From: Phototrophicus methaneseepsis
GTDB taxonomy: Bacteria; Chloroflexota; Anaerolineae; Aggregatilineales; Phototrophicaceae
Reading direction: 5' to 3'
DNA: 64,000 nt
NCBI RefSeq assembly: GCF_015500095.1
Contig: NZ_CP062983.1
Coordinates: 2,418,001-2,482,000 of the forward strand
Shown here: positions 1 through 64,000 of the stretch, piece after piece
Numbering within the stretch: position 1 is the first letter of the stretch
Layout: the number at the start of each line of letters is the position of its first letter
Notes under the pieces: model-generated
Told to the model about the DNA's origin: nothing
The model's input: only the letters and a program-made list of their open reading frames with translations
Database searches by the model: none
Program-made: the position numbers and the translations under genes

Positions 1-2
1 AC

Positions 3-977
3 GAACGTCTCGTGAGTCTCGTCGAGCCGATTGGTCATTTGCTCAATGTCGATGCGACTGCCGTAGGGATTGCTCAGCGTGCGGCCCACATCGCCAAGGC
101 AGACCTGGGCACGCAGATGGTCGTCGAAATGACGTCGTTACAAGGCACGATGGGGCGGGAATACGCGAAGCTGGAAGATTATCCTGAAGAGGTCGCTAAT
201 GCGGTCTTCGAACATTGGCAGCCGCGTTATGCTGGGGATGTCGTTCCGGCTAGCCTTGCTGGGACGATCCTGGCGATTGCGGATAAGCTGGATAGCCTTG
301 TTGGCTTGTTTGCGGCTGGCCTCGCGCCTCGCTCTACATCAGATCCTTATGGGCTGCGTCGCGCGGCTCTTGGTGTGGTGCAAATCCTCATCGCTGGTAA
401 GCTAGACGTCAACCTGGCGGATGCCATTGAACTCGTCGCTCCGGCACAGCCGATTGAAGTCACGCCTAAAGTGCGCGAACAACTGCTGGATTTCATCCAG
501 GGCCGCCTCGATAGCTGGCTTGAAGAAGAAATCGGCGCGCCGCGCGACATCATCAATGCTGTGTTGGCAGAACAGGGCACTAACCCGTATCGTGCTTATC
601 AAGGCGTATTGGAGCTGCAAAAGTGGGTTGCTGATGAAGGCTGGGAGACCTTGCTGGATAACTTCGCCCGCTGCGTACGTATCACCCGCAATGAGCCGCA
701 GCAGTACCGCGTTGATGCTTCTAAATTCGTCGAAGTAGAAGAAAAGGCGCTTTACGAAGCGTATCAGCAGGCTGTCTCGTCTTTGCCTGAAGATGCGAAC
801 ATAGATGCTTTCCTGACGGCCTTCACGCCTCTGGTGCCGCAGATTCAAGCCTTCTTCGATGCTGTTCTGGTTAATGCTGAGGATGCGAGCTTGCGGCAAG
901 CACGCCTGGGCTTGCTCCAGGACATCAGCAATATGGCGAAAGGCCATGCAGATCTGAGCCTGTTGAGCGGCTTCTAA
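3..977 (+). CDS. glyS: Glycyl-tRNA synthetase beta subunit (or beta part), C-terminal portion
   Basis: Partial gene: the frame is already open at the left edge, so the true start lies upstream of the window. The visible 320-odd residues match the C-terminal part of the bacterial heterotetrameric glycyl-tRNA synthetase beta chain, which binds tRNA-Gly while the alpha chain charges it with glycine in the cytoplasm. The recognisable block is the stretch around FEHWQPRYAGD, followed by IADKLDSLVGLF and then the SDPYGLRRAALG signature (roughly nt 210-370); a helical anticodon-binding region follows to the stop. Whether this is a free beta subunit or the tail of an alpha-beta fusion cannot be told from here. 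A clear terminator follows, so it ends its transcription unit. Confidence 0.9.
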   Translation, partial: ERLVSLVEPIGHLLNVDATAVGIAQRAAHIAKADLGTQMVVEMTSLQGTMGREYAKLEDYPEEVANAVFEHWQPRYAGDVVPASLAGTILAIADKLDSLVGLFAAGLAPRSTSDPYGLRRAALGVVQILIAGKLDVNLADAIELVAPAQPIEVTPKVREQLLDFIQGRLDSWLEEEIGAPRDIINAVLAEQGTNPYRAYQGVLELQKWVADEGWETLLDNFARCVRITRNEPQQYRVDASKFVEVEEKALYEAYQQAVSSLPEDANIDAFLTAFTPLVPQIQAFFDAVLVNAEDASLRQARLGLLQDISNMAKGHADLSLLSGF

Positions 978-1018
978 TCATCGCCTCCCTGGTTCGGTGC
1001 TTGCTTCATGAAAACCGT

Positions 1019-1048
1019 AAAGAGCGTGCCCTATGGTGCGCTCTTTTT
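1019..1048 (+). terminator. Rho-independent terminator after glyS
   Basis: AAAGAGCGTGCC pairs with GGTGCGCTCTTT (12 bp including two G-T pairs) across a CTAT loop and is followed by a T-run. It sits 40 nt after the glyS stop. Confidence 0.8.
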
Positions 1049-1111
1049 GTCTAGATTCCGTTATAACCGTGACTGTAGGCATGAAAATTGCATTAACGGC
1101 CTCATTTTCAA

Positions 1112-1140
1112 TTGCAGGTCTGTTACGACATCTCTATAAT
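1112..1140 (+). promoter_or_regulatory. Sigma-70 promoter for dnaG
   Basis: TTGCAG and a perfect TATAAT are separated by exactly 17 nt. The predicted transcription start, near 1147, lies about 23 nt before the dnaG ATG. Confidence 0.7.
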
Positions 1141-1169
1141 GACAACACAGTAGTGGGGCCTCGTTGTGC

Positions 1170-3356
1170 ATGTCTGTTACTGAGCAAATCAAAGCGAGGC
1201 TGGATATTGTTCAATATGTCCAGCAGTACGTACCCCAGCTAAAGAAGGCTGGCCGGTATTATAAAGCTTGCTGCCCATTCCACAGTGAAAAAACACCCTC
1301 GTTTGTTGTAAATCCGGATACGCAGTCGTGGCGGTGCTTCGGTGCATGTGCTGAAGGCGGCGATATTTTTAGCTTTGCGATGAAGCAGAATGGCTGGTCC
1401 TTTAGCGAAGCCCTGAATGAGCTAGGGCGTCAGGCGGGCGTCCAGGTGGCTCAACAGACGCCGGAACAAGAGGAAGAAGCGGCTCATCAGGATCGCTTGC
1501 GTGGGATGCTCCAGACAGCGGCAGATTTCTATCACCAGCACTTGGTCAGCATAGAAGATGATGCGACCCGCGCCGCCTACGAGTATGCACGTCAAAAACG
1601 TGGTTTTTCTGATGAGACCATCGCGCGCTACCAGATTGGTTATGCGCCTGCTGGTTGGCAGCATATGCTCACAGCTCTGACAGACCTGGGCTATAGTGAG
1701 CAGGAAATTCTCGACGCAGGCCTCGCCAGCCAGAATGACCGCGGGCGTGTATATGACCGCTTTCGCAATCGCCTCATGATCCCGATTAAAGATGATCGCG
1801 GGCGCATGGTGGGCTTTGGTGCCCGTGCCCTGGACCCGGACGATACGCCCAAGTACCTGAATTCCCCCCAAACGGCTGTCTTCGATAAGAGTCACACGCT
1901 CTTTGGCCTGGATTTAGCGAAGGGTGCCATCCGTGAGAGCGAAACGGCTGTTATCGTCGAAGGCTATATGGATGTGATACAAGCCCATCAGGCTGGCTAT
2001 CTGAACGTCATCGCCCAGATGGGGACGGCCATGACGGAATCTCAGCTTCGGCTGATTGTGCCGCGTTATGCCAAGCGTATTATCCTGGCGCTGGATGCGG
2101 ATGCCGCCGGACAGAATGCCACACGTCGCAGCCTAGAAGTGGCCCGCGAAGCGCTGCAAGCTGATTATACGGGCAAGCTCGCTGTTGAGATCCGGGTGCT
2201 GCACATCACCAATGGCAAAGACCCGGATGACTTCCTGCGAGAAACACCAGAGAAATGGCCTGAGATTGTAGCCGCTGCCGTTCCTGTTGCAGATTTCGTC
2301 ATTGATCTGGAAACGGCTGAATTGGGCCCGGATGCCAGTTTGCAAGAGCGGCAGGCTGTCGCGGAGCGCGTCTTGCCGATTTTATCCGCCAGCGAGAATA
2401 ACCTTTATACGCGGGAAAACCTGCAAAAGCTGGCAATGCGTCTGCGCATCAGCGAACAGGACTTGCTCAATTGGGCGCAGGAACTCCAGCGCGAGGAACG
2501 CAAGCGCCGCGATGCCCAGGCACGGCGGGAACAGCAGCAAAAGTCCCAGCCGACAACATCGCCAGAAGATGAGCCTTCCAGCAGCTATGAGCCGCCAATC
2601 TTCTTTGGTGATGATGACATGCCCCCGATGTTTGATGATGATGGGCGTGATTTCTTACCGGATGTCGATTTGCCCGCACCTGCGCCAAAAACATCTGCGG
2701 CAAAAACACCTGCTGTACCGTCATCCCCGGCTTTTACGCCTGCACGGTTGACGAGCCGCCATACCAGCCGCGCGTCAGAAGCGCACTGTCTGCGGATGCT
2801 GCTGCATAAGCCGGATTTATTGTTCCAGGCTAATCGTCGTCTGAGAGAATTGGCCCAGGAGAGTATGGATCTGATTGATGGACCGTTAGGAGATATTACG
2901 GTTGAAGACTTCAGCCAGAGTGATTACCGCCTGATTTTTAAGGCGCTGCTGGCTTCCTTGATGCAGGATGATATGGAGCCGCTGGATTATATCCGTCAGA
3001 ACCTGGATGCTGCGCTTGCATCGGAATTGAACCAACTGTTATTAACAGACGTCGATATGGTGCAGGAACAGCTCGCGGGACGGTTTGGAGGAGAGTTTAT
3101 TGACTCCTGGGGGGCATTTAAGCGGCAGTCGTTACCGGGTATCGATGTCGAAAATGATGTGGTGCGGCGGATCTTACAAGTTCGTCGTCAACGCGTCCAA
3201 CGGGAACGCGAAGAAATCCTGTTTTTAGTCACAGAAGCGGAGCGCAGCCATGATAAACAGGTTGCGCGTGAGCATGGTGCCCAGTGTATGTTGCTTAATA
3301 TGGCGTCACATCGGCTCAATCAGGCCATTTTGGTATCACATCGGCCGGGTTCTTGA
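1170..3356 (+). CDS. dnaG: DNA primase DnaG
   Basis: Synthesises RNA primers for replication at the fork, working with the replicative helicase. About 728 residues, longer than the usual 580-620. In order: an N-terminal zinc-binding domain (Cys35, His38, Cys56, Cys60, within CPFHSEKTPSF and CFGACAEGGD), the catalytic core with TOPRIM motifs EGYMDV (near residue 265) and LALDADAAG (near 310), then a low-complexity acidic/proline linker (around residues 455-530, with runs of Asp) and a C-terminal helicase-interaction domain. The extra length is mostly the linker. The second zinc pair is spaced C-x3-C rather than the textbook C-x2-C. A TTG six bases upstream is possible, but ATG 1170 gives the conserved start MSVTEQIKARL. 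Own promoter; rpoD follows 108 nt later, the classical primase/sigma pairing. Confidence 0.96.
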   Translation: MSVTEQIKARLDIVQYVQQYVPQLKKAGRYYKACCPFHSEKTPSFVVNPDTQSWRCFGACAEGGDIFSFAMKQNGWSFSEALNELGRQAGVQVAQQTPEQEEEAAHQDRLRGMLQTAADFYHQHLVSIEDDATRAAYEYARQKRGFSDETIARYQIGYAPAGWQHMLTALTDLGYSEQEILDAGLASQNDRGRVYDRFRNRLMIPIKDDRGRMVGFGARALDPDDTPKYLNSPQTAVFDKSHTLFGLDLAKGAIRESETAVIVEGYMDVIQAHQAGYLNVIAQMGTAMTESQLRLIVPRYAKRIILALDADAAGQNATRRSLEVAREALQADYTGKLAVEIRVLHITNGKDPDDFLRETPEKWPEIVAAAVPVADFVIDLETAELGPDASLQERQAVAERVLPILSASENNLYTRENLQKLAMRLRISEQDLLNWAQELQREERKRRDAQARREQQQKSQPTTSPEDEPSSSYEPPIFFGDDDMPPMFDDDGRDFLPDVDLPAPAPKTSAAKTPAVPSSPAFTPARLTSRHTSRASEAHCLRMLLHKPDLLFQANRRLRELAQESMDLIDGPLGDITVEDFSQSDYRLIFKALLASLMQDDMEPLDYIRQNLDAALASELNQLLLTDVDMVQEQLAGRFGGEFIDSWGAFKRQSLPGIDVENDVVRRILQVRRQRVQREREEILFLVTEAERSHDKQVAREHGAQCMLLNMASHRLNQAILVSHRPGS

Positions 3357-3464
3357 GTTGATTGGCAAGAGTATGCATGGCACAAGGGCCTAGTTTCTTG
3401 TATGCTAGCCACACGGCAATCAACCTCTTGATTGTCGTCCAAATGCAAACATAGCGGGTTGGTT

Positions 3465-5075
3465 ATGACGAACGAAGACATTCGAGACGCAATCAATGCA
3501 TTTGAGAGTGACGACGAGGATGATCTCGGTGATGCGTTACTCGGCAAATTGAAGAAGGTCAACAAGGACTTCATCGACGAAGGCATCGAAGAAGACTTCA
3601 TTGAGGAAGACCTCGATGAGGACTATGACGAAGATGACGACGAAGAAGATGAAGATCTATCAGTCGTCGCGATAGCGGATGACCCTGTTCGTATGTATTT
3701 GAAAGAAATCGGGCAGGTGCCGCTGCTGGATACGAATCGGGAAATGTGGCTGAGTGCCCAGATTGCTTCTGAGCGGCTGCTGCAAGACCTGATTGACGAT
3801 CTCGCCAGCCTCGACCGATTGAATAGCGAAGATCAAAGGTCGCTGCCCAGCGCTGTCGATACGCTGCGCCATGCTTACCAGCATCTCAGCAACAATTGGG
3901 GCAAGGTCGAAGAAATGGCGACTAACCTCAAGGTTGATGTGCCGGATTTGCGCGCCTTCATTGATGAAGTCATGCAAATCTCTGAAAACTGGGATGTTGA
4001 CCGTACATCAGCGATTCGCTCCTATTTCCGCCAGCGCGAGTGGGGCCGGGATGAAGCCTGGGATGAATACGCGGGCGTCGTGTTCGAAGTCATTCATTCC
4101 CTGTGCCTGATGCCGACTGCCCAGTTGCTACAATTGCGTGGTGACTATCGCGAGACAGGGCAGGTCCCTGATCTGGCAACATTCACGGCATGGTTGGAAG
4201 AAGACGAAGACGACCCGGAACAAGAAGCACAGTTCACGCTGGAACAAGCTGAACTGCGTGCAGAGATGGCCGCGGAAAATCTGACACGTGCGAACCTTCG
4301 CCTTGTGGTGAGTGTCGCCAAGCGTTATATGGGGCGTGGCATTAGCTTCCTGGATTTGATTCAGGAAGGGAATATCGGCCTGCTGCGTGCCGTTGCTAAA
4401 TTCGACCACACCAAAGGCTTCAAGTTCAGCACTTATGCTACCTGGTGGATCCGTCAGGCGATTAGCCGGGCGATTGCAGACCAGGCGCGTACAATCCGTA
4501 TTCCGGTGCATATGGTGGAGACAATCAACCGCCTGATGCGCATTCAGCGGGAATTGCTGCAAAAGCTGGGTGCTGAACCTAGTGCGGAACAGATCGCCCT
4601 GGAGATGGACTTCCTCACAAAAGAAGAACGGGATGCCATCAAGTTGCTGCGCGAGAAGGGGATGCATCTGGACCCCAGCCTACAGCGTAAGCTGCGCCGT
4701 GCAGCCCAGAAGGTGCGTAAGATCATGCGCATCAGCCAAGAGCCAATGAGCCTGGATATGCCGATTGGTCAGGAAGATAGCAGCCAATTAGGCGACTTCA
4801 TCCCTGATGAAAACCTGCCAGGGCCAGTGGACGCCGCTAGCAAGCAGCTCCTTAAGGAGCAGATCCGTAATGCGCTCGATGTCCTCAGCGACCGCGAGCG
4901 TGAGGTGCTGCAAATGCGCTTTGGCCTCGTTGATGGGCAGGATCATACGCTGGAAGAAGTCGGTAAGCACTTCGGCGTCACTCGTGAGCGTATCCGCCAG
5001 ATTGAAGCCAAGGCACTTCGTAAGCTACGTCATCCCACACGCAGCCGCCAATTGCGTGACTATCTGGAAATGTAG
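3465..5075 (+). CDS. rpoD: Primary RNA polymerase sigma factor (sigma-70/SigA)
   Basis: Housekeeping sigma factor that directs RNA polymerase to -35/-10 promoters. About 536 residues. It opens with a very acidic N-terminal segment (runs of Asp/Glu up to about residue 65), then region 1.2 ([16 protein letters not shown]), a long non-conserved region, region 2 ([20 protein letters not shown] and the region 2.3-2.4 stretch [15 protein letters not shown]), region 3, and region 4 with the helix-turn-helix [23 protein letters not shown] 3465 is preferred over a TTG 33 nt upstream because family alignments begin there and AGCGGG lies just upstream. The sigma-70 promoters seen in this window (TTGACA/TATAAT-like, 17-nt spacing) fit the presence of this factor. 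Downstream terminator is strong. Confidence 0.97.
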
Positions 5076-5093
5076 CTCATCCATTTAAAAGCG

Positions 5094-5126
5094 AAGCCCC
5101 ATAGGCTCCGGTCTATGGGGCTTTTT
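5094..5126 (+). terminator. Rho-independent terminator after rpoD
   Basis: Perfect 11-bp stem AAGCCCCATAG / CTATGGGGCTT with an 8-nt loop, followed by TTTTT. Confidence 0.9.
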
Positions 5127-5273
5127 CTTTGAGTTTATGATTGGCTCTTTTACGCGCAGCATAAAAGGGATCATTGATACATCCTGAGCCAGTATAAACA
5201 TCCATACCTTAAAAGCCGCTTCCATTTATAATGAATAGGTTACTTTTAGCAAATTTCTTTCGAGTTGTGTTGT

Positions 5274-6245
5274 ATGCCATCTCAAAAACCCGTTTATTGT
5301 CCAATTTGTGGTCATACCCTCACAGAACGAGAAGAAGGTGGGCGGTTGCGGCCTGCCTGTGATAACTGTGGTTATGTGCATTTTGTGAACCCGGTCCCGG
5401 GCGTGGGCATGCTGATCGAAATGGATGGCGGTGTGGTCCTCATCAAGCGCCGCAATCCACCGAATCAGGGCAAGTGGACGCTGCCGAGTGGCTTTGTGGA
5501 AGCTGATGAAAGCGCTGAAGAAGCAGCAGTCCGTGAGGCAGAAGAAGAAACAGGCCTCAAAACAGAGATTATCGAACTTGCTGCTATCAACTCTTTCCCA
5601 GAAGGGCCGCCCGTCAGTGGGATTATGGTCTTTTATCGCATGCGACCCATCGGCGGCCAGCTGCAGGCAGGAGATGATGCGACTGAAGCACGCGTCTTTG
5701 CGCCGGATGAGTTGCCGCTGCTGCCGTTTCGTACGCATCGTGAGATGATCGCTGAGTGGCTGGAAAATCATGTTGAGCGCTCAGCCAATATGCCTATTCA
5801 CAAACCAGCGTCGATTCATATCCGCTTGACCCAGTCGAGCGATGCTGAGCAGGTCATGGGGTTGCTGGCGCTGATCCCTGCGAATCGTCATCTGACCGAT
5901 GAAGAATGGGCGGCTGTCCGGCTGCGTTTGCAGGAATCGCCCTTAGTAGAAGTCTATGTAGCGGAAACAACGGATTCACCTTCGCTGATTGTGGGATGCT
6001 GCGCGCTTTCAGTGGTCCGTGGCCTGACGGAAGGCGGCGGCTTGCTCAATGATATGGCCGTATTGCCTTTATATCAGCGGCGGGGTGTCGGTGCGGAATT
6101 GCTGGAAGTGGTTATGCGGCGTGCTGGTGAACTCAATCTGCGCACGCTGTGGGTGAATACGCATCGGGCCAATGACCAGGCGAGGGCATTCTATGCGAAA
6201 TTGGGCTTTCGTACCGGTGAAATGATGCGGCTGAAGATCCGCTAA
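5274..6245 (+). CDS. Nudix hydrolase fused to a GNAT acetyltransferase
   Basis: Two enzymes in one 323-residue chain. The N-terminus has a zinc ribbon (Cys9, Cys12, Cys29, Cys32) as in NudC-like Nudix proteins, then a Nudix domain with an intact Nudix box at residues 73-95 (G-x5-E-x7-REAEEETGL), expected to hydrolyse a nucleoside-diphosphate-linked substrate. From about residue 180 a GNAT domain follows, with the acetyl-CoA-binding motif QRRGVGAELL and the end motif NDQARAFYAKLGF. Substrates of either half are not predictable. ATG 5274 is preferred over TTG 5265 because it begins just before the zinc ribbon. Single-gene unit between two terminators. Confidence 0.85.
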   Translation: MPSQKPVYCPICGHTLTEREEGGRLRPACDNCGYVHFVNPVPGVGMLIEMDGGVVLIKRRNPPNQGKWTLPSGFVEADESAEEAAVREAEEETGLKTEIIELAAINSFPEGPPVSGIMVFYRMRPIGGQLQAGDDATEARVFAPDELPLLPFRTHREMIAEWLENHVERSANMPIHKPASIHIRLTQSSDAEQVMGLLALIPANRHLTDEEWAAVRLRLQESPLVEVYVAETTDSPSLIVGCCALSVVRGLTEGGGLLNDMAVLPLYQRRGVGAELLEVVMRRAGELNLRTLWVNTHRANDQARAFYAKLGFRTGEMMRLKIR

Positions 6246-6273
6246 GCGCGCATTAGTCGAAAACCAATGAAAT

Positions 6274-6309
6274 AAAAAACGGGCCAGTCATACGACCAGC
6301 CCGTTTTTT
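6274..6309. terminator. Bidirectional terminator between convergent genes
   Basis: AAAAAACGGGC pairs with GCCCGTTTTTT around a 14-nt loop; both strands end in a T-run. It lies between the stop of the Nudix-GNAT gene (+) and the stop of the minus-strand membrane protein gene. Confidence 0.85.
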
Positions 6310-6324
6310 TATCGCTGTTTATCG

Positions 6325-7089
6325 TCATGCATTATCTGGCAGGATGATGTCGATAAAATGGCTCACTGGATTATTATCCGCGCCTGCGAGCAAATAGAGC
6401 GTGTTATCTTTCAGCCATGCGAATTGCAGGGTGTTATTGTACTCACTGAAGAAATACTGCACATCGTCGCTGCGTGAGAAGACAAAGTTGCCACTACGAC
6501 CCAGTGTCCGCGCGTATTGGAACAACTGCGTCAGGGTCGTATAAGCGTTATTTGCATCGTCGAAGCTCGCAACCGCAATTGCAAGCGAGTGCTTATCAGG
6601 ATCAGAGAAGAGCGCGACTTCTGCGTTGCTTGCCAGTGCTGCAACAGGGCACACTTCAGAAACAGCATTAGCCTCGCCGGTTGCGAGGGTGCTGCCCACG
6701 CATGTGATCAATGGTAGATTCACACTGTTTGAGATGTAGGTGTAGCCTTCATTCTGCAGCAATGCCAGGGTTGCACTGCCTTCCGCGAACGACATTGTCT
6801 CTATGGTCTGGCCGGATAGATTGTAAGGTGCGACGAGCAAATCTTCGGCTGTGGGTTTATTCATTGCCACGATTTGCTGACCAATGAGATCGAATGTGAA
6901 GTATAAGACGATAGCGAGTATCGCAATACCGACGAAGACAATGGTACGACCTGTACGACGGACATGTGTGTTATCGAATGCAACATGTACCGTGTTGTTG
7001 ATACTATGCTTACCGTAGATCATACGGTAAGCATTATCAAACAGGCTGCGGAGTGGATCTTTTTCTTCCGGATGCGTGGGCTGTGACAT
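6325..7089 (-). CDS. Single-pass membrane protein of unknown function
   Basis: Not assigned to a family. About 254 residues: a cytoplasmic N-terminal part of about 50 residues, one membrane helix (TIVFVGIAILAIVLYFTFDL), then an extracytoplasmic domain of about 180 residues with two cysteines (in LITCVG and SEVCPV) that could form a disulfide. ATG 7089 has AGAGGATCG just upstream; an ATG 36 nt further upstream lacks one. It follows the Flp/TadE-like gene by 36 nt on the same strand, so the two probably form one operon and may act together at the cell surface. No enzymatic motif was seen. Confidence 0.7.
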   Translation of the reverse strand: MSQPTHPEEKDPLRSLFDNAYRMIYGKHSINNTVHVAFDNTHVRRTGRTIVFVGIAILAIVLYFTFDLIGQQIVAMNKPTAEDLLVAPYNLSGQTIETMSFAEGSATLALLQNEGYTYISNSVNLPLITCVGSTLATGEANAVSEVCPVAALASNAEVALFSDPDKHSLAIAVASFDDANNAYTTLTQLFQYARTLGRSGNFVFSRSDDVQYFFSEYNNTLQFAWLKDNTLYLLAGADNNPVSHFIDIILPDNA

Positions 7090-7125
7090 GTAACGATCCT
7101 CTGATCTCTTCTCTAATACCGGCAA

Positions 7126-8433
7126 TTATTCGCAGTCGTCATCGGTCGTCTGACGGACGGGGAGGGTAATCGTGCTGCGATGCACTTCTTGCCCGGCTTT
7201 GATGCTGACTTCACCAGCTTCGAACTCGTATTCCCCTGATACCAGCAGCACAATATCCCGCGCTGTTGCCCTCACGTCATATGGGTTGTCATTGGTATTC
7301 ATACGACCTATCTCGAAGCGCTTCAGCGCCGCTGTATCTGCGATGCTCTGCGGTGCGAAGAAGGCGACATCTACGCTTGTCGGCTGGCTAGCGGCCTGGG
7401 GCGGTGTGTTGTAGTTTGGCGTGTTCGGGTAGAAGTGGCAGCGATACTCTTCCGTTGCACGGATTGTCTTGGTACCCAGATCACGGACGAAGCCGTTATC
7501 CCATAGGAACCATTCCAGCGTGAAGTAGCTACCCTGTGTATTGGTTGATTGACGATGCCAGTTTGTCTGGTCGTAACTATTCCCGAATTGGATCGGGTTG
7601 GTGTTGCCGTTGTTCTTATGGGTAAACCAGTTGAATCTAACTTTCTTCTGCTGACCCTGGATTAACGGCGATGGGTTCGGATTGTAGATATACCAGACAT
7701 ATTCACCGCCGTTGTTATTGTTGGCAAACCAGCACACATCAAGGTCCTGTGCATAAACCCCTGGGGCAACTTCATTGTTGGGGTCCGGTGTTGCTTCAAC
7801 AGTTGGCTCTTCAGTCGGTTCTTCAGTGGGTTCAGCGGTCGGTTCTTCAGTCGGCTCTTCAGTGGCTGGATTGTTATTACCGTTACCGTTGTTACCATTG
7901 TTGCCGTTATTACCGTTGTTGCCAGGATCGGTGTTTTCTTCTGTGTTACCGTCGTCTGGGTTGCTGCCCTGGCTTTCATAGCCAGTATCAAATTTGATAC
8001 CACTTGTCCCTGTTGATGGGTCAGAACTGACCCATTCATAGGGTTCACTGCTGTCAAGGATCTTGACAGAGGAGGGAATACCCAGCACCCAATGGCTGAT
8101 CGAAGGATCGCCACCATTGGTGACATGATAGGTAATGGTCGTTACATCATCGCCTTCGTTGTAAACCCTTCTGACCAGGTCCACACTGTGATCTCCTAGG
8201 CTTGCTGTCATTGGCCCGGAGAACTGAGATTCATCCTGCATTTCGCAAGTTTCACCCGCTTCTGGCAGTTGGATCGCTTCGACAACGCGCTCATATGCGA
8301 TACGAATTGAGATCCCCAATGCACCAGCGGCAATCAATACGCCGATTGTAACGGGGACCAACACCATATATTCGACTAACGCTTGACCTTGCTCACGAAG
8401 GTTGCGTGGTTGATCGTACCTTCTTTTGCTCAT
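7126..8433 (-). CDS. Flp/TadE-like secreted protein with Asn- and Thr/Glu/Pro-rich linker
   Basis: A 435-residue protein. The N-terminus (EQGQALVEYMVLVPVTIGV, residues 14-32) resembles class III (Flp/TadE) prepilins: a Gly before the cleavage point, Glu five residues later, then a hydrophobic helix. If processed like those proteins it would be held at or released from the cytoplasmic membrane. A beta-rich segment follows, then a low-complexity linker (Asn/Gly runs, then repeated TEEP/EEPT units), then a C-terminal domain with many aromatic and Asn residues and several Cys. The C-terminal domain is not recognised. No tad secretion ATPase or prepilin peptidase gene lies in the window. A strong promoter lies upstream. 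Confidence 0.7.
   Translation of the reverse strand: MSKRRYDQPRNLREQGQALVEYMVLVPVTIGVLIAAGALGISIRIAYERVVEAIQLPEAGETCEMQDESQFSGPMTASLGDHSVDLVRRVYNEGDDVTTITYHVTNGGDPSISHWVLGIPSSVKILDSSEPYEWVSSDPSTGTSGIKFDTGYESQGSNPDDGNTEENTDPGNNGNNGNNGNNGNGNNNPATEEPTEEPTAEPTEEPTEEPTVEATPDPNNEVAPGVYAQDLDVCWFANNNNGGEYVWYIYNPNPSPLIQGQQKKVRFNWFTHKNNGNTNPIQFGNSYDQTNWHRQSTNTQGSYFTLEWFLWDNGFVRDLGTKTIRATEEYRCHFYPNTPNYNTPPQAASQPTSVDVAFFAPQSIADTAALKRFEIGRMNTNDNPYDVRATARDIVLLVSGEYEFEAGEVSIKAGQEVHRSTITLPVRQTTDDDCE
7796..7938 (-). repeat. Low-complexity coding repeats (TEEP and NNG units)
   Basis: Within the Flp/TadE-like gene, DNA reads as repeated codons for Thr-Glu-Glu-Pro units (about 7796-7870), then Asn/Gly triplets (about 7874-7925). 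This is a flexible linker between the membrane-anchored part and the C-terminal domain, and a likely site of length variation between strains. Confidence 0.75.
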
Positions 8434-8499
8434 CCTGCTTCTTCATCCTGCAACTAAAATGATCTGTATGATTACGTGAGATCTTGATTTATGTAACTT

Positions 8500-8528
8500 A
8501 TTGTAATTAATTGCTCAAATGTTGTCAA
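8500..8528 (-). promoter_or_regulatory. Strong sigma-70 promoter for the Flp/TadE-like gene
   Basis: On the minus strand a perfect TTGACA is followed, after exactly 17 nt, by TACAAT. The start codon at 8433 lies about 60 nt downstream of the predicted transcription start. Confidence 0.8.
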
Positions 8529-8644
8529 TTAAGTGTTTTTACGTGGCGATTTAATGATGAATAAATCAAGGTTCATTTGCACCGGGGACAATCTCAGAAC
8601 ACAATAGGAAAAGACAGCGGATTTACATCCCATAAGGGTGTGCT

Positions 8645-9763
8645 ATGAGTGATTTAAATTCCCATCTTGGTTGGGTACGGGGTTATACCAAACGAGAACA
8701 GGGCGGAACGCCGAGTACCTGGGTGGCTGATTACGATCTTTCCTATTTAATCAGGCATCAATACATTAATCGCACAGAGGCGTTAAACTTCCTGGATGAG
8801 ACAGGCTTACGAGATTTTCATTGGCGTATCACCTGGCCGGATGATTACGACATTCCCGATGAAATGCTGGTTGATCGGATTACTAACGTCTCCGGCTATG
8901 CCATTTTCATACATGGGTGGACGGGGAACTGGCGCATCTGGGAAGAATTGCCTGCCATGACGGTATTGTCAAATCGGCAGCTTGTGGCGTTTTCTGTTGA
9001 TCATAATGGATTTGGCATCTCCCAGTTTGAGGATGCCACGCCGCCTCTGGACCGGTGTAACCCGCCAGCCGCAATGCAGACACTGCAAAAATGGATCGAT
9101 CTCATGGCTATTCGTCGGCAGCCTGGAGAGCCTCGCCAAAAGGTCATTAACCTGATTGGCCATAGTATGGGGGCTGCGATGTTGTTTTACTTGAACCCCA
9201 TGCATTGGCGGTATGGTGAAGTCGCGCGCTTTGCGCTGGCCCCTGCACTTCTATTGGAAGATGAAGAGCACCGCCTCTTTTATACGACGCTTGGCCTGGG
9301 GATTGGCATCCTACAACGCTTGCCAGTCCTGGAAATTGTCGAGCGCTTCATTAAACCGCAGATGGTCAATACTTTGGCGAGTGGGGCAAGTGATTTCGTC
9401 AAGCAAGTTCACTACGAACAATACCAGGCGACGCCGCGTGGCATTACCGGGGCGACTTTTATGGCGATGGGCAGGCTCAACAATTACGAGATTGCCCATG
9501 ATTGGGATCTTATGCGTGTGATGTTAGGCCATAGGGACCCACTGGTTGGCCTGACGGATATGATGGACCTGCTCATGAAGCTGGAATTCCCGGCGGCAAA
9601 CTTGCATGTCGTACCGGGTACACACTATATGTTCAGCATCGGGTCAGAAACGCCGCTCAATGCTTATCAACATGCTCAAAATCGAGAAATGGTCGTCAAT
9701 GACATTATCGATTTGCACGATCGTGCACTCTATAAACAGAAGCAAGGACAACGTTTTGGCTAG
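8645..9763 (+). CDS. Alpha/beta-hydrolase, serine nucleophile
   Basis: A 372-residue predicted serine hydrolase (lipase/esterase-like). Visible elements: oxyanion segment IHGWTGN near residue 89, nucleophile elbow GHSMG near residue 174, a likely acid residue in GHRDPLV and the catalytic His in PGTHYMF near the C-terminus, all in the right order for the fold. No signal peptide, so cytoplasmic. Substrate unknown. AAGGGTG lies upstream of ATG 8645. The gene is divergent from the Flp/TadE-like gene and upstream of nuo, without obvious functional tie to either. Confidence 0.8.
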   Translation: MSDLNSHLGWVRGYTKREQGGTPSTWVADYDLSYLIRHQYINRTEALNFLDETGLRDFHWRITWPDDYDIPDEMLVDRITNVSGYAIFIHGWTGNWRIWEELPAMTVLSNRQLVAFSVDHNGFGISQFEDATPPLDRCNPPAAMQTLQKWIDLMAIRRQPGEPRQKVINLIGHSMGAAMLFYLNPMHWRYGEVARFALAPALLLEDEEHRLFYTTLGLGIGILQRLPVLEIVERFIKPQMVNTLASGASDFVKQVHYEQYQATPRGITGATFMAMGRLNNYEIAHDWDLMRVMLGHRDPLVGLTDMMDLLMKLEFPAANLHVVPGTHYMFSIGSETPLNAYQHAQNREMVVNDIIDLHDRALYKQKQGQRFG

Positions 9764-9843
9764 GCGTTGTTCTTAGCCGATGGCAGTATGCATCCTGTCA
9801 TTTAACTGAGATGAAATTGATCTGCTCTGGCGGTATAAATGAG

Positions 9844-9872
9844 GTGGCACAAGGGCTAAAATACGTTACAAT
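9844..9872 (+). promoter_or_regulatory. nuoA: Candidate promoter for the nuo cluster
   Basis: GTGGCA (4 of 6 matches to -35) and TACAAT are spaced 17 nt apart. This would give a leader of about 145 nt before nuoA. A second, weaker candidate is TTGACG at 9946 with TAAGCT 17 nt later. Confidence 0.4.
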
Positions 9873-10024
9873 GATAAAGCTATTGGCTACTTTAGTCGTT
9901 GGCCTTGCTTTGGCGATTTGCAGTCCAAACACTAATTGATATCGCTTGACGCAGCATGGTCGCTATGTTAAGCTTTGGTTGGATGAGGATTGCTCCAATT
10001 ATCACAAACGGGGTATGTAAATAA

Positions 10025-10384
10025 ATGACTCTGAACGCATTTGCGCCGATTGGCGTAATGATTATCATTGGCATCATTTTGGGCCTGATCATTTTGATGA
10101 TCTCACGTGTATTCGGCCCACACAACCCAACTTTTCGTAAAACTGCACCCTATGAAAGCGGGATGAAGCCGATCGGCCCCGGTACACGCCGGATGCCCAT
10201 CAAATTCTATCTCGTTGCAGTCTTGTTCATCATATTTGACGTTGAAGTGATTTTCTTTATGCCCTGGGCTGTTGCCATGCGTGATCTGGGCGTATACGGT
10301 TTACTGGTAATGGGAGTTTTCACGCTTATCCTGGTAGCTGGATTTGTGTATGAGTGGAAGAAAGGCGCGCTCGAATGGGAGTAA
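10025..10384 (+). CDS. nuoA: NADH-quinone oxidoreductase subunit A
   Basis: Membrane subunit of complex I at the junction of membrane and peripheral arms. 119 residues, normal length, three membrane helices. Family signatures present: [10 protein letters not shown] and the acidic stretch [14 protein letters not shown]. First gene of a 17.7-kb same-strand cluster holding all 14 subunits in the order A-N. Its last codons overlap the start of nuoB. Confidence 0.97.
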
Positions 10385-10860
10385 GCACCAAACTCGGTAA
10401 TCTGGGTGTTGTTACCACGACCCTTGAAGATGCGGTCAATTGGGGCCGTACCGGCGCGATGTGGCCGTTGTTGTTCGGCCTTGCCTGCTGCGCGATTGAG
10501 ATGATGTCCACACAGGCATCAGATTATGATCTGTCTCGTTTCGGCATGGAGTTAAATCGTGCCTCGCCACGTCAGTCAGATTTGATGATTGTTGCTGGTC
10601 GTGTCACTCGTAAGATGGCCCCTGTTGTTCGCCAACTTTATGACCAGATGGCAGACCCCAAGTGGGTACTCAGCATGGGTGACTGCGCTTCTTGTGGTGG
10701 TGTGTATAACAACTACGCCATCGTACAAGGCGTAGACGAAATCGTCCCGGTCGATGTCTACGTGGCAGGGTGCCCGCCACGCCCGGAGCAGCTTCTACAT
10801 GGTATTTTGACGCTGCATGAGAAGGTCAAGGGTGAGCGCATCCAGGACTGGGCAAGCTAA
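10375..10860 (+). CDS. nuoB: NADH-quinone oxidoreductase subunit B
   Basis: Carries the terminal N2 [4Fe-4S] cluster that passes electrons to quinone. About 161 residues. Cluster ligands are in the tandem cysteines of [11 protein letters not shown], in GDCASCGG and in [11 protein letters not shown] 10375 overlaps the nuoA stop by 10 nt, and GGAAGAAAGG lies just upstream inside nuoA, indicating translational coupling; a GTG at 10354 would add seven poorly conserved residues. Confidence 0.97.
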
Positions 10861-10959
10861 ATCAGTTGGCATGTCGGAGTGGGCAGGTATTGCCCTCTTC
10901 GCTTTATAGTAACCATACAAAATCGTGACGAATTGATAAGAGACTAGGCTAGGACGATT

Positions 10960-11532
10960 ATGCAGATCGCACCTGCTATGGACCCCGTGGCTGCTCTAAA
11001 AGAGCGGTTTGGTGAGGACATCCTGTACGTCAAGGAATTCCGCGGCGAAATCACTGTTGTGACAAAAAGTGAGTTGATCGTCGATGTGATGATGTATCTT
11101 CGCAATACGCCGGGCCTCACATACAACTTCTTGTCGGATATCAGTTCCGTAGACTACTATCCGAATGCTTACGGCGACGAATACGATGGCACGGAAGAAT
11201 ACGACTATCGGCCTGAGCGCTTTGCGCTGGCTTATCATGTTTATTCCATGCTTTATAACCGCCGCCTGCGCGTCAAGACGTTTATGATGGAAGAGGATCC
11301 CGTTGCTCCGACGCTTGTGGGGGTCTGGCCCGCAGCAAACTGGTTGGAGCGCGAAATTGCCGATTTGATGGGCATCCGTTTCGATGGACATCCGGACCCG
11401 CGTCGTTTGATGATGCCGGAAGACTGGGATGGTCATCCACTGCGCCGCGATTACCCGCTGGGTAAAGAACGGGTGCAGTTCTCGTTCAATATGCAAGAAA
11501 TCCAGAACCACAAACCGTTCGCAGATGAATAG
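10960..11532 (+). CDS. nuoC: NADH-quinone oxidoreductase subunit C
   Basis: Peripheral-arm subunit (30-kDa family) that packs against NuoD near the quinone site. 190 residues; the 30-kDa signature region WLEREIADLMGIRFDGHPDP is followed by the typical end DYPLGKE. It is a separate gene, not fused to nuoD as in enterobacteria. AGGACG is an adequate ribosome-binding site. A 99-nt gap follows nuoB with no hairpin or useful ORF. Confidence 0.96.
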   Translation: MQIAPAMDPVAALKERFGEDILYVKEFRGEITVVTKSELIVDVMMYLRNTPGLTYNFLSDISSVDYYPNAYGDEYDGTEEYDYRPERFALAYHVYSMLYNRRLRVKTFMMEEDPVAPTLVGVWPAANWLEREIADLMGIRFDGHPDPRRLMMPEDWDGHPLRRDYPLGKERVQFSFNMQEIQNHKPFADE

Positions 11533-11564
11533 CGTTTGTATGAACGTCTTTGGAGTGTGCAGCT

Positions 11565-12827
11565 ATGGTCGTTGAACAAGTCAACTCACAAGGCATTAAG
11601 CCAACCTGGGAAGGCGATCTGGACCAGATCAAACATCTGGTTAGTGATCGTGCCATCACCGGGGAAACGATGCTGTTGAACATGGGGCCACACCATCCCA
11701 GTACACATGGTGTACTGCGTCTGCTATTAGAGCTTGATGGTGAAGAAATTGTGACCCTGATGCCGGATGTGGGCTTCCTGCACACTGGCATTGAAAAAAG
11801 TATTGAAGATAAATCCTACGAAAAGGGCGTGCCGCTTACAGATCGTATGGATTATTTGACGCCTCTTTCCAATAACATGGTCTTTTCCATGGCGATTGAA
11901 AAGATGGTTGAGCTAGAAGTGCCTGAACGTGCGCAGACAATCCGCGTCATTTTGCTGGAGCTGATGCGTATTGCCAGCCACATGGTGTGGTTAGGGACGC
12001 AGGCGATGGACATGGGCGCGATGAGCATGTTCCTTTATTGCTTCCGCGAGCGTGAAAAAATCCTCCACATTCTTGAAATGTGCAGCGGCCAGCGCATGAT
12101 GACCAGCTACATCCGCCCCGGCGGCGTCTGGCGCGATATCCCTGAGGGCTTCCACGAAGCAGTCAATGAATTCATTGATTACTTCCCGCCGAAAATTGAT
12201 GATTACGAACGCCTGTTGGTGAAAAATCCGATCTGGATGGATCGTACACAGGGCGTGGGTATCATTGAGCCAGACCTCGGCCTTGCTTATGGCGTGACAG
12301 GTCCCTCACTGCGCGGTAGTGGTGTGAACTGGGACATCCGTAAGGCGATGCCTTACAGCGGTTATGAAACGTATGATTTCAATGTGCCGCTGGGTGAACA
12401 TGGCGATGTGTATGATCGCTTCATGGTCCGCCTGCGCGAATTGCGCGAAAGCCTCAAGATTGTTAAGCAGGGTATTGATCGCCTGGATAAGCATGGGCCC
12501 TTCCGCAGCAGCAACCGTAAATTCGTCCCACCGCCACGTAGTGCCCTGGGCCATAGCATGGAGGCCGTGATCCATCACTTTAAATTGTGGACACAAGGCT
12601 ATGATGTGCCGGATGAAGAAGTGTTTACGGCGATAGAGAGCCCGCGTGGCGAGATTAGCTGCTATTTGCACGGCACTGGCGAAAATAGACCCCGTCGTGT
12701 TCACTTCAAGACCCCTTCCTTCATGCATATTGCTGCAATGCCTATGTTCTCAGAAGGGTACATGCTCGCTGACTTGATCGGCATTATTGGGAGTGTAGAC
12801 ATCGTGTTGGGCGACTGTGACCGCTAA
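11565..12827 (+). CDS. nuoD: NADH-quinone oxidoreductase subunit D
   Basis: 49-kDa family subunit forming the quinone-binding cavity with NuoB. 420 residues. Conserved MGPHHPSTHGVLR, DVGFLHTGIEK, the central GPSLRGSG and the C-terminal IGSVDIVLGDCDR are all intact; the last keeps the final Asp-Arg. ATG 11565 is preferred (TGGAGTG upstream) over a TTG 15 nt earlier. Confidence 0.97.
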   Translation: MVVEQVNSQGIKPTWEGDLDQIKHLVSDRAITGETMLLNMGPHHPSTHGVLRLLLELDGEEIVTLMPDVGFLHTGIEKSIEDKSYEKGVPLTDRMDYLTPLSNNMVFSMAIEKMVELEVPERAQTIRVILLELMRIASHMVWLGTQAMDMGAMSMFLYCFREREKILHILEMCSGQRMMTSYIRPGGVWRDIPEGFHEAVNEFIDYFPPKIDDYERLLVKNPIWMDRTQGVGIIEPDLGLAYGVTGPSLRGSGVNWDIRKAMPYSGYETYDFNVPLGEHGDVYDRFMVRLRELRESLKIVKQGIDRLDKHGPFRSSNRKFVPPPRSALGHSMEAVIHHFKLWTQGYDVPDEEVFTAIESPRGEISCYLHGTGENRPRRVHFKTPSFMHIAAMPMFSEGYMLADLIGIIGSVDIVLGDCDR

Positions 12828-12868
12828 GGCGGCCAGTCCCAGCCTGATGACGTAAGGATAGACCATTC

Positions 12869-13372
12869 ATGGCACTGAAAGATAAGTATGCCGACCGTAT
12901 TCAGCATCATCTGAGCAAATACCCGGAAACTCGCAGCGCGGTGATGCCGCTGCTGTACATTGCCCAGGAAGAATACGGTTATATCAATGACGAGGGCGTC
13001 GCAGAAGTCGCAGAAATCCTGGATATGGACCCGACCCAGGTTCGTTCTATTGCTGGCTTCTATACCATGTATTCCGAGAAGCCCAAAGGCAAGTATTGGC
13101 TGCAAGTCTGTACAGATTTGGCCTGCGCGCTCAATGGTGCGGATCAGTTCCACAAAGATCTGAAGGAATACCTGGGCGTCGAAGAGGCTGGCACCTCAGA
13201 AGATGGCTTGTTCACGGTCGAGCATGTGATGTGCCTGGCGGCCTGTGATAAAGCCCCCATGTTGCAGTGCAACTTCCATTATATGGAAAACCTGGACATG
13301 GAAAAAATGAAGGCATGGATCGAAGAGAAACGTGCTGAATACCAGGCTGAATTAGATAAAGCGAATCAGTAA
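12869..13372 (+). CDS. nuoE: NADH-quinone oxidoreductase subunit E
   Basis: Binds the N1a [2Fe-2S] cluster beside the FMN subunit. 167 residues. Four ligands are present in the standard pattern: C-x4-C in VCTDLACAL and C-x3-C in MCLAACDKAP. The thioredoxin-like C-terminal part is intact. GTAAGGATAG lies upstream. Confidence 0.96.
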   Translation: MALKDKYADRIQHHLSKYPETRSAVMPLLYIAQEEYGYINDEGVAEVAEILDMDPTQVRSIAGFYTMYSEKPKGKYWLQVCTDLACALNGADQFHKDLKEYLGVEEAGTSEDGLFTVEHVMCLAACDKAPMLQCNFHYMENLDMEKMKAWIEEKRAEYQAELDKANQ

Positions 13373-13398
13373 GATAAGCGCTGAGTAGGTAGAAACTG

Positions 13399-14688
13399 AT
13401 GAGCGATACCCCAAAAATCCTTTTACGCGGTGACGAAATCGAAAACCTTCGCGAGATTGACGTTTACGTCGATAACGGTGGTTACGAAGGTTTCAAGAAG
13501 GCCCTGCAAATGGGCTCAGATGGTGTGATTAATGAAGTCAAGGCGGCGAACTTACGTGGCCGTGGCGGTGCTGGCTTCCCTACAGGTGTGAAGTGGAGCT
13601 TCATCCCCAAGGATGAACCCGTGAAATATGTGGCCGTGAACGCAGATGAAAGCGAAACGGGCACATTTAAAGATCGCCTGATTATGGAAACCAACCCGCA
13701 CCAGTTGATCGAAGGTGCATTGATCTGTGCCTATGCGATCAAAGCGACCGCCGTCTATATTTACTTGCGCGGTGAATTCTGGGATGTGGCTCACGAGCTG
13801 GATAAGCGCATCGCGGAAGCCCGCGAAGCAGGTTATCTCGGTGAGAACATCCTCGATAGCGGCTGGTCTTGCGAGATGTACACACACCTGGGTGCAGGTG
13901 CTTACATCTGCGGCGAAGAATCCGCTTTGTTGAACAGCCTGGAAGGCTATCTTGGGCAACCACGCGTGCGCCCGCCGTTCCCGGCCAATAAGGGCGGTGG
14001 CCTCTACAAAGAGCCGACCGTCGTCAACAATGTGGAAACGCTGTCGAACGTGCCCTGGATCATCGTCAATGGGGCTGACGAATACAAGAAGATTGGTACC
14101 GATCAAAGTACAGGCACCAAGCTATTTTGCGTCAGCGGCCATGTGAAGAACCCCGGCGTGTACGAACTGCCGTTCAATACCACCTTCCGCGAACTCTTGT
14201 TTGATGTTTGCGGTGGCCCTCGTAAAGAAGGCACGAGCTTTAAGGCCATGCTGCCATCAGGTGGTTCCGGCCCGATTGTGCCGCTGACGGATGAAGTCCT
14301 TGATTCACCCATGACATATGAAGATACGGCCAAATTGGAGACGATTATTGGCTCCGCATCGCTCATCATCATGGATGACACTGTTGATATTACATGGGTC
14401 GCCAGCAAGGTGATTAAGTTCTTCCGGCATGAGAGCTGCGGTAAGTGCACGCCCTGCCGCGAAGGTACTTACTGGTTGGATAAAGTGGTCGATCGCATCA
14501 TGGCTGGCGAAGGTCGTGAGCGGGATATTCAACTCATTGATAATGTGGCGAAGAATATGCAAGGGCTGACGCTTTGTGCCCTGGCAGATTTCGCTGCGAA
14601 TCCGATTATCCATACCATCAGGCACTTCCCGGATGATTTCATGCAACATGTGAAATCCGATGAAGAACTGGCTGCTGCCGGGGATTAG
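13399..14688 (+). CDS. nuoF: NADH-quinone oxidoreductase subunit F
   Basis: NADH- and FMN-binding subunit; entry point for electrons. 429 residues. FMN/NADH glycine-rich segment [13 protein letters not shown], the acidic NADH site region [13 protein letters not shown], a second glycine-rich stretch around [14 protein letters not shown], and the N3 [4Fe-4S] ligands in [13 protein letters not shown] plus a Cys in LTLCALAD are visible. Confidence 0.97.
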
Positions 14689-14691
14689 TGC

Positions 14692-15093
14692 ATGACACAA
14701 GAAGAATGGCCTGAGCCAGTTATGGCGCAAGAGACAGCGCCAGAGGCGGTCGAAGCAACATCTGGCCAGGCTGATCCGGCGCCGAAGCGCGGGTTTTTGC
14801 AGTGGATGGCGAACTTACTGCGCTCGAACAGCAATGTTCAAGAACAGTTCGAAGCGCTCAACGAATCCATTCAGCAGAACCCGCAAGCGCCAACGGCTTA
14901 TGTACTGCGAGGTGAATTACACCTGAAGCAAAAGCAGTATGCTTTAGCCAGGGTGGATTTTGAACGCGCTGTCGCCTTAACAGATGAACAATTTGAAGAG
15001 GCCCAGTGGGGCATCGTTGCCCAGGCCATGCGCGAACGCGCAGAGCGTGGGTTGTCACACGGGCGTGTGGCGCACCTAAATAGCGATGTGTAA
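14692..15093 (+). CDS. TPR-like small protein encoded inside the nuo cluster
   Basis: 133 residues, not a known complex I subunit. The first 35 residues are acidic and Ala/Pro-rich; the rest is helical with a TPR-like pair (APTAYVLRGELHLKQKQYAL and ARVDFERAVALTDEQFEEA). No signal peptide or membrane helix, so presumably cytoplasmic. Its ATG begins 3 nt after the nuoF stop and its stop overlaps the next short ORF, so it is surely co-transcribed and co-translated with nuoF-nuoG. By position and fold it could be an assembly or scaffold factor for the NADH-oxidising module; that is inference. Confidence 0.75.
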   Translation: MTQEEWPEPVMAQETAPEAVEATSGQADPAPKRGFLQWMANLLRSNSNVQEQFEALNESIQQNPQAPTAYVLRGELHLKQKQYALARVDFERAVALTDEQFEEAQWGIVAQAMRERAERGLSHGRVAHLNSDV

Positions 15094-15202
15094 GCAGTAC
15101 GAAGATTACAGGCGTAAGCATCGCAAAATGGCGCAAGATTTGACACAATACTATCAGTACGTGCTGTGCTGCGAGTGGCTGTTGCAAAGAGGTTGTGAAT
15201 GA
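15086..15202 (+). CDS. Possible 38-residue Cys-containing small protein between TPR gene and nuoG
   Basis: A short frame that starts with ATG inside the last codons of the TPR-like gene (8-nt overlap) and ends with a TGA that overlaps the nuoG ATG (4-nt ATGA overlap). The product begins with a basic stretch (MCKQYEDYRRKHRK), then a Tyr-rich part and ends with four residues of LQRGCE; it has four Cys. The double overlap is the main argument for reality, since it would carry ribosomes from nuoF to nuoG without a gap. There is no good ribosome-binding site of its own, and a 38-codon open frame can occur by chance. Confidence 0.4.
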   Translation: MCKQYEDYRRKHRKMAQDLTQYYQYVLCCEWLLQRGCE

Positions 15203-17748
15203 CGACACCGATTTCAAAAGATACAAAACTAGTTACCATCAAAATTGATGATAAAGAGTACCAGATGCCCGCAGGGGCCAATCTGGTCGATGTGGCGAAG
15301 TGGTACGCTGATAACGATATCCCGGTGTTCTGCTATCACCCCAAGATGGAGCCCGTCGGCATGTGCCGTATGTGCGTGGTTGAACTCGGTTCAGTCATGC
15401 GGGACCGCGAGACGGGCGAGGTTGTGATGGACGACAACGGCGAGCCACAGGTTCGCTGGTTCCCCAAGTTGCAGACGGCGTGTACACAGCGTGTCAGCGA
15501 TGGCATGGTCGTCCGTACCAATTCCCATACTGTCCGTGAATCGCGCGAGCATGTGGTGGAGTTCCTCCTGACGAGCCATCCATTGGATTGCCCGATTTGT
15601 GATAAGGGTGGTGAGTGCCCGCTGCAAAACCTGACGATGGCCCATGGCCCGCAGGCCAGCCGCATGTATTACAGCGATAAAATGCATCTGGGCAAGCATC
15701 TGCCCCTTGGCGACCTGATCTATCTTGATCAGGAACGCTGCATTCAGTGTGCGCGCTGCATCCGCTTCCAGGATGAACTGGTTGGCGATGATGTGCTTGC
15801 ATTCCATGAACGTGGCCGCCGTTTGCAGATCATCACCAAGAGTGACCCCGGCTTCGATACATATTTCAGCGGCAATACCACCGATATTTGCCCGGTGGGT
15901 GCCCTGACTACAGCAGACTTCCGCTTTGGTGCGCGCCCCTGGGAACTGACGGAAATTCCGAGCATCAGCCCCTGGGATGCCGCTGGCGAGAACATCAGCC
16001 TGAGCATGCGCCTGGACCGCGATTTTGGCGGCCGTGCCATGATTAAGCGCGTGATGCCGCGTCAGAACGAATTTGTGAACGAAATTTTCATTAGCGATAA
16101 GACCCGCTTCGGTCATCACTTCACCCGCAGCGCGGATCGTGTTATGGAGCCAATGGCGCGTCAGGGCGATAGCCTGACGACGCAGAACTGGCCCGCAGCT
16201 TATCGCGAAGTTGCCGATGTGCTTAAGGCGGCGGGTGGCGATGTTGCCGCGATTGCAGGTGGTGCCGTCAGCAATGAAGATTTGTGGGAACTGCGCCAAC
16301 TCGTTGAAGGGCTTGGCGGCAGCAAACTGGGGGCCTGGCCTCCAACCCATGGCGGCGCGGATTTAGTCGCGCAGGTCGGTGTGGGGCAGGATACGAACCT
16401 CGGCGAGCTTGGTAAAGGCGATGCCATCCTGGTAATTGCTACCGATCTCGAAGAAGAAGTGCCTATGTGGCGCTTCCGTGCGAAGCGTGCCCAGGACCGC
16501 GGGGCTTACCTGGTGGTCGCTAATGCACGTGGTACTCGTATGGAAGAATTTGCCCTCCAGACAGAGCGCAACGATAAGCCTGTCGCGGGAGCATCCATTC
16601 GTTATGCACCTGGCGAAGCTGTTCAGGCGATGCTGGACCTGAAGAGCAACAACAGTGAAATCTATGATCGCCTCGTGAATGCGACCAATCTTGTCGTGAT
16701 TGCGGGCGCTGAAGGCCTTGACCTGGCAGGCAGTAAAGCCCTGATGCAGGCATGCGCGAACTTCCTGATAGATACCGGACATGTCGGTAAGGCAAATAAC
16801 GGCCTGCTTTCACCGATCCCTGGTCCGAATGGTATGGGCTTGCATTATCTCGGCTTCACACCGGAAGCAACCCAGGACATCATTGCGAACCCACCCAAGG
16901 TGCTCATCGTGGCCCAGGCGGAAGTCGCTGAAGATGACCCGATGGCTGGTGAATGGCTGAGCAAAGCAGGAACTGTTATCACGCTGAGCCTCTTCCCGGA
17001 TCGTACGACCCAGTATGCTGATTACGTCCTGCCGATCCAGAGCTTTGCAGAGCGTGATGGTACGTTCGTTAATGGTGAACGCCGCGTACAGCGCTTCTAT
17101 ACTGCGCAAGGGCCCATGGGCGAGGCAATCCCCGCCTGGAAGATCTTCACAGTTTTGGGCGAACAACTCGGCCAAAAGCGTGCCAAGCTCTCTGCCGCCG
17201 CCGTCATGCTGGATCTCACTCAGAATGTCCCGCAGTTTGCGGATATGCGCTATAAGAACCTGAGCAAAGTGGTGCGTCAGTTCCCTGATGTGGGTGGTGA
17301 TGACCTCTACTATGGCGGCACAGCCTACCAGAATAAGGGTGGTATTGGCCTCCAAATCCCGACTGAGGCGGACAGTGGTACTGTGAAGGCCGTTAAGGTC
17401 ACTGCGCCAGGGGTGGTTAGCACAAGCGCTGATGAACTCGTCATCATCCCAACCACACAACTATATGATCGTAGTAATTTGTTCATGCCCAGTGAACTGG
17501 TGCATGCCCGTGTGCCGCTTCCGTTCATTGCCCTCAGCAGCGTCGATGCGGATAGCCTTGGCATCGTTGAAGGTGATCTGGTTGAAGTGCGTTTTGCGGG
17601 TGGTAGCGTCCGTGTACGCGCATCTATTGACAGCAGCACGCCGCAGAGCGTTGCATTGCTGCCACGTCATCTGACAGATGAACCAACGCCAATGGTGCCA
17701 GGCACTGCGACGATTAGCAAAATCGCGCAGCCGGCCATGGTATCATAG
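15199..17748 (+). CDS. nuoG: NADH-quinone oxidoreductase subunit G
   Basis: Largest peripheral-arm subunit, carrying several Fe-S clusters. 849 residues. N-terminal ferredoxin-like domain (YHPKMEPVGMCRMCVVE with later Cys), the His-Cys3 region CDKGGECPLQNL, a [4Fe-4S] ferredoxin segment CIQCARCIRFQDE with downstream DICPVGAL, then a molybdopterin-oxidoreductase-like domain and a C-terminal aspartate-decarboxylase-like barrel (from about residue 735). Length is at the normal upper range. Confidence 0.96.
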   Translation: MTTPISKDTKLVTIKIDDKEYQMPAGANLVDVAKWYADNDIPVFCYHPKMEPVGMCRMCVVELGSVMRDRETGEVVMDDNGEPQVRWFPKLQTACTQRVSDGMVVRTNSHTVRESREHVVEFLLTSHPLDCPICDKGGECPLQNLTMAHGPQASRMYYSDKMHLGKHLPLGDLIYLDQERCIQCARCIRFQDELVGDDVLAFHERGRRLQIITKSDPGFDTYFSGNTTDICPVGALTTADFRFGARPWELTEIPSISPWDAAGENISLSMRLDRDFGGRAMIKRVMPRQNEFVNEIFISDKTRFGHHFTRSADRVMEPMARQGDSLTTQNWPAAYREVADVLKAAGGDVAAIAGGAVSNEDLWELRQLVEGLGGSKLGAWPPTHGGADLVAQVGVGQDTNLGELGKGDAILVIATDLEEEVPMWRFRAKRAQDRGAYLVVANARGTRMEEFALQTERNDKPVAGASIRYAPGEAVQAMLDLKSNNSEIYDRLVNATNLVVIAGAEGLDLAGSKALMQACANFLIDTGHVGKANNGLLSPIPGPNGMGLHYLGFTPEATQDIIANPPKVLIVAQAEVAEDDPMAGEWLSKAGTVITLSLFPDRTTQYADYVLPIQSFAERDGTFVNGERRVQRFYTAQGPMGEAIPAWKIFTVLGEQLGQKRAKLSAAAVMLDLTQNVPQFADMRYKNLSKVVRQFPDVGGDDLYYGGTAYQNKGGIGLQIPTEADSGTVKAVKVTAPGVVSTSADELVIIPTTQLYDRSNLFMPSELVHARVPLPFIALSSVDADSLGIVEGDLVEVRFAGGSVRVRASIDSSTPQSVALLPRHLTDEPTPMVPGTATISKIAQPAMVS

Positions 17749-17800
17749 GGCTGTTGGACGAGATGAAGCATCTTTTGCTGAGCAACTAGGTGGAGCAATA

Positions 17801-19297
17801 ATGAGAATTCCGCGTCCTGTATTGATATTAGGTGGCCTGGTGGTGGCTGTGATCGCCGTGGCTGCCCTCATCCTGGCAACCATTGGCATTGTGACGGTGA
17901 TGTTTGATCCGAATGCCATTGATCCTGCTGCGGTCGTCCAATGCAGCGAAAACGCCACTTGCGGTGTCGTATGGTCGATCGCGTTCACGCTGATCCTGGT
18001 GATTATCATCCTCACAGGCTTTGCATACACGACACTTCTTGAGCGCAAGGTCATCGCATGGTTACAGCAGCGCGTTGGGCCGAACCGTACAGGTCCGGCA
18101 GGGCTGTTACAGCCGTTGGCTGATGCCGTTAAGCTCATCTTTAAAGAAGACATCATTCCAGAAGAAGCCGACAAGCCCGTTTATTATCTGGCCCCAATCT
18201 TAAAAGTGGTGCCGGTATTGATTGTGGTCGCCGTGATTCCCTTCGGCCCGGATATTCTGATTCCCTGGTTCGATGGCAATTGGTATCAGGTGCCGCTCTC
18301 AGTTGCAGACGTCAACGTCGGCGTTTTGTACCTGCTTGGCGTAACCAGCCTTGCGACATACGGTATGGTGCTTGCTGGTTGGAGCAGTAACAACAAGTAT
18401 GCGACTCTCGGCGGCCTGCGTGCCAGCGCACAGATGATCAGCTATGAATTGAGCCTTGGCTTGGCAATGGCTGTTCCTGTTATGATCGTCGGCAGCATGA
18501 GGATTGGCGACATTGTGAACGCCCAGCCCAATGTTTGGGATTGGCTGGTCTTCCAGAATCCACTGGCGGCTGGCATTCTCGTAATTACCCTGTTTGCTGA
18601 AGTAGGCCGTGCGCCCTTCGACCTGCCGGAAGCAGAGCAGGAACTGACTGCCGGTTATATGACTGAATACAGTGGTATGAAGTTCGCCATTTTCATGATG
18701 GCGGAATACGTCGGTATGATCGCTGTGAGCATCATCTCTATTTCACTGTATTTTGGTGGTTACAACCTGTTCCCGGTTGATAACGTGCCGCTGCTTGGCC
18801 CGCTGGTGCTGATTGGCAAGGTGGTCCTGGCGTTGGCATTCTTCGTATGGGTGCGTGGTACGCTACCCCGTATTCGTTACGACCGTCTGATGGCCTTTGG
18901 CTGGAAGATCCTGCTGCCGCTTTCGCTGGTTTCTGTGGCCTGGACGGCGATTTCCGTGGTCTTGGGCGATGTCAGTGGTAACCCGGCTGTTTATGGCATC
19001 TCATCGTTGATCTTCTTCATCATCGTGGTGGCTGGTGGATATCTGTTCCTAAGTGGCAGCCAGGATGATTCTGAGATCGCCACGCCTGAAACTGACCTGA
19101 TGAATGATCCGGTCGTCACGGGTGAGCCTCGCAGCATTGGTTGGATTCTCCTGAACCTGATTGGCGGCCTGGTGGCTGTTCCTTTCCTCCTGGTAAAGGG
19201 CCTGCTTGGCGCGCTTGAAGGCCTGGGGAGTGCTGGTGCTGATACGGTGACATCAGATGAAGTCGCCATTGAGCCGGTTGAGCCTGCTGGCGATTAG
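17801..19297 (+). CDS. nuoH: NADH-quinone oxidoreductase subunit H, extended at both ends
   Basis: Membrane subunit that contacts the quinone channel. The core is typical: LLERKVIAWLQQRVGPNRTGP near residue 80, the FDLPEAEQELTAGYMTEYSG segment and the FFVWVRGTLPRIRYDRLM motif. The chain is about 499 residues instead of about 330-350: roughly 50 extra residues at the N-terminus with an additional membrane helix and two Cys (VQCSENATC), and about 110 extra at the C-terminus with one or two further hydrophobic segments and an acidic tail. ATG 17801 with AGGTGGAG upstream is the clear start; the open frame further upstream overlaps nuoG and is ignored. Confidence 0.95.
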   Translation: MRIPRPVLILGGLVVAVIAVAALILATIGIVTVMFDPNAIDPAAVVQCSENATCGVVWSIAFTLILVIIILTGFAYTTLLERKVIAWLQQRVGPNRTGPAGLLQPLADAVKLIFKEDIIPEEADKPVYYLAPILKVVPVLIVVAVIPFGPDILIPWFDGNWYQVPLSVADVNVGVLYLLGVTSLATYGMVLAGWSSNNKYATLGGLRASAQMISYELSLGLAMAVPVMIVGSMRIGDIVNAQPNVWDWLVFQNPLAAGILVITLFAEVGRAPFDLPEAEQELTAGYMTEYSGMKFAIFMMAEYVGMIAVSIISISLYFGGYNLFPVDNVPLLGPLVLIGKVVLALAFFVWVRGTLPRIRYDRLMAFGWKILLPLSLVSVAWTAISVVLGDVSGNPAVYGISSLIFFIIVVAGGYLFLSGSQDDSEIATPETDLMNDPVVTGEPRSIGWILLNLIGGLVAVPFLLVKGLLGALEGLGSAGADTVTSDEVAIEPVEPAGD

Positions 19298-19337
19298 CGT
19301 GCAGCTAGCCACGTAGTGAGTTGATAGCAAGTCACGA

Positions 19338-19356
19338 GGGCCAGTTCTACTGGCCC
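19338..19356 (+). other. Intercistronic hairpin between nuoH and nuoI
   Basis: GGGCCAG pairs with CTGGCCC across a 5-nt loop, with no T-run, so it is not a typical terminator. It may protect or process the long nuo mRNA. Confidence 0.45.
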
Positions 19357-19382
19357 GTAATGAGAGAGGTGACAAGGTATTT

Positions 19383-19877
19383 ATGAATATCATCAAAGGG
19401 TTTGCGACGACCTTTAAACACGTCCTGGAAGAACCTGTCACGTTGCAATATCCGGAACAGGTTGAGCCCTTCCCGGATCGTTACAAGGGCCGTCACCATC
19501 TGCGGCGTTACGATAACGGCCTGGAAAAATGTATCGGTTGTGCGCTGTGTGCTGCCGCTTGCCCGGCTGATGCTATCTGGGTAGAAGCCGCAGAAAATAC
19601 CGATGAAGTGCGTTTTAGCCCTGGCGAACGCTATGCCAAAACGTACGAAATCAACATGTTGCGCTGCATCTTCTGTGGCTATTGCGAAGATGCTTGCCCA
19701 ACCCAGGCGATTGAATTAGGCCACGAACACCAGATGAGCTTCACGGATCGCCGTGATGCTGTTTACACCAAACAGATGCTCATCGACCCTGTGCCAGAAG
19801 GCGAGGAAGGGACCCCACGTGAAGTGGAGCCAGGTGTTTTCACGCGTTCGATTCCTGATATGCCGGACGCAAAATAA
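19383..19877 (+). CDS. nuoI: NADH-quinone oxidoreductase subunit I
   Basis: Two-[4Fe-4S] ferredoxin-type subunit that carries electrons from NuoG to NuoB. 164 residues. Both cluster motifs are complete: CIGCALCAAACPADAIW and CIFCGYCEDACPTQAIEL. Start at ATG 19383, about 8 nt after AGAGAGGTGACAAGG. Confidence 0.97.
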   Translation: MNIIKGFATTFKHVLEEPVTLQYPEQVEPFPDRYKGRHHLRRYDNGLEKCIGCALCAAACPADAIWVEAAENTDEVRFSPGERYAKTYEINMLRCIFCGYCEDACPTQAIELGHEHQMSFTDRRDAVYTKQMLIDPVPEGEEGTPREVEPGVFTRSIPDMPDAK

Positions 19878-19913
19878 TGTCAACAATCGGTTAAATTACG
19901 GTATAGGGAGCCG

Positions 19914-19937
19914 CGCCGGAGCCTTTGAACTCCGGCG
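19914..19937 (+). other. Intercistronic hairpin between nuoI and nuoJ
   Basis: Perfect 8-bp stem CGCCGGAG / CTCCGGCG with an 8-nt loop and no T-run. It lies in a 112-nt gap and resembles the nuoH-nuoI hairpin in role. Confidence 0.5.
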
Positions 19938-19989
19938 TTGCTTGTGTTAAACTTCACACGCTCTTTATTGATCTCGATAGGAAAAGCCA

Positions 19990-21438
19990 ATGGGAGTTGA
20001 ACTCGCTTTTTTCTTAGCGATAGGCGGGCTGGCGGTGTTATGCGCCGTAGGCATGCTGCTCAGTGAAAATGCCGTGCACAGCGCGCTGTTCTTGATTGGC
20101 AATTTTGGCTGTGTCGCGCTTTTGTTCTTGATGCTGGATGCGCCGTTTATCGGTATGGTTCAAATTGTGGTATATACCGGCGCAATCATGGTGTTGTTCT
20201 TGTTCGTTATTATGCTGCTAGGCGCAGAGCAAACGACGGACACGACTCGGAGCTTCCGCTGGTTAACTGGCGCAGCGACGACACTGGCAATTGCTTTCCT
20301 TGCCGCCATTGCGATCCCGCTGGTGGTAAGTGGTGGCCTGAATCTGCCGGAAGGCCAGGCTGCAGACCCTCAGGTCCGTATTGTACATGGTGCTGACCTG
20401 GGCAATATCAATATTACGCTAGATGGAGATGCCCTCGAGGAACCCATCGTCCTGGAAGATGTGGCATTTGGCGAAGTCAGCGACTTTATGCAAGTCCCTG
20501 CTGGCGAATATTCAGTGTCGCTGGCACAAGCTGATACAGGGTCTCCGCTGATGCCGCCTTCACAAAGCCCGACGATTACGTTGGAGCCTGGGCAAGTCGT
20601 GAGTGCGTTGGCCTATGGTACGCTCAGCACGGAAACAGGCACTTTCCCTGAGGTTGTGCTGGTGCCAAACGAATTTGGCAATACGCCCGATGATGAAGGC
20701 CGTATTGTCGCTGTCAACGTCTACGATACAGATCGCACTTTCGCGCTTGTAGACCTGGGTGCTGATCAGCGTGTGACTGTTGTCGAGCGTGATGTCCGTG
20801 ATGAAGACGGTAATGTCGTTTATCAGGCGCGTGCTACGGAAGACGCCCCGCTGGTTGCACAGCGTGAAGTCGTGCTTGCAGATCCGGTCATTGTTGCTGA
20901 CTTGGCCTATGGTCAGCCGGTTGTCGCGACATATCCAGAAGGCGAAGATTATGATCTGGCCCTGATTGATATGACCAACTTCGACAGCTACATTGAGACG
21001 GCGGACCAGCAAGGCAGTGCGCAGAACGCTATCGTGATGCGCATGAACGAGTATGAAATTGAAACGGCTGCTGAAGAGACTTTCGTGATTGCCAAAGAGC
21101 CGACAACGCTTGATGAAGCTGAACCACGCCCAACAGTCCTGGATCGTGAAGCTTTGTTGATCGGGACGCTGGCGGGCTTTGGTACACCGCTTGCCATCGG
21201 GCAGATTCTGTTCACAGATTTCTTACTGCCCGTGAATATGGTGGGTTTCTTGCTGCTCATCGCACTGGTTGGTGTGATTGTGCTGTCGCGTCCGGCAGGC
21301 CTTTCGCCAGCACAAAAGCGGCGTCGTGATACTCGGCGGAAAGTAAGCCGTCCGTTGGTCAGCGTCATTACGCAGCAGACAGGCAGCGATCTCATAGTGG
21401 AAACGCCGCGTCTGGAACAGCCAGATTCAGGCGAGTAG
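19990..21438 (+). CDS. nuoJ: NADH-quinone oxidoreductase subunit J with a large DUF4397-like insert
   Basis: Proton-pumping-arm subunit, but 482 residues instead of about 165-200. Residues 1-113 carry the usual first four membrane helices, including the conserved QIVVYTGAIMVLFLFVIML. Residues about 387-433 give the last helix (ILFTDFLLPVNMVGFLLLI), followed by a basic tail. Between helices four and five sits an insert of about 268 residues (nt about 20332-21135). Its first part (RIVHGADLGNINITLDG, then VAFGEVSDFMQVPAGEYSVSL and TLEPGQVVSALAYG) matches the pattern of DUF4397, a beta-sandwich domain usually found on secreted proteins; the second part is also beta-rich. Arg in the loop before helix four and a basic tail after helix five place the insert outside the cytoplasm. 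Confidence 0.93.
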   Translation: MGVELAFFLAIGGLAVLCAVGMLLSENAVHSALFLIGNFGCVALLFLMLDAPFIGMVQIVVYTGAIMVLFLFVIMLLGAEQTTDTTRSFRWLTGAATTLAIAFLAAIAIPLVVSGGLNLPEGQAADPQVRIVHGADLGNINITLDGDALEEPIVLEDVAFGEVSDFMQVPAGEYSVSLAQADTGSPLMPPSQSPTITLEPGQVVSALAYGTLSTETGTFPEVVLVPNEFGNTPDDEGRIVAVNVYDTDRTFALVDLGADQRVTVVERDVRDEDGNVVYQARATEDAPLVAQREVVLADPVIVADLAYGQPVVATYPEGEDYDLALIDMTNFDSYIETADQQGSAQNAIVMRMNEYEIETAAEETFVIAKEPTTLDEAEPRPTVLDREALLIGTLAGFGTPLAIGQILFTDFLLPVNMVGFLLLIALVGVIVLSRPAGLSPAQKRRRDTRRKVSRPLVSVITQQTGSDLIVETPRLEQPDSGE

Positions 21439-21475
21439 CGGGTCTGGCGACAGTCGCAATCAAGGAGTAACACGG

Positions 21476-21787
21476 ATGGAATTTGCAGTACCGACAGAAT
21501 TTTTCTTCGTCCTCAGCCTGATTTTATTCACGCTGGGTGCGTTGGGTGTGCTGCTGCGTAAGAATGCGATCCTGGTGTTTATGTCGGTCGAGCTGATGCT
21601 GAACTCGGCCAATCTGGCACTGGTCGCCTTTGCAAGGCAGTGGGGCAGCCAGGAAGGGCACATCTTCGTGTTCTTCGTTATGACAGTCGCGGCGGCTGAA
21701 GTTGCGGTTGGTCTGGCGTTGATTGTCGCCATCTTCCGCAGCAAGCAGAGCATCAATATTGACGATTTGCACCAAATGGAAGGGTAG
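21476..21787 (+). CDS. nuoK: NADH-quinone oxidoreductase subunit K
   Basis: Small membrane subunit next to NuoJ. 103 residues, normal length, three helices, with the family signature MSVELMLNSANLALVAF carrying a conserved membrane Glu, and a second Glu in AAAEVAVGLAL. AAGGAG precedes the start. It shows none of the insertions seen in NuoJ and NuoL. Confidence 0.97.
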   Translation: MEFAVPTEFFFVLSLILFTLGALGVLLRKNAILVFMSVELMLNSANLALVAFARQWGSQEGHIFVFFVMTVAAAEVAVGLALIVAIFRSKQSINIDDLHQMEG

Positions 21788-21840
21788 TCGGCTTCCGTCA
21801 TTAACGGGGAATTCCTGAACGGAAAAGGCGCATTACGATT

Positions 21841-24498
21841 ATGCACATGGATTCTTATGCAAACCTGATCCCCCTGGTAATCCTCGTCCCGGCTATCGGG
21901 GCTTTGATTAACCTGTTTTTGGGGCACAAACTAGGTGAGCGATTATCAGGCCTCGTCGGCGTGACGGCGTCGGTTCTGGCGTTCATCTTCTCGGTATTGA
22001 TCTTTGCCTACCTCAGCGACCCCGCTGTGGTGACAGGCATTGTGATCGATCCACCCCTGCTCGATGGCTGGATACGTATCGGCAGCGATGCAGGCTTTAG
22101 TGTGAATATCCCCTGGCAGTTCCGCGTAGATACCATTACAGCGGTTATGCTGCTGGTTGTCACCGGTGTAGGTAGCCTGATTCATATTTACTCAATTGGC
22201 TATATGCACGGCGATCCAAAGTACGCTCGCTTCTTCGCTTTCCTGAACATGTTCATGATGTTCATGTTGATCCTCGTGACGGGCAACAACTTCCTGATGA
22301 TGTTCGTCGGTTGGGAAGGCGTCGGCGTGATGTCTTACTTACTCATCGGCTTCTGGTGGGATAAATCAGCGCCTGTGGGCTGGCGTAATAGTGATGCTGC
22401 CCGTAAGGCCATGATTGCCAACCGTGTCGGTGACTTCGGCATCATTATGGCGACGATCTTGATCTTCTGGACGTTCGGCACGGTCAATTACTACAGCCCT
22501 GGCGAAGTCGCCAATTCTTGCTACGTTCTGGAACATGCTGAATCAATCAGCGCGGAACAGGCGGAACATGGCGAGTGTGACGCTGAAGCTGTCGAAGCTT
22601 TTGCTACGGGTGCTGTTGGTGAGCACGAAGAAGGCGAAGCCGAAGGCTCTGAAGAAGCGACAGAAGAGTCGTCAGAAGTTGAAGGCGAAGCCAATGCGGG
22701 CATTGTCTTAGTTCAGGAAACAGAGACAGAAGGCGAGCACGCCGAAGAAGCCGAAGCTGAAGGTGAACACGGCGAAGAAGCGGCACATGGTGCCCATATG
22801 TCTGTCGAAGACATGACCAACGCCAACTTCATGCCGGATCAGATGGGCGTCTTTGCTCAACTGGATGCGCTTGTGAATCTGGACGAAGGCGAAACCATCC
22901 CCTGGGCTGTTAGCCCCGATGGCACCGTCATCGAACGGGGCCGCGAAGTTCAGTTCGGCCCATACAGCGCTGATATTAGCGTCGTGCTGTTCCTGATTAT
23001 TGTCTTTATCGTGCTGGGTGTGAGTGGTAAATCAGCTCAGATTCCGTTGTTCGTCTGGCTGCCAGACGCGATGGCTGGCCCAACGCCTGTTAGTGCGTTG
23101 ATGCATGCTGCGACGATGGTGACCGCAGGTGTTTACTTGCTGGTTCGTTCCAACGTCTTTATCACCTACTCGCCAGAAGGCCGCTTGCTAATTGCCATCA
23201 TCGGTACAGCGACGGCACTTGTCGCGGGTTTGACGGCTGTAGGCCAGTGGGATATTAAGCGCGTTCTGGCTTTCTCCACAGTGTCCCAGCTTGGCTTTAT
23301 GGTGGCTGCGATTGGCGTAGGCGCTTATGTCGCTGCGATCTTCCATCTCGTCACGCACGCGGTATTCAAAGCGCTGCTCTTCCTGGGCAGTGGTTCTGTG
23401 ATTCACGGCGTTGAACATGGTGAGCACCACGTGCATGAACTCCATGCTCATGATCATCACGGTGATCATCATGACGACCACGGCGAGCCTTTCGACCCAC
23501 AGGATATGCGTAACATGGGTGGTTTGCGCGCTCGTATGCCGATCACATTTGTCACTTACCTGATTGGTACATTCGCCCTCTCTGGCTTGCCGATCTTTGC
23601 AGGCTTCTGGTCCAAGGATGAAATCTTGCTGGATGCGCTCGTCCATGGTGGCGAAAGCACGAATGTGCTCGACCAGCTTTCTGGTTTCATCGTCTTCTTT
23701 GGCCTATTGGTCGCTGCTGGCTTTACAGCCTTCTATATGTGGCGACAGATTCAGATGGTCTTCTTTGGCGAACCGCGCAGCGAAGCTGCCCGTCACGCGC
23801 CGGAGAGTGTACCTTCAATGACGATCCCGCTCATCGTCCTGGCGATTGGTGCAACCTTCATTGGTTTGATCAACGTGCCGGGTGGTGCATGGCCCTTCAC
23901 CCTGTTCTATAAGCTGCACGAGTTCGGCCACTTCTTAGAAGCAAGCATCCCGTCGATTACGACTGGCCATACGCTGGACTTTAACTGGCTGCTGGCAGGG
24001 CTTGCGACGGCGGTTGCGTTTGGTGCTATCTTCCTGGCACACTCGATTTACGCAGGCAATAAGGCTGTACGCGGTGAACATGGCGCAGTCGATGGCCGTG
24101 ACCCGCTGCAAGATAACGGTTCAACATCGCAGATCTTCACGGCAGCGAATCGCCGCCTTTACTGGGACGATTTTTACTTCGCCGTCTTTATCCGGCCTTA
24201 TCAACGTATCGCCGCTTTCTTTGCGGATGTCATTGACTGGAACTTCTGGCACGATTACGTCCACGATAAGGTCATCAAACGCGGCTACGATACGATTTCC
24301 CAGCTTCTGGCGAATCCGCTGGATATTGGCCTGATTGACGGGGCTGTCAATGGTGTTGGCCGTCTTGTGTCGTACTTGAGTGGGCGCTTCCGCACAGCGC
24401 AGACAGGTTACGTGCGGACGTATGCGGTTGTACTTTTACTTGGTGTGGTAGCGGTGATTGTGCTGATGGTACTACCGCTGATTCCGATTGGCTCATAA
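21841..24498 (+). CDS. nuoL: NADH-quinone oxidoreductase subunit L with acidic insert and His-rich loop
   Basis: Distal antiporter-like subunit with the lateral helix. 885 residues instead of about 610-680. Core motifs: EGVGVMSYLLIGFWW, GKSAQIPLFVWLPDAMAGPT, HAATMVTAGVYLLVRS, THAVFKALLFLGSGSVIH and GFWSKDEIL. Two extra parts: residues about 222-374 (nt about 22504-22962), a Glu/Ala/Gly/His-rich insert before the GKSAQIPL helix; and residues about 522-548 (nt about 23404-23484), a loop with 12 His in 27 residues plus Asp, replacing the short loop before DMRNMGGL. Downstream the chain has the usual final helices. Counting helices suggests the acidic insert is extracytoplasmic and the His loop cytoplasmic, which is uncertain. 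Confidence 0.95.
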   Translation: MHMDSYANLIPLVILVPAIGALINLFLGHKLGERLSGLVGVTASVLAFIFSVLIFAYLSDPAVVTGIVIDPPLLDGWIRIGSDAGFSVNIPWQFRVDTITAVMLLVVTGVGSLIHIYSIGYMHGDPKYARFFAFLNMFMMFMLILVTGNNFLMMFVGWEGVGVMSYLLIGFWWDKSAPVGWRNSDAARKAMIANRVGDFGIIMATILIFWTFGTVNYYSPGEVANSCYVLEHAESISAEQAEHGECDAEAVEAFATGAVGEHEEGEAEGSEEATEESSEVEGEANAGIVLVQETETEGEHAEEAEAEGEHGEEAAHGAHMSVEDMTNANFMPDQMGVFAQLDALVNLDEGETIPWAVSPDGTVIERGREVQFGPYSADISVVLFLIIVFIVLGVSGKSAQIPLFVWLPDAMAGPTPVSALMHAATMVTAGVYLLVRSNVFITYSPEGRLLIAIIGTATALVAGLTAVGQWDIKRVLAFSTVSQLGFMVAAIGVGAYVAAIFHLVTHAVFKALLFLGSGSVIHGVEHGEHHVHELHAHDHHGDHHDDHGEPFDPQDMRNMGGLRARMPITFVTYLIGTFALSGLPIFAGFWSKDEILLDALVHGGESTNVLDQLSGFIVFFGLLVAAGFTAFYMWRQIQMVFFGEPRSEAARHAPESVPSMTIPLIVLAIGATFIGLINVPGGAWPFTLFYKLHEFGHFLEASIPSITTGHTLDFNWLLAGLATAVAFGAIFLAHSIYAGNKAVRGEHGAVDGRDPLQDNGSTSQIFTAANRRLYWDDFYFAVFIRPYQRIAAFFADVIDWNFWHDYVHDKVIKRGYDTISQLLANPLDIGLIDGAVNGVGRLVSYLSGRFRTAQTGYVRTYAVVLLLGVVAVIVLMVLPLIPIGS

Positions 24499-24514
24499 GG
24501 AGATATAAGCGAAC

Positions 24515-26173
24515 ATGGAAAATGCAGGTTTGCTAACAACAATCGTTCTCTTCCTACCGATGGTAGGGTTGACGGTTCTGTTGTTCCTAAATGGCAAAAC
24601 CCAGGTCGAACAGATTAAATGGACGACCTTCGGGTTTACTATCCTTACATTTATCGCTTCTCTCGTCATGTGGGGGGCATTTGATAACAGCGTCTCTGGG
24701 TTGCAGATGGTGCACCAGTGGGAATGGCTGAATATCCAGATTGGCGAGCAGCAGGTTCACTCTGTTTATTACGTCGGTGTGGATGGCCTGAGTATGCTCC
24801 TGGTCCTCCTGACAACGTTCATCATGCCGATTGCAGTGCTGGCTTCCTTCAGCATGCATGTGCTAGAAGAACGTGGCCGCCAGAAGCTGTACTATGGTTT
24901 CTTGCTCCTGCTGGAATGGGCCATGCTCGGTGTGTTCTTCATCCAGGACCTGATCATCTTCTATGTCTTCTGGGAAGTCACGCTGGTGCCGATGTACTTC
25001 TTGATTGGCATTTGGGGCGCGGAACGCCGTGTTTATGCGGCGGTGAAGTTCTTCCTGTATACGATGGCTGGCTCAATCCTGATGTTGATCGCCATCCTGT
25101 ACGTGGCGAATGTGACAGGGACGTTCTTGTTGCCGGAAATTCTCCAGCAGGTGCAGGCGAACCCGCACCTGTGGGATGAATGGGGCGGGGCGGCTTCTGC
25201 CAGTAGTGTGACGGGGGCCATGCTGTTCTTCGGCTTCTTTATCGCCTTTGCGATCAAAGTGCCGATCTTCCCCTTCCACAGTTGGCTGCCAGATGCCCAC
25301 GTGCAAGCACCGACAACAGGGTCCGTTATCCTTGCGGGCGTCCTGCTGAAAATGGGTACTTACGGCTTGGTTCGCTTTAACCTGCAGATGTTCCCGGAAC
25401 AGAGCGTTCAATTTGCACCGCTGATCGCGGGTTTGGGCGTCATCGGCATCATTTATGGTGCATGGGTGAGTTATGCTCAGACGGACGTCAAGAAGCTGGT
25501 CGCTTATACCTCTATCAGCCACCTTGGCTTCGTGGTCCTCGGTATCTTCGCCCTGAACAGCCAGGGTATCCAGGGCGCAACGCTCCAGATGGTCAACCAC
25601 GGCATTAGCACCGGCGGCCTCTTCCTTGTCGTCGGTATTATGTACGAACGCTATCACACCAAAGCTATGGATGCTTACGGCGGTATCTGGCGTATTGCCC
25701 CGACGTTTGGCGCGGTCGCGCTGGTGATCTCGCTCAGTAGTATGGGCCTGCCGGGTCTGAACGGCTTCATTGGTGAGTTTACAATTCTGCTTGGCTCGCT
25801 TGGCAGCACGTACCTGGGCTTTTTCTTCACCTTGTTCTCAACGCTCGGCGTGATCATGGCAGCCATCTATATCCTGTATATGTTCCAGCACGTCTTCATG
25901 GGCGATCTTAAAGTCCCGCACGGCGAAGATGCAGGGACCTTCAGCTTAAACTTGAAGTGGAACGAAATCGCTGTGCTGGTCCCGATCCTGGTGATGATCT
26001 TCTGGATTGGTTTGCAACCGGGTGGTTTCTTCGATGTGATGAATGCCAGTACCAACGAATTAGTCGCACATGTTGAATCGGCTAATGTGGAAGTGCTGGA
26101 TGCGAACCCCATTGATACCAATGCAGAGTTCGCTTATGTCGGTGAAGCAGCAACCAGCGAATCCGCTGAGTAA
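24515..26173 (+). CDS. nuoM: NADH-quinone oxidoreductase subunit M
   Basis: Antiporter-like membrane subunit. 552 residues. Conserved FYVFWEVTLVPMYFLIGIWG (with the key membrane Glu), AFAIKVPIFPFHSWLPDAHVQAP (with the key Lys) and GLPGLNGFIGEF are intact. There is a modest acidic C-terminal extension of about 35 residues. A ribosome-binding site AAGGAGAT lies in the 16-nt gap after nuoL. Confidence 0.97.
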   Translation: MENAGLLTTIVLFLPMVGLTVLLFLNGKTQVEQIKWTTFGFTILTFIASLVMWGAFDNSVSGLQMVHQWEWLNIQIGEQQVHSVYYVGVDGLSMLLVLLTTFIMPIAVLASFSMHVLEERGRQKLYYGFLLLLEWAMLGVFFIQDLIIFYVFWEVTLVPMYFLIGIWGAERRVYAAVKFFLYTMAGSILMLIAILYVANVTGTFLLPEILQQVQANPHLWDEWGGAASASSVTGAMLFFGFFIAFAIKVPIFPFHSWLPDAHVQAPTTGSVILAGVLLKMGTYGLVRFNLQMFPEQSVQFAPLIAGLGVIGIIYGAWVSYAQTDVKKLVAYTSISHLGFVVLGIFALNSQGIQGATLQMVNHGISTGGLFLVVGIMYERYHTKAMDAYGGIWRIAPTFGAVALVISLSSMGLPGLNGFIGEFTILLGSLGSTYLGFFFTLFSTLGVIMAAIYILYMFQHVFMGDLKVPHGEDAGTFSLNLKWNEIAVLVPILVMIFWIGLQPGGFFDVMNASTNELVAHVESANVEVLDANPIDTNAEFAYVGEAATSESAE

Positions 26174-26206
26174 CCGGCTGCGTGTGCGGCAAATTGAGGA
26201 GACGCA

Positions 26207-27763
26207 ATGTTTGAGTCACCGACGTTACAAACACTGACTGATTACAATATCTGGGTTGCAATGCCAGCGATCATGCTGGCATTCGGCACCATGTTCTTGC
26301 TGGTCATCGACGTGTTGTTACCAGAAGAACGCAAGCACTGGACGCCAATCCTGGCCCTGTGCGGTGTCGTTGCCAGCTTCATAGCAACCCTGCTGACGTA
26401 TAGTCCGGAGCAAACGACCACTTTTGGCGGCATGTTCATTGCCGATCCCTTTACAGGGTTCCTGAATATCGTGGTCTTGCTGACGGTCTTTATCGGTATT
26501 TTGTTGAGTACGGATTATTTACATCGCACACATACTGAACACGGCGAATACTACATTCTGCTGCTCATGAGCGCGACAGGTGCCATGTTCATGGTGGGTG
26601 CAAATGACTTGATTATCATCTTTATCGGTCTGGAACTGCTCAGTATCCCGCTGTATGTGCTAGCGGCTTTCCGCGTGACGTACATTGAAGACCGCGACGC
26701 GCTCTCTGTGCTTAAGAGTGAAGAAGGCGGCGTGAAGTATTTCATCTTGGGTGCGTTCTCCAGCGCATTCCTGGTGTACGGCTCGGCACTGATCTATGGG
26801 GCGACGGGTACGACCAACTTACAGGAGATATTCGCTGCAGTTGGGCCGATTCTGGATACAGCTACGCAGAACTCCGGCGCGCTCCTACTGCTGGTCGGTA
26901 CGGGGCTTGCACTGGTCGGCCTGGGCTTTAAAGTGGGCGCAGTCCCATTCCATATGTGGACGCCAGACGTCTACGAAGGCGCACCGACGCCGATTACAGC
27001 TTATATGAGCGTGGCGGCAAAGGTGGGTGGTTTCGCGGCGCTGCTGCGCCTGCTGGTGGTTGGCCTCTCTGGCTTTAGCCTGGAAGCAGGTGTGGACCCG
27101 GCAACATGGCAGAGTGCCGTCCAGGTGATTGCTATCCTGACGCTGATTATCGGTAACTTCGTCGCGCTGTCACAAACCAACGTCAAGCGTTTGCTGGCCT
27201 ATTCATCAATTGCACATGCAGGTTATATCCTGACTGCGGTTGCTGCCGTCGGTTCAGCGGGCTTGGTCAATGGCGTTGTGACTGCAGCCGTGCAGGGTGT
27301 GCTTGTGTACCTGCTGGCTTATGCCTTTACGAATCTTGGGGCCTTCGGCGTTGTCCTCGCCATTGAAAATGACGATGGCACAGGGACAGACCTGGATGAC
27401 TTCAACGGGTTGTTTAACAGCCGCCCCTTGCTGGCGACCGCGATGGCGATCTTCATGTTCAGCTTAGCGGGTATCCCCCTGACGGCTGGTTTCGTTGGTA
27501 AATGGCTGGTCTTCAGCGCAGCGGTTCAGGCTGGTTTGATCCCGCTGGCGATCATCGGCGTTTTGACGAGTGTCGTCAGTGCATTCTACTATGTGCGCAT
27601 CATCGTCAATATGTTCCTGAAGACAGAAGATGCGGGTGCGCCGGCTGTCGGCGAATCCACAGGTGTCCGCTATGCGATCTATGCCTCAATGGCAGGGGTG
27701 CTTATCCTTGGTATTGCGGTACCGCTTGTGACGAACCTTGTCAGTATGGTGCATCTCATCTAG
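26207..27763 (+). CDS. nuoN: NADH-quinone oxidoreductase subunit N
   Basis: Third antiporter-like subunit and last gene of the cluster. 518 residues. The signatures LIIIFIGLELLSIPLYVLAAF, GFKVGAVPFHMWTPDVYEGAPTP and LAYSSIAHAGYIL are visible. GAGGAGACGC precedes ATG 26207. A strong terminator follows. Confidence 0.97.
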   Translation: MFESPTLQTLTDYNIWVAMPAIMLAFGTMFLLVIDVLLPEERKHWTPILALCGVVASFIATLLTYSPEQTTTFGGMFIADPFTGFLNIVVLLTVFIGILLSTDYLHRTHTEHGEYYILLLMSATGAMFMVGANDLIIIFIGLELLSIPLYVLAAFRVTYIEDRDALSVLKSEEGGVKYFILGAFSSAFLVYGSALIYGATGTTNLQEIFAAVGPILDTATQNSGALLLLVGTGLALVGLGFKVGAVPFHMWTPDVYEGAPTPITAYMSVAAKVGGFAALLRLLVVGLSGFSLEAGVDPATWQSAVQVIAILTLIIGNFVALSQTNVKRLLAYSSIAHAGYILTAVAAVGSAGLVNGVVTAAVQGVLVYLLAYAFTNLGAFGVVLAIENDDGTGTDLDDFNGLFNSRPLLATAMAIFMFSLAGIPLTAGFVGKWLVFSAAVQAGLIPLAIIGVLTSVVSAFYYVRIIVNMFLKTEDAGAPAVGESTGVRYAIYASMAGVLILGIAVPLVTNLVSMVHLI

Positions 27764-27791
27764 TTCGCTCTCATACATATACTCAACATGC

Positions 27792-27821
27792 AACCGGGGA
27801 CACATCTTGTATCCCCGGTTT
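27792..27821 (+). terminator. Terminator at the end of the nuo cluster
   Basis: Stem AACCGGGGA / TCCCCGGTT (9 bp) with an 11-nt loop, followed by a short T-rich stretch. It lies 28 nt after nuoN and 17 nt before the next gene. Confidence 0.7.
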
Positions 27822-27838
27822 CTATTTAGGATGGTTGC

Positions 27839-28747
27839 ATGCAAAACGCGCAGCGTTTGGGCTTCATCACTGTGCTGATTTCGGCTGCTGGCTTCGCTTT
27901 CTTGCCCACGATTACACGCGGCCTTTATCAAGTATCTGATCTGGAAGCGCTGGATATTGGTCTCTGGCGCTTTATCCTGGCGACACCGCTGATTTGGGTT
28001 CTGTTGCAGTTCTGGCGGCCTGCGCGCCTGTCGCACCGCACTCAGGCCCAGCGCATAAAGCTGTTACTCAGCGGTGTGTTGTTTGCCGGGGCTGCGATGA
28101 CCAGCTTCATTGGCCTGAAATATATCACGGCCAGCATCTTTATCGTCTTGTTCTTCACATATCCTGCAATGGTCGTCCTGCTGAGCGTTTTGTTGGGGCG
28201 GCGTCTGGCGCTCAATGCATGGATTGCGCTTGGGCTGACGCTGTTGGGCGTCTTCCTGACAGTGCCGGATTTCAGCCAGTTAAGTGCGGATGCCACCCTG
28301 GGTGTGGTCTTTGCGTTGTTAAATGCTTTCATTGTCGCTGTCTATTTCCTCGTGGTGGAGCGCCTCATGAAAGATGCGGCTGTTTTCGGTACGGCGTATG
28401 TCATTACAGGGGCTTTACTGACACTGCTGGTGCTGCTGCCGTTCGAAGGGCTGCAAATGCCCTCTAATTCCCAAACGTGGATTTATCTGCTCCTGCTCGC
28501 CACCTTATGCACAGTCGTGCCGATTTTTATGATGAACTATGGCATACAGCTTATTGGGCCGGAGCGTGCCAGTATTATTAGCTCTGCGGAGCCGATTATG
28601 GCGATGATTGTAGCGCTCATTGTATTAGGGGAAGTGATTTTGCCTGCGCAGTGGTTGGGGGCCGTCTGTATCGTTGCGGGTGTATTCGTCTTGCAGTTTA
28701 CACCGGGCCGTAGCAATCGCGTGCAGGTCGTTGAGCCGTTGTCCTGA
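27839..28747 (+). CDS. EamA/DMT-family permease
   Basis: A 302-residue integral membrane protein with about ten helices in two EamA repeats (the second begins near residue 150). Typical marks: AGFAFLPTITRGLY near the start, SFIGLKYITASIFIVLFFTYP at the end of repeat one, and GPERASIISSAEPIMAMIVALIVLGE in repeat two. Drug/metabolite-superfamily permeases move small solutes across the cytoplasmic membrane; the substrate is not predictable. Start at ATG 27839 with TTAGGATGG upstream. It may be partly co-transcribed with nuo by read-through. Confidence 0.88.
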   Translation: MQNAQRLGFITVLISAAGFAFLPTITRGLYQVSDLEALDIGLWRFILATPLIWVLLQFWRPARLSHRTQAQRIKLLLSGVLFAGAAMTSFIGLKYITASIFIVLFFTYPAMVVLLSVLLGRRLALNAWIALGLTLLGVFLTVPDFSQLSADATLGVVFALLNAFIVAVYFLVVERLMKDAAVFGTAYVITGALLTLLVLLPFEGLQMPSNSQTWIYLLLLATLCTVVPIFMMNYGIQLIGPERASIISSAEPIMAMIVALIVLGEVILPAQWLGAVCIVAGVFVLQFTPGRSNRVQVVEPLS

Positions 28748-28875
28748 GTTGCCTCCTATAGCGCTTTAAATTTGTGCCTTAAATAGGCTTCTTAAGCTGC
28801 TTAGGGCACTTCAAAGCTGTTCAAATCATTCAGTAACAGCCTTAATTACTCGTTGAACAAAATATGTGTCGTTAT

Positions 28876-28909
28876 AAGGCTTAAGATATTGTCATCTTAA
28901 GCCTTTTTT
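28876..28909 (+). terminator. Rho-independent terminator after EamA gene
   Basis: Perfect 12-bp stem AAGGCTTAAGAT / ATCTTAAGCCTT with a 6-nt loop and a run of six T. Confidence 0.9.
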
Positions 28910-28984
28910 ATTGATTTATGAGTAATATAGATATAGAAAGATAAACTTTCTAAATTCTTCGTCAATGTAGTCGTTTCGGATGCT

Positions 28985-29014
28985 TTGACAATTATTGCGA
29001 GCGATCAATTGTAG
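28985..29014 (+). promoter_or_regulatory. Candidate promoter and MarR operator upstream of marR-type gene
   Basis: A perfect TTGACA at 28985 lies just before a 25-bp inverted repeat, ACAATT-N13-AATTGT (28988-29012). The -10 hexamer is weak (TTGTAG at 29009). The repeat would cover the promoter, as expected for autorepression by the MarR-family protein that starts 19 nt later. Confidence 0.4.
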
Positions 29015-29030
29015 ATATAGGTAACGAACA

Positions 29031-29474
29031 ATGATGGAAAAAAACAAAATGCTTCGCTTCGATGGGTCAGTCTGGTGCAACCTGGATATTGCCCTTCGCA
29101 ATACGGATCAACTCTTCCGCCGGGCTATCCGTCCACTGGGGTTGACGGTCATCGAATGGTATGTCATGCGCGCTCTGTTTGAGCAGGACGGGCAGCATGC
29201 CAGTGAACTAGCTCGTGCGGTTGGTCGTGCTGCAACTTCTTTCACCCCCAATCTGGATAAACTTCAGGATAAGGGTATGATCGAGCGCCGTCCTGATCCT
29301 GGTGATCGTCGCGCTGTCCGCATCTATCTGACCGCTGAAGGGGATTCCCACCGCGAAGAAATCATGAACGCGGCTGAAGAAGTTGACGCTCAGATCGCCA
29401 ATCACTTCTCCCCGGAAGAATTCGATATCTTCCAAGAAGTACTGGACGTCTTACAGACATTGGAGTTGGACTAG
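29031..29474 (+). CDS. MarR-family transcriptional regulator
   Basis: 147-residue winged-helix regulator, cytoplasmic, expected to bind DNA as a dimer and to respond to a small ligand. Helix-turn-helix and wing: QHASELARAVGRAATSFTPN followed by LQDKGMIERRPDPGDRRAVRIYLT, the classic MarR wing with its Asp-Arg pair. ATG 29031 or the adjacent ATG 29034 may be used. It lies between an EamA permease and a macrodomain gene on the other strand; a target other than itself is not evident. Confidence 0.88.
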   Translation: MMEKNKMLRFDGSVWCNLDIALRNTDQLFRRAIRPLGLTVIEWYVMRALFEQDGQHASELARAVGRAATSFTPNLDKLQDKGMIERRPDPGDRRAVRIYLTAEGDSHREEIMNAAEEVDAQIANHFSPEEFDIFQEVLDVLQTLELD

Positions 29475-29547
29475 CGCTTGTCGCTAGTTCAACTTTCTTA
29501 CAACCTGACCAAATAAAGCCCGATAAAGCGGCTAAGCGCTTTTTAGC

Positions 29548-30105
29548 TCAGTCACAGGGTACGAGGTCATCGTAGTGAGCGGCGATGTCTTCCAGGGCCC
29601 TTTTAAACGCATCCTGGGCATTGGATGTGAAGAGCACGAAGCGTACAAGGTCGATTTCTAATCCATTCTTGACGCTGTCAATAACGGTGTGGATAGCAAT
29701 AGGGGCTGCCTCTGCCAGGGGGTAGCCGTAGACGCCTGTGCTGATTGCAGGGAATGCGATTGTGCGGATATTATTTTCCGCGGCAACCTCCATACTGCGA
29801 CGGTATGCACTTGCAAGCAACTGCGGGGCGTTTGGTGTCCCATAGACAGGGCCGACGGTATGGATCACATGGCGGGCCGCTAATCGATACCCCTTTGTCA
29901 ACTTGGCATCGCCTGTATCGCAGCCCTTTAAGGTGCGGCACTCAGCTAAAAGCTGCGGGCCTGCTGCACGATGGATCGCCCCATCGACACCGCCCCCACC
30001 TAATAACGAGTTATTCGCCGCGTTGACAATCGCATCCACTTCTTGAAGCGTAATATCGCCCTGCACCAATTCGATACGCGTCTGTTTGATTTGCTGGCAG
30101 CTCAT
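29548..30105 (-). CDS. Macrodomain protein (ADP-ribose/O-acetyl-ADP-ribose hydrolase type)
   Basis: About 185 residues, single macrodomain (MacroD/YmdB type) that binds ADP-ribose and probably deacetylates O-acetyl-ADP-ribose or removes ADP-ribose from proteins. Conserved: ELVQGDITLQEVDAIVNAANNSLLGGGGVDGAIH, here with the loop residues NAANN and GGGGVDGAIH, and the phosphate-binding loop PAISTGVYGYPLAEAA. ATG 30105 is chosen; an upstream GTG would run into the 14-bp repeats. The product is cytoplasmic. Divergent from the YbaK-like gene. Confidence 0.9.
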   Translation of the reverse strand: MSCQQIKQTRIELVQGDITLQEVDAIVNAANNSLLGGGGVDGAIHRAAGPQLLAECRTLKGCDTGDAKLTKGYRLAARHVIHTVGPVYGTPNAPQLLASAYRRSMEVAAENNIRTIAFPAISTGVYGYPLAEAAPIAIHTVIDSVKNGLEIDLVRFVLFTSNAQDAFKRALEDIAAHYDDLVPCD

Positions 30106-30140
30106 CGGTATAGTGGTCTCTCGTTTATGATGGTTCAATA

Positions 30141-30223
30141 ATTGAATCACTTTAATTGAATCACTTTAATTGAATCACTTTAATTGAATCACTTTAATTG
30201 AATCACTTTAATTGAATCACTTT
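30141..30223. repeat. Six tandem copies of a 14-bp unit
   Basis: The unit ATTGAATCACTTTA begins at 30141, 30155, 30169, 30183, 30197 and 30211. The first five copies are identical and the sixth ends in TTTC. The array lies between the divergent starts of the macrodomain gene (30105, minus) and the YbaK-like gene (30257, plus), where promoters for both should be. Confidence 0.95.
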
Positions 30224-30256
30224 CTTACGACCATTCTACTGTCAGGATAAACAGCC

Positions 30257-30739
30257 ATGCAACCATTGACGCCCGATGATGTGCGTTTGGCGCTGGATGC
30301 CGCCAACCTCGGACTCACGATTCGCCACTTTGATGATTCAACTGCCACCTCAGAATTGGCCGCAGAAGCGATTGGTTGTGTCGTCGGCCAGATTGCTAAA
30401 AGCATCTGTATTCTGGTCGATGGGGTGCCGATTCTCGTCGTTGCCAGCGGCGACCAGCAAGTCGATGACCGCAAAATTGCGACGATGTTTGAGGTCGGAC
30501 GCAAAAAGGTCAAGCTTGCGAAGCCTGACCAATGCATAGAAATCTATGGTTATGCGCCGGGAGGTGTGCCGCCAGTGGGGCACCGCACCCCGAATATCCC
30601 CATTTATCTGGATCAAACACTCAAGCGTTATGAAACCGTCTACGCGGCGGCTGGTTCGCCGAACGATAACTTCGGCATGACGATTGAGCAGCTCGAAACC
30701 CTGACCGGTGGCACCTGGGCTGATGTGTCTAAGGCGTAG
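30257..30739 (+). CDS. YbaK/EbsC-type aminoacyl-tRNA deacylase
   Basis: 160 residues, single YbaK/prolyl-tRNA editing domain; such proteins hydrolyse mis-acylated tRNA in trans in the cytoplasm. Family marks: GQIAKSICILVDGVPILVVASGD, the Lys-containing VGRKKVKLAKPDQ and GYAPGGVPPVGHRTPNIPIYLD, with the GG-x-PP-x-GH motif. TCAGGATAA lies upstream of ATG 30257. Its stop is 15 nt from the convergent mfd stop, with no terminator seen between them. Confidence 0.9.
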   Translation: MQPLTPDDVRLALDAANLGLTIRHFDDSTATSELAAEAIGCVVGQIAKSICILVDGVPILVVASGDQQVDDRKIATMFEVGRKKVKLAKPDQCIEIYGYAPGGVPPVGHRTPNIPIYLDQTLKRYETVYAAAGSPNDNFGMTIEQLETLTGGTWADVSKA

Positions 30740-30754
30740 CCCACAGGCCGTTGT

Positions 30755-33700
30755 TTATATCCCGATTTGCTCCGGCAATCCCTCTTTAAGCGATTCAAGG
30801 ATATCTAGTAGGCGTTCACGCCAGATACCTGGTGTGAACGTCAGTTCAACGGCTGTACGAGAAACTTCGACATCTTCGCCAAGCTCCAGCGAAAGGGCTT
30901 GACGGTCAATTGCCGTGAGCCAGGGCAGCTTGATGAGGAGATGTTCGCGCGGTTTGATGACGCTGGTTGCGTTGATATCCTGTGCCAGCAACTTCACACG
31001 GATCTGATACAGTAAGCCCTCGACAGCAGGCGGCAGCGCGCCGAAACGGTCGCTGAGCTCCTGCGTCATTTCATCGACATCGAGTTGGGTTTGCAGGCTG
31101 CCAATACGGCGATAAAGCTGCAAGCGCAGTGCCATCTCTGGTATCCAGTCATTGGGGATATAAGCCGGAACGGGCAGGTCGATGATGATGCGTTCCTGTT
31201 CGTATGTCGGCTTCGGCCCGGTATCTTCTTCGCCTTTCAGTCGGCTGACGGCCTGCTGCAGGAGTTGTGTATAAAGCTGCAAGCCGACGCTGGCGACGTG
31301 CCCCGTCTGGCGCGTGCTGAGGATGTCCCCCGCACCGCGTAATTCCAGGTCGCGCACAGCAATCTGGAAGCCTGCCCCCAGTTGAGAATGCTCCGCCATG
31401 GTCTCTAGGCGGGTACGGGCTTCTTCTGTCAGGCGGTTCCCCCCGGCGTGGAACAGGTAGGCATAGGCTTGTTGTGCCCCACGCCCGACGCGTCCGCGTA
31501 TCTGATACAACTGCGAGACGCCGAACCACTCAGCACGGTCGACAATCAGCGTATTGACGTTCGGCATGTCGATGCCATTTTCAATGATGCTTGTTGCCAG
31601 CAGAATATCGTATTCGCCCTTACTAAAGGCGCTGATGACGCCTTCCAGCAGAGGCCCGCTCATCTGGCCGTGTGCCACGACGATGCTGGCCTCTGGTACG
31701 ATGCTTTCGAAGCGTTCTTTGGCTGCCTGGATGCTCCGGACGCGGTTATGAATGATGAAAACCTGCCCACCACGATCCAACTCTCTTAAGATAGCCTGAC
31801 GCGTCAGCTTAGGGTCGAAGGGGCCGACGTGCGTCACCACGGGCAAGCGTTCTTCTGGCGGCGTCTGAATCATGCTAATGTCGCGGACGCCGGAGAGGCT
31901 CATATACAGCGTGCGCGGGATAGGGGTTGCTGTCAACGTCAGAATATCGACTTCTGAGCGCAGTTTCTTGAAGTGCTCTTTGTGCTTCACGCCGAATCGT
32001 TGTTCTTCGTCGATGATAATCAGCCCCAGGTTTTTAAGCTGGATGTCTTCGCTCAGTAGGCGATGGGTGCCAATGATGATATCGACATCGCCCCTCGCCA
32101 GGTCATCGATGATTTTGTTCTGTTCGGCCTTGGTGCGGAAGCGAGAAATCACCTCTACGCGTACCGGGAAAGGGGCCATACGTTCACTAAATGTGTGATA
32201 GTGCTGGTCTGCTAAGACGGTCGTTGGTACCAGGATAGCAACTTGTCGGCCATCCATAACCGCCTTAAAGGCGGCTCGTAGGGCGACTTCCGTCTTGCCA
32301 TAGCCGACATCACCACAGACGAGGCGATCCATTGGCATGGCGCTTTCCATATCGCGCTTGATCTCTCTCAGCACGCGCAGTTGGTCTTCCGTCTCGACAT
32401 AGGGGAAGCTTGCTTCTAGCTCATGCTGCCAGGGTGTATCCGGCTTATAATGATGGCCGCTGGTACTCGCCCGCCGAGCATAGATTTCCAGCAATTCGCG
32501 CGCTTCTTCTTCGGCGGCCTTTTGCGCTTTACCACGCGCCTTGACCCATACGTCTGGCTTGCCGAGCTTATTCAACTTCGGCGGTGCTTCATCCGGCCCG
32601 ATGAATCGTGTGAGACGGTCCGACTGGTGAATCGGTACGAAGAGCAAATCAGTGCCATCGTATTCGATTAGCAGATATTCGCGTTCGTTGCCTTCGACCG
32701 TGCGCGTCCGCAGGCCCATAAATCGCCCGATGCCGTAGTCCACATGCACGACATAATCGCCCTGTTCCCAGTCGTTATAGTCGCTTTCCGGGGATTTACC
32801 ACGCCGTGCTTGGTTGGTCGTCCTACGGCGAGGCTCTGGCCGGGACCAGTTGAAGACTTCAGCATCCGTCAGCAGATGCAGAGGGTGTTCACTGGCGATA
32901 AATGTCCAACCTTCCGTCAGGGAACCGGGCACAAAGACCAGATTGCGCTGATCGATAGGCTCTGTGATGGTGTCCAGCCTTGGTGCGAAGGCGGTATCTT
33001 GTTCCTGCCACAATTCAATGACGCGGTCAACTTGTTGTGTGACAACGATGATGCTCTCTTCTTTTTGGCGGCGGTCGCGCACATACGATAAGACGTTGCG
33101 CAACTGCCCACCGAAGCGCTCACCCGGCGTAAACCATCGCTCCTGAACAAGATCCTCTATGGGCTGGTTCAGGCTGAAGTGCAGCACGTTACGTAGATCA
33201 ATATCTGCTGCTAAGGTCTCCCAATCGACATAAGGGAGTGGGTGATCAGGGGCGATCTGCTGCGTGGCGATGTTATTCTCGCGGTTCTGGGCCGCTTCTT
33301 CTTCCAGTTCCTGCACCACATCGCGCAGTTCATCAATATCTTCTACGATGATGAGTGCATCCGGCGGGGCGTAATCGAGAAGGCTGACCGGAGCATCGAC
33401 CAGATAAGGCAGATAATGCTCCAGGAAGCCGAAAGCCGCCCCGCTTGCCAGGGAATCCGCATCTTGTACAGCGGTATGCAGATCATCGTCATCACGCGTC
33501 AGGCTGCTGAACCAGGGGGCCAGGTGCGTCGCCAAGGGTGGTGCACTCAGGGGTAGGGCCTCTCTGGCCGGGATGATCGTTATTGTGTCGATATGATCTG
33601 TAGAACGCTGTGTGGCCGGGTCGAACAAGCGCAGCGTATCAATTTCATCATCGAAGAAGTCCAGCCGCACAGGTGCAGATGCATTCACCGGGTAAATATC

Positions 33701-34255
33701 GAGCAAGCCGCCGCGCCGTGTGAAGGTGCCCGGTTCCACAACCATAGTGACGGGTTCGTAACCATGATGCACCCAGTCTTCGACCAGCGCATCCAGCCGA
33801 TAACGCTGCCCGACACGGATATGCTGGCTGTGCTTGCGGAATTGATGTGGTGGCAGCGTCCGCTGCATCAAGGCCCTTGCCGACGCAATGACAATCGGCG
33901 GTGTTGTTTCACTATCATCAAGGAGGGCGTGCAGCGTGCTTAAGCGCTCACGGATCACAGCGCGATCCCAGGCCAGGCGATCATAGAACATGGGCGTTGG
34001 CTCTGCAAAGCGGTGTATCTGTGCTTCGCCATCTACCCAGACGGGGAGCTGCTCCGCTACCGTATGAACACGCCGTCCGCGTGCCGTCAGGTAGATAATA
34101 GGGCCCTGCCAATCGCGCGCCAGCGCACCCAGCACGTAAGGGCGCGCGCTGCGGATAATGGGCCGGTGGTGAGCACTTTTCTGTTGTAGATCGGCTAAGA
34201 GCTGTTGATAGACCGTACTGGTACGCAGACGTTCGATCAGGCCAGTAAGCTGCAT
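30755..34255 (-). CDS. mfd: Transcription-repair coupling factor Mfd
   Basis: ATP-dependent translocase that removes stalled RNA polymerase from damaged template strands and recruits UvrA. About 1166 residues, normal length. Order: UvrB-like N-terminal domains, RNA-polymerase-interaction domain (YVVHVDYGIGRFMGL near residue 500), then the RecG-like helicase module with Walker A GDVGYGKTEVALR near 648, DEEQRFGVKHKE near 749 (motif II), the RGRVGRG motif VI, and the C-terminal TRCF domain. ATG 34255 has AGGGAA at good spacing; the ATG at 34291 would add 12 residues and has only a weak site. It follows pth on the same strand. Confidence 0.96.
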   Translation of the reverse strand: MQLTGLIERLRTSTVYQQLLADLQQKSAHHRPIIRSARPYVLGALARDWQGPIIYLTARGRRVHTVAEQLPVWVDGEAQIHRFAEPTPMFYDRLAWDRAVIRERLSTLHALLDDSETTPPIVIASARALMQRTLPPHQFRKHSQHIRVGQRYRLDALVEDWVHHGYEPVTMVVEPGTFTRRGGLLDIYPVNASAPVRLDFFDDEIDTLRLFDPATQRSTDHIDTITIIPAREALPLSAPPLATHLAPWFSSLTRDDDDLHTAVQDADSLASGAAFGFLEHYLPYLVDAPVSLLDYAPPDALIIVEDIDELRDVVQELEEEAAQNRENNIATQQIAPDHPLPYVDWETLAADIDLRNVLHFSLNQPIEDLVQERWFTPGERFGGQLRNVLSYVRDRRQKEESIIVVTQQVDRVIELWQEQDTAFAPRLDTITEPIDQRNLVFVPGSLTEGWTFIASEHPLHLLTDAEVFNWSRPEPRRRTTNQARRGKSPESDYNDWEQGDYVVHVDYGIGRFMGLRTRTVEGNEREYLLIEYDGTDLLFVPIHQSDRLTRFIGPDEAPPKLNKLGKPDVWVKARGKAQKAAEEEARELLEIYARRASTSGHHYKPDTPWQHELEASFPYVETEDQLRVLREIKRDMESAMPMDRLVCGDVGYGKTEVALRAAFKAVMDGRQVAILVPTTVLADQHYHTFSERMAPFPVRVEVISRFRTKAEQNKIIDDLARGDVDIIIGTHRLLSEDIQLKNLGLIIIDEEQRFGVKHKEHFKKLRSEVDILTLTATPIPRTLYMSLSGVRDISMIQTPPEERLPVVTHVGPFDPKLTRQAILRELDRGGQVFIIHNRVRSIQAAKERFESIVPEASIVVAHGQMSGPLLEGVISAFSKGEYDILLATSIIENGIDMPNVNTLIVDRAEWFGVSQLYQIRGRVGRGAQQAYAYLFHAGGNRLTEEARTRLETMAEHSQLGAGFQIAVRDLELRGAGDILSTRQTGHVASVGLQLYTQLLQQAVSRLKGEEDTGPKPTYEQERIIIDLPVPAYIPNDWIPEMALRLQLYRRIGSLQTQLDVDEMTQELSDRFGALPPAVEGLLYQIRVKLLAQDINATSVIKPREHLLIKLPWLTAIDRQALSLELGEDVEVSRTAVELTFTPGIWRERLLDILESLKEGLPEQIGI

Positions 34256-34380
34256 GACATTCCCTGAAGCTACGTTTTGATCATAGGGCATTTATTGTAA
34301 ACCTGTTCAACAGCTTGAGATATGGTTGCTTGAGATACAGTTGCTTGGATAGCGTGGATTGGCCTGTAAGGGCCATGGCG

Positions 34381-34426
34381 AAAAGGACGCGCCGCCAAAT
34401 AGGCAGCGCATCATTGGCAGCGCGTC
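34381..34426 (-). terminator. Terminator after the pth-TPR gene
   Basis: On the minus strand GACGCGCTGCC pairs with GGCGGCGCGTC (11 bp, one G-T), with a 19-nt loop, followed by CTTTT. It separates pth from mfd. Confidence 0.65.
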
Positions 34427-34433
34427 TAATGAA

Positions 34434-35465
34434 TCAGGACGTTTCTTTGTTCGTCAGCTCAGCTTGTAGCGAGAGCGCTTTTGGGTGCTGAGGATTGATG
34501 CGGAGTGCTTCTTGCAGGGCAGCATTGGCTTCAGTATGTTGTCCCTCACTCTGGTGATATTCAGCAAGCTTGATCCAGCGCTGGGCGGCACGCTTGGTAT
34601 TCTGTTGTGCTTCCAGCGCATTAGCGATCTCTTGCTGGACCTCCACCAGTGCAGGGCGTATCGCCACAGCTTGTTCCCACGCGGCGACCTGCTGGCGCGG
34701 CTTACCATGGTTGGCATAGACTTCCGCCAGCTTGAGATAAGCTTCTGCTGACTCATCGAGCTGGCGCAGCCGCCGATAGACCTTCGCAAGCTTATCCAGC
34801 GGCTTGGGATCCTGAGGGGATAGTTCATGCGCCCGCTGCGCGACCTTCAATTCTTCATTAGGGCTCGGCTTGGGTGGCGTATTGGGTTCGTTGATGTCGC
34901 CATTAAACTCCGACATAGTCATATCAATGCCATTTACCAGCCAGGATTCGACAGCATCCGCAGCGCGGGCTGTGACCTGTTCAGCAAGTATGGCATCATC
35001 ACCGTGGAAGGGTTGTAAAACGTAATCTTTGGCTGTCATACGGCCCGGTGGGCGCCCGACGCCAAAACGCACCCGTGCGAAGTCCTTCGTCCCCAGGTGC
35101 AAAATGATATTGCGGATGCCGTTTTGCCCACCGTGCCCGCCTGTCTTCCGCAGCCGCAGGTTGCCGAGCGGCGTATCCAGGTCATCGTGAATGACGATGA
35201 AGTTTTCTATGGGCACCTTGTAGTAATCAATCAGGGCGCGCACAGCTTCACCGCTGAGGTTCATATAGGTCTGCGGCATCGCGAGTAATACACGCTTCCC
35301 CTTGATGACGCCATCCAGGGTGATTGCTTTACGTTCGCTTTTGTTGGACGTCAACTGATAGCGACGGGCCAATTCTTCAATCACCCAGAAGCCGACGTTG
35401 TGACGCGTTTTTTCATATTGGCGGCCCGGATTACCCAGGCCCACAATGAGATATTTATCGCTCAT
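34434..35465 (-). CDS. pth: Peptidyl-tRNA hydrolase with C-terminal TPR extension
   Basis: Recycles tRNA from prematurely released peptidyl-tRNA. Residues 1-190 form a complete Pth domain: GLGNPGRQYEKTRHNVGF with the family's Asn12 and His22, the PQTYMNLSGEAV motif, and IHDDLDTPLGNLRLRKTGG with the catalytic Asp. The chain is 343 residues, about 150 longer than usual. The extra part (about residue 205 to the end) has TPR-like helical pairs (for example DKLAKVYRRLRQLDESAEAY and WIKLAEYHQSEGQHTEAN). The frame is continuous, so this is a true fusion. The TPR part might dock the hydrolase to ribosomes or other partners; that is inference. AGAGAG precedes ATG 35465. Confidence 0.93.
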   Translation of the reverse strand: MSDKYLIVGLGNPGRQYEKTRHNVGFWVIEELARRYQLTSNKSERKAITLDGVIKGKRVLLAMPQTYMNLSGEAVRALIDYYKVPIENFIVIHDDLDTPLGNLRLRKTGGHGGQNGIRNIILHLGTKDFARVRFGVGRPPGRMTAKDYVLQPFHGDDAILAEQVTARAADAVESWLVNGIDMTMSEFNGDINEPNTPPKPSPNEELKVAQRAHELSPQDPKPLDKLAKVYRRLRQLDESAEAYLKLAEVYANHGKPRQQVAAWEQAVAIRPALVEVQQEIANALEAQQNTKRAAQRWIKLAEYHQSEGQHTEANAALQEALRINPQHPKALSLQAELTNKETS

Positions 35466-35568
35466 AATGCTCTCTAGACGTGTTGACTGCCCCGCATCAT
35501 ACCAGGCCTAGATTAATCATAGGTTATGGCTTGGGTATTGGGTTGATGGGTTGCAGTGATTGTTTTCG

Positions 35569-36246
35569 TTAGGGTTGGGATGCGCGCTTTGACCGAACTT
35601 CCGCAGTGATTAGCGCACCATCAACGATTTCTGCATAGGCATAAGACTGGGATTGTACATAAGCCCCCGGATTGATGACGACAGTCTGGCCTATTGTATC
35701 TGTACCAACCGCTTCGTGAATATGCCCACTGAAGCAGACCAATGGCTGATAAGCTTCGATGAAAGCCCGTACGGCGTGGCTGCCAACGTGCTGTCCCCCG
35801 CTAAGCTGATCACAAATTGTACCATAGGGCGGCTGGTGGCTGACCAGAATCAGGGGCGTTTCTTCCGGGATTGTAGCAATGCTCTCTTCTAGATAAGCGG
35901 CCAATTCGCCTTCCGTAAACACAAACGGCCCGGCGAAGGGCAGCGCGCCGCCAAGGCCACAGATTGCCACGCCCTCATGGATGATATGCCGTCGGTGGAT
36001 GTTTATCCCTAGGCCCTCGGTCATCTGCAGAATATCGTCATTGTCCATATTACCCGGCACGCTGTAAACCTGGCTGTTGAATTGGTGAACCGTATCGAGC
36101 ACATTTTGCATTGCTGCCAGCCCTCGGTTGCCACCATTGGTCATATCACCAGCGAGTAATACGAGGTCCGCTTGCTGGAGCGGCTCCGCGAGTTCAGGCA
36201 AAATATCCGCTCTGGTATGGATATCCGGTATTGCGATGATTCGCAT
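35569..36246 (-). CDS. Calcineurin-like metallophosphoesterase
   Basis: 225 residues with all metal-binding motifs of the family in order: DIH near residue 8, AGDMTNGG near 32, GNMDND near 65, SHQPPYG near 139 and GHIHEA near 173. Cytoplasmic, probably two metal ions; the substrate cannot be inferred. Compact size resembles YfcE/Icc-type phosphodiesterases. AGAGGGAG gives a strong ribosome-binding site. It precedes pth on the same strand with a 103-nt gap. Confidence 0.85.
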   Translation of the reverse strand: MRIIAIPDIHTRADILPELAEPLQQADLVLLAGDMTNGGNRGLAAMQNVLDTVHQFNSQVYSVPGNMDNDDILQMTEGLGINIHRRHIIHEGVAICGLGGALPFAGPFVFTEGELAAYLEESIATIPEETPLILVSHQPPYGTICDQLSGGQHVGSHAVRAFIEAYQPLVCFSGHIHEAVGTDTIGQTVVINPGAYVQSQSYAYAEIVDGALITAEVRSKRASQP

Positions 36247-36376
36247 CAGTATCTCCCTCTGGCATGTGTCGTGTGCTTGTGATGAATCTTGCTGTACTTT
36301 GACCGTGTGTGAGCAGCATACCTTCCCAAATTAGCGTAAAATGTCCCTGTAAGCAATGTGACCAAAAGGAGGGATG

Positions 36377-37150
36377 ATGCGTAGGCCTTTGGGTATCCTG
36401 ACGCTGCTGCTCGTTATCGTCGGTTTCGCTTCTGTTCAGGCACAGACGCCGCAAAGCTGCGTCCTCACGACGACCACAGACCAGGGACGTATTGCGGCGA
36501 TCTTTGCGGAAGAGACCAGCATCACCGTTCCCCCTGATAATATCGTCATCAACTGCGATTCAGACCCACTCGCATTGACAATGATCACACGGGCTACTTC
36601 GCCCGCACTAAACACCTTACTGCCGATCCCACAGCATGAAACGGGCATGGCCGAATCTCAACCGGGTTATGCTATCGTCAATACGCCTTTTGCCAACTTA
36701 CGCAGCGGCCCCGGCCCGGTGAATACGCGTGTTGCTGTTGTGCGTGGCGGGACGCGCCTCGTGATATTGGGGCAGAATGCATCTCAGACATGGTGGTATG
36801 TGCAGGTTGGGGATGTGCGCGGGTGGATCTGGAATGATCTGCTTATTCTGCGGGGTGACCTGACGAATATCCCCCTCATCGAGACACAAGCGGAGATCAC
36901 GCCGCCAACGCTGTATGTTGGCTTTACGGGGAACCCCATTTATGCAGCGCTTACGACAGATGCGGAGGTTATTTGCCCGATTATGGGCAACCTGGAATAT
37001 AAAATTCTGGGGCGCAATCCGTCATCATCTTATTATTATATTGAGGCGACGTGCTTAGATGGGACGATAGCCGCCGGGTGGTTGCAATCCCAGGCAGGCA
37101 TCATACGGAACCCGGCCAGTATGACGATCAACATCATGTCCGGCAGTTAA
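36377..37150 (+). CDS. Secreted SH3-domain protein
   Basis: About 257 residues with an N-terminal signal peptide (RRPLGILTLLLVIVGFASVQAQ). The middle holds a bacterial SH3b domain: NLRSGPGPVNTRVAVVRGG, then WWYVQVGDVRGWIWNDLL. A second, more diverged SH3-like copy may follow (PIYAALTTDAEVICPIMG to AAGWLQSQ). Such domains often bind cell wall or other surface polymers. The first 75 residues are not recognised. AAAGGAGGG fits ATG 36377 better than the ATG 3 nt upstream. Two terminators follow. Confidence 0.8.
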   Translation: MRRPLGILTLLLVIVGFASVQAQTPQSCVLTTTTDQGRIAAIFAEETSITVPPDNIVINCDSDPLALTMITRATSPALNTLLPIPQHETGMAESQPGYAIVNTPFANLRSGPGPVNTRVAVVRGGTRLVILGQNASQTWWYVQVGDVRGWIWNDLLILRGDLTNIPLIETQAEITPPTLYVGFTGNPIYAALTTDAEVICPIMGNLEYKILGRNPSSSYYYIEATCLDGTIAAGWLQSQAGIIRNPASMTINIMSGS

Positions 37151-37175
37151 CGATTTACCGTAGGCATCAAAATAC

Positions 37176-37203
37176 AAAAAGCCGCTCTAAAGCGGCTTTG
37201 TTT
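37176..37203. terminator. Bidirectional terminator between SH3 gene and ABC exporter
   Basis: AAAGCCGCT pairs with AGCGGCTTT around CTAA, with a longer T-run on the minus strand (AAAAA on plus). It can end both the plus-strand SH3 gene and the minus-strand ABC gene. Confidence 0.75.
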
Positions 37204-37213
37204 GATCCCTACC

Positions 37214-37238
37214 AAGACCGCATGACAGCGGTCTTTTT
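37214..37238 (+). terminator. Second, tandem terminator
   Basis: AAGACCGC pairs with GCGGTCTT around ATGACA, followed by TTT. It lies just after the previous terminator, 12 nt before the end of the minus-strand ABC gene. Confidence 0.7.
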
Positions 37239-37250
37239 CGTTGACAGAGA

Positions 37251-39209
37251 CTAGTCGCCAGCGATTGATTCTGTGACGTCATTATCCACAGAGCGGAACT
37301 GCGTTTCGTAGAGCTGGTTATACAAGCCACCTTTGGCAATCAGTTCGTTATGAGTGCCTTGCTCGACGATTTCGCCCCGGTCCATCACCAGGATGTGATC
37401 GGCTGCGAGGATGGTGCTCAGGCGGTGCGCGATGACGATGCTTGTACGGCCTTCCTGGACGCGCGCCAGTGCTTCATGGACGAGGGCCTCTGATTGGCTG
37501 TCGAGATGCGATGTAGCTTCGTCTAATACCAGGATGCGCGGGTCTTTGAGGATGACGCGAGCAATCGCAATGCGTTGTTTTTCGCCGCCGCTCAGGCGAT
37601 AACCGCGCTCACCAACGATTGTGTCGTAGCCATTGGCGAGCCCCGCGATGAAATCATGGATATTGGCGGCTTTACAGGCGGCTTCCACTTCTTCCTGGGT
37701 CGCATCCGGCTTGGCATAGATCAAATTGGTGCGGATTGTATCGTGAAAGAGATATGTCTCCTGTGTCACCATGCCGATGTTATCCGCCAGGGATTTGAGC
37801 GTTAAATCGCGCAGATCGTGCCCATCCAGCGTGATATGACCCGATGTCGGGTCGTATAAGCGCGGAATAAGGTACGTCATGGTGGTTTTGCCAGCACCAC
37901 TTGGCCCAACCAACGCTACCAACTGCCCCGGCTCAATATGGAACGAGACGTTACGCAGGGCAAGTTCACGCGCCTGGGACCGCTTTTTATTGCTGGCACC
38001 CTGCCCAGAGAGCACGCCACCTTCATCGGCTTCCCAGAAACGCTTAGCTTCACTCAGATGTGTGATGGTGTTGTCGTATACAAAGGTCACATCGTTGAAG
38101 ATTAGTTCACCATTGGCACGCCCAAGCTGGACCGCCTCCGGTTTTTCATCAATATCCAGGGGGAGGTCGATAATCTCGAAGACGCGTTCGAAGCTCACAA
38201 CAGAGGTCGCAAAATCGACGGGGGCGTTGGTGAGTGCCTGTAATGGCCCATATAGCTGGGTCAGGTAGGTGCTGAAGGCCACAATCGTACCAATTGTAAA
38301 TGCGCCTTGCAGTACGAGATGACCGCCAACCCAATACACAATCGCCGTGCCGATGACGCTTACCAAACTCATCATCATGAAGAATTTGCTGCCCAATACG
38401 GCGCGCTCAACACCAGCATCACGCACATCTGAGGCCCGTTCTTTAAAGCGGTTCGTCTCTGTCTTTGCCTGACCAAACAGCTTTACCAACAGGGAGCCAC
38501 TAATATTGAGCGTTTCGTTCATCATGGCATTCATGCGTGCGTTATGGCTCATTTGCGCGTGGGCAATATCGCGCAACTGCGTCCCAACGCGCCGCCCAAT
38601 GAAGATGAACAGAGGCAGTACGAGTAACCCCAGGATCGTCAGCCGCCATTCCAGCGTCAGCATAACCGCCAGCGTGGCGATCACTGTCACGATATTGGTC
38701 ACCAGGCTAACGATGGTATCGCTGATGGCACGTTGTGCATCAACCACATCGTTATTCAGGCGGCTCATGAGTTCGCCCGTCTTCGTATTGGTGAAGAAGT
38801 GCAGCGACATCCGTTGAAGGTGTGTATACAGGGCCACACGCAGGTCGTAAATAGTCCCTTCACCTACTGTTGCGCTGTATGTGCGCTGAATCACGCTGAT
38901 GAAGCCGCGTACAATCGGGATGGCGACCATAGCTAGCGCCAGCAGGTTCAAGCGCGAGACATCCCCATAATGTGTGCCGCCTTCCGTCAGCACGTTATCG
39001 AGCAGTTCACGGAAGATTAGTGGGCTAAGGAGGCCCAGGCCTGTTGTGACCAGGATCATCACCAACATGCCAGCGATATAACCCTGGTAGGGACGAGCAT
39101 ATGTCAACACTCTCCGGACGAGCGCCCAGGAAACGTTCGGTCTTTCGGTGTCATTAGGTGAACGGAGATAGGAACCCCAACTCCCGCCACCACGGCCACC
39201 TCGCATCAT
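37251..39209 (-). CDS. ABC exporter, fused permease and ATPase (MsbA/LmrA type)
   Basis: 652 residues, a half-transporter expected to dimerise. Six membrane helices (residues about 45-330) are followed by an ATPase domain with Walker A GPSGAGKTT near 435, signature LSGGEKQRIA near 540 and Walker B ILVLDEATS near 558, then the H-loop His in IVIAHRLS. About 35 extra residues (near 390-422, containing GGVLSGQGASNKKRSQ) interrupt the start of the ATPase domain. Family members export lipids or drugs; the substrate is open. AGGAATAG lies before the start. Confidence 0.9.
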   Translation of the reverse strand: MMRGGRGGGSWGSYLRSPNDTERPNVSWALVRRVLTYARPYQGYIAGMLVMILVTTGLGLLSPLIFRELLDNVLTEGGTHYGDVSRLNLLALAMVAIPIVRGFISVIQRTYSATVGEGTIYDLRVALYTHLQRMSLHFFTNTKTGELMSRLNNDVVDAQRAISDTIVSLVTNIVTVIATLAVMLTLEWRLTILGLLVLPLFIFIGRRVGTQLRDIAHAQMSHNARMNAMMNETLNISGSLLVKLFGQAKTETNRFKERASDVRDAGVERAVLGSKFFMMMSLVSVIGTAIVYWVGGHLVLQGAFTIGTIVAFSTYLTQLYGPLQALTNAPVDFATSVVSFERVFEIIDLPLDIDEKPEAVQLGRANGELIFNDVTFVYDNTITHLSEAKRFWEADEGGVLSGQGASNKKRSQARELALRNVSFHIEPGQLVALVGPSGAGKTTMTYLIPRLYDPTSGHITLDGHDLRDLTLKSLADNIGMVTQETYLFHDTIRTNLIYAKPDATQEEVEAACKAANIHDFIAGLANGYDTIVGERGYRLSGGEKQRIAIARVILKDPRILVLDEATSHLDSQSEALVHEALARVQEGRTSIVIAHRLSTILAADHILVMDRGEIVEQGTHNELIAKGGLYNQLYETQFRSVDNDVTESIAGD

Positions 39210-39301
39210 AAGGCTATTCCTATGTTTTAGCAGACAGTTGATTTGATTATAGCGTTGCTGCTAGCGACGTATCACTGCGCTTATGGGTAGGCAGGCACTG
39301 G

Positions 39302-39694
39302 CTACATGCGCAGGCTGCGCAAAATGGCGCGTGCATCCGTCAGGTCGGATGCAAAGAGCAGCTTGCGACCATCTAGCTGGTTTTTGAATGTTGATTGCAC
39401 CGTATTATAGACGGTGCGCATGGCCTTGTTCGCGCCCACGACGATACGGTGGCCTTCATTGTTGCGGGCATCGTTACCATTTTCTGCGATAAGCTTCTTC
39501 ACAGCATTGATAAAATCTTTGGGGATGCTGCTGCCTTCCATATCAATGATGATATCCACCTGATGCGGCACGCTGATGATGAGTTCATCTGCCGCCTGCA
39601 AGGCATCTTCCAGGTCGCTCCAGGACCACTGAGATTCAAATTCTAGCAGGATTGCTGTTTTGTTGCGGTTATCCCACTGTGTCAAGATCGCCAT
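39302..39694 (-). CDS. Small STAS-like/unknown protein
   Basis: About 130 residues, soluble, no signal peptide. The alternating pattern (TAILLEFESQWSWSDL, then VDIIIDMEGSSIP and HRIVVGANKAMRTVYNTV) suggests a STAS or SpoIIAA/SEC14-like alpha/beta fold, seen weakly and not certain. ATG 39694 is preferred because GGGTGG precedes it; an upstream ATG at 39724 lacks a ribosome-binding site. No operon partner: it lies between the ABC exporter and the lipoprotein, each with its own gap. Confidence 0.65.
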   Translation of the reverse strand: MAILTQWDNRNKTAILLEFESQWSWSDLEDALQAADELIISVPHQVDIIIDMEGSSIPKDFINAVKKLIAENGNDARNNEGHRIVVGANKAMRTVYNTVQSTFKNQLDGRKLLFASDLTDARAILRSLRM

Positions 39695-39851
39695 TTTTGC
39701 CACCCGTATATTGCTTAGAAACATCGTATTAGAAAGATCATAAATAGAAACGCATCACCAGCGGATGCGTTGCTCATCTTATTATACGTAAAATTGGCTG
39801 ACAAGATGCTAGCGTTCATCAGGTTCGCCAGCATGGCATCGGTTTTTGCAG

Positions 39852-40670
39852 TTAGCCTGTTGCAGCCATATCATCAATGCGGAAGCTCAGCACATCTGTT
39901 GCCTGCGTGCCATTAAGTTCAATGGTGACGCTCCACACACCAGCCACAAAGGCCTCGTCTGTCTGGTCGATATACATCCATACACAACCATCATCAATGT
40001 TGAAATCCGGCGTCCAGTCGAAGACGCGTTCTTCGCCATCTGGCCGCAGCCAACGCGCTGTAATGGTGCTGCCTGCAGAGACGTTCACGGCGCGCATGGT
40101 CAGGTAGATAATGTTGCTGTTGAGCGTGAACTGTGATGTGGTCGTAATGGGGCAGTCATCGCTGCCAACTTCTGAAGCGAGTGCTGCGTTAACCAGTTGT
40201 GGTCCGCTGCCGCTGAGATCAGCCGGAGCTGTTGGGCTCACATTGGTGTTATCGCCAGCGGGTGGTGTTGACCCTGCTGCTGTCGGCTGATTTTCTTCAA
40301 TGCTGAAGTTGGGGGCGGGTTGTGTCGCTGTTGGGAATTGAACGCTGCCATTCATAGCGGCTTCTTGGAGGGCGTTCAGTTCGTTGATGTCGTAGCCGAG
40401 AGCTTGCAGGGTGCCTTTCAAGAAGATGCTTTGTGTCGCAGCCAGCGCGACGCGTGTCCCTGAGTAATCGAGGGTTGTTTGCAACCGCGCTGCATGGACA
40501 GTGCCTGTCATGCGCATATCTGCAATCAGCGTACTGCTATTGTTATAGTCTGCGACCAGGGTCTGGTCAGCCGTCCCGGCACCACAGGCACCGAGCGCCA
40601 GGGTTAATAGGATGCCGAAGGGGATAAGCAATAATTTGCGGATGCGCTTTAAGCGAGTTTCTACAAGCAA
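39852..40670 (-). CDS. Predicted lipoprotein, function unknown
   Basis: 272 residues with a lipoprotein signal peptide: a basic start (TRLKRIRKLLL), a hydrophobic stretch and the lipobox LALGAC near residue 29. The mature part has a Thr/Pro-rich linker (residues about 115-150) and a C-terminal beta-rich domain. No known domain is recognised. The only sensible start is TTG 40670, preceded by AAGGGTC; the next in-frame ATG would remove the signal peptide. Confidence 0.7.
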   Translation of the reverse strand: MLVETRLKRIRKLLLIPFGILLTLALGACGAGTADQTLVADYNNSSTLIADMRMTGTVHAARLQTTLDYSGTRVALAATQSIFLKGTLQALGYDINELNALQEAAMNGSVQFPTATQPAPNFSIEENQPTAAGSTPPAGDNTNVSPTAPADLSGSGPQLVNAALASEVGSDDCPITTTSQFTLNSNIIYLTMRAVNVSAGSTITARWLRPDGEERVFDWTPDFNIDDGCVWMYIDQTDEAFVAGVWSVTIELNGTQATDVLSFRIDDMAATG

Positions 40671-40825
40671 AGAAAGACCCTTTTAGTTGCGGATGGATTG
40701 CACTTGAGTGCTTCTTTGAGCGACTCAACATTCTACAAGACACACTAGCAGCAGTATAGACGTTTTGCGCCTGGATTGCTGCTACGTAGGGGAAGCGCAT
40801 GATGTTGTTAATAGGATTCTTAAGC

Positions 40826-40851
40826 AAAAAGGCGGCCACCTGGGCCGCCTT
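40826..40851 (-). terminator. Terminator of the first TetR-ABC operon
   Basis: On the minus strand AAGGCGGCC pairs with GGCCGCCTT around 5 nt and is followed by TTTTT. It lies 41 nt past the last permease gene. Confidence 0.85.
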
Positions 40852-40891
40852 CTTTATGAGATGACGCATAGTGCGATTGGATTGATGGGGT

Positions 40892-41698
40892 TTATACGTT
40901 TACATCCCGTGTCTGGAAGCGCCACAGAGCTACGACAATCCCCGCCAGGGCAAGGCCAAGCAGCACAGTCAGGTGCGTTACAGAAAGGCCGGATTGCATC
41001 ACCCCAATGGCGTTGTAGTAGTTGAAGAACGACACATTCGCTACATCTGCCATGAACGAATCTGAGGCCATACTGCCTACTGTGAAGATTGCAAAGCTCA
41101 GAATCACAAAGCCTGTGATCGTTGCAACAGCGATGTTCCGCCGCCCGATGAGGGCCCCTAGCAGCACCGTGATGCAAAGCAAGAAAATCAGCACAGGCAG
41201 CAGGGCGATGACCAACTGCGTCATGATCGCCATATCCAACTGTGTATCTGCAATCGTGTTGCCCAGCCAGATGCCACCGAGGATGAAAGCAGCCAGGAAG
41301 GGCAGCGTAACGATATAAGCAGCCACTTTTTCCAGCAGCAGCCATCCACGAGAAAGGGGCAGGCTCAGCATCATATCCAGGATGCCCTCGTCTTCTTCAT
41401 TGACGGAGACGCGCAATCCCATGATGACCGGGTACACGACGAAGACCAGCATAAAACGGTTGAAGTAGGCTGTTGCCATCAGGCCATCTCTCGTCGCCAG
41501 GACGGAAACATCGTCGCCGACCCCAAGCGCCCCCAGGAACGCGGGCGGCATGGATTCCACCAGACCGATGAAATCAATTGCATCAAGCAGGGGGAGGGCG
41601 AGTGCCATAAAGGCCCCCAATGTGCCCAGGCCGATCCCCCAGTAAATGGTTTGTTTCCAGGTACGCCGCAGCGTCTCTACAAAGACAGCGCCACGCAT
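40892..41698 (-). CDS. ABC-2-type permease (second copy)
   Basis: 268 residues, about six membrane helices, no ATPase part. It resembles the next upstream gene: both start with an ETLRR/NTLRR-type amphipathic segment, have PPAF/PPAL followed by LGALGV or MQAFGV, and share ILDM(M/V)LSLP and a terminal R/HNV-like end. The pair therefore arose by duplication and probably forms a heterodimeric channel with the ATPase encoded two genes upstream. Spacing to the upstream permease is 36 nt. Confidence 0.85.
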   Translation of the reverse strand: MRGAVFVETLRRTWKQTIYWGIGLGTLGAFMALALPLLDAIDFIGLVESMPPAFLGALGVGDDVSVLATRDGLMATAYFNRFMLVFVVYPVIMGLRVSVNEEDEGILDMMLSLPLSRGWLLLEKVAAYIVTLPFLAAFILGGIWLGNTIADTQLDMAIMTQLVIALLPVLIFLLCITVLLGALIGRRNIAVATITGFVILSFAIFTVGSMASDSFMADVANVSFFNYYNAIGVMQSGLSVTHLTVLLGLALAGIVVALWRFQTRDVNV

Positions 41699-41734
41699 AG
41701 TGTTGTCCTCCTTGTTTTCTGCATCGTGCTGCGT

Positions 41735-42541
41735 CTAGACGCCCACATTGCGATGGTCAAAGAAATAGACTGAGGCACCTATCAACGCCAGGGCGACAGC
41801 GACCATCCCCAGGAAGTTGCCCCAGGCGATGCCTTGCATCATCGTGCCTTCACTGTCAAAGTAGTAGAAGTACGATAGCCCTTGCAAATCGGCCAGGATG
41901 GTATCGCTGGCGGAACTCCCCAGGAAGTTCAGCAGATAGCTGCCAATGACGAAAACTGCAGCCACGGCGATCACGGTTCCCTGACGCTGCAACAATGTTG
42001 CCAACAACGCCGTTACGGCTATTGTCAGCATCGTGAATGGTAGCAAATTCACGCAGGAGGCGAAGATACGCCCATAATCCAGTTCAAAGGCGCTCACCTG
42101 ACCGCCGATGAACAGACCAGCAAAGAGCAGCATGGCAATCCCAAACGTGACGATGATATATGCCGCGAATCGCTCTGCAATGATGCGCCAGCGAGGGATG
42201 GGCAGGCTCAGGACCATATCCAGGATGCCATTTTCTTCATCGTTGATCGTCAGGGCTGTGCCAGCCGCGACGCCGAAGGCTGCCATGATGAACGCCCCAT
42301 ACAAGAACGCCCCAAAAGCGATATAGCCCTCTGGCGTCGCCAGCGTATTTTCACTGCTGACGCCAAACGCTTGCATCAATGCGGGGGGCATATCTTCCAT
42401 GACTGCGGCGTATTGTTTGAGCGCATCCACGTCCTGGATGATGACCGTAATCAAGAAGCCAAAGGCCCCCAGTACGCCACCCCACATCAGGATTTGACGC
42501 CAACTCCGGCGCAGGGTATTCGCAAATTCTGACCCGAACAT
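41735..42541 (-). CDS. ABC-2-type permease (first copy)
   Basis: 268 residues with about six membrane helices. It shows the ABC-2 signature around EENGILDMVLSLPIPRWRI. It is the paralog of the following gene with equal length. Its start is 2 nt from the stop of the ATPase gene, indicating tight coupling. Together the three genes encode an exporter under the upstream TetR regulator. Confidence 0.87.
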   Translation of the reverse strand: MFGSEFANTLRRSWRQILMWGGVLGAFGFLITVIIQDVDALKQYAAVMEDMPPALMQAFGVSSENTLATPEGYIAFGAFLYGAFIMAAFGVAAGTALTINDEENGILDMVLSLPIPRWRIIAERFAAYIIVTFGIAMLLFAGLFIGGQVSAFELDYGRIFASCVNLLPFTMLTIAVTALLATLLQRQGTVIAVAAVFVIGSYLLNFLGSSASDTILADLQGLSYFYYFDSEGTMMQGIAWGNFLGMVAVALALIGASVYFFDHRNVGV

Positions 42542-42543
42542 GG

Positions 42544-43482
42544 CTATGCCTCCTGCTGCATCGCGGCGGCGCTGCCATTGCCATAGAAAGCCAGGAAGAT
42601 CTCTTCTAAGGTTGGCTCCTGCACGCGCAGGTCCGTTACATAACCGCCGCCAATCGCACGGATCACGGGGTCAAAATCCCCTGTGAGTTGTAACCGGACG
42701 CTCTTGCCATTCTGGCTGAAGTGGCTCGTGCCATCGAGCTTCTCCAACTCAGTCCCCATGCCCGCCGGGATGGCATCACGGAAGTTGATCGTCACCCAGC
42801 GGAAGTCGACATGCGTCAGCTTCTCGATAGATTCCACTGCACGCAGACGACCATCGCGCAAGATGGCGACGCGATCACAAATCGCCTGCACTTCGCTCAG
42901 CACGTGTGACGATAAAAAGACCGTACGGCCATCCGCCCGCACTTCGTGCATGAGTTGGTTAAAAGTCTGCTGCATCAACGGGTCCAGGCCGCTGGTGGGT
43001 TCATCCAGGATGAGCAGGCGCGGTTTGTGCATCAGCGCCAGTACAATGCCCAACTTGCGCTTATTACCCGTGGAGTAATCGCGCACTCTTTTCGTCATAT
43101 CCAGCTTTAAACGTTCTGCCAACTCCTGTGCATAACGTGTATCCTGCATCCCGCGCACGTTGCCAAAATAGCTCACGATGCGGTCTGCGCGCTGGTTCTT
43201 CCACAGGTTGAGCTCACCGGGCAAATAGCCAATCTGCTTATGCAGTTCGACGCTGCTTGTACGCACGTCCTGGCCAAAAATAGTCGCACTGCCTGCATCT
43301 GGCCGGATGAAATCCAGCAGCAAGCGAATCGTTGTTGTTTTGCCAGCACCGTTTGGCCCTAAATAGCCAAAGATTTCCCCCGGTTGAATCGTTAGATCGA
43401 GATTTTCCAGGGCGAGTGTGCGCTTCTCACCATGACCATAGGCTTTCGTCAGGCCTTTTGTTTGAATGACTGGTTCTGCCAT
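42544..43482 (-). CDS. ABC transporter ATPase, exporter type
   Basis: About 312 residues. Walker A GPNGAGKTT, the diverged signature YSTGNKRKLG, Walker B LLILDEPTSGLDP and the switch His in SSHVLSEV are all visible, followed by a C-terminal domain typical of ABC-2 drug/antibiotic exporter ATPases. ATG 43482, preceded by AAGGGGG, is preferred over ATG 43497. It follows the TetR gene by 29 nt. Confidence 0.93.
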   Translation of the reverse strand: MAEPVIQTKGLTKAYGHGEKRTLALENLDLTIQPGEIFGYLGPNGAGKTTTIRLLLDFIRPDAGSATIFGQDVRTSSVELHKQIGYLPGELNLWKNQRADRIVSYFGNVRGMQDTRYAQELAERLKLDMTKRVRDYSTGNKRKLGIVLALMHKPRLLILDEPTSGLDPLMQQTFNQLMHEVRADGRTVFLSSHVLSEVQAICDRVAILRDGRLRAVESIEKLTHVDFRWVTINFRDAIPAGMGTELEKLDGTSHFSQNGKSVRLQLTGDFDPVIRAIGGGYVTDLRVQEPTLEEIFLAFYGNGSAAAMQQEA

Positions 43483-43511
43483 TTTGTCCCCCTTCATTGG
43501 ATAGGATGGCT

Positions 43512-44198
43512 TTAGTCGGCTGATAGGGCGTCAGAGGACTCTATTTCGTCAACGATGCTCAACACGTTATCCATAAAAGACATCATGATCGCTTTACCGG
43601 CATCGAGATCGCCGGGTGTTTCAGGCTCCAGATAGCGTTCGATCATTTCAGTCACGATGTCCATCGATTTGTCCATCGAAATAGGATACTCACCGCCCAT
43701 CAACTCGTTCATGCGATACATCCCGTACTGAATGCTACTCATGACAAAACCAACCGTCTGGACATCGACGTCTTGTCTGACCGTGCCGACTTGCTGCATC
43801 ATCGTTAGAAAATGGCTCATCAGATCCATGCGACGGGTATACATGGATTTCAGGTCCAGCAGGGCTAAATATTTGCCGAGGATCAGATTCTCATTGGTAT
43901 ACAGCGCATACAAAAAGTCATTGTCGCGCAGTGCCAAAAACAGATGCCTGAAAACGGACGTAAACGTACCACCTTGCGGGTCGTCCTGGATTCGCCGCGC
44001 AACATCTGCGATGTAAATCCGTGATTCCGCTGCTAGTACAGCCCGGAAGATGTCGTCTTTCCGCTTCCAGTGTTTGTAGAGTGTGCTCCTGGCAACACCT
44101 GCTTCATCAGCGATGTTGCTCAATGTTGTTTTGTCAAAGCCGTAATGTAAGAGCAGCGCACGGGCTGCTTGCAAGATGCGGGCTTCTGGCTCTTGCAA
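43512..44198 (-). CDS. TetR-family regulator of the first ABC exporter operon
   Basis: About 228 residues. N-terminal helix-turn-helix: TTLSNIADEAGVARSTLYKHWKRKDDIF; the C-terminal ligand-binding domain is helical. First gene of an operon with the ATPase and two permeases, so it is the likely local repressor that responds to an exported compound. The start codon is unclear. A TTG at 44282 lies upstream of the predicted transcript start and is excluded. TTG 44198 is in frame, but the good site AAAGGAG (44222-44228) is spaced 5 nt from an ATC at 44216. Either could be used. A near-perfect palindrome lies upstream. Confidence 0.85.
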   Translation of the reverse strand: MQEPEARILQAARALLLHYGFDKTTLSNIADEAGVARSTLYKHWKRKDDIFRAVLAAESRIYIADVARRIQDDPQGGTFTSVFRHLFLALRDNDFLYALYTNENLILGKYLALLDLKSMYTRRMDLMSHFLTMMQQVGTVRQDVDVQTVGFVMSSIQYGMYRMNELMGGEYPISMDKSMDIVTEMIERYLEPETPGDLDAGKAIMMSFMDNVLSIVDEIESSDALSAD

Positions 44199-44240
44199 TG
44201 AGGCATCGGGTACGATACAGGCTCCTTTGGATAAATGAGC

Positions 44241-44272
44241 ATTATGACCAGAAAGCGCTTTCCGGTCATAAT
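44241..44272. promoter_or_regulatory. TetR operator palindrome, first exporter operon
   Basis: 32-bp inverted repeat with one mismatched pair: ATTATGACC at the left, GGTCATAAT at the right, and GAAAGCGCTTTC in the centre. The core is TGACC-N14-GGTCA (44245-44268). It overlaps the -10 hexamer and transcript start of the tetR promoter, ideal for repression. Confidence 0.85.
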
Positions 44273-44298
44273 GTATACCCAAAAATCAACCCAGTCAA
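44270..44298 (-). promoter_or_regulatory. Sigma-70 promoter of the first TetR-ABC operon
   Basis: Minus strand: TTGACT, 17-nt spacer, TACATT. The predicted start of transcription falls inside the palindrome. Confidence 0.75.
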
Positions 44299-44336
44299 TT
44301 AGGGCTGGCCCCCAATTATTGGGGGTTCGGGTAGGG

Positions 44337-45584
44337 TCATGCGGGTTCTTTGACCTTAAGGGGCAGTACTTCGCCAGGGTATGGATCGCGCTGGCTAATC
44401 TTAGCGAGGAGATAAAGGACCACGACCTTGATAGTGGCTAGGACGGGGGCCACCAAAAAAGCACCCAATGCACCACCAACAGCCGCACCAATGAAGACAC
44501 CGCAGATGATCACCACAGTTGGGAGTGCAAGCGCATCCCCAATGATGACAGGCGCAATCGCGTTCCAGATGATCTGCGAAATAATGAGGTTAATCAGCAC
44601 GACCAGCAGAGCCAGGCCGAAGGGCGACGTATCCATGATGACTGTCGAGCCCTGGAGGGCGGGTACAAAAGCAAGGGGCACCATTGCAATAAAGCCACCA
44701 ATCGTCGGGATGAGTGAGATAAAGCCCGTGATAATGGCAAGTAGGAGCGCGTTCGGAATGCCCATCAAAATCAACTGGATATACGTCAGGAAGCCCAGCA
44801 ATAACCCAACAATCACTTGCCCTTGCAAGAATGCGCCCCATACATGCTCGATACGCTTAATTAATAGAGACACTTCCCGACGATACGCGGGGGAAAGCGC
44901 ATTATAGAGGGCCGTACTGCTGTGGCGGATGTCCAGCACGATGAGGAACGAGATAAATAGGGCGAGCAGGAGCGAGGCCAGGAACCCCGCTACACCACTG
45001 ACGACAGATGTCACCGCGCCTGTAAGCGGTCCTGCAATGGTAATGAACTGGTCCAGAAAGGCCTGTAGCTGCTCACGGTCTGCACGGAAGGCAGCTTCAT
45101 TCTGGGGTAGCGTTGTATTTGTCGCAGAGACGACTTCGCGTATTTGCTGCACAATCGGGTCAAAATCAATATGTGCCCCTGCCACAACGAGTACCGCATC
45201 TCCGGGTTCGTAAGTATCCAACCGGATGAGCAGGTCCCCGTAGGCATCCTGTGCCGAAAGCACCAGATTTTCAGCACTTTTCGTGATTGTCGGGATGATT
45301 GCCAGCACGATAAATACAATCGCAACGACAAAACCAAGATACATCACCAAGGCTGAAAGTGCCCAGGGCAACCCCAGGCGGGTGGTTAACATGCGCACCG
45401 GGTTATAAAGCACGAATGCGAGCAGCAGCGCAACAGTCAAAATCGGGAAGACAGGCGCCAGCAATAACAGGGCCAATGTGCTCGAAATCAGCAGGAACAC
45501 AAGAGCGATCAGGCGTGTTGGGCGATCCCAGTTCGTTTCGACGTATGGGGTTGGGTTGGCTGGCGGCGGTGTGTTCTCAAGCAT
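44337..45584 (-). CDS. AI-2E family permease
   Basis: 415 residues with about seven to eight membrane helices and a large central soluble part. Family features are ISFLIVLDIRHSS, GLLLGFLTYIQLILMGIPNALLLAIITGFISLIPTIGG and the C-terminal GDALALPTVVIICGVFIGAAVGG. The family (PerM/TqsA-like) exports solutes or exchanges ions; no substrate can be named. It lies between the two TetR-ABC operons with its own ribosome-binding site (GAGGTAG) and could belong to neither. Confidence 0.88.
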   Translation of the reverse strand: MLENTPPPANPTPYVETNWDRPTRLIALVFLLISSTLALLLLAPVFPILTVALLLAFVLYNPVRMLTTRLGLPWALSALVMYLGFVVAIVFIVLAIIPTITKSAENLVLSAQDAYGDLLIRLDTYEPGDAVLVVAGAHIDFDPIVQQIREVVSATNTTLPQNEAAFRADREQLQAFLDQFITIAGPLTGAVTSVVSGVAGFLASLLLALFISFLIVLDIRHSSTALYNALSPAYRREVSLLIKRIEHVWGAFLQGQVIVGLLLGFLTYIQLILMGIPNALLLAIITGFISLIPTIGGFIAMVPLAFVPALQGSTVIMDTSPFGLALLVVLINLIISQIIWNAIAPVIIGDALALPTVVIICGVFIGAAVGGALGAFLVAPVLATIKVVVLYLLAKISQRDPYPGEVLPLKVKEPA

Positions 45585-45655
45585 GGGCTACCTCGTACCT
45601 GAGTTTTATTTTACTACAATTCATCACAGATTTTGCGCTTGTCTGTGTCCATTAA

Positions 45656-45683
45656 AACAAAAAAGGCGTGCAAAAGGCACGCC
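45656..45683 (-). terminator. Terminator of the second TetR-ABC operon
   Basis: On the minus strand GGCGTGC pairs with GCACGCC around 5 nt and is followed by TTTTTT. It lies 33 nt past the last permease of that operon. Confidence 0.85.
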
Positions 45684-45716
45684 AGAGCATCATATTGCGA
45701 TATGGATTTCATATCC

Positions 45717-46481
45717 TTATTTGTGAATGACCGTGTTAAACCGCCTGATCATGACCCAAATCACGCCGACCTGGAAGATGATGCCGGTCATCAGAGCCAC
45801 CCACCATAGGCCATTACCCTCAAACGCAAGCCAGTAAGCCTTGCTGATCCAATAGGGCGGGAACAGCCCGAAGATGTATTGGATTGGCTCCTGGACGAAC
45901 CAGGCCAGCACGATGATCCATCCTGCAAGGCTGACGAACTTGGAATAGGCGAAGCCTTCCACTTTGTTACTGGCGAAGATGCCATAAAATAGCGAGATAA
46001 TCGGTGCGAGTAAGGCACTCCCCAGTGCAATGGGGATCATCTGCCATAAAGGCAGTAATGCTTGGTCGACAAAGAGCGTGACGCCCAAACTGATGAAGAA
46101 GGCCAGCACAGCCGGTAAGCCGACGCGATACAGCACATACTGGTTGAGCGATACAGGCGTGACCATGATCGCTTTAATCGTGTTGTCGTCTTTCTCATCC
46201 AGCAGCATAAAGCCGAATATTGTCCCCACCATCACCCCGCTCGCTGTGTAGAGGATCATGTATGTGATGAACATCGGGTAGAAGTCCGTCAGGCTGTATG
46301 GAATCGCTTCGCTGGGCAGGATGCCTTGTTCCGCCAGGTAATTGTTGATAGCGGGCAAAGCCAGACGTAAGCCAATCGCAATCGCGATGACGAAGAAAAA
46401 CATGAAGATCAAGAAGCTGTCGCGCCGGATGAGACGCGCATCATTCCGGCCTAATTTGCCGATTAATCGTGTCATTTGCAT
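45717..46481 (-). CDS. ABC-2-type permease of the second exporter
   Basis: 254 residues, about six membrane helices, no ATPase part. AAAGGAG precedes ATG 46481. It has the pattern LLDEKDDNTIKAIMVTPVS that is common to ABC-2 permeases. It follows the other permease by 59 nt and is the last gene of the operon. Confidence 0.85.
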   Translation of the reverse strand: MQMTRLIGKLGRNDARLIRRDSFLIFMFFFVIAIAIGLRLALPAINNYLAEQGILPSEAIPYSLTDFYPMFITYMILYTASGVMVGTIFGFMLLDEKDDNTIKAIMVTPVSLNQYVLYRVGLPAVLAFFISLGVTLFVDQALLPLWQMIPIALGSALLAPIISLFYGIFASNKVEGFAYSKFVSLAGWIIVLAWFVQEPIQYIFGLFPPYWISKAYWLAFEGNGLWWVALMTGIIFQVGVIWVMIRRFNTVIHK

Positions 46482-46540
46482 GAGGTGTCTCCTTTAGATA
46501 GATGCTTACGCCACGTAAGTGCTTAAGCAGGCCACTTTCT

Positions 46541-47266
46541 CTAGCCGACTTTCATGATGATGTGCTTGTTAAAGGCACGGAATGCCCATGGAATCATCAC
46601 AATGAGCAGCAGGGCTGTATAGCCGACGCCATAAAGCCACTCGGCAGGCGTTAACGGGACGTAGGCACCACGCACAAGCATCGTTGGCGCGCTCGATGGG
46701 ATGATCAAAAACAGAGGATTTTCAATCATCCCCAGGAAGTAAAGCATCGGTAGTTGCAAGATGATCGCGATACTCCCCATTGGCAGCAGGAAGTCGGTGA
46801 TCTTGTCATATCGGACGATCAGGATGATTCCCAACAACGTATAGAGCACGCCCGCGATGAGCACTGCCGGGACTAACACCAGCAGATTGGGGATCGTCAC
46901 CTGGTCGGTACGGCTCAAGATCAACATAGTGCCACCAACCATGATGGCGGCTTCTAGCGTCGCCAGGAAGGTCAGGGTGGCAACTTTGGACCAGATGTAT
47001 TCTGATGTGCGTAGCGGCGAGACGATGGCTGCATTCAGGGTGCCTTCGTCTTTCTCAAAGATAATCATGCCCGCGACATAGAGCAGCGTAGAGCCACCCG
47101 CCACAGCTAACATGAGTGTGGGCACCAACAGATACATCTGCTCATTGGTGCCTAGTTGGGACAGCCCAATCGCGACTAAGACGCCCGCAGCGATCCCGAT
47201 GACATAAAGTTTGCTGCGCCATTGCAGCGTGACATCCATCCTTATTGCAGAAAGAAACCGGCTCAT
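46541..47266 (-). CDS. ABC-2-type permease of the second exporter
   Basis: 241 residues, about six membrane helices, with the ABC-2 pattern FEKDEGTLNAAIVSPLRTSEY. Its start overlaps the stop of the ATPase gene by 4 nt (ATGA), so the two are translationally coupled. It is not clearly a paralog of the permeases in the first exporter operon. Confidence 0.85.
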   Translation of the reverse strand: MSRFLSAIRMDVTLQWRSKLYVIGIAAGVLVAIGLSQLGTNEQMYLLVPTLMLAVAGGSTLLYVAGMIIFEKDEGTLNAAIVSPLRTSEYIWSKVATLTFLATLEAAIMVGGTMLILSRTDQVTIPNLLVLVPAVLIAGVLYTLLGIILIVRYDKITDFLLPMGSIAIILQLPMLYFLGMIENPLFLIIPSSAPTMLVRGAYVPLTPAEWLYGVGYTALLLIVMIPWAFRAFNKHIIMKVG

Positions 47267-48126
47267 GCGCTTAGCTCCTGCCCGGTCACCTCAATGAAGA
47301 TATTCTCCAGGGTTGTTTCCTGGGTATGGATCGTCTCAAGGCGGCTGGCTGATTGAATCAGATCGAAGAAGGCAGCGTTCTGGCCCAGGCCATCCAGCGG
47401 GAACTCTTGCTGCTGCATTTGCTGGGTGCCGTTCAAATACTCTATCTGGACGTTGCGCTTGCCATACTGCTTTTTCAGCGTACTGGGGGTGTCAATGACA
47501 TTGATGTGCCCCTGTGCGATGAAGCCCACGCGGTCGCAAAGTTCATCCGCCACATGCATATCATGTGTGGTGACGAACACCGTGGTGCCGCGATTGCGCA
47601 TTTCCAACACGAGGTCCTTGATCTTACGGCTGTTTACCGGGTCCAGGCCGCTGGTTGGCTCATCCAAGAAGAGCAGTTCAGGCGCATGGATAAGCGCCCG
47701 TGCGACATTCAAGCGGATCTTCATCCCCTTGCTGAATTCCGATACCTTTTTATGGGCATCATCCTGTAAGCTGACCCATTCCAACACGTCCATGGGCTTG
47801 AATGTCTTGCGATTGTAAAGGGACTGGAAGTATTTCAGGTTTTCCAGGGCTGTTAGCTTAAGATAGTGGTTCGGTAATTCAAATGAGACGCCGATTTGCT
47901 CGTATAAGTCTTGTCCCCAGGCATTCAGTTCGCGGCCCATCATCTGGATGCTCCCGCTATAGTCTTTCAGCAGGCCAATGAGGATTTTTTGGGTGGTTGA
48001 TTTGCCTGCGCCGGATGGCCCCAGGAAACCGAAAACTTCTTTCTCCGCAATGTTGAAGTTCAACCCGTGGAGGGTCTCTTTTTGGGCTCCAGGGTAGGTA
48101 TAGCGCAGGTCTTTAACTGCAATCAT
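47263..48126 (-). CDS. ABC transporter ATPase of the second exporter
   Basis: 287 residues. Walker A GPSGAGKST, a diverged signature FSKGMKIRL, Walker B LLFLDEPTSGLDP and the switch His in VTTHDMHV. The C-terminal 70 residues form the usual exporter extension. Its start overlaps the stop of the TetR gene by 4 nt (ATGA), and its stop overlaps the permease start in the same way, so the first three genes form one tightly coupled unit. Confidence 0.93.
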   Translation of the reverse strand: MIAVKDLRYTYPGAQKETLHGLNFNIAEKEVFGFLGPSGAGKSTTQKILIGLLKDYSGSIQMMGRELNAWGQDLYEQIGVSFELPNHYLKLTALENLKYFQSLYNRKTFKPMDVLEWVSLQDDAHKKVSEFSKGMKIRLNVARALIHAPELLFLDEPTSGLDPVNSRKIKDLVLEMRNRGTTVFVTTHDMHVADELCDRVGFIAQGHINVIDTPSTLKKQYGKRNVQIEYLNGTQQMQQQEFPLDGLGQNAAFFDLIQSASRLETIHTQETTLENIFIEVTGQELSA

Positions 48127-48854
48127 GCTTCTTGCTCCTTGTCATCTTGCAGCTTCTGAGTCTTGAGCTGCTCATAATCTTGCATGCCCGTGTTGACGAG
48201 CTGCCGGATAATCTTTTTGCCGATATCCATATCTTGTAAATCATCTGGCGTGAGGGCCCGGTCCATAATTTCTGCGATGCCTTCGATTAGGTCATCTGTG
48301 GGCGGGATGTCTTTTTCTGGGATGATGCCATCCAGGCCAACCAGCCCAAAGGCGAGCATATTCATGACATGGGCGACGACTTTAGGGTCAATGTCCTGTC
48401 GCATAGCCCCGGCGTCCTGCATCCACTTCACGAACTGGAAACGACTGGATTCTTCTTGCTGTTCCTGATACTGCTCAAAGAAGTTCCCCGGCTTGCGCAA
48501 GTAACTGCCAAATACACGCCGATCTTGCTTGAACATCATCGACATAAAGGGGCTGCTATTCAGGGCATAAAGGACGTTTTTATACATCCCGCCAATGGTG
48601 CCGCCCTTAGGGTCAGCCTCCAGTAAGCCCATCCACGTTGTGGAGTAGATCGACATCTCTCGTAAGAGCAGTGCCTCGAATAATTCATCCTTGCTGGCAA
48701 AGTGCAGGTAAATCGCGCCTTTGCTGATGCCTGCCTCACGAGCAATATCGCTGACCGTTGTTTTGTCGTAGCCATAGTGGACGAAGAGCCCGGCGGCGGC
48801 ATCCAGGATGCGTTGCTCGCGCTCAGGATTCGCAGTATTTTGGACATCGGTCAT
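48123..48854 (-). CDS. TetR-family regulator of the second ABC exporter operon
   Basis: About 243 residues. The N-terminal helix-turn-helix is TTVSDIAREAGISKGAIYLHF; the C-terminal domain is helical with several Met. ATG 48854 has a near-ideal AGGAGGAATT upstream. Compared with the first regulator the overall size and order of segments are the same but the recognition helices differ. Lead gene of a four-gene operon and probable repressor of the exporter. Confidence 0.9.
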   Translation of the reverse strand: MTDVQNTANPEREQRILDAAAGLFVHYGYDKTTVSDIAREAGISKGAIYLHFASKDELFEALLLREMSIYSTTWMGLLEADPKGGTIGGMYKNVLYALNSSPFMSMMFKQDRRVFGSYLRKPGNFFEQYQEQQEESSRFQFVKWMQDAGAMRQDIDPKVVAHVMNMLAFGLVGLDGIIPEKDIPPTDDLIEGIAEIMDRALTPDDLQDMDIGKKIIRQLVNTGMQDYEQLKTQKLQDDKEQEA

Positions 48855-48871
48855 AATTCCTCCTGACTTTT

Positions 48872-48895
48872 TGACCAATTTTGCAAAATTGGTCA
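48872..48895. promoter_or_regulatory. TetR operator palindrome, second exporter operon
   Basis: Perfect 24-bp palindrome of core TGACC-N14-GGTCA, centre at 48883/48884. It lies about 8-31 nt downstream of the predicted transcript start and upstream of the ribosome-binding site, so a bound dimer would block elongation or initiation. Same geometry as the operator of the first exporter operon. Confidence 0.85.
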
Positions 48896-48909
48896 TTTGG
48901 TTTTGTAAA

Positions 48910-48938
48910 AATATAAGATAACCCTTGACCTTTGTCAA
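48910..48938 (-). promoter_or_regulatory. Sigma-70 promoter of the second TetR-ABC operon
   Basis: Minus strand: perfect TTGACA, 17-nt spacer, TATATT. A CTTGAC-N4-GTCAAG inverted repeat (48924-48939) covers the -35 region and contains another TGACC half-site. Confidence 0.85.
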
Positions 48939-49058
48939 GTAAAATCGCCTTGTAGCTGTGCAAATGCTGAGATAGCCGGAAGACCCATAGAAAAGGCCCT
49001 ATGGAACAGGTAAAGTAAGGTGCATTCAACCGGGTTCGTAAATAAAGAGCAAATTGTC

Positions 49059-50087
49059 ATGACGACTCAAACTTTGCCGGCTGTGGAACACTTCCGCAGC
49101 AGTACTGGCGTGGAGATTTATCGCATCCCTGCGGAGGCTTTCCCTGGTTTTTGGGCTTATGCTTATTTACTGATAGGCGCAGGCGTGCCGACTTTGGTTG
49201 ATACAGGGTCAGGCTATCCAGCTAGTACGGAAGGTATATTGGCCGGGTTAGCTTCTGTCACAGCGGATTTTGACCCGGCTTTCAGGCTGCAAGATATCGC
49301 GCGTATTATCATTACCCACGGCCATGTCGATCATTTTGGTGGGCTTGTCGATTTATTGGAGGCTGTTGGCGGGGCAGATGTCGGCATTCATCCCTTGGAT
49401 CGGCGTGTGCTGACGAATTATGACGAGCGCGTCATTGTGGCAACGAGGAACCTGACCATCTATCTCAAGAGTGCGGGCATCCAGGGCGAGGCCCTGACGG
49501 CGCTTTTGCAGTCATACGGCTTCAGCAAACAGCATATTCGCTCTTCAAAGGTTGATTTCGTCGTGGAAGATGGTGATGAAATCGACGGGATGCAGTTTGT
49601 TCACGTACCAGGGCATTGTTCCGGCCAGGTTGCAATCCGTTTAGGAGATGTATTGCTCAGTGCGGATCATGTCCTCTCGTATACGGCGCCTAATGTCGCT
49701 GCGGAAAGCATCACGCACTATACGGGCCTGGGGCATTATCGGGATTCGTTGCGTAAGGTTCAGGCGCTCGATGGTATCCGGTTGGCGATGGGTGGCCACG
49801 AAGATCCGATTGAGCATTTCTACGAGCGTATTGACCGGATACAGGCACGCATTGATCAGAAGCTAGGGCGTATTCTAACGATCATCCGCAACTCAGAGGC
49901 ACCTATGAGCATCACGGATATTTGTGATGTCCTCTATGCGACGAAACAAGGTTTTGAACGCCTGCTGGCTCTGCAACAGACAGGGGCCTACACAGAATAT
50001 CTCTATGATCGGGGCCATCTTTCTGTGGCTAATTTGCAGGCTATTGAACAGTCTGAGCAGGCAACTGTTTTATACAATGTTTTATAG
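49059..50087 (+). CDS. Metallo-beta-lactamase-fold hydrolase
   Basis: About 342 residues. N-terminal MBL domain with the zinc motif ITHGHVDHFGG (His87, His89, Asp91, His92), a further His in VPGHCSGQ and Asp-His in LSADHVL, then a helical C-terminal part resembling the winged-helix extension of LACTB2-like proteins. Probably a zinc-dependent hydrolase of thioesters, lactones or RNA; the substrate is not set. ATG 49059 (AAAGAG upstream) is preferred; the GTG at 49020 has no spaced ribosome-binding site. It diverges from the second TetR-ABC operon. Confidence 0.82.
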   Translation: MTTQTLPAVEHFRSSTGVEIYRIPAEAFPGFWAYAYLLIGAGVPTLVDTGSGYPASTEGILAGLASVTADFDPAFRLQDIARIIITHGHVDHFGGLVDLLEAVGGADVGIHPLDRRVLTNYDERVIVATRNLTIYLKSAGIQGEALTALLQSYGFSKQHIRSSKVDFVVEDGDEIDGMQFVHVPGHCSGQVAIRLGDVLLSADHVLSYTAPNVAAESITHYTGLGHYRDSLRKVQALDGIRLAMGGHEDPIEHFYERIDRIQARIDQKLGRILTIIRNSEAPMSITDICDVLYATKQGFERLLALQQTGAYTEYLYDRGHLSVANLQAIEQSEQATVLYNVL

Positions 50088-50233
50088 AAAAGACCGCTTT
50101 TAGGGGCCTTAAATTTAAGGATGGTGATAGGTTGACACAGTATAATAAAGGTGATTTGCTTTAGCTGCGCAATGACCAGATGAACAAGTTGCCTCGTTAT
50201 GGGTTCCCTGTTGACGCGACAGGAGACGTGGTC

Positions 50234-50284
50234 ATGAACTTATCATTTTGGCTTAACCATCATCTACGGAAGGATACCGAATGA
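50234..50284 (+). CDS. Possible 16-residue leader peptide upstream of the nucleotidyltransferase gene
   Basis: ATG 50234 follows AGGAG (50221-50225) with an 8-nt spacer, and the TGA stop overlaps the next ATG by 4 nt (ATGA). The product is MNLSFWLNHHLRKDTE. The frame is open further upstream to an ATG at 50180. The strong ribosome-binding site and the overlap are the only arguments; it may be a coupling device or chance. Confidence 0.3.
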   Translation: MNLSFWLNHHLRKDTE

Positions 50285-51348
50285 AAGCAATCATTCTCGC
50301 TGCGGGGATGGGCACTCGCTTGCGCCCTGTCACATTAACGATGCCCAAGCCTCTTGTGCCTGTCGCCAATAAGCGCTTGATTGAATATGCCTTGGATGTG
50401 CTTAAAGATGCCGGTTTAACCGACATTGGCGTGGTTGTGAATGATATGGATTCCCCTATCCGTGAACAACTTGGCACAGGGGAAGATCTCGGTGTTGAGA
50501 TTACCTATATTGCGCAAGAAGAACGCAACGGCCTGGCTCATGCCATCAGCCTTTGTAAAGATTTTGTCGGTGATAGCAACTTCTGTGTTTTCCTGGGTGA
50601 TGTGATCTTCCAGGATCATATGCAGTCACTGCTGAAGAACTTTGAATCCAGCGATTATGAAGCACAAATTGCCCTCGGCGAAGTACCGGACCCAACCCGG
50701 TTTGGTATCGCCGTCATTGAAGATGACTTGATCAAAGGCGTGGTAGAAAAACCAAAAGATCCGCCATCAAACCTGGCAATCGCGGGTATTTACCTGTTCC
50801 GTCCCTCAATCTGGGATGCTATTGCCAAGATCAAACCATCGTGGCGCAATGAGCTTGAAATTACGGATGCTATCCAGGAATTGATCACAGCAGGGCATAA
50901 AGTAGCGCCTTATGTGGTTGAAGGCTGGTGGATTGATGCCGGTAAGCCGGACCCTATCGTGACGGCCAATCAGCTCGTCCTGGAATCCCTGCCTTATTCG
51001 ATCCCGCCAGAAGACAAATGCGAAGGTAACAGCGATGTCTCTCACCGCGTGATTGTGGGCGAGAATAGTAAAATCATCGATAGCGTCGTGCGCGGGCCAG
51101 TGATTATCGGGGATAACACCATTATCCGTAACAGCTATATTGGCCCTTATACCTCGCTGGGTGATGATGTCGTCATCGAAGGCAGCGAAATTGAGTACAG
51201 CATCGTCATGAACAACTGCGAAATACGCAATATCAGCGGGCGTATTGATCGCAGCTTGCTGGCACATAATGCACGTGTTACCCGCACAGAGCAGCCGCCA
51301 CAGTCGCATCGCTTCGTCCTTGCGGAAAATAGCTACGTCGAGATGTAA
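50281..51348 (+). CDS. Glucose-1-phosphate thymidylyltransferase-like nucleotidyltransferase (long form)
   Basis: 355 residues in two parts. The N-terminal nucleotidyltransferase domain has the signature LAAGMGTRLRPVTLTMPKPL, FLGDVIF and VVEKPKDPPSN; residues from about 245 form a left-handed beta-helix of hexapeptide repeats (VIIGDNTIIRNSYIGPYT). It fits the long RmlA-like family, which activates a hexose 1-phosphate to a nucleotide sugar for cell-surface polymers. The exact sugar and nucleotide are uncertain. GGAAGGATACC precedes the start. Confidence 0.87.
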   Translation: MKAIILAAGMGTRLRPVTLTMPKPLVPVANKRLIEYALDVLKDAGLTDIGVVVNDMDSPIREQLGTGEDLGVEITYIAQEERNGLAHAISLCKDFVGDSNFCVFLGDVIFQDHMQSLLKNFESSDYEAQIALGEVPDPTRFGIAVIEDDLIKGVVEKPKDPPSNLAIAGIYLFRPSIWDAIAKIKPSWRNELEITDAIQELITAGHKVAPYVVEGWWIDAGKPDPIVTANQLVLESLPYSIPPEDKCEGNSDVSHRVIVGENSKIIDSVVRGPVIIGDNTIIRNSYIGPYTSLGDDVVIEGSEIEYSIVMNNCEIRNISGRIDRSLLAHNARVTRTEQPPQSHRFVLAENSYVEM

Positions 51349-51400
51349 GCCGCGCTGTATACGACTTTACGGCACACAGCAACCAACAATCTGGAAAACA

Positions 51401-51427
51401 AAAAACCGCCTAAAAGGCGGTTCTTTG
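51401..51427. terminator. Bidirectional terminator shared by nucleotidyltransferase gene and tmRNA
   Basis: AACCGCC pairs with GGCGGTT around TAAAA. On the minus strand it ends in TTTTTT just past the tmRNA, on the plus strand in TTCTTTG past the nucleotidyltransferase gene. Confidence 0.85.
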
Positions 51428-51435
51428 TTTTGGGA

Positions 51436-51822
51436 TGGAAGCGCCGGGGACCTGCCCCCCGGGTCCAACGGATTCGATGCTCGCACGTCTACAAGCGTAG
51501 TTCGCTGTTCAGCTTCGCCCTGGGCAGCCCCCGCGAACGCGGTTCACCCAGGACTAGCCGATAAGATCTTGGCCCGACTGTATCGGCGTCGACCGGGTAG
51601 CACCCGTGTCTTTTATGACGCCCTACACGCTCCGGACAGGGACGACTCGTGCGGACGGCTAGGCACGCTATGGCCTAGCTACCTCTCACAATGCTACTTA
51701 CGCAGCAGCGAGGGCAAAGTTATTGTCTTCGGCACCTAATGTGCTTTGCCCTTGATAACGCAGTGGGACGCTGCGGCTCGCAGTGCGGCGTCAGCCTCCG
51801 CTGTCGAATCTAGTTCGCTCCC
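51436..51822 (-). ncRNA. ssrA: Transfer-messenger RNA (tmRNA)
   Basis: Rescues stalled ribosomes and tags their products for degradation. Read on the minus strand, the 5' end GGGAGCG pairs with CGCTTCC at the 3' end (seven pairs, one G-U), followed by a discriminator A at 51436; CCA is not encoded. Just inside the 5' end is GATTCGACAG, the conserved D-like segment. The tag frame (51733 down to 51698) reads AEDNNFALAAA with a TAA stop, preceded by TAGGT like the TAGTC before the resume codon in E. coli. Size 387 nt is normal. The order is one-piece, not permuted. The T-loop inside the stem CCGGGG / CCCCGG is GGCAGGT, not the usual TTCRANY. Precise ends are set by pairing, not by mapping. Confidence 0.9.
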
Positions 51823-51838
51823 GTATTCAATTACGGAT

Positions 51839-51867
51839 ATTATAATCGCAATAGGGACAATTGTTAA
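51839..51867 (-). promoter_or_regulatory. Sigma-70 promoter of tmRNA
   Basis: Minus strand: TTAACA, exactly 17 nt, perfect TATAAT. The predicted start is about 8-10 nt before the mature 5' end, leaving a short leader for RNase P. Confidence 0.8.
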
Positions 51868-51988
51868 GGCACCTTTATAAGAACCCTATAGGATTGCCCT
51901 ATGTTGGGGCATGTTTTAGGGAACCTATTCTTGGCGGGGTCCTGTTTCTTTATGCACTCAGTGTAATTATTTATGTAAAATCACATTG

Positions 51989-52012
51989 CGATTGTGAAAT
52001 TTATTACAATCG
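51989..52012. repeat. Inverted repeat upstream of FAD oxidoreductase gene
   Basis: CGATTGT-N10-ACAATCG, perfect 7-bp arms, 100 nt upstream of the GTG at 52112. Its role is unknown; it may be an operator. The rest of 51868-52111 shows no good promoter or gene. Confidence 0.4.
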
Positions 52013-52111
52013 ACACCTTTTTGGCTTAGTTCTCTCACATAGCCAACTAAACAGCTGTAGGGTATTATCAGGTATATTCAATGGCCATCAACCAAGAAAG
52101 GACGACACAGC

Positions 52112-53098
52112 GTGGAGACAGATGTGCTCATCATAGGAGCAGGGTTATCCGGGTTGGTCGCCGCCCGCGAATTAGAAAAAAATGACCTGAACGTTACCGT
52201 GATTGATAAAGGTCGCAGCGTAGGTGGACGACTGGCAACGCGTCGTATTGCAAACGGTACGGCTGATCACGGCGCTCAATTCTTCACAGCCAGGACCAAT
52301 ACCTTCAAAACAGAAATTGAGCAATGGCTTGAAGCGGATCTGGTACGCGTCTGGGGATATGGCTGGAGTGATGGCAGTATGAAGCGTACTGTCAGCGATG
52401 GTCATCCACGTTATGTGACCAACGGCGGTATGAATAAACTGGCAAAGTACCTGGCTGAAAAACTGGCTGATGTGCAGGTTGATGTACGTGTGACAGATAT
52501 TTCCTGGGTTGATGGGCAGTGGAACGTGCGCACGGAAGGCGAAGGCGTCTACACCAGCCGCGCTTTGCTGATGACGCCCCCTGTGCCGCAAGCGCTGGAA
52601 TTATTGGGCAAGGTCCCGCTTGTAGAGGACGACATGGAAGCCCTGACTCGTATTCAGTTCGGCCCTTGCTTATGTGGTATACACGTCCTGGAAGGTGATG
52701 TTCATCTGCCGGAGCCGGGTGCTGTCCAGAACTTTGCCAAGTCGGTCTATTGGATTGCAGATAACAAAGAGAAGGGCATCACCGATCAGCGGATTATCAC
52801 CACGCAGGCGGGCACGCGTTGGAGCAAGAACAATTTTGATCTCCCGGCGGATGAAATCCTGGCTTTCTTACGCGCAGCGGTTGAACCATTCTTCACTTCC
52901 AACACGCGGGTTGTAGAAGAAGAACTCAAGCGATGGGAATATAGTGTGCCATTGATCACACATCCCTACGATACGCTTGTTGCAAAAGGGCTGCCTCTGG
53001 CTTTTGCTGGTGACGCTTTTGGTGGGCGTGGCCGCATGGAAGGGGCCTACGTCAGCGGCCTACGTGCAGCCGAAGCACTCGTTCAAACCTTAAAATAA
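52112..53098 (+). CDS. FAD-dependent amine oxidoreductase-like (renalase-like) protein
   Basis: 328 residues. The N-terminal dinucleotide fold is clear: DVLIIGAGLSGLVAARELEK, then VIDKGRSVGGRLATRR and DHGAQFFTARTNTF, the pattern of the renalase/COG3380 group. The C-terminal GLPLAFAGDAFGGRGRMEGAYVSGLRAAEAL is the second FAD-contacting segment. Starts at GTG 52112, preceded by AAAGGAC; no in-frame ATG nearby. Substrate unknown. Ends in a good terminator, so monocistronic. Confidence 0.87.
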   Translation: METDVLIIGAGLSGLVAARELEKNDLNVTVIDKGRSVGGRLATRRIANGTADHGAQFFTARTNTFKTEIEQWLEADLVRVWGYGWSDGSMKRTVSDGHPRYVTNGGMNKLAKYLAEKLADVQVDVRVTDISWVDGQWNVRTEGEGVYTSRALLMTPPVPQALELLGKVPLVEDDMEALTRIQFGPCLCGIHVLEGDVHLPEPGAVQNFAKSVYWIADNKEKGITDQRIITTQAGTRWSKNNFDLPADEILAFLRAAVEPFFTSNTRVVEEELKRWEYSVPLITHPYDTLVAKGLPLAFAGDAFGGRGRMEGAYVSGLRAAEALVQTLK

Positions 53099-53129
53099 AC
53101 ATCCCTGAATCGAAACGTCGTAAAAACAG

Positions 53130-53153
53130 AAAGCACGGGTGACCGTGCTTTTT
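53130..53153 (+). terminator. Terminator after FAD oxidoreductase gene
   Basis: Perfect 9-bp stem AAAGCACGG / CCGTGCTTT around GTGA, then TTT. Confidence 0.85.
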
Positions 53154-53213
53154 AATTGCCCATTTTGATTGCCTATTTGGCTTTTCTCCCAACAGAAGCT
53201 TTTGTAGAAACGC

Positions 53214-53258
53214 TTGCAGTTCATTGCATACGTTTGCAGTACCTATAATTTTATAGGT
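53214..53258 (+). promoter_or_regulatory. TTGCA direct repeats and palindrome upstream of the MFS gene
   Basis: TTGCAGT at 53214, TTGCATA at 53224 and TTGCAGT at 53234 repeat with an exact 10-bp period, so all face one side of the helix. They are followed by ACCTATAA-TT-TTATAGGT (53241-53258), which contains a TATAAT. No standard -35 is at 16-18 nt from the TATAAT, which fits an activator-dependent promoter; that is inference. Confidence 0.45.
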
Positions 53259-53319
53259 TTACTCATGTTAAGACTGCTGAATTTTGCTAACATAGTCGCT
53301 TGTTCAAAGGTGGAAATAT

Positions 53320-54597
53320 ATGCGTAAAAGTGGCATGTTCACGGTCTTTATGGTCGTGTTCATAGGGTTAACGGGCTTCAGCTTTTTGATACCGCTGCTG
53401 CCTTTTTTGGCGCTTCAATATGGTGCGAATGAATTCGTTTTGGGGTTGCTACTGGCATCGTATGCGCTGTTTCAGTTAATTGGGGCACCTATCTTAGGAC
53501 GCCTGAGCGATCGCTATGGACGACGGCCCGTTTTGTTGGTCAGCACGTTGGGGACCTTCGTCAGCTTATTGTTGGTTGCCTTCGCACAGAACCTCGTCTT
53601 GCTCTTTGCCAGCCGCATACTGGATGGCCTGACAGGTGGTAACATCGCGGTCGCACAAGCTTATGTAACTGACGTCACCGATGAACACAATCGGTCACGC
53701 GGATTGGGTATGCTAGGGGCCGCATTTGGCCTGGGCTTCATCTTTGGCCCGGCGTTAAGTGGCGTGCTCAGCGCTGTCGGGCGGGATGTCGTAAATCCCG
53801 CTGCGATGGAGGGGACATCAACGTTCCTACAGAGCTTTAATTGGGAATATGCCTTACCGGCTTTTGTCGCCTCAGCGATTGGCCTAGTAAACGTCCTTCA
53901 AGTGATCTTTACACTGCCGGAATCCCTGACAGAAGAACGGCGCGCAGAGTTGAAAGCATCCGCGGCTTCTGATCAACGTGGTTTTAGCCTGGGGGCTTTG
54001 CAGCGCACGCTTGAACGTCCGCGCATCGGGCCACTGCTGGTAATTCGCTTCTTGTTCAGCGTGGCATTCTCGATGTTCCAGGCTGCTTTCAGCCTATGGG
54101 GTGCTGTTAAGCTGGGTATGGATGCGACGGGCGTTGCTGGCGTCCTGACGTATGTTGGTTTTATTCAGGTCTTCGTGCAGGGCTTTGCCGTCGGCAAACT
54201 GACAGATCGTTTTAGTGATGCCTGGTTATTATTCTGGGCTGCCATCGGCATGACAGTGGGTCTGGCGGGGTGGGCTATTTCACCTTCTGTGCCTGCGCTG
54301 CTGCTGGCAATGCTCCCGATCTCTTTTTCAGGTGGTGTCTTTAATACGGTCATCAACAGCGCCCTCACCAAGACCGCATCTCGTTCTGAAGCAGGGGGCA
54401 TCCTGGGCATTTCCGCATCTCTAGAGAGCTTCACCCGCGTGATAGGCCCGGTTGTTGGTAACAGTTTGATTGGTTTGGGAACATGGCTGCCGGGTATCTT
54501 CGGCGCAGGTGTCACGGCGGCGACAGCGCTCTTTGCCTGGAATCGGGTCATCAAGGTAGAAGCCCACGAAAAGGAAAAAGTCGGCCACGCGGATTAA
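53320..54597 (+). CDS. MFS transporter, drug-efflux type
   Basis: 425 residues with about twelve membrane helices. Motif A, LGRLSDRYGRRPVLL, lies between helices 2 and 3, and a related GKLTDRFSD after helix 8. The central loop and the segment GLTGGNIAVAQAYVTDVTDEHNRSRGLG match the TetA-like group of proton-coupled exporters. Substrate unknown. AAGGTGG lies upstream of ATG 53320. Confidence 0.87.
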   Translation: MRKSGMFTVFMVVFIGLTGFSFLIPLLPFLALQYGANEFVLGLLLASYALFQLIGAPILGRLSDRYGRRPVLLVSTLGTFVSLLLVAFAQNLVLLFASRILDGLTGGNIAVAQAYVTDVTDEHNRSRGLGMLGAAFGLGFIFGPALSGVLSAVGRDVVNPAAMEGTSTFLQSFNWEYALPAFVASAIGLVNVLQVIFTLPESLTEERRAELKASAASDQRGFSLGALQRTLERPRIGPLLVIRFLFSVAFSMFQAAFSLWGAVKLGMDATGVAGVLTYVGFIQVFVQGFAVGKLTDRFSDAWLLFWAAIGMTVGLAGWAISPSVPALLLAMLPISFSGGVFNTVINSALTKTASRSEAGGILGISASLESFTRVIGPVVGNSLIGLGTWLPGIFGAGVTAATALFAWNRVIKVEAHEKEKVGHAD

Positions 54598-54643
54598 TCT
54601 GCTATAGATTAATCGTTAGATCAAATCACCTCGAAGGATCATT

Positions 54644-55423
54644 ATGGCACAGGCTGAACAACATACGCGTCGCTGGCCTCGGTTATTGCGGCGTTTTCTA
54701 ATTGTACTCGCCATTATCGTCATCATTGCGCTTGTGAGTTTTGTCGTCTGGGCGAGCTCAACCAATCCGCTTATGGCAGAGGCAGCGGCGGCTTTGCAAG
54801 ATACAGCCTCGGTAGACGTTGCAGAAGAAGCCTTTATCAGCTTTATGCCACAGGGAGATGCGCCCGACACTGGCTTGATCTTATATCCTGGTGGGCGCGT
54901 CCAACCAGGGGCTTATGCTCCGCTGGCGAGCGCTATTGCTGAGCAGGGGTATTATGCGGCTATCGTCTATGCCCCCTTGAATTTAGCCTTCTTTGATACC
55001 GATGCTGCACTCAAAGTGATCGAAGCGCATCCAGAAGTGACGCATTGGGCTGTGGGCGGGCACAGCCTGGGTGGTGTTGCTGCCAGTCTCTTTGTCTCAA
55101 ATCATCCCCAGCTTGTGGACGGACTGCTTTTCATGGGGTCTTACCCGGCAAATGACGAACTTGCCCAATATGAAGATTTAGAGGTCGTCTCACTTTATGG
55201 TACGGATGATGGCCTTGCTGACGTGGATACAATTCTTACCAGTGCTGAAAATCTGCCCGCTGATACGCAGTTCATCGCCATAGAAGGCGGCAATCACGCT
55301 CAGTTTGGCTACTATGGTGACCAGGCTGGCGATAACCCGGCTGCAATTAGCCGAGAAGAACAGCAGGCCCAGGTCCTGGAAGCCGCTGTACAATTGCTGA
55401 GCCGTATCGAAGCAGAGCGTTAG
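54644..55423 (+). CDS. Membrane-anchored alpha/beta-hydrolase
   Basis: 259 residues. One N-terminal membrane helix (residues about 17-38, RFLIVLAIIVIIALVSFVVW) places the rest outside the cytoplasm. Hydrolase marks: oxyanion region GLILYPGGRVQPGAY, nucleophile GHSLGG near 142, Asp in GTDDGLAD and the His in EGGNHAQFGYYGDQ, a dienelactone-hydrolase-like arrangement. The substrate is unknown. It follows the MFS gene on the same strand after 46 nt, probably one operon. Confidence 0.82.
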   Translation: MAQAEQHTRRWPRLLRRFLIVLAIIVIIALVSFVVWASSTNPLMAEAAAALQDTASVDVAEEAFISFMPQGDAPDTGLILYPGGRVQPGAYAPLASAIAEQGYYAAIVYAPLNLAFFDTDAALKVIEAHPEVTHWAVGGHSLGGVAASLFVSNHPQLVDGLLFMGSYPANDELAQYEDLEVVSLYGTDDGLADVDTILTSAENLPADTQFIAIEGGNHAQFGYYGDQAGDNPAAISREEQQAQVLEAAVQLLSRIEAER

Positions 55424-55469
55424 AACGCCCGTTTTGCATACACTTCTAATCCGTGAGCGCTCTCAACAA

Positions 55470-55490
55470 ACTGTGTGATTTGCACACAGT
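55470..55490. repeat. Inverted repeat after the hydrolase gene
   Basis: ACTGTGTG and CACACAGT form a perfect 8-bp stem with a 5-nt loop. There is no T-run, so it may be a weak terminator or a protein site. The remainder of the 257-nt gap up to 55681 shows no clear promoter. Confidence 0.4.
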
Positions 55491-55680
55491 CTGACATATG
55501 AGTCATCTCAGGCTGATCGTCAAGCGTTTTACTGTTGGATTGGCCTAAAAACTCACCCAAATTATAGGACATATGGTTCTATTCTTAGTTACAAATATCA
55601 TCGTACAATATAAATAGGACCATTACATCGACTCCCCGATACCGCGTTGTACAAGTTGTGTTGGATGAAGGGATCATCTT

Positions 55681-56073
55681 ATGAGTACGAATCGATCAGA
55701 ACATTGGGGATGCCTTTATTTAGTCAAGACTGGTGATCAATACTGGCTGCGTACACTTTGCGTAGCAGACCACCCGTCACCGGAACGGGTCACACAATTG
55801 CCAGAAGCGAGTGACTTGATCCATGTCGTTTACACAGATAATGTGCCTTACATCAAAGAGAAGCTAGGTAAGCGGTTTGCGTGGGAGGCGATTGATGCCC
55901 GCCACTTTAAATTGTCAGAAGTTGATATTACTTACGTGAGAAGCGTTTCTAGCTTACCGCCCTTAAAGGTGCTTCGTGCGCTCCTACCGAATGTATCCTA
56001 TGCACTTCTCTTTGCCACATATCAGCGCCTTCAAAGTATGTTAGGTGCCAATCAACAGGCGATCGCATCATAA
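55681..56073 (+). CDS. Small protein with a degenerate GIY-YIG-like domain
   Basis: 130 residues, cytoplasmic. The N-terminal two thirds follow the order of the T5orf172/MUG113 group of GIY-YIG proteins: a GCLYLVKTGDQYWLRT strand pair where functional members have YKIGRT, then PERVTQLPEASDLIHVVYTDN, an EKLGKRF helix and a final ARHFKLSEVDITYV. Gly-Arg of the active site is replaced by Leu-Arg, so nuclease activity is doubtful. The last 40 residues are hydrophobic/helical. The family match is by pattern and should be checked with a profile. Confidence 0.6.
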   Translation: MSTNRSEHWGCLYLVKTGDQYWLRTLCVADHPSPERVTQLPEASDLIHVVYTDNVPYIKEKLGKRFAWEAIDARHFKLSEVDITYVRSVSSLPPLKVLRALLPNVSYALLFATYQRLQSMLGANQQAIAS

Positions 56074-56327
56074 GGCTGGGGATCGCTGCCTAATTCGTAA
56101 AAATATTTGTAAAAAACAATCCGGGTTATCACAACCACTTTTTCATAATCGGTTTTTCATCGGTTTAATTTGTTGTTGATTGGTGACTAGCAGAGCACTC
56201 TGATTCACTTTGTGATTGCTCTCTCAATCATGCCCACACCTGACTAATATCATCCTATAAACGTGACCTATGCACACTTGAAAATGGATATGCTTATAAA
56301 AATAGATTATTGTTTATGGAGGGCAAA

Positions 56328-56756
56328 ATGGTCAGCGTTGGGGATGTCATGACCCATGACGTGGTATGCATCGAGGCTCAGGGAACCCTGCAAGAGGCAA
56401 TCGATCTGATGGACCTGCGCGGCTGTCGTCATCTCGTTGTTATTGGCGAAGACGGCCACGTCTGTGGCATTGTCAGTGATCGGGATTGTCGTTTGGCTCT
56501 TTATTCGCCGTACGTCCTGCGGGAGCGCTGGCAGGATGAATCTGTACTCAATCATACGCGCATCCAGGTGATCATGACGCCATATCCCCTCCATGTAACT
56601 TCATCGCTACCCCTGGCCCATGCCGCCCAAAAAATGCTCGATCATCATATTAACGCCCTTGTTGTGATCGACCGGGGCGAAATGGTCGGCATTGTTACCA
56701 GCTCCGATGTGATGCGCGTTTATGCACAACAGCGCAGTTATGCTGAGGTTGATTGA
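56328..56756 (+). CDS. Two-CBS-domain protein
   Basis: About 142 residues made of two CBS domains (VGDVMTHDVVCIEAQGTLQE and VIMTPYPLHVTSSLPLAHAA), the second ending IVTSSDVMRVY. Such stand-alone pairs bind adenine nucleotides and regulate partners. No partner domain is present. ATG 56328 is preceded by GGAGGG; two upstream starts (56310 TTG and 56316 ATG) are less likely. No operon mate. Confidence 0.85.
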   Translation: MVSVGDVMTHDVVCIEAQGTLQEAIDLMDLRGCRHLVVIGEDGHVCGIVSDRDCRLALYSPYVLRERWQDESVLNHTRIQVIMTPYPLHVTSSLPLAHAAQKMLDHHINALVVIDRGEMVGIVTSSDVMRVYAQQRSYAEVD

Positions 56757-56806
56757 CCTGATAAGATGCCATATTCCTGGCAGCAATGCCTGAGAAGAAC
56801 GTCATT

Positions 56807-56838
56807 TAGAGCGCCCCTATTAGGGGCGCTCTATGTTT
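56807..56838 (+). terminator. Terminator after CBS gene
   Basis: AGAGCGCCCC and GGGGCGCTCT form a 10-bp stem around TATTA, extended by an outer T-A pair, followed by a modest T-rich stretch. Confidence 0.75.
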
Positions 56839-56906
56839 AAAGGCCTGCCAGCGTACCAGGCTTACAACCTTGTAACTGGCTCTCTTTTCCTATATATAGG
56901 GGTCTT

Positions 56907-56943
56907 AACAGGATGTAGTCTCTGCTGCATCCTGTTTTATTTT
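56907..56943 (+). terminator. Second terminator-like hairpin after CBS gene
   Basis: AACAGGATG and CATCCTGTT form a 9-bp stem with a 12-nt loop and a TTATTTT tail. About 40 nt upstream lies TTGTAA with a TATATA 17 nt later, so it may end a very short transcript. The rest of the 56757-57176 gap (420 nt) shows no gene and no strong promoter for the following FHA gene. Confidence 0.6.
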
Positions 56944-57176
56944 AGGCGTGTCTCAGGCCGTATTCTGGAAGATTTATAAGCGCTGATACAGATGCCTCTA
57001 TAGACGTCTGTGATAGGCTGAGGCAGGACATTAAAGCATTGTCTAGATTACTCAAGGTTTCAAATTATATTTTGCACTTAGAATAATGAATGTTGTAAGA
57101 CAACGTGAAGCTTACAAGAAAACGCAATAAATATCTGTCCAGCATCGTCACCGTACGCCGGACGCGGAGAGAAGAT

Positions 57177-58313
57177 ATGGCTGATTCGAATAATTCCCCC
57201 AAAAAAGATAAGCGTACAGATTATCTGGTTGACCGCACGCCTGCTGAGCCAATGCCGCTCCAGCGGATGACTGGCGCGCTTGTGGAACCCTTGCTGCCTT
57301 GGGTGATTGAATTCCGCGTTGTGGGGACAGCAGAAATCATCAAGATTCGTACACGGTCCGCCATGCTCATTGGCCGCCTGGATGAGAGCCGTGGCATCTT
57401 CCCCGATATTGACGTGACGGATTACGATGGGCAGTCGGCGGGCGTATCACGTCGCCATGCCATGCTGATAACGCGCGACAATCGCGTGACGATTCAGGAC
57501 CTGGGTAGTGCAAACGGAACGTATATCAACGGGCGTGTGCTCGAAGCCCACGAAAGTTACCGCGTGCGTGATCGTGATCGTTTGCGTCTGGGCCGGTTGG
57601 AGCTACAAGTTCACTTCGTCGTCAAGCCATTGGTCGATGAGAATACCATGGTCAACATGAAGAATGTCTTCAAGGTGCCGCAAATTGGGCACCGCGAGCA
57701 CATCTTGATTGCAGATGAAAATGAAGACGTGTGCCGTGTGGTGCGCTTTATAGCGGAAAAAGCGGGTTTCCGTGTGACGGAGGCTTTCACTGTTACAGAT
57801 GCGATGCACGCCATTGATAACGATCCGCCGGAGATTGCCTTCCTCGAATTGGTGATGGGGGATGATAGCGGCGTTGATCTCATCCGTTACTTGCGCAACC
57901 ACCATCGTTTATCGACACGGCAGTTGATCGCGGCAGCAGATGCTCCTGAAGAGCAGATTGAAAAAAGCTCGCCTATATCGTCCGATACATCCGACGACTC
58001 TTCCCGGCAGCAAACAGTAGGCCAACCTGCGCCGAAGCATGTCGCGCCATTTTATGATAAAACCTCGCTATCCAGCCAGTCATATGCTCACATGCCATCA
58101 CCTGCCGCAACGCAAGAACTTGTGGCGATTACCAGCCCGCACCGCGTCCAGCCCAATATCCCTATTGCCATTATGAGCAGTGTGACAGGTGGGTACCAGA
58201 TGGGGAAGGCGCTCGAAGCAGGGGCCGATGTCACCCTTGCGAAGCCTGTTGCTGTGGATGAACTCGTGGGTGCGCTGCAAGAAACGTACGAGATGTTGAC
58301 AGGCACGTCTTAG
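57177..58313 (+). CDS. FHA domain plus split, phosphoacceptor-lacking receiver-like domain
   Basis: About 378 residues. The FHA domain (residues about 58-148) keeps the phosphothreonine-binding set: GR near 66-67, SRRH near 91-94 and NGTYING near 113. A CheY-like fold follows from about residue 175 (HILIADENEDVC), but the phosphoacceptor Asp is replaced by Glu224 (FLELVMGDDSG). The fold is interrupted by a Ser/Gln-rich linker at about residues 246-326; then IPIAIMSSV and AKPVAVDEL complete it with the Ser and the Lys-Pro pair. Probably a scaffold that reads a phosphothreonine partner and is not switched by phosphorylation. ATG 57177 (GGAGAG upstream) is preferred over GTG 57105. Confidence 0.8.
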   Translation: MADSNNSPKKDKRTDYLVDRTPAEPMPLQRMTGALVEPLLPWVIEFRVVGTAEIIKIRTRSAMLIGRLDESRGIFPDIDVTDYDGQSAGVSRRHAMLITRDNRVTIQDLGSANGTYINGRVLEAHESYRVRDRDRLRLGRLELQVHFVVKPLVDENTMVNMKNVFKVPQIGHREHILIADENEDVCRVVRFIAEKAGFRVTEAFTVTDAMHAIDNDPPEIAFLELVMGDDSGVDLIRYLRNHHRLSTRQLIAAADAPEEQIEKSSPISSDTSDDSSRQQTVGQPAPKHVAPFYDKTSLSSQSYAHMPSPAATQELVAITSPHRVQPNIPIAIMSSVTGGYQMGKALEAGADVTLAKPVAVDELVGALQETYEMLTGTS

Positions 58314-58426
58314 AAATTTAGAATGCAGTACAACGTATTGTTACGTTTTCTGTAATCTTGCACAAAATGCCCGAAAATGTGTGCAACCCTATGGGCGATA
58401 CTGCCTAATCCGCTTCGGGGTCTCCC

Positions 58427-58455
58427 TTGACAAGGCCACCTCGTACTGATAGTAT
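58427..58455 (+). promoter_or_regulatory. rpsL: Extended -10 sigma-70 promoter upstream of the str operon
   Basis: Perfect TTGACA, 17-nt spacer, TAGTAT, with TG one base before the -10 hexamer. Predicted start near 58462, about 200 nt before the rpsL ATG. Confidence 0.75.
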
Positions 58456-58511
58456 GTATCGCGCTGTACCGGTATCTAACCTGATATTCAGGCAATAGGT
58501 ATCGAATTGAG

Positions 58512-58530
58512 CACTTATGGCGACAGTGCT
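58512..58530 (+). other. Hairpin in the str leader
   Basis: GCACT and AGTGC pair around TATGGCGAC. It lies just upstream of the leader ORF's ribosome-binding site and could control access to it. Confidence 0.35.
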
Positions 58531-58548
58531 TCTTAGGAGTAACTCGCC

Positions 58549-58611
58549 ATGTATGGTTATATAGGCGTCTCTGTTACAGTGCGCCTTTTTGCGTGCCTAG
58601 GGATTGTTTAA
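58549..58611 (+). CDS. Putative leader peptide of the str operon
   Basis: ATG 58549 follows AGGAG (58535-58539) with a 9-nt spacer. The 20-codon frame begins [11 protein letters not shown] and ends ACLGIV before TAA. It spans the terminator-like hairpin that follows, the layout of an attenuator. The frame is short enough that chance cannot be excluded. Confidence 0.4.
58563..58590 (+). terminator. Terminator-like hairpin (attenuator candidate) before rpsL
   Basis: AGGCG pairs with CGCCT, with an inner CTG/CAG pair set, followed by TTTTT. It lies between the distal promoter and rpsL and within the leader ORF. A weaker TTAAGA / TATATA promoter at 58608-58635 could bypass it. Confidence 0.5.
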
Positions 58612-58661
58612 GAACTTTTTCCGGTACGATATATATAAATCCGAAGATAGCGGAGAGTTAC

Positions 58662-59084
58662 ATGCCAACCATTAACCAGTTGGTTCGCAAAGGCCGCCAG
58701 TCCAAAAAGAAGAAGACAAAAGCTCCGGCGATGCAATATACGCTCAACGCCTTCAGCCAGAAGCGTACCCGTCAGAGCAAAGGTGCCCCGGCGAAACGCG
58801 GTGTTTGCACTCGTGTCTTCACCATGACACCGAAGAAGCCGAACTCGGCCCTGCGTAAAGTGGCGCGTGTGCGCCTCAGCAATGGGATCGAAGTCACGGC
58901 CTACATCGGCGGTGAAGGTCATCGTTTGCAGGAACACAGCGTGGTGCTGGTGCGCGGCGGTCGTGTTAAGGACCTGCCCGGTGTGCGTTATCACATCGTG
59001 CGCGGTACGCTAGACCTCGCCGGTGTTGAAGGCCGCCAGCAGGCTCGCAGTAAGTACGGGACCAAACGGTCCAAGAAAGGGTAG
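58662..59084 (+). CDS. rpsL: Ribosomal protein S12
   Basis: 30S protein at the decoding centre. 140 residues, in the long form (with an insert of about 13 residues after [10 protein letters not shown]) known from Gram-positive bacteria. The conserved [11 protein letters not shown] is wild type at the lysine linked to streptomycin resistance, and RHIVRG-type end [16 protein letters not shown] is intact. The true start is ATG 58662 with GGAGAG upstream; the frame is open earlier but not conserved. First gene of the str operon. Confidence 0.97.
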
Positions 59085-59091
59085 ATGAGCG

Positions 59092-59556
59092 ATGCGGAGA
59101 AGAACCCCACCCAAGCACAATGTGGAGCCGGATCCAAAGTTTGCCAGCATTCACATCTCGATGTTCATTAATCGTCTGATGTATGGCGGCAAGAAGAGCA
59201 CTGCTCGTCGCATTATGTATGATGCACTCGACATCGTGGCTGAACGTACGAGCAAAGACCCTGTGGAAGTATTTGACACTGCTCTGCGCAATGTGCGTCC
59301 GACTGTAGAAGTCAAGCCGCGTCGTGTCGGTGGCTCAACGTATCAGGTACCTGTTGATGTCAAAGATACACGTGCTGTTACTCTGGCGATGCGCTGGTTG
59401 ATCGACAACTCGCGTAGCCGTGGTGGTCGTACAATGGCCTCCCGCTTGGCTGCTGAATTGATGGATGCGGCAAATGGGCAAGGTAACTCTGTACGTCGGC
59501 GCGATGAGGTACATCGCATGGCGGAAGCCAACCGTGCTTTCGCACATTTTAAGTAG
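59092..59556 (+). CDS. rpsG: Ribosomal protein S7
   Basis: 30S assembly protein binding the 16S 3' domain. 154 residues, normal length, MRRRTPPKHNVEPDPKF at the start, the ARNVRP-type segment ALRNVRPTVEVKPRRVGGSTYQVP and the end ANRAFAHFK. It begins 7 nt after the rpsL stop, so they are coupled. In E. coli S7 represses this operon; whether it does so here cannot be seen. Confidence 0.97.
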   Translation: MRRRTPPKHNVEPDPKFASIHISMFINRLMYGGKKSTARRIMYDALDIVAERTSKDPVEVFDTALRNVRPTVEVKPRRVGGSTYQVPVDVKDTRAVTLAMRWLIDNSRSRGGRTMASRLAAELMDAANGQGNSVRRRDEVHRMAEANRAFAHFK

Positions 59557-59602
59557 TTGGTCAAAAGCCCGATCTAAATTGGGTTTTGTGGAATAAGGTC
59601 AT

Positions 59603-61705
59603 ATGGCGAAGAAAAGCACATTCGATCTCAGCAAAGTACGCAACATCGGCATCATCGCCCACATTGACGCGGGCAAGACGACGGTGACGGAGCGTGTGCT
59701 GTATTACACCGGTATGGTTCACCGTATCGGCGAAGTACACGATGGCGCTGCAACGACTGACTACATGGAACAGGAACGTGAACGTGGTATCACGATCACA
59801 TCGGCAGCAGTAACAACGCACTGGGCTGATCATCAGATCAACATCATCGACACCCCAGGCCACGTGGACTTCACCGCTGAAGTACAGCGTAGCCTGCGCG
59901 TTCTGGATGGTGGCGTCGCTGTCTTCGACAGCGTTGCAGGTGTTGAACCTCAGTCAGAAACAGTCTGGCGTCAGGCGAGTGAGTACAATGTTCCCCGTAT
60001 GTGCTTCATCAATAAGATGGACCGTACTGGTGCGAACTTTGAACGCACTGTCTCGATGATTATCGATCGCCTGCATGGCAACCCAGTTCCGATTCAGATC
60101 CCTTACGGTAGTGGGGATGACTTCAACGGCATCATTGACCTGATGACGATGGAGTTGGTGACTTATGGCGATGACCTGGGTACAGATATTCAGCGTCATC
60201 CGATCCCAGAAAGCCACCGCGAAGCAGCGGAAACCATGCGCCAGGAGATGGTCGACAAGATCATCGAAAGCGATGATGTGCTGACCGAAAAATTCCTGAT
60301 GGAAGAAGAAATTACCGACGATGATATTGTCGCCGCACTGCGCGCTGGCACCATCGCAGGTAAGATCAATCCCGTTCTGTGTGGTTCTGCCCTTAAGAAC
60401 AAGGGCGTTCAGATGCTTCTCGATGCAATCGTGGCAATCCTGCCTTCACCGTTGGATGTTCCTCCAATCAAGGGTGTGGATCCGCGCGATGTCGAAGTCG
60501 AGTTGATCCGTCATTCCAATGACGAAGAACCTATGTCAGCGCTGGTCTTCAAGATCATCACCGACCAATATGGTCGTCTGGCCTTCACCCGTGTCTACAG
60601 TGGCGTCCTTCGCAGCGGTACCCAGGTCTATAACAGTTCCAAGGGCACCCGCGAACGTATCGGGCGTATCGTCCGCATGTTCGCTGATCGCCGCGAAGAC
60701 ATCGAAGAAGTGCACGCTGGTAACATCGCAGCAATCATTGGCCTGAAGGAAACTTTTACCGGTGATACTCTGAGCGCGCCAGATCATCCGATCCTGTTGG
60801 AGAACATCAAGTTCCCTGAACCAGTGATCGAAGTCGCTGTCGAGCCAGATAGTAAAGCCGACCAGGATAAAATGGGGGTCGCCCTGCGTAAGCTGGCCGA
60901 AGAAGACCCGACATTCCAGGTTGAAGTCGATGCCAGTCTTGGACAGACCAAGATTAAAGGCATGGGCGAGCTGCACCTTGAGGTGATTGTCGACCGCCTG
61001 AAGCGCGAATATGGCGTGCAGGCACAGGTTGGCCGCCCCCGTGTAGCCTACCGCGAAACGATCACTCGCTCCCACACAGCGGATACCACGCTGAAGCGTC
61101 AGTCGGGCGGTAGCGGTATGTATGCTCGCATTGTTGTAGATTTCTCCCCCATGACGGATGAAGATCGTGAAGCAGCGAAGGGTGAATCCTTCATGTTCTC
61201 AGATTCCATTCGTGGTGGTGCTATCACTGCGGAATTCGTCCGTGCGGCTGAACGCGGTATGCGTGAAGCCATGGAAGGCGGCGTGATTGCAGGTTACCCC
61301 GTTGTTGGCGTCAAAGCGACGCTCGTCGATGGTAGCATGCATGATGTTGATAGTAATGAAATGGCCTTTAAAATCGCCGGTTCAATGTGCTTTAAAGACG
61401 GCGTTAGAGGCGCAGGTCCTGCTATCATGGAGCCTTCAATGAAGGTAGAAGTGGTTGCTCCGGATGATTATACCGGGTCAATCGTGGGTGATCTTTCATC
61501 CCGTCGTGGCATTATCGAAGGCATGGAGCCGCGCGGTGTGGGTTCGACCACAATCCGCGCCCAGGTCCCGCTGGCAGAAATGTTTGGCTATGCGACCAAC
61601 CTGCGTAACATGACGCAGGGGCGTGGTAGCTTCACGATGGAATTTGACCAGTATACTATCGCACCGAACTCTATTGCCGAAGAGGTTATTAGCGGTCAGC
61701 GATAA
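59603..61705 (+). CDS. fusA: Elongation factor G
   Basis: Translocase GTPase. 700 residues. G motifs are intact: AHIDAGKTT (P-loop, near residue 18), RGITITSAA, DTPGHVDF, NKMDRTGA and the GSA segment. Domains II-V follow in order with the ends GMEPRGVGSTTIRAQVPLAEMFGYA. Standard str-operon position between rpsG and tuf; AATAAGGTC precedes the start. Confidence 0.98.
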   Translation: MAKKSTFDLSKVRNIGIIAHIDAGKTTVTERVLYYTGMVHRIGEVHDGAATTDYMEQERERGITITSAAVTTHWADHQINIIDTPGHVDFTAEVQRSLRVLDGGVAVFDSVAGVEPQSETVWRQASEYNVPRMCFINKMDRTGANFERTVSMIIDRLHGNPVPIQIPYGSGDDFNGIIDLMTMELVTYGDDLGTDIQRHPIPESHREAAETMRQEMVDKIIESDDVLTEKFLMEEEITDDDIVAALRAGTIAGKINPVLCGSALKNKGVQMLLDAIVAILPSPLDVPPIKGVDPRDVEVELIRHSNDEEPMSALVFKIITDQYGRLAFTRVYSGVLRSGTQVYNSSKGTRERIGRIVRMFADRREDIEEVHAGNIAAIIGLKETFTGDTLSAPDHPILLENIKFPEPVIEVAVEPDSKADQDKMGVALRKLAEEDPTFQVEVDASLGQTKIKGMGELHLEVIVDRLKREYGVQAQVGRPRVAYRETITRSHTADTTLKRQSGGSGMYARIVVDFSPMTDEDREAAKGESFMFSDSIRGGAITAEFVRAAERGMREAMEGGVIAGYPVVGVKATLVDGSMHDVDSNEMAFKIAGSMCFKDGVRGAGPAIMEPSMKVEVVAPDDYTGSIVGDLSSRRGIIEGMEPRGVGSTTIRAQVPLAEMFGYATNLRNMTQGRGSFTMEFDQYTIAPNSIAEEVISGQR

Positions 61706-61778
61706 GTAGAAATGAGGCAATTCGGCCTCGCTTTACGAACGTCTGAAGCCAGAGGTTAAACGAGAAGGAATTCACAAA

Positions 61779-62978
61779 ATGGCAAAAGGGAAGTTCGATC
61801 GTTCAAAACCGCATGTGAACATTGGTACGATTGGTCACGTTGACCATGGTAAGACCACCCTGACCGCAGCCATCACCAAAGTCTTGGGGCTGAAGGGGCA
61901 GGCACAGCGTCAGAACTACGAAGACATTGATAATGCGCCGGAAGAACGCCAGCGCGGTATCACCATCAATATTCGCCATGTCGAATATGAAACCGACAAC
62001 CGTCACTATGCACATGTTGACTGCCCAGGTCACCGTGACTACATCAAAAACATGATCACGGGTGCTGCCCAGATGGACGGCGCAATCCTGGTTGTTAGCG
62101 CACCGGATGGCCCGATGCCTCAGACACGTGAACACGTGCTGCTGGCTAACCAGGTGAACGTGCCTGCGATGGTTGTGTTCCTGAACAAAATCGACCAGAT
62201 GGACGATCCTGAACTGATCGAACTGGTTGAGATGGAACTGTCGGAACTGTTGGAATCCTATGAATTCGATCCCAACACCCCCATCGTCAAGGGTAGCGCT
62301 CTGGCTGCTACCGAGAGCGATAGTGAAGACTATAACGCTCCGGAATATGCACCCATCATTGAGCTGATGAAGACTGTTGATGAATGGATTCCGACCCCGG
62401 AACGTGAAACCGACAAGCCCTTCCTGATGCCTGTTGAAGACGTCTTCAGCATCAAGGGCCGTGGTACTGTTGTGACCGGTCGTGTTGAACGTGGCACCCT
62501 CAAGAAGGGTGAGGAAATCGATATCGTCGGCCTGCGTGATGCTATCCAGCACACCACCGTCACCGGTATCGAAATGTTCCACAAGGAACTGGACCAGGCT
62601 CAGGCTGGCGACAACGCTGGTATCCTGCTGCGTGGTACCACTCGTGACGAAGTGGAACGTGGTATGGTGCTCGCCAAGAAGGGCAGCATCAACCCGCACA
62701 AGAAATTCCGTGGCGAAGTCTACATCCTCAAGAAGGATGAAGGTGGTCGTCATAAGGCTTTCTTCAGCGGTTACCGCCCGCAGTTCTACCTCCGTACCAT
62801 GGACGTTACGGGCACCATCACTCTGCCGGAAGGCGTGGAAATGGTTATGCCTGGTGACAACGTCAACCTGGATGTGGAACTCATCATGCCGGTCGCCCTG
62901 GAACAAGGTTCCAAATTCGCGATCCGTGAAGGTGGTCTGACCGTCGGCGCTGGTGTTATCACCCAGATTCTGGACTAG
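61779..62978 (+). CDS. tuf: Elongation factor Tu
   Basis: Delivers aminoacyl-tRNA to the ribosome. 399 residues. [20 protein letters not shown] (the usual form ends with ERGITI), [16 protein letters not shown] and GSALAA are all present; domains 2 and 3 are complete with RTMDVTGTI. The 73-nt gap after fusA carries an AGAAGGAATT ribosome-binding site. The only tuf copy in the window. Confidence 0.98.
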
Positions 62979-63003
62979 GCACCGCCATAATACGGTATGT
63001 GTA

Positions 63004-63036
63004 TGCCGGGGTTCAAGTTATGGCCCCGGTATATTT
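63004..63036 (+). terminator. Hairpin after tuf
   Basis: CCGGGG pairs with CCCCGG around a 12-nt loop, extended by AT pairs, with a TATATTTAT tail. A smaller hairpin CCCAG / CTGGG follows at 63039-63055. Partial termination before rpsJ is possible. Confidence 0.5.
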
Positions 63037-63092
63037 ATCCCAGGCTTTTTCTGGGGACAATAGCTAGTAGGTGACGAACTGAAGGGTTCGCA

Positions 63093-63404
63093 ATGGCAGT
63101 CAGAAACAAAATTCGCATTCGGTTGAAAGCATACGATCATCGTGTGTTGGATGAATCCGCTCGGCGGATTGTCGAAACCGCCGAACGTGCGGGGGCTAGG
63201 GTTGTCGGCCCGGTGCCATTACCAACAAAGCTAGAACGCTTTACGGTACGGCGCTCGACCTTCATCGACAAAGACTCCCAGGAGCACTTCGAAATCCGGA
63301 CGCACAAGCGTCTTATCGATGTGCTTGATCCTGAGAGCAAGACGATTGACGCGCTCATGCGGCTGAATTTGCCCGCGGGCGTCGATATCGAGATGAAGAT
63401 TTAA
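63093..63404 (+). CDS. rpsJ: Ribosomal protein S10
   Basis: 30S protein and (as NusE) part of the antitermination complex. 103 residues, normal. [46 protein letters not shown] and the end [12 protein letters not shown] are intact. AAGGGTTCGC precedes ATG 63093. Standard first gene of the S10 operon. Confidence 0.98.
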
Positions 63405-63491
63405 CGCGAAGATTACGAACAAGGCACGCTTCACAACGTCGCACGACACCATAACTATGAAGCTGTTTTGCAAGAAAAAAGATCCGCGTTA

Positions 63492-63540
63492 GGGTGCTAG
63501 CTTTAATAAAATCGCTAGCGCACTCGTCTGAGAGGACGAG
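63492..63540 (+). other. Structured leader between rpsJ and rplC
   Basis: Two adjacent hairpins: GTGCTAGC with GCTAGCGCAC (63494-63523, one bulge), and CTCGTC/GACGAG (63523-63540, 6-nt loop). They lie in a 287-nt gap between rpsJ and rplC, much longer than normal for the S10 operon, and could be a regulatory leader for the L3-L4 genes. The remaining gap has no gene or strong promoter. Confidence 0.4.
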
Positions 63541-63691
63541 CCACCCCGTTCGGTGAGATAACAATGAAATCAGGTAGTTTGTGTGGGAGGGGAACTAGTC
63601 CCGCGCTGGTTTAATATCGCATGTTGGAGATGGTAACAATGTTTCTCGTACGCGAAGATTGCGCGTCTAACCCCCCTCTGGAGGCTGAATC

Positions 63692-64000
63692 ATGAAGGGC
63701 ATGATTGGCAGAAAAGTGGGCATGACCCAAGTTTTTGATGAACAGGGTAACGTGATCCCTGTAACAGTGATCGAAGCAGGCCCCTGCTACGTCACTCAAA
63801 TCCGCGATGCGGAGCGCGATGGCTACGCTGCAATTCAGCTCGGTTTTGAAGAAACCAAGCCGCAGCGTTTGACCAAGGGGCAAATCGGCCACCTACAAAA
63901 GAACAACCTGCCAGCACTGCGCATCTTACGCGAGTTCCGCGTGCGCAATGGCGACGCGACGGAACTGGCAGAGGGCGTAGAAATTAAGGTGGATGTCTTC
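63692..64000 (+). CDS. rplC: Ribosomal protein L3, N-terminal part
   Basis: Partial gene, cut by the right edge after 103 codons. 50S protein that binds near the peptidyl-transferase centre and starts 23S assembly. The start [32 protein letters not shown] is typical and the next segment ([21 protein letters not shown]) fits. CTGGAGG is an excellent ribosome-binding site 7 nt before ATG 63692. Confidence 0.95.

Follow-up and report, generated by a model that had tools for sequence, protein, structure and literature searches.

An inserted pair of DUF4397-type domains, predicted to face outward, in the complex I subunit NuoJ of one order of Chloroflexota

The nuoJ gene and the domains within it

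The window, by which we mean the whole stretch of 64,000 nucleotides that was analysed, comes from a member of the Chloroflexota (Phototrophicales) whose genome is a single contig of 5,631,885 bases. It carries nuoJ, the gene for complex I subunit J, as one uninterrupted open frame of 482 aa running from ATG to TAG on the + strand (19990..21438; G000:C1:2437990-2439435, 100% identity). Upstream lies nuoI (19383..19877, +), assigned by its position and by two CxxCxxCxxxCP motifs read by eye, and downstream lies nuoK (21476..21787, +; 103 aa, Oxidored_q2 6.1e-29). The identity of the subunit follows from its five helices, from the gene context nuoI-J-K-L and from the Pfam family Oxidored_q3 (PF00499, complex I chain 6), which matched at 8.3e-35 and 120.1 bits against a cut-off of 33.2 and was scored as two separate stretches. 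Against the NCBIfam NuoJ equivalog the best score was 116.1 bits for a cut-off of 192, and no listed NuoJ model reached its own cut-off; the whole-protein threshold is missed while the Pfam threshold is passed because the insert splits the score of the helices into two stretches.

Helices 1-4 occupy residues 1-113 (19990..20328, +), where the AlphaFold2 model places them at 2-24, 28-48, 52-80 and 90-113, and they can be aligned with E. coli NuoJ (3rko_F). The helix 3 residues Y62, G64 and V68 are invariant across the 32 sequences of alignment A2, which comprises the window protein, all 14 long NuoJ proteins found in named genomes and 17 of the 66 shorter ones. Beyond the insert, a juxtamembrane FG(S/T)P segment and helix 5 span residues about 389-432 (21154..21285, +), as indicated by the Oxidored_q3 stretches, by the model, with helices at 400-410 and 412-432 on the C-terminal side, and by the solved NuoJ homologue 6hum_G, whose two matching segments, residues 7-106 and 402-435, correspond to the helices flanking the insert. 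Hydrophobic windows agree with the model in placing helices before the insert and one after it. The frame closes with a basic C-terminal tail, delimited from alignments (21298..21435, +), which reads RRKVSRPLxSVIxxQTGxD or similar in many sequences of family f1 and is probably cytoplasmic.

Between helices 4 and 5 lie about 275 additional residues. The original prediction, made from the DNA letters, had placed a DUF4397-like domain there, and both the domain and its position were borne out: DUF4397 (PF14344) matched residues 128-244 of the whole protein at 2.8e-12 and 47.7 bits against a Pfam cut-off of 30.6, and at 5.1e-13 when the insert alone (20332-21135) was the query, and the modelled helices, the two Oxidored_q3 stretches and the 6hum_G match all flank it. 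The insert does lie where it was first placed, 20332-21135, and runs slightly past that end, to about residue 393. Its first part was correctly read as DUF4397, and the remainder, taken to be loop filling, turned out to be a second domain of the same kind. The first beta-sandwich domain covers residues about 122-232 (20353..20685, +; PF14344 47.7 bits, pLDDT 94-98 over 131-220), and the second, delimited by hhalign and the models, covers residues about 233-388 (20686..21153, +). When first-domain and second-domain alignments (A3 and A4; like A5, each made of the window protein and the 14 long NuoJ proteins) were compared by hhalign across the 15 proteins, they matched with a probability of 92.3%, E 5.4e-7, over 53 columns. 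Pfam gave no match on the second half of the window NuoJ, and among ten of the 15 second halves that were scanned against DUF4397, the window included, two matched at E <= 1, the best with 30.1 bits for a cut-off of 30.6. Profile comparison and predicted structure thus support a diverged DUF4397 copy, which we name DUF4397-like only, since the name rests on the A3/A4 comparison and the domain profiles and the Pfam cut-off is not reached.

Structure was modelled for NuoJ or the insert as a single chain. The NuoJ model, built from a 32-sequence alignment, has a mean pLDDT of 78.3, with 94-98 over residues 131-220, 82-95 over 301-390 and 47-73 over 261-300, the last being a poorly predicted loop in the second domain; the insert folded alone from 15 sequences reached a pLDDT of 83.4. 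Superposed on E. coli NuoJ, the model aligns from residue 4 to 445 over 120 residues with an rmsd of 4.3. Published topology work describes E. coli NuoJ as a five-helix, N-out protein (PMC4604451), an arrangement in which the loop between helices 4 and 5 faces outward; by homology the insert should therefore lie outside the cytoplasm, as originally proposed, and the basic tail after helix 5 agrees with this orientation.

In alignment A1, which holds the window protein and 24 relatives (25 of the 30 extracted proteins), insert residues R130 and G172 are invariant and G210, R238, N243 and D255 are conserved at 90% or more; judged by eye, these fit repeated signature positions of the family, with no set suggestive of catalysis among them. 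All 30 inserts examined have a net excess of acidic over basic residues, between 3.7 and 15.0 per 100, a property that might be expected if the insert served as an antenna for protons or cations where the pump opens to the outside. Such a role is nevertheless highly improbable: the secreted-looking DUF4397 domains encoded here and in related genomes show comparable acidity (0 to 21 per 100, over 35 stretches in 14 open frames), so that the trait was probably inherited, and the NuoJ loop is not known to be a proton exit.

Other features of the cluster were recorded in passing. NuoL (21841-24498, 885 aa) contains an acidic, histidine-containing insert at about residues 220-336 (35 D/E, no K/R, 7 H) plus 348-378, which is missing from at least three of four shorter Chloroflexota NuoL proteins. 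NuoH (17678-19297, 539 aa as called, with an uncertain start codon) has an extra hydrophobic N-terminal segment followed by a two-cysteine stretch, as well as a C-terminal extension, and its length across loci of the order lies between 342 and 588 aa. A connection between these extensions and the NuoJ insert was considered and dropped, because a long NuoL occurs in genomes of the order whether or not their NuoJ has the insert, and NuoH is variable. A small TPR-like protein of 133 aa (14692-15093) lies between nuoF and nuoG, all its TPR matches falling below the cut-offs. Elsewhere in the genome, a second cluster (L069 1258-9639, within G000:C1:4586000-4602000) holds membrane-arm genes for NuoA, H, J, K, L, M and N by similarity, and its NuoJ is a copy of 178 aa without the insert.

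Distribution and history of the insert

To determine how widely the insert occurs, 154 genomes of the order were surveyed with the NuoJ profile A1 at E <= 1e-20, and 146 gave a match. One of these (G462) was discarded as NuoJ, its match being DUF4397 in another protein, and of the remaining 145 genomes 135 carry the insert, a count derived from how much of the A1 model each match spans and from the open frames, with part of the sequences read. By family, the insert is present in 93/93 genomes of f1, 17/18 of f3, 5/5 of f4, 10/10 of f7 and 10/10 of f8, that is, in 135 of the 136 NuoJ genes of these five families. The ten genes without it, all of which were read, belong to three outlying families (f2, 6/6; f5, 1/1; f6, 2/2) and to a single member of f3, G439. 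Four of the 135 genes are truncated at contig ends (G056, G058, G446, G448), and part of the insert was recognised in all four; G447 was listed as two pieces and proved to be a single frame that includes the insert, and G060, counted as lacking it, stops at a contig end within helix 5. The eight genomes of the order with no A1 match belong to f1 (four), f2 (three) and f7 (one), and completeness is below 85% in three of them.

Beyond the order, 230 of 396 genomes of the class matched, and the matches listed for them include no DUF4397 insert; nor did any occur in the phylum set of 400 genomes, of which 84 matched at E <= 1e-30 (82 from outside the order). The class and phylum sets overlap in part. 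Two apparently long NuoJ proteins outside the order, G096 (736 codons) and G071 (340), owe their length to an upstream open frame and not to an insert. Among the best 80 loci of named genomes, 14 encode a long NuoJ (399-459 aa as called), all titled Chloroflexota/Chloroflexi, Anaerolineae or Anaerolineaceae; in the other 66, NuoJ ranges from 121 aa (cut) to 315 aa, six exceeding 250. The presence of the insert in related genomes, by which the original prediction was to be checked, was confirmed in 135 genomes of the order. An assembly error or a join of two separate genes, which it had also raised, was rejected along with chance: all 25 members of A1 match both Oxidored_q3 and DUF4397 at E <= 0.01, the insert recurs across the order, and the host genome is a single contig. 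Literature on DUF4397, on NuoJ and on complex I insertions or periplasmic parts yielded no NuoJ insert in a search that took in few subscription journals and preprints, and DUF4397 and NuoJ occurred together in none of the papers listed.

A second case is f125, a Chloroflexota family outside the class of the host. Its NuoJ (G734 and G770; L206 1097-2089 and L207) carries about 110 other residues, placed by eye in the helix 4-5 loop, which give no DUF4397 match and match PF07194 weakly, at 24.8 bits alone against a cut-off of 23 and at 21.7 bits in the whole protein. The same loop has therefore taken up unrelated-looking inserts at least twice.

To trace the history of the insert, a quick maximum-likelihood tree was computed from the helices of subunit J, without the insert, together with complex I subunits H, I, K, L and M. 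The tree was built from 41 chosen loci, of which L171 was dropped with less than 10% of its columns filled, leaving 40 rows. All 23 inserted rows and G439 fall into a single clade (SH-aLRT 100); f5/f6 branch outside it, followed by f2. Two changes suffice to explain the presence of the insert, and the well-supported branches force two, so that the computation supports one gain and one loss, the latter in G439. There, NuoJ is 202 aa long and reads through with about 25 loop residues, the helices are kept, and the juxtamembrane FGSP segment and the tail are as in relatives; the loss is provisional, because the genome is in about 630 contigs with 5% contamination.

A likely source is found among the secreted-looking DUF4397 proteins. 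The first domain of the NuoJ insert lies above the Pfam cut-off for this family, and these proteins have the tandem arrangement and, with a reservation given below, the domain order of the NuoJ pair; those of the host genome that were read differ in their signal-like N-termini (five, by eye), the NuoJ pair being located inside an integral membrane subunit. In all eight two-domain proteins of this kind from this and related genomes, the domain-1 profile of the NuoJ insert scored higher on the first domain, and the domain-2 profile scored higher on the second domain in all six proteins that it matched. This domain-by-domain correspondence is weakened by four secreted-looking proteins in which the second domain scores slightly better against the domain-1 profile (22-24 bits) than against its domain-2 counterpart (20-21 bits), as in L060 (24.1 vs 20.9 bits), and longer repeats show no clear pairing. 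The probable donor of the pair, transferred as a whole, is thus a secreted tandem DUF4397 protein, a duplication after entry into NuoJ being a less probable alternative. The host genome itself encodes multi-DUF4397 secreted-looking proteins (G000:C1:3313148-3317610, 728559, 234035 and 2335967), some with fasciclin-like regions recognised by eye.

Once acquired, the insert diverged rapidly. In a comparison of the window with its congener L011, identity is 71% in the insert, with pN 0.18 and pS 0.77, and 90% in helices 1-4, with pN 0.06 and pS 0.63; we quote pN and pS and no dN/dS because synonymous sites in the insert are saturated. Across 14 relatives, identity to the window insert falls to 19-32%. 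Such drift, the one clean absence in G439 and the unrelated-looking f125 insert, which suggests a permissive site, are what would be expected of a passenger that entered by chance, is harmless in the loop and is kept by inertia. The presence of the insert in all but one of the 136 genes of five families, and a pN well below pS within it, make this an unlikely explanation.

Fold relatives and a possible docking role

Among solved structures, the best matches to the whole NuoJ model, the first seven rows, are the extracellular domains (ECD) of the peptide transporters PepT1 and PepT2 (Z 13.9-15.1, 180-188 residues, rmsd 2.9-3.1), and the insert folded alone returned seven PepT rows as well (Z 13.6-14.5). 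The next match, HGSNAT, concerns the second domain (Z about 11), and below it stand many beta-sandwiches with Z near 7, including AlgF, whose two domains matched the insert at Z 7.3 and 6.9. Foldseek also ranked PepT entries first, with modest TM-scores of 0.57-0.66 by PepT2 ECD length and rmsd values of 5-8, and the crystal of the isolated PepT1 ECD (5a9d) gave a one-domain alignment only (Z 9.4). When the insert profile was searched against 177,635 PDB sequences, the PepT1 ECD came first (E 0.0059; 0.043 for the best stretch alone) and AlgF second (0.02), all of these values being marginal, though consistent with the structural ranking. Absence from the structure match lists was not counted as evidence.

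A fold in common shows no function, and beta-sandwiches bind sugars and sterols too. The insert domains might accordingly bind polysaccharide or a surface layer directly and anchor the complex to the cell wall, in keeping with single-domain likeness to pullulanase CBM41 and to a rhamnogalacturonan lyase domain (Z about 7) and with the secreted-looking, partly fasciclin-like DUF4397 proteins of the genome. We consider this quite improbable: a Z of about 7 is typical of a widespread arrangement, the PepT matches score twice as high, and isolated AlgF, which has similar domains, reportedly showed no alginate binding (PMC10641220).

Starting from the insert, its predicted two-domain fold, its side of the membrane and its single gain and loss, all obtained by computation, we infer a source protein, a docking role and a partner. 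A common ancestor of five families of the order would have taken over the domain pair as a unit from a secreted protein; seated in the outer helix 4-5 loop, the pair would act as an extracytoplasmic docking module that tethers complex I to a partner protein beyond the membrane or recruits such a partner. Candidate partners would be a surface-layer protein, a secreted protein or another respiratory complex, and the insert itself would take no part in proton pumping. To this reading we assign a probability of roughly 0.5. By analogy with PepT, the pair is best read as an outer docking platform attached to a membrane subunit, and of the three functions first suggested for the insert (anchoring a partner, shielding the subunit, contacting the cell wall), partner anchoring fits best with the PepT ECD and AlgF.

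The facts counted in favour of docking are the PepT-type fold, the marginal profile hits to the PepT1 ECD and AlgF, the known or proposed roles of these relatives, the profile scores on the secreted-looking proteins, the conservation in 135 of 136 genes, the excess of pS over pN, the retention of helix 3 and the existence of a second NuoJ without insert in the same genome. Those counted against it are the fast drift, the absence in G439, the modest Foldseek scores, the one-domain match to 5a9d and the imperfect domain-by-domain match to the secreted-looking proteins. The drift disfavours a strictly conserved binding site. The PepT work reports that deletion of the ECD from PepT2 left KM unchanged and that in PepT1 no ECD change was tolerated for stable expression, changes lowering expression (PMC4597091); a module of this kind need not, therefore, be freely removable.

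The main rival is a structural or regulatory role, because the insert follows helix 4, whose relocation marks the deactive state: in the mammalian enzyme, according to a complex I study, ND6 TM4 relocates on deactivation (PMC10212512). The insert would then be an outer clamp, packed on the outer ends of NuoJ, NuoK, NuoA or NuoN and stabilising the joint, notably helix 4, and a rigid outer handle could block or tune the relocation of that helix. Its modelled position directly after helix 4 and its retention across five families are consistent with a clamp; the fast drift points away from it, as do the clean absence in G439, where the helices are intact, and the docking roles known or proposed for the nearest fold relatives, and we regard it as possible, if doubtful. 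A rather unlikely extension of docking would make the insert an outside-facing receptor, in which a partner bound to the domain pair links the respiratory chain with the cell surface or with another respiratory complex and, through NuoJ helix 4, can switch the enzyme from outside between its active and resting states. If this were true, two independent inserts would mark the loop as a favoured control site.

Comparison with known systems

Some bacteria have a few accessory subunits in complex I. The bacterial enzyme is described as having fourteen core subunits, to which eukaryotes add a shell of accessory subunits (PMC10212512). In the present order, which has a cultured member, a core membrane subunit has its own predicted outer domain pair across five families. 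This provides a natural test of the effect of an outer-side addition on complex I, and of whether NuoJ/ND6 helix 4 can be handled from outside. The host subunit shares with canonical NuoJ/ND6/Nqo10 the five helices, the conserved helix 3 and the gene order I-J-K-L-M-N, and differs in the helix 4-5 loop, which is short in the canonical proteins; the f125 NuoJ has an addition in the same loop that looks unrelated.

The AlgF protein of Pseudomonas aeruginosa resembles the insert in having two beta-sandwich domains, which its authors likened to the PepT2 ECD, and differs in being a separate periplasmic protein of alginate acetylation. The same authors proposed a role in protein interaction (PMC10641220).

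The closest likeness is to PepT1 and PepT2 (SLC15A1/A2), whose ECD consists of two immunoglobulin-like domains and binds trypsin (PMC4597091; also PMC8565842). In both cases, with the insert known from predicted models, tandem immunoglobulin-like beta-sandwiches are located in an outer loop of a multi-helix transport protein. The host protein is different, PepT being an MFS peptide transporter of mammals with the domains between TM9 and TM10, identity in the two-domain rows is 9-14%, and the insert has extra loops; the likeness is one of predicted structure, the two may work alike, and no membership is claimed. As modelled, NuoJ of this order would stand beside PepT and AlgF as another, bacterial, membrane protein with a tandem beta-sandwich module of the docking type.
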